A stretch of 9,831 bases of DNA from a bacterium (lineage in GTDB: Bacteria > ARS69). The DNA is taken from the NCBI GenBank assembly GCA_025774865.1, contig JALGZO010000296.1, positions 1 to 9,831 on the forward strand, written 5' to 3'. The stretch's first letter is position 1. Every line of letters starts with the position of its first letter. The position numbers and the translations under genes were made by a program. Shown piece after piece: positions 1-9,831 of this stretch. A model generated the notes under the pieces. It was not told the DNA's origin. It did no database searches and saw nothing but the letters and a program-made list of their open reading frames with translations.

Positions 1-1053
1 CCGGTCTTGCTCTCCAACTCCGGAGTGATCCCCACGAAGTCCGGCGTCTACGACTTCATGGGAGCAAACCTCCTCCCTGCGTTTCTGACGATCATGCTGC
101 TGGAGGTCGATCTGCTCGCGACCGTGCGCATCATGGGGAAGGGCATCTTCGTGATGTTGCTCGGGACGCTCGGAGTGGTCGTGGGGGCGCCGCTGGCGTT
201 CGCCCTCGTGAAGAGCGGTCTCGATCCGGGGGCCTGGAAGGGGTTCGGGGCGCTCGCGGGCAGCTGGATCGGCGGCACGGGAAACATGCTCGCCGTCGCG
301 CAGATGACCGAGCTCGACGACGACTCCATCCAGTACGGGTACGCAGTGATCGCCGACAACGCCGTCTACCTCGTGTGGCTGCCCATCATGCTCGGCTCCA
401 AGAACTTCGCGCACCGATTCAATCGCTTCACGCGCGTCTCCGCCGATCGGCTCGCGAAGATGGAGGCGGCCGCGCAGGAGCTCACGACCGACAAGGGACC
501 CATGGAGATGCGGCACCTCTTGTACCTCGCGTTTCTCGGATTCGGGGTGACGGCGGTCGCGGGATGGATCGCGCCTGTGATCCCCCCGCTGCCCCTGGGA
601 TCGGACCAGCCCCTCTTCACGGCCGGCACGTACAAGATCTTGATCGTGACGGTGCTCGGGATCGCCCTCTCGTTCACCCGGGCCAGTCGCATTCCCGGAT
701 CACACGCCGTCGCCATGGCCCTCGTGTACCTGTTCGTCGCTCGCATGGGAGCGAAAGCGGATCTCTCTTCGGTGAGTGGAGCGGTCTTCTGGTTCCTGCT
801 CGGAGCCTACGTGTGGATCTTCATCCACGGGATCTTCCTCGTGACGGCGGCGCGCTTCTTCCGCGTGGATGTGCACACGGCGGCGATCGCCTCGGCCGCG
901 AACATCGGAGGAGCGGCATCGGCTCCGATCGTCGCGGCGTACCACCGGCCGGCGCTCGTCCCGGTATCGATTCTCATGGCGATGGTCGGCTACGCCGTCG
1001 GCAACCCAGCCGGCTTCCTCGCCGCGACGCTCTGCCGACTCCTTTCCGGATGA
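1..1053 (+). CDS. DUF819-family integral membrane protein (5' end outside window)
   Basis: This is the C-terminal 350 residues of a polytopic inner-membrane protein of the DUF819 type (Bacillus subtilis YjcL is an example). The family is predicted to be a transporter or permease; its substrate is not established. Hydrophobic helices alternate with short loops across the whole length. The family-like glycine-rich segments are GSWIGGTGNM at visible residues about 87-96 and SAANIGGAASAP at about 298-309, followed by AAYHRPALVPV. A hydrophilic cytoplasmic-type loop lies at about 135-172. The frame is open back to base 1 (Pro-Val before the TTG at base 7), so that TTG is internal and roughly the first 40-60 residues are probably missing. 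The TGA stop overlaps the ATG of the next gene (ATGA), which implies one transcript and coupled translation. The family call is from remembered motifs; the transport role is inferred. Confidence 0.88.
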   Translation, partial: PVLLSNSGVIPTKSGVYDFMGANLLPAFLTIMLLEVDLLATVRIMGKGIFVMLLGTLGVVVGAPLAFALVKSGLDPGAWKGFGALAGSWIGGTGNMLAVAQMTELDDDSIQYGYAVIADNAVYLVWLPIMLGSKNFAHRFNRFTRVSADRLAKMEAAAQELTTDKGPMEMRHLLYLAFLGFGVTAVAGWIAPVIPPLPLGSDQPLFTAGTYKILIVTVLGIALSFTRASRIPGSHAVAMALVYLFVARMGAKADLSSVSGAVFWFLLGAYVWIFIHGIFLVTAARFFRVDVHTAAIASAANIGGAASAPIVAAYHRPALVPVSILMAMVGYAVGNPAGFLAATLCRLLSG

Positions 1054-3284
1054 GACACCTCGTCATCTTCGGCGGATTCCTGGCGATCTCCGTCGCGGTC
1101 TTCGCCCCCGTGTTGTTCCAGGGAGGGCTCCTCGCGCCCGGGGACGGTGTCTCGCAGTTCGTTCCCTGGTACTACGCGTCGGAGCGCATCTGGGACCCCT
1201 ACGTCTTCTCGGGCTACCCGGCGATGGCCGACCCCCAGAGGATGACGTGGTATCCGCCCGCAATACTCCTGTCGAGAATCCCGGGCTCCTGGAACGTGTT
1301 CGTGCTCATCGGCTACACGCTGGCCGGTTTCTTCATGGCTCTCTACGTGCGCGCACTCACTCGATCGCACACCGCCGCGGCCCTCGCCGGGGTCGCGTAC
1401 GCCTTGAGCACGTTGATGATCGTGCACGTGCGTCATCCGAACATGGTGCACACGGCTGCGTGGTGGCCCGCCGCTCTGTTGTGTCTCGAACACCTCCGGA
1501 CTCGAGTGTCGACCCGGAACGTCACGCTCACCGCCCTCGTCGTCGCGCTCGGGATCCTCTCCGGCTACCCGGCGTTCTTCGTCTACGCGGCGCTCGTCAC
1601 GGTCGCGTACGTGATCGTGCGCCGACCGGCCGAGAACGCCACGCGGTGGGGGATCGTCGTCGTGGGGGCGGCGGCCCTGGGTGCCGCACTGGCGGCGGTG
1701 CTGATCCTGCCTCTTGCGGAGTTCTTCCCCCATACGCACCGCGCGGAGCTCGACCCGCGAGACTTCTTCGGCCGGGCGGTCGATCCTCGCGAGATACCGA
1801 GGCTCGTTTTCCCGTTTCTGTACGGATCCCTGACGAAACCGGGAGCGGGCGAGCCCGCCTGGGCGACGATCGGCTACGTCGGTCTGGCCCCGCTGCTCGC
1901 GGCGGTCGTCGCCGTCGTTCGTCGATTCCGTCACGACGCTCGCGTCCGTTTCTTCACGATCGTCGCGGCCGCTTCGCTCTTGCTCTCGCTGGGCGACGCG
2001 ACCGTTCTCGGACGAGCCGCCTTTCACATCCCGATCCTCAATCTGTTTCGGGCTCCGGGGCGCCACCTCTTCGAGTTCACGTTTTCGGTGAGCGTGCTCG
2101 CGGGGCTCGGGGTCGCCGCCGTGTCGCGCGGCGCCCTCGGCCGGCGGCGGAGCGTTCTCCTCGCCGCGGGAAGCGCGGGGGCGCTCGCTCTCTCGCTCGG
2201 GTTGGCCTGGGCCTTTCACCCGGAACGCGCGAGCCACCGGCTCGCCGAGCTCGTCGCGACCCCCGCCGTGGGCCTCTCCGTGGTTCACTGGGTCCTGACC
2301 ACGGGCGCCGTGCTCGTGTGGCTGACGCGCCCCCGGCCCGGTGGAGTTCTCATCGTCGCCGCTCTCATCCTCGACCTCGGAACCTGCGCGGTTCGAGATC
2401 GCTGGCGCCGCCACCCTCCGACTCGGGAGACCCTCGCCGCGCCGGACACCGCGCTGAGGTACGGGGAAATCCTCCGCCGCACCGGTCAACGCCTGACACC
2501 GTTTCACGGCCCGACCGGGAGCCCCGCGTCCCTACCGCCGAACCGTTCGGCGCTCTGGCGCGTGCCGAGCACGGGCGGGTACAACCCTCTGCGGTTGACG
2601 AGGCCGGTCGAGCTCGCTGATCTGGGAAACCGCGCCCGAATGACGCGGGCGAGATTCATCGACCGTCCTCGCTCGCTGGACCTTCTCGCGGTGCGTTACC
2701 TGTCGATCGAGGAGCGCACTCGGGCGCCGATTCGCGCGATCGAGGAATCCGGCGAGTGGACCCGCGTGGAGACCGTCGGCGACGTGCACTTCTTCGAACG
2801 GACCGCTCCCCTGCCCCGCGCGTGGATCGTGCCGGCGACGAGGACGATGGACACGGAGAGTCTCCACGAGACGGTCATCTCGGGGCGGCTTCCCGACGGG
2901 ACGCCGTTCGACCCCCGGACGCTGGCGCTCGTCGAGAGGGACGTGCCGCTCGTGGCCGCCGACGTCGCCGGAGAAGCGTCGGCCTCGATCACCCGGAACG
3001 ACGCCCGACGGGTCGACGTGCGGACGCGGAGCCCCGACCCGGCGTTCCTCGTTCTATCGAACGTGCATTACCCGGGCTGGCGCGCATCCCGCGACGGGGC
3101 TGCCGTACCTCTCTACCGGTGCGACTACGCGATCATGGGAGTGCGCATCCCCGCGGGCGAGCACACGACGTCGTTCAGCTTCCGTCCCGCGTCGCTCTAC
3201 GCCGGCGCGGCGATCAGCCTGCTGACCATCGTCGGGCTCCTGATCGCGAACGCCTTTCAGAATCGACGGTCGCGGGCGCCGTGA
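1050..3284 (+). CDS. YfhO-family polytopic membrane protein (GT-C-like)
   Basis: A 744-residue membrane protein of the bacterial YfhO family, whose fold resembles GT-C glycosyltransferases that use lipid-linked sugars outside the membrane. About a dozen hydrophobic segments occupy residues 1-450. An acidic motif in the first loop, PGDGVSQFVPWYY (30-42), is the usual place for the GT-C catalytic Asp, here D32. WDPYVFSGYP (48-57) and FRAPGRH (333-339) follow. The soluble C-terminal half has GGYNPLRL (509-516), LLAVRYLSI (545-553), LPRAW (588-592) and the characteristic end motif YPGWRASRDG (674-683) with PAGEH (701-705), then a last membrane helix at about 715-735. The ATG at 1050 overlaps the preceding stop (ATGA) and has no clear Shine-Dalgarno, which fits reinitiation. 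The frame is open further upstream but only as a shadow of the previous gene. The stop lies 6 bases from the convergent kinase gene. The sugar donor and acceptor are unknown. Confidence 0.87.
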   Translation: MRHLVIFGGFLAISVAVFAPVLFQGGLLAPGDGVSQFVPWYYASERIWDPYVFSGYPAMADPQRMTWYPPAILLSRIPGSWNVFVLIGYTLAGFFMALYVRALTRSHTAAALAGVAYALSTLMIVHVRHPNMVHTAAWWPAALLCLEHLRTRVSTRNVTLTALVVALGILSGYPAFFVYAALVTVAYVIVRRPAENATRWGIVVVGAAALGAALAAVLILPLAEFFPHTHRAELDPRDFFGRAVDPREIPRLVFPFLYGSLTKPGAGEPAWATIGYVGLAPLLAAVVAVVRRFRHDARVRFFTIVAAASLLLSLGDATVLGRAAFHIPILNLFRAPGRHLFEFTFSVSVLAGLGVAAVSRGALGRRRSVLLAAGSAGALALSLGLAWAFHPERASHRLAELVATPAVGLSVVHWVLTTGAVLVWLTRPRPGGVLIVAALILDLGTCAVRDRWRRHPPTRETLAAPDTALRYGEILRRTGQRLTPFHGPTGSPASLPPNRSALWRVPSTGGYNPLRLTRPVELADLGNRARMTRARFIDRPRSLDLLAVRYLSIEERTRAPIRAIEESGEWTRVETVGDVHFFERTAPLPRAWIVPATRTMDTESLHETVISGRLPDGTPFDPRTLALVERDVPLVAADVAGEASASITRNDARRVDVRTRSPDPAFLVLSNVHYPGWRASRDGAAVPLYRCDYAIMGVRIPAGEHTTSFSFRPASLYAGAAISLLTIVGLLIANAFQNRRSRAP

Positions 3285-3290
3285 GCCTCT

Positions 3291-5060
3291 TCATGATGTG
3301 ACCTTTTCCGCTTGAGGCTTTCTCTCCGGCGTGACGTGCAGCTTCTCGGGGAGACGCACCACGAAGGTCGCCCCGCCGCCCGGCGTGCTCTCCACATCGA
3401 GCCGCGCTCCGTGGTCCTCGACGATCTTCCGAGCGATCGCGAGGCCAAGCCCGCTCCCCCCCTCTTTGCTCCCCGTCACGAAGGGGTCGAAGAGGCGATC
3501 GCCGAGCTCCGGCGGGATTCCCGGCCCCTCGTCCGCAACCTCGATCCGGATGTCGCTTTCCTCCCAGCGCGACCATCGGAAGGTGATCGTGTCACCAACG
3601 CTGGAAACCTCGCGGGCGTTGTTCACGATGTTGTCGATCACTCTCCGCATGCGCTCGGGGTCGAACATGACCTGCATTCCGCGCGGGCCCTGCAGGGCGA
3701 GCTTCACGCCGGCCCGCCGGAGCGGCTCCGCGTGACTGGCGGCGATCTCCTCCAACCAGGTCGCGAGGTCGATCGTCTCGACGTCGAGCACCGAGTGCCC
3801 TTTCGCATACTCGAGGACGTCGCGCGCGAGCGCCGTCATTCGGTCGACCTGCCGGTTGATCACTCGGCACTGCTTCGCGAGCTTCTCGTTCTCCGGATCG
3901 CGGCTTTCGATGCGGTCGGCGGTCCCCCGCACGATGGCCACGGGATTCTTGAAGTCGTGAACGATCCCGGTTGCGATGCGGCCGAGGGCGGCGAGCCTCT
4001 CCACGTCGAGCTTGTCGCGCTGAGCCTTCTCCAGCTCGCGACGATTCTGCTCGAGGCGTGAGCGCATTTCCTCCACCTTTCCGGCGAGGTGCCCGAGCTC
4101 GTCGTCGGATCGCGATCGAATCGTGAATCCCAGGTCGCCCTGCCCGATCCTCTCCGCGTAATGCACGAGCTGCTGAACCTGCCGGCTCACGCGCGCCCTC
4201 GTGAAGAGCCACACGACGAGAACCGCGACGATGCTGCCGGCGACGGCGAGGACCAGGAGGAGCACCCGCACGCGGTTCATGACCGGCGCGATCGGTTCGT
4301 CGATGGACGCCAGGAAGATCACGGACATGCCCGACACCGGGTCTTCGACGCGGGACGCGAGGAACGTCGTGTCTTCGACTTCGACCCGGGTGACGCGACC
4401 GGCCTCGAGCTCGATCGCGGAAGAGCCGGCTTCGACGCCCTCGGGCGAGCTTCCCGAGACGACTCGGCCTCCGAGTCCGAGCACGACGTCGAAGCCGGTG
4501 AGGCGCTTCAGATCCTCGCCGTACGCGGCGGCGAGGCTTCTTCCGGAAACGACCGTGCCGAGGACCCGGCCATTGTTCGCGGTGACCTTCGCCTGGACGA
4601 GCTCGTAGATCTGACCGTTCCACTCGACGTTCTCGACTTCGGTCGCGTCGATGGCCTCGCGCGCCCGTTCGATCGCGATGGCCTCGAGCTCCGCCGGCAA
4701 CCCTTCCGTCGAGAACAGATGCGCGTCGTCGGCGGCCCATATGACGATGAAACCCGAATCCACGAGCGAGCCGTGGGTCGGGACCTCGGCTTCCACGGTC
4801 GCGGGGTCTCCGGTCTCCAGCGCCGCCAGGAGCCGGGGTGACGTCAGCGCCGTCTCGAGCTGGCTCACCCGAGCGAGGTGATTCACTCGCGTGTACTGGC
4901 GAAGGACATCCTCGGCCTGGACGAGGCGCTGTCGGAAGAGATCCTCGAGACCGGTCCGCGTTACGTGATTGGTGATCAGAAAAGACCCAGCCGACACGAT
5001 GGCCGTGAGACCGACGCTGAAGAGAGTGTACTGACGGACAAGAGAGCGGTGGATGGTCAC
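3291..5060 (-). CDS. Membrane sensor histidine kinase (Cache-like sensor, HAMP, HisKA, HATPase)
   Basis: A 589-residue two-component sensor kinase. The first membrane helix is at about residues 12-31. An extracytoplasmic sensor domain of roughly 230 residues follows (about 32-262); its pattern (GFIVIWAADDAHLFSTEG, then GRVLGTVVSGRSL, then TGFDVVLGLGGRVV) resembles double-Cache sensors. The second helix is at about 264-286, the HAMP linker at about 287-340 and a charged coiled coil at about 335-357. The phosphoacceptor His is H368 in GIVHDFKNP. The ATP-binding domain has the N box DNIVNNARE (476-484), G1 DEGPGIP (510-516), F box LFDPFVTG (523-530) and G2 GSGLGLAIA (535-543). All catalytic boxes look intact. 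The start is GTG at 5060, which shares GTGA with the stop of the small upstream ORF and has GAGGT 3 bases before it. No response regulator lies in the window, so the partner must be elsewhere. The ligand is unknown. Confidence 0.95.
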   Translation of the reverse strand: MTIHRSLVRQYTLFSVGLTAIVSAGSFLITNHVTRTGLEDLFRQRLVQAEDVLRQYTRVNHLARVSQLETALTSPRLLAALETGDPATVEAEVPTHGSLVDSGFIVIWAADDAHLFSTEGLPAELEAIAIERAREAIDATEVENVEWNGQIYELVQAKVTANNGRVLGTVVSGRSLAAAYGEDLKRLTGFDVVLGLGGRVVSGSSPEGVEAGSSAIELEAGRVTRVEVEDTTFLASRVEDPVSGMSVIFLASIDEPIAPVMNRVRVLLLVLAVAGSIVAVLVVWLFTRARVSRQVQQLVHYAERIGQGDLGFTIRSRSDDELGHLAGKVEEMRSRLEQNRRELEKAQRDKLDVERLAALGRIATGIVHDFKNPVAIVRGTADRIESRDPENEKLAKQCRVINRQVDRMTALARDVLEYAKGHSVLDVETIDLATWLEEIAASHAEPLRRAGVKLALQGPRGMQVMFDPERMRRVIDNIVNNAREVSSVGDTITFRWSRWEESDIRIEVADEGPGIPPELGDRLFDPFVTGSKEGGSGLGLAIARKIVEDHGARLDVESTPGGGATFVVRLPEKLHVTPERKPQAEKVTS

Positions 5061-5200
5061 GGGACCTCGACCTGGAGAGGCTCTTCGACCGGCCCCGCCG
5101 CGGGACGATTCACGATCCCGACGACCGGTGACGCCGTCGCGTCGCCAGCGATCCGGAATCCGGCCGAGAGCAGCGATCCGGTTTTCGCGAGAATTCGCAT
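5057..5200 (-). CDS. Small ORF (47 aa), translationally coupled to the histidine kinase
   Basis: A 47-residue ORF starting MRILAKTGSLL and ending EEPLQVEVP, immediately before the kinase. Two things support it. A strong Shine-Dalgarno, GGGAGG, lies 5 bases before the ATG, and the TGA stop overlaps the kinase GTG (GTGA), as expected for coupled translation. The middle is Gly/Ala/Val-rich and not hydrophobic enough to be a clear membrane helix. There is no convincing signal peptide, no Cys, and I recognise no family. The frame stays open upstream to about 5326, but that extension lacks a comparable ribosome site. It could be a functional small protein, or a leader ORF whose translation sets kinase expression: codons 3-6 form one arm of an 11-bp inverted repeat. 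Function unknown. Confidence 0.45.
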   Translation of the reverse strand: MRILAKTGSLLSAGFRIAGDATASPVVGIVNRPAAGPVEEPLQVEVP

Positions 5201-5284
5201 GGAGACCTCCCGCCGTTTGTATCGGGGAGCTTCCGCACCGGGTTGACGCTCGCGTGCCGTTGCCGAAACTCGGTTCTCGCGAAA
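5183..5284. repeat. 11-bp inverted repeat, arms 5183-5193 and 5274-5284
   Basis: TTTCGCGAGAA at 5183-5193 is the exact reverse complement of TTCTCGCGAAA at 5274-5284, with 80 bases between the arms. Beyond a single extra A at 5182, the arms also share the flanking bases CCG. Each arm contains the self-complementary core TCGCGA. One arm covers codons 3-6 of the small ORF; the other lies upstream of its ribosome site. It could be a pair of sites for a dimeric repressor, with DNA looping, or a long-range RNA stem in the leftward mRNA leader. The match is direct observation; the role is inferred. Confidence 0.45.
5206..5211 (-). promoter_or_regulatory. Shine-Dalgarno of the 47-aa ORF
   Basis: GGGAGG on the minus strand with a 5-base spacer (TCTCC) to the ATG at 5200. 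It is among the strongest ribosome-site matches in the window and is the main reason for calling the small ORF. It would lie in the loop if the 11-bp repeat arms at 5183-5193 and 5274-5284 paired in the leftward transcript. Confidence 0.55.
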
Positions 5285-5301
5285 CCGTCGTGGTTTTGGC
5301 A

Positions 5302-5315
5302 GATTCCGGGGAATC
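5302..5315. promoter_or_regulatory. Palindromic operator-like site GATTCC-GG-GGAATC
   Basis: Two perfect 6-base half-sites (GATTCC and GGAATC) are separated by 2 bases, between the divergent genes and 29 bases before the glycosyltransferase start codon. The size and symmetry suit a dimeric regulator. The loop is too short for an RNA hairpin terminator and no T-run follows. The regulator is not identified; the sensor kinase's unknown response regulator is one candidate by position only. Confidence 0.35.
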
Positions 5316-5335
5316 CTTGCCGTCACTCGCAGACC

Positions 5336-5340
5336 GAGGA
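5336..5340 (+). promoter_or_regulatory. Shine-Dalgarno deciding the glycosyltransferase start
   Basis: GAGGA lies 4 bases before the GTG at 5345. The reading frame is open upstream to a TTG at 5243, but the extra 34 residues are Cys/Arg/Trp-rich and unlike the family N-terminus. This site therefore fixes the start at 5345. Confidence 0.6.
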
Positions 5341-5344
5341 ATCA

Positions 5345-6760
5345 GTGAAGCGGCTTCTCCCCTGGACAGTTCTGCTGGTCGCGCTCGGCCTGCGGGCGTG
5401 GCGGCTCGACTTCGAGAGCCTCTGGTTCGACGAGGTCGCGAGCATCCGCGAAGCGGACCTGCCGATTCGCGAAATCCTCGGCCGCTTCTACTGGCCGCCG
5501 GTCTACTCGCTGATCATGAAACCGCTGGCGGGCTCGGCCGCGAGCGAGGTCTGGCTTCGGCTGCCGGCCGCGCTCCTCGGGGCGATCACCGTCTTCGCTT
5601 TCCATCGCTCGGTCTCGCGTGAGACTCCCGAGTGGATCGCGGCGGGCACCGCACTCCTGTTGGCGACATCGGCGTTCCACGTGGAGCTCAGCCAGCAGGT
5701 GCGGCACTACACACTCGGGATCTTCGCGCTCTGGCTATGCCACCTGGCGTACCGCCGGCTGCTCGCGAGCCGCGACTCTTCCTGGCGGCGCGGCCTTCTC
5801 TGGGCCGGGAGCGCCGCCTTCGCCTACTTGTCGATCTTCCTGGCGCTGCCGCTTCTCGCCGTCCAGGTCGCGTACGGTTTCGTGCGGCTGCGCGGAACGC
5901 CGCGGCGCCGGTTCGGGGCCGTGGTGGCCGTCCTCGGCGTGGCCCTGTCGCCGTGGTTGATCGGGTCGCTCGCGCAGGCCGACCGCGTGCCCAACCAGCT
6001 CCGCTACGCCGGAGGCCACCTCGAAGGACTGGCGGACGCGCTCACGAAGACGTACTTCGGGTACCTGCCGGTACCGGAGTGGGCAGCCGCGGCGGGTCTT
6101 CTGGCCCTCGGCGCCGTGCTGTTCGGCGGGCTGCTGCGGGAGCGTGTGCACTTCCCGGCGGTCCCGTTCTTCTCGTACTTCGGTCTCCTGTTCGGTCTCG
6201 CGCTCCTGACGGCGATCGTCTCCGATCCCTATCCGCGCTACTTCACGCTGACACTACCGTTCTTCTTCGCGTTGCTCGCGCGAAGCTTGATGAACTTTCC
6301 GCCGCGCTTCGCGGCCGCGATCCTTGCGGTGCTCCTCGCGATCTCGGTCGCGGAGACGACGAATCAGCTGCGGGGGCGCCAGCATCCCGACTGGCGGTCG
6401 GTCGCCGCGCGGCTCGCCGAGCCCGACTTTCCCGTCTGCACGCTCGTGTTCGGGATGCCGAACATGGAGCGTAGCGTCCTCTACTACCTCGAGCGCGATC
6501 ATCCCGAGGTCGACGTGAGCGTTCACGCCCTCGAGGGTGGTTACACGCTGGACGAAGCGGGCGCGCGAAAGATCGAGCGGGAGATCAACGACATCGCCGC
6601 TGAGCGCGACTGCCTGGTTTACGTGCAGGGCTTCGAGTGGTTCTCCGACCCGCAGCGGATGGTTCTCCAGTACCTGATGTTCCGCTACCCCTGGTCGGTG
6701 GAGGTCTCGGAGTTTCCCGCCGCCGCCGCGTTCCGGCTGACGAATCCGGCCGAAGACTGA
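5345..6760 (+). CDS. GT39/PMT_2-like membrane glycosyltransferase
   Basis: A 471-residue polytopic membrane protein of the GT-C superfamily (ArnT / protein-mannosyltransferase-like, PMT_2 type). These enzymes transfer a sugar from a polyprenyl-phosphate carrier to lipid, protein or glycan on the outer side of the inner membrane. After the first helix (about 5-18) comes SLWFDEVASI (25-34), with the catalytic-type acidic pair D29-E30. PPVYS (51-55), LRLPAALLG (71-79) and QQVRHYTLGIFAL (117-129) are usual for the family. About ten further hydrophobic segments run to about 335, with YPRYFTLTLP (296-305) in the loop before the last helices. HPDWRSVAARL (347-357) opens a soluble tail of about 125 residues. 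The start is GTG at 5345 with GAGGA before it. The gene is divergent from the kinase unit and, with the YfhO-like gene, is one of two GT-C proteins in the window. Donor and acceptor cannot be read from sequence. Confidence 0.87.
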   Translation: MKRLLPWTVLLVALGLRAWRLDFESLWFDEVASIREADLPIREILGRFYWPPVYSLIMKPLAGSAASEVWLRLPAALLGAITVFAFHRSVSRETPEWIAAGTALLLATSAFHVELSQQVRHYTLGIFALWLCHLAYRRLLASRDSSWRRGLLWAGSAAFAYLSIFLALPLLAVQVAYGFVRLRGTPRRRFGAVVAVLGVALSPWLIGSLAQADRVPNQLRYAGGHLEGLADALTKTYFGYLPVPEWAAAAGLLALGAVLFGGLLRERVHFPAVPFFSYFGLLFGLALLTAIVSDPYPRYFTLTLPFFFALLARSLMNFPPRFAAAILAVLLAISVAETTNQLRGRQHPDWRSVAARLAEPDFPVCTLVFGMPNMERSVLYYLERDHPEVDVSVHALEGGYTLDEAGARKIEREINDIAAERDCLVYVQGFEWFSDPQRMVLQYLMFRYPWSVEVSEFPAAAAFRLTNPAED

Positions 6761-6930
6761 TGCTGCGAGGCGTGGGGTCCGCTGACCGCCGGCCGCTCGA
6801 TTCTACTGCCGAAGGTCGCCGCCCCGCACAGGAGAATCAGCAGAGCGGCGAGGGCAAGCCAGACGCCGATCTCGGCCACGGTGGTATGGCGCTGGAAAAA
6901 GCCATTGGCAGGTCGACGCACGGAACGCAT
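6685..6930 (-). CDS. Possible small single-span membrane protein (81 aa)
   Basis: An 81-residue ORF: a basic N-terminus (MRSVRRPANGFFQRH), one strong hydrophobic helix at about residues 20-40 (EIGVWLALAALLILLCGAATF), then a polar Ser/Ala/Gln-rich tail of about 40 residues. GGGAGG lies 5 bases before the ATG. It begins 73 bases past the stop of the exported-protein gene on the same strand and could be the last gene of that operon. Its final 76 bases are antisense to the end of the glycosyltransferase gene, so the tail may be constrained or non-coding in origin. The segment TTVAEIGVWLALAAL loosely recalls the TAIEYGLIAAL region of Flp-type pilins, but the usual preceding Gly is absent, so I do not call it one. 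A chance ORF is still possible. Confidence 0.42.
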   Translation of the reverse strand: MRSVRRPANGFFQRHTTVAEIGVWLALAALLILLCGAATFGSRIERPAVSGPHASQHQSSAGFVSRNAAAAGNSETSTDQG

Positions 6931-6935
6931 GGCGC

Positions 6936-6941
6936 CCTCCC
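6936..6941 (-). promoter_or_regulatory. Shine-Dalgarno of the 81-aa ORF
   Basis: GGGAGG on the minus strand, followed by the 5-base spacer GCGCC and the ATG at 6930. It uses the same core and spacing as the site before the 47-aa ORF and is the main evidence that the 81-aa ORF is translated. Confidence 0.45.
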
Positions 6942-7003
6942 GGTCTCCCCCATGATATCCCGCCGCGGCCCCGCCGAACCAGCCGCCTCCCCAGCGGCCC
7001 TGA

Positions 7004-8260
7004 CTAGGTCTTCTGCGGCTTCTTCTTCGCGGCCGGAAACAGGATGTTGTTGAGGATCAACCGGTAGCCCGCGGAGTTCGGGTGCCGGTTCAGATCGGTC
7101 GGCGGGTCACCGACGGCGTGCTGGTAGTCCTCGGGATCGTGGCCACCGAAAAACGTCCAGGTCCCCCGACCGAGCTTGCCGTGGACGTACTTGGCCTCTT
7201 GCGTGCCGTCGACCTCGGCGAGGATCGTGACGCCCGACTTGATGAGGCGCTTGTCGAACCCGGTGGTCTGACCCAGAAACCCGTTCACCACTCCCACGTG
7301 GCACTGGGTGAGCATCGTCGGAATCGGATCGTACTTCGCGGAGAATTCGAACAGCGTGAAGTAGTCGGCCATGGCACCGCGCGCCATCGCGTAGTTCGAC
7401 GTGTCGAGGTCCGAGAACTCGTAGACCATGGGGTCCGTGATGAGTCTGAAGTCGGTGAACGCGAGACACCGGTCGTAGTCGAGGCGGTTCTGGCAATCCG
7501 GGTCCGGGGGATCACCGTCGTACACGGTGCCGCAGATGTCGACCCCGCGCGCGGCCAGCGCGATGTCGAACGTGTCCGTCGCCGAACACATTGCGAAAAG
7601 AAAGCCTCCGCTCCTGATGTACTCCTTCACGACCTCGACGACGGCGCTCTTGTGCTTCGAGACTTTGCGAAATCCGGCCTCTCGTGCGAGCTTCTCGTAG
7701 AGTGCCTGCTGGCGCTGGTACCAGCCGGCCGAGTGGAAGTTCCCGTAGAACTTCCCGTACTGCCCCGTGAAATCCTCATGGTGCAGGTGCAGCCAGTCGT
7801 ATTCGCTCAGTCCGCCAGCGAGAACTTGCTCGTCCCACACGGTGTCGTAGGGAATCTCCGCGTAGGTGAGGGCCAGCGTGACGGCGTCGTCCCACGGCTG
7901 CTTGTCGGGCGGCGTGTAGATCGCGACGCGCGGCGGCTTCTCGAGAAGCACCGCCTCCATGTTTTCCTCTTCGATGACGCTCCGGATCGCAACCTCCTCT
8001 CCCGAGGACACGGTCTCGGTGGTCACGCGCATCAGGATGGCGCGGCGACGGAGGAAGTCCGCTTCCTCCAGCAGGAACGCGCCTCCCCGGTAGTTCAGGA
8101 GCCACTCGACGTTGGCGCCCTGCGAGAGACACCAGTACGCGAAGCCGTACGCCTTGAGGTGGTCTTCCTGAGCGAGGTCCATGGGCACGAGGATCTTGCT
8201 CCGGGCGACGCCGGGAAGAAGCACGAGAGCCGCGGCGATTCCGGCGATCCACATCCTCAT
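7004..8260 (-). CDS. Exported conserved protein, possible class I amidotransferase-like fold
   Basis: A 418-residue protein with an N-terminal signal peptide (hydrophobic core about residues 4-19, probable cleavage near 19-22). The mature part starts KILVPMDLAQEDHLKAYG and has WLLNYRGGAFLL (53-64), HLHHEDFTGQYGKFY (158-172), GGFLFAMCSATDT (218-230), and near the C-terminus FFGGHDPEDYQHAVGDPP (370-387) and NSAGYRLILNNILFP (395-409). I recall similar proteins in Bacteroidota genomes labelled 'asparagine synthetase B', but no asparagine-synthetase domain architecture is visible and the label should not be relied on. C225 after a beta-strand-like stretch looks like a nucleophile elbow, and H374 with E377 could complete a Cys-His-acid set as in class I glutamine-amidotransferase-like folds; this is inference. 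The ATG overlaps the TPR gene's stop (ATGA), with AGAGGG upstream, so the two are co-translated. Probably periplasmic; substrate unknown. Confidence 0.9.
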   Translation of the reverse strand: MRMWIAGIAAALVLLPGVARSKILVPMDLAQEDHLKAYGFAYWCLSQGANVEWLLNYRGGAFLLEEADFLRRRAILMRVTTETVSSGEEVAIRSVIEEENMEAVLLEKPPRVAIYTPPDKQPWDDAVTLALTYAEIPYDTVWDEQVLAGGLSEYDWLHLHHEDFTGQYGKFYGNFHSAGWYQRQQALYEKLAREAGFRKVSKHKSAVVEVVKEYIRSGGFLFAMCSATDTFDIALAARGVDICGTVYDGDPPDPDCQNRLDYDRCLAFTDFRLITDPMVYEFSDLDTSNYAMARGAMADYFTLFEFSAKYDPIPTMLTQCHVGVVNGFLGQTTGFDKRLIKSGVTILAEVDGTQEAKYVHGKLGRGTWTFFGGHDPEDYQHAVGDPPTDLNRHPNSAGYRLILNNILFPAAKKKPQKT

Positions 8261-9831
8261 GGCAACGCCCTCTGCAGATCGGCGGTCAGGTCGCGAGCCC
8301 GGTCCGCGGCGAGAGTCTCCGGGTAGGTGACGAGGAGCTCCTCATACTCGGCGAGCGCCGCCCCCGGATTGTGCAGGTCCTCGTGCAGGATCTGCGCGCG
8401 AAGGAGCCTCGCGGCGGCCGCGAGGTCCATGACCTGGGCCTCCGTCACGGCGCGGTCCAGGACGTCCAGCGCCCGGGCGGGATTGCCGGCTTCACGGTGC
8501 GCCCGCCCCAGAAGGAGCAGCGACTCGTCTACGATGTACGCGCGCGGGTGATCGTCGGTCAGCGACACCAGTGTCGCGACGGCTTCGTGGGGCGCGGCCG
8601 TCCGGAGATTTTGCCGCGCGTCCGCGTACCGGGCGAGCACCTCTTCGGGATCGGAGTTCGTGTTGATCAGGATCGAGAACTCGAGCGCGTTGTTGACGTG
8701 GAGACCCTTGGGATGACGGTTGGCGACTTCCTTGAAGAGGCTGTCCGCCGCCGGAAACTGATGCAGATAGAAGAGCGTGCGCGCCTCCTCGTACAGCGCC
8801 CGTTCGCGCGTATCGTCCGAGAACTTCCGTCCCTGGATGGCGCCGTAGATCCCGCGCGCCATCTCCAGATCGCCGCGCCACACCGCACACTCGGCGACCT
8901 CGAACTGCGGGTCGGCCTCGCCCCACGGCCCCGGACCGCGGCTGATGAGCTCGCGGAACACCTCTTCGGCGGCGTCCGGATCCCGCTTCCCCTCGCGCAG
9001 GATGCGGCCCGTCTCGAACCGGGCCGTGTGCGCATGATCCGTCTCGGGATAGCCTCCGGCCAGCCGAGCGTAAGTGCCAAGGGCGTCTTCCCAGCGCCCG
9101 AGCTCCGACTGACTCGTCGCGATTTCCAGCAACGCGCTCGGCACGGCTCTCGCGCTCGGGAAGTCGCTGACGATCCGCTCGAAGACGCGAATCGCGACCT
9201 CGTGGTTGCCGTCCGTCTGGCACCGCTTCCCGAACACGAGGAGCGCTCCGAACTGGCTCGGCTCGTCGTCCACCAGCCGGAAGTACTGCAACCTGGCCTG
9301 CTCGTGGTTGCCGGCCTCCAGGTAGAGATCACCGAGCAACTTGCGAAACACGACGGCCTCCGAGAGCGGTCGCCTTTCCGCGTCTCCCGACACGGGCGGT
9401 TGGTGCGAGACGTAGCGGTTCATCCACGCCTCGACCCGCGAGATGACGGGACCGAGCCCCTCTTCGTTCTCGCCGATGCGAAGGAGGCGCCCTTCCACGT
9501 ACGACAACGCGGTGGGCGACTCCTGAAGGAAGCGAAGGTACTCGTTTGTCGCTTCGTCGAACTCGAAACGAAGCTCGTGCAACGCTGCCTTCTGCCGCGT
9601 GAACCGGCCCGGGTGCACCGAGTCGGCTTCGGCGTAGACCGCGAGGGCTTCGTCGAACATCCGGTTGCGGGCGAGCAGGTCCGCGACGAAGGCATACGAT
9701 CCTCGCGTACCGTCCTGCACGTCGAGGATCTGCCTCCACCACCGAAGCGCGGCGTCGCGGTCTCCCTTCCGCGCCGAAGCCGTGCCCAGCTCCTCGAGGG
9801 TACCGGGGTGGCGTGGGTGTCGCGCGAGCTC
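8257..9831 (-). CDS. Tetratricopeptide-repeat protein (N-terminus outside window)
   Basis: The C-terminal 524 residues of a TPR protein; the frame is open to the right window edge. The GTG at 9720 is internal, because the codons beyond it encode another repeat (LEELGTASARKGDRDAALRWW). TPR-like helix pairs continue throughout, for example FVADLLARNRMFDEALAVY (about 48-66), LLGDLYLEAGNHEQARLQYF, ALLEIATSQSELGRWEDALG, and a last set LLLLGRAHREAGNPARALDVL plus RLLRAQILHEDLHNPGAALAEYEELL. The repeats are somewhat degenerate and end in an Arg/Asp-rich tail (RARDLTADLQRALP). Such proteins are scaffolds for protein-protein contacts. It is probably periplasmic or membrane-anchored given its partner, but the signal region is not visible. 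It is coupled by ATGA to the exported protein gene downstream, suggesting a shared complex. Confidence 0.92.
   Translation of the reverse strand, partial: ELARHPRHPGTLEELGTASARKGDRDAALRWWRQILDVQDGTRGSYAFVADLLARNRMFDEALAVYAEADSVHPGRFTRQKAALHELRFEFDEATNEYLRFLQESPTALSYVEGRLLRIGENEEGLGPVISRVEAWMNRYVSHQPPVSGDAERRPLSEAVVFRKLLGDLYLEAGNHEQARLQYFRLVDDEPSQFGALLVFGKRCQTDGNHEVAIRVFERIVSDFPSARAVPSALLEIATSQSELGRWEDALGTYARLAGGYPETDHAHTARFETGRILREGKRDPDAAEEVFRELISRGPGPWGEADPQFEVAECAVWRGDLEMARGIYGAIQGRKFSDDTRERALYEEARTLFYLHQFPAADSLFKEVANRHPKGLHVNNALEFSILINTNSDPEEVLARYADARQNLRTAAPHEAVATLVSLTDDHPRAYIVDESLLLLGRAHREAGNPARALDVLDRAVTEAQVMDLAAAARLLRAQILHEDLHNPGAALAEYEELLVTYPETLAADRARDLTADLQRALP

Follow-up and report, generated by a model that had tools for sequence, protein, structure and literature searches.

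The window, a stretch of 9,831 nucleotides that makes up positions 1 to 9,831 of contig JALGZO010000296.1 (assembly GCA_025774865.1, GTDB lineage ARS69), encodes on its minus strand a 418-aa protein for which a high-confidence model predicts, over residues 108-414, the fold of the class I glutamine amidotransferases (GATases). The protein belongs to an unnamed, strongly conserved and usually single-copy family whose members occur across the FCB group (Bacteroidota and related phyla). We lean towards the view that the protein acts as an exported cysteine hydrolase or acyl/amide transferase.

Gene structure and export

The earlier note had placed a gene for an exported protein at 7004-8260, and we confirmed this assignment: the open reading frame runs on the minus strand from an ATG at 8260 to a TAG at 7006-7004 and specifies 418 aa. 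The residue numbers that had been given for six cysteines (C44, C225, C243, C256, C265 and C320), for H374 and E377, and for the HLHHEDF segment at 158-164 were likewise all correct when checked on the translation. Whole-genome searches recovered full-length homologues at 49-81% identity that were free of stops, indicating that the gene is real.

A signal peptide had also been proposed, and the claim is plausible. The peptide would span residues 1-21 (8198..8260, on the minus strand like every other part of the gene), with cleavage approximately before KILVPMD, and a hydrophobic segment was found ahead of the conserved mature start in 91 of the 92 orthologues with a readable N-terminus, as judged by a crude hydropathy test and not by SignalP. 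On these sequence features the protein is probably exported and located in the periplasm. Its mature part would begin with an alpha/beta domain (residues 22-107, 7940..8197), which was delineated from the alignment and from an AlphaFold2 (AF2) model and carries the conserved motifs MD..Q..HLKAYG and WLLNYRGG; this is followed by the GATase-like domain (residues 108-414, 7019..7939) and by a conserved C-terminal tail (residues 412-418, 7007..7027) that ends in K-T. Among the alignment rows that reach the C-terminal end, T418 was present in 95/95 and K417 in 94/95. The DUF4159 proteins, whose genes often lie in the same cluster, have a fairly conserved C-terminal end too, YALT[QH]; fixed free C-termini are unusual.

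Distribution of the family

The 418-aa protein had no match in Pfam, in NCBIfam or among the PDB sequences. When contigs of GTDB genomes were scanned with the family alignment, at least 588 stretches matched, and the best 80 of these matches came mostly from the Bacteroidota, Ignavibacteriota, Kapabacteria, Chlorobiota, Cloacimonadota, Fidelibacterota (Marinimicrobia), KSB1, Calditrichota, Zixibacteria, Eisenbacteria, Krumholzibacteriota, Latescibacterota, Electryoneota and Gemmatimonadota. The gene was present in 33/39 and 5/5 genomes of two other sampled phyla, and its copy number was almost always one. When phylum labels were placed on the tree, 16 changes were needed for 13 groups, compared to a minimum possible of 12 and to 36.9 for shuffled labels; the sequences are thus largely grouped by phylum, which suggests that the family has descended mainly vertically. 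No homologue was found in the plasmid collection. One genome (G080) holds a partial second copy (contig C46:62311-62424, plus strand) that spans family positions 370-407, the final 38, and is interrupted by one TGA; it is situated downstream of the intact gene, at a distance of about 1.3 kb, and looks like a decayed duplication.

Gene neighbourhood

The ATG of the gene overlaps the stop codon of an upstream gene for a TPR protein by 4 bp (ATGA, 8260-8257). This TPR gene (8257..9831, minus strand) is itself cut at its 5′ end by the contig. Of 70 loci, 26 had a TPR gene as the immediate upstream neighbour, with a gap of at most 30 nt or an overlap in 21 of these, and 12 had DUF4159, DUF4175 and TPR genes all upstream. 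In several phyla these genes form a cluster in the order DUF4159 - DUF4175 - (TMEM260-like/TPR) - TPR - target gene, with the target last, and two genomes of the window's own family show the same order with the TMEM260-like/TPR gene in place. In the window genome, the DUF4159, DUF4175 and TMEM260-like genes were located on a separate contig (G000:C676), which ends within the TMEM260-like/TPR gene, and the window contig ends within the TPR gene. Since both contigs end inside cluster genes, the cluster of this genome has likely been split by an assembly break. The association of DUF4159, DUF4175 and TPR genes with the target gene points to an envelope module. In Bacteroidota such as Pedobacter the target gene lies apart from the TPR and DUF4175 genes, and in several Bacteroidota it follows a gene that resembles, by sequence, the replicative helicase DnaB.

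Several other genes were noted in these regions. The window encodes a sensor histidine kinase with HAMP, HisKA and HATPase_c domains (3291-5060, minus strand), and a PAS/HAMP histidine kinase is found upstream of DUF4159 in a related genome (L099, 9677-12808). A membrane protein of the window (5243-6760, plus strand) has a weak match to the PMT_2 glycosyltransferases, just below the Pfam cut-off. A second TMEM260-like relative, at 34% identity, lies upstream of DUF4159 in the window genome (L154, on G000:C676, 7574-8983, minus strand).

Conserved residues

Conservation was assessed in an alignment of 97 sequences of the family. Invariant in all 97 rows were C225, the candidate nucleophile (7586..7588, in the context GGFLFAMCSATD); H158, H160, H161 and D163, which form a second conserved His/Asp cluster (H158-L-H160-H161-E-D163, 7772..7789); Q319 and H321; and H374, D375, P376, E377 and D378, a segment that would supply a base and an acid (H374-D-P-E377-D378, 7127..7141). 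M224, W123-D124-D125 and H381 each deviated in at most one row. C225, H374 and E377, which the earlier note had singled out as a possible Cys-His-acid site, and H158, H160, H161 and D163 of HLHHEDF, which it had viewed as a possible second site, are thus constant throughout the alignment. Its further suggestion, that six cysteines in an exported protein might form disulfides, did not hold: at each of C44, C243, C256, C265 and C320 many orthologues carry another residue, position 320 being N in 50 of the 97 rows, and with only one invariant Cys and five variable ones there is no conserved disulfide.

The H-D-P-E motif was found in all 97 rows, whereas H-P-E was invariant in an alignment of 22 true GATases. 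Because the motif of the exported family is one residue longer, any one of D375, E377 and D378 could act as the acid.

Predicted fold and comparison with known families

AlphaFold2 returned a model with a pLDDT of 79 from a 16-sequence alignment, and one with a pLDDT of 91 and a pTM of 0.90 from a 96-sequence alignment. When the latter was compared with PDB chains by VIA-align, residues ~108-414 matched the class I GATase-like fold with Z of ~10.5-13 over 173-230 residues, and the 16-sequence model gave the same fold picture; these results bear out the amidotransferase- or ThuA-like fold that had been anticipated from the sequence. The matches included the ThuA-like protein 1t0b (Z 12.4 over 194 residues, 3.4 Å), the GATase1-like protein 3rht (Z 12.1), the GATase domain of ADC synthase (8hx9, Z 11.8 over 193 residues), PabA-type GATase domains and PdxT, as well as the PH GATase 2d7j (Z 10.6), of whose 188-residue chain 182 residues were aligned. 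Given this extent of alignment, the GATase strand that bears the Cys and the hairpin that bears the His-Glu pair would both fall inside the superposed core.

In the model, C225 is the residue that links strand 220-224 to helix 226-236, which, together with its constancy in the alignment, upholds the view that its surroundings resemble a nucleophile elbow. The HHED loop comes directly after strand 156-159, the third of the GATase-like domain, and H374 follows the hairpin of strands 355-363 and 366-371 and precedes the last helix (397-410). We take this placement of C225, HHED and H374 along the strands and helices to be that of the class I GATase topology, and from it a Cys-His-acid triad geometry may be expected at C225 and H374.

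At the level of sequence, PF00117 was not among the Pfam families matched by 96 members at E <= 1, and hhalign found nothing against the GATase profile (probability 0.4%) or the ThuA profile. Similarly, the ThuA model of Pfam (PF06283) had no match in the 96 members and none in the window genome, which holds the target gene. Against DUF4159, hhalign gave a weak match of 16 residues over GGFLFA (E 1.9e-4, probability 47%) that is suggestive only. The Pfam scan of the 96 members at E <= 1 yielded, amid chance hits, sub-threshold matches to BPL_N in 7 and to DUF4159 in 4, both of which we take to be GATase-like families; the DUF4159 cut-off (PF13709, 25.9 bits) was not reached in any of these 4/96 members, whose E values were 0.1 or worse, and ten members scanned singly against Pfam gave chance hits only. 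Since all profile matches are weak or sub-threshold, we claim membership of the fold but not of a sequence family.

With the class I GATase domains (PF00117: PabA, GuaA-N, PurQ and PdxT) the exported protein has nearly the whole domain fold in common, along with a Cys at the strand-helix turn and a His and an acid after the last hairpin; it differs from them in being exported, in its extra N-terminal domain of ~85 residues (22-107), in having H-D-P-E for H-P-E, and in lacking both sequence similarity and a synthase partner domain. The ThuA-like proteins (PF06283; 1t0b, 4jqs and 4e5v) share the fold (Z 11-12.4) and a G-H motif near the C-terminus that is followed by the last helix, but no profile similarity was detected by hhalign. 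The homoserine O-succinyl/acetyltransferases (MetA; 7cbe, 6mtg, 2ghr and 2vdj), which have a Cys-His-Glu acyl transfer centre, also share the fold (Z 11-12 by VIA-align), but they are cytosolic and have a different sequence and different motifs. DUF4159 proteins (PF13709), of which we found no mention in the literature searched, are exported, frequently have their gene in the cluster of the target gene and contain the GGFLFA segment; however, they are shorter, are encoded by a separate gene, have DD in place of MC after the GGFLFA strand, and lack the HHED and HDPED motifs. The identities of MetA, of GH42 and of IFT52 were considered for the exported protein and rejected, the resemblance found by VIA-align being at the level of the fold only.

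Discussion

If the exported protein is a cysteine hydrolase or transferase, C225 would be its nucleophile and would attack an envelope substrate at an acyl or amide group, while H374, together with D375, E377 or D378, would provide the base and the acid that activate C225. In the same cleft, the HxHHxD loop may bind the substrate or a metal. The TPR protein could scaffold the enzyme, and DUF4159, in which Asp-Asp takes the place of the Cys, may be a partner of similar fold that is not itself catalytic. Some observations count against this reading: the motif is H-D-P-E and not H-P-E, there is no profile similarity to GATases or ThuA, and we know of no catalytic Cys in several of the best fold matches, such as the ThuA-like proteins and the GH42 middle domains.

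The main alternative, which we regard as unlikely but which retains some weight, is a non-catalytic binding or scaffold protein, in which the GATase-like fold would bind a sugar, a peptide or a partner protein, as GH42 middle domains do, and the invariant residues would serve binding and structure. Many of the best structural matches in the VIA-align comparison are indeed binding or accessory domains (the GH42 middle domain 5xb7, Z 13.0; the levan utilisome chain 8aa2_G, Z 12.6; 1t0b, Z 12.4; and the N-domain of IFT52, 5fmr, Z 10.6), and the neighbouring genes encode TPR proteins and other uncharacterised envelope proteins. On the other hand, a lone invariant Cys at the nucleophile position, combined with an invariant His-acid motif while the other cysteines vary, is what catalysis predicts, and the corresponding segment of DUF4159, which is encoded in the same cluster, carries Asp-Asp.

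A metal-dependent hydrolase, in which the HxHHxD loop, H374, H321 and the acids would bind Zn or Fe and C225 would be a metal ligand or a structural residue, appears distinctly less probable. Such a site would be consistent with the conservation of H158, H160, H161, D163, H321, H374, H381, D375, E377 and D378, and with the AF2 model, which places C225 as well as HHED where core strands end, but the structural matches are cysteine GATase-like or binding domains and not metallohydrolases. Finally, a true asparagine synthetase B (AsnB) or glutamine-dependent amidotransferase, as would follow from a reported database label and from the GATase-like fold common to class I glutaminases, can be dismissed with near certainty, since AsnB combines a class II (Ntn) glutaminase with an ATP-dependent synthetase and we found nothing in common with it: neither domain was matched in any of the 96 members (Pfam, NCBIfam), for which reason the identity was rejected and the label would be wrong, the fold is class I-like with no synthetase domain, and export would take the protein away from the cytosolic pools of ATP and glutamine. 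An 'asparagine synthetase B' is lowered in an mliR mutant of Bizionia argentinensis (PMC9478572) and could be a member of the exported 418-aa family, although it cannot be tied to it.

Returning to the exported cysteine enzyme, we propose, tentatively and as a possibility that may well not hold, that it is part of an undescribed FCB-wide envelope system. In this system, two GATase-like proteins, one active (the 418-aa family) and one inactive (DUF4159), would act with periplasmic TPR scaffolds and a large DUF4175 protein to make acyl or amide modifications to components of the cell envelope, and the C-terminal K-T end of the 418-aa protein would be recognised by a partner.

The family represents a near-universal and conserved exported protein of a whole superphylum for which neither Pfam nor NCBIfam holds a family model. 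The candidate residues C225, H374 and HxHHxD, together with the gene partners, make its function testable by mutation in culturable Bacteroidota, for example Pedobacter.
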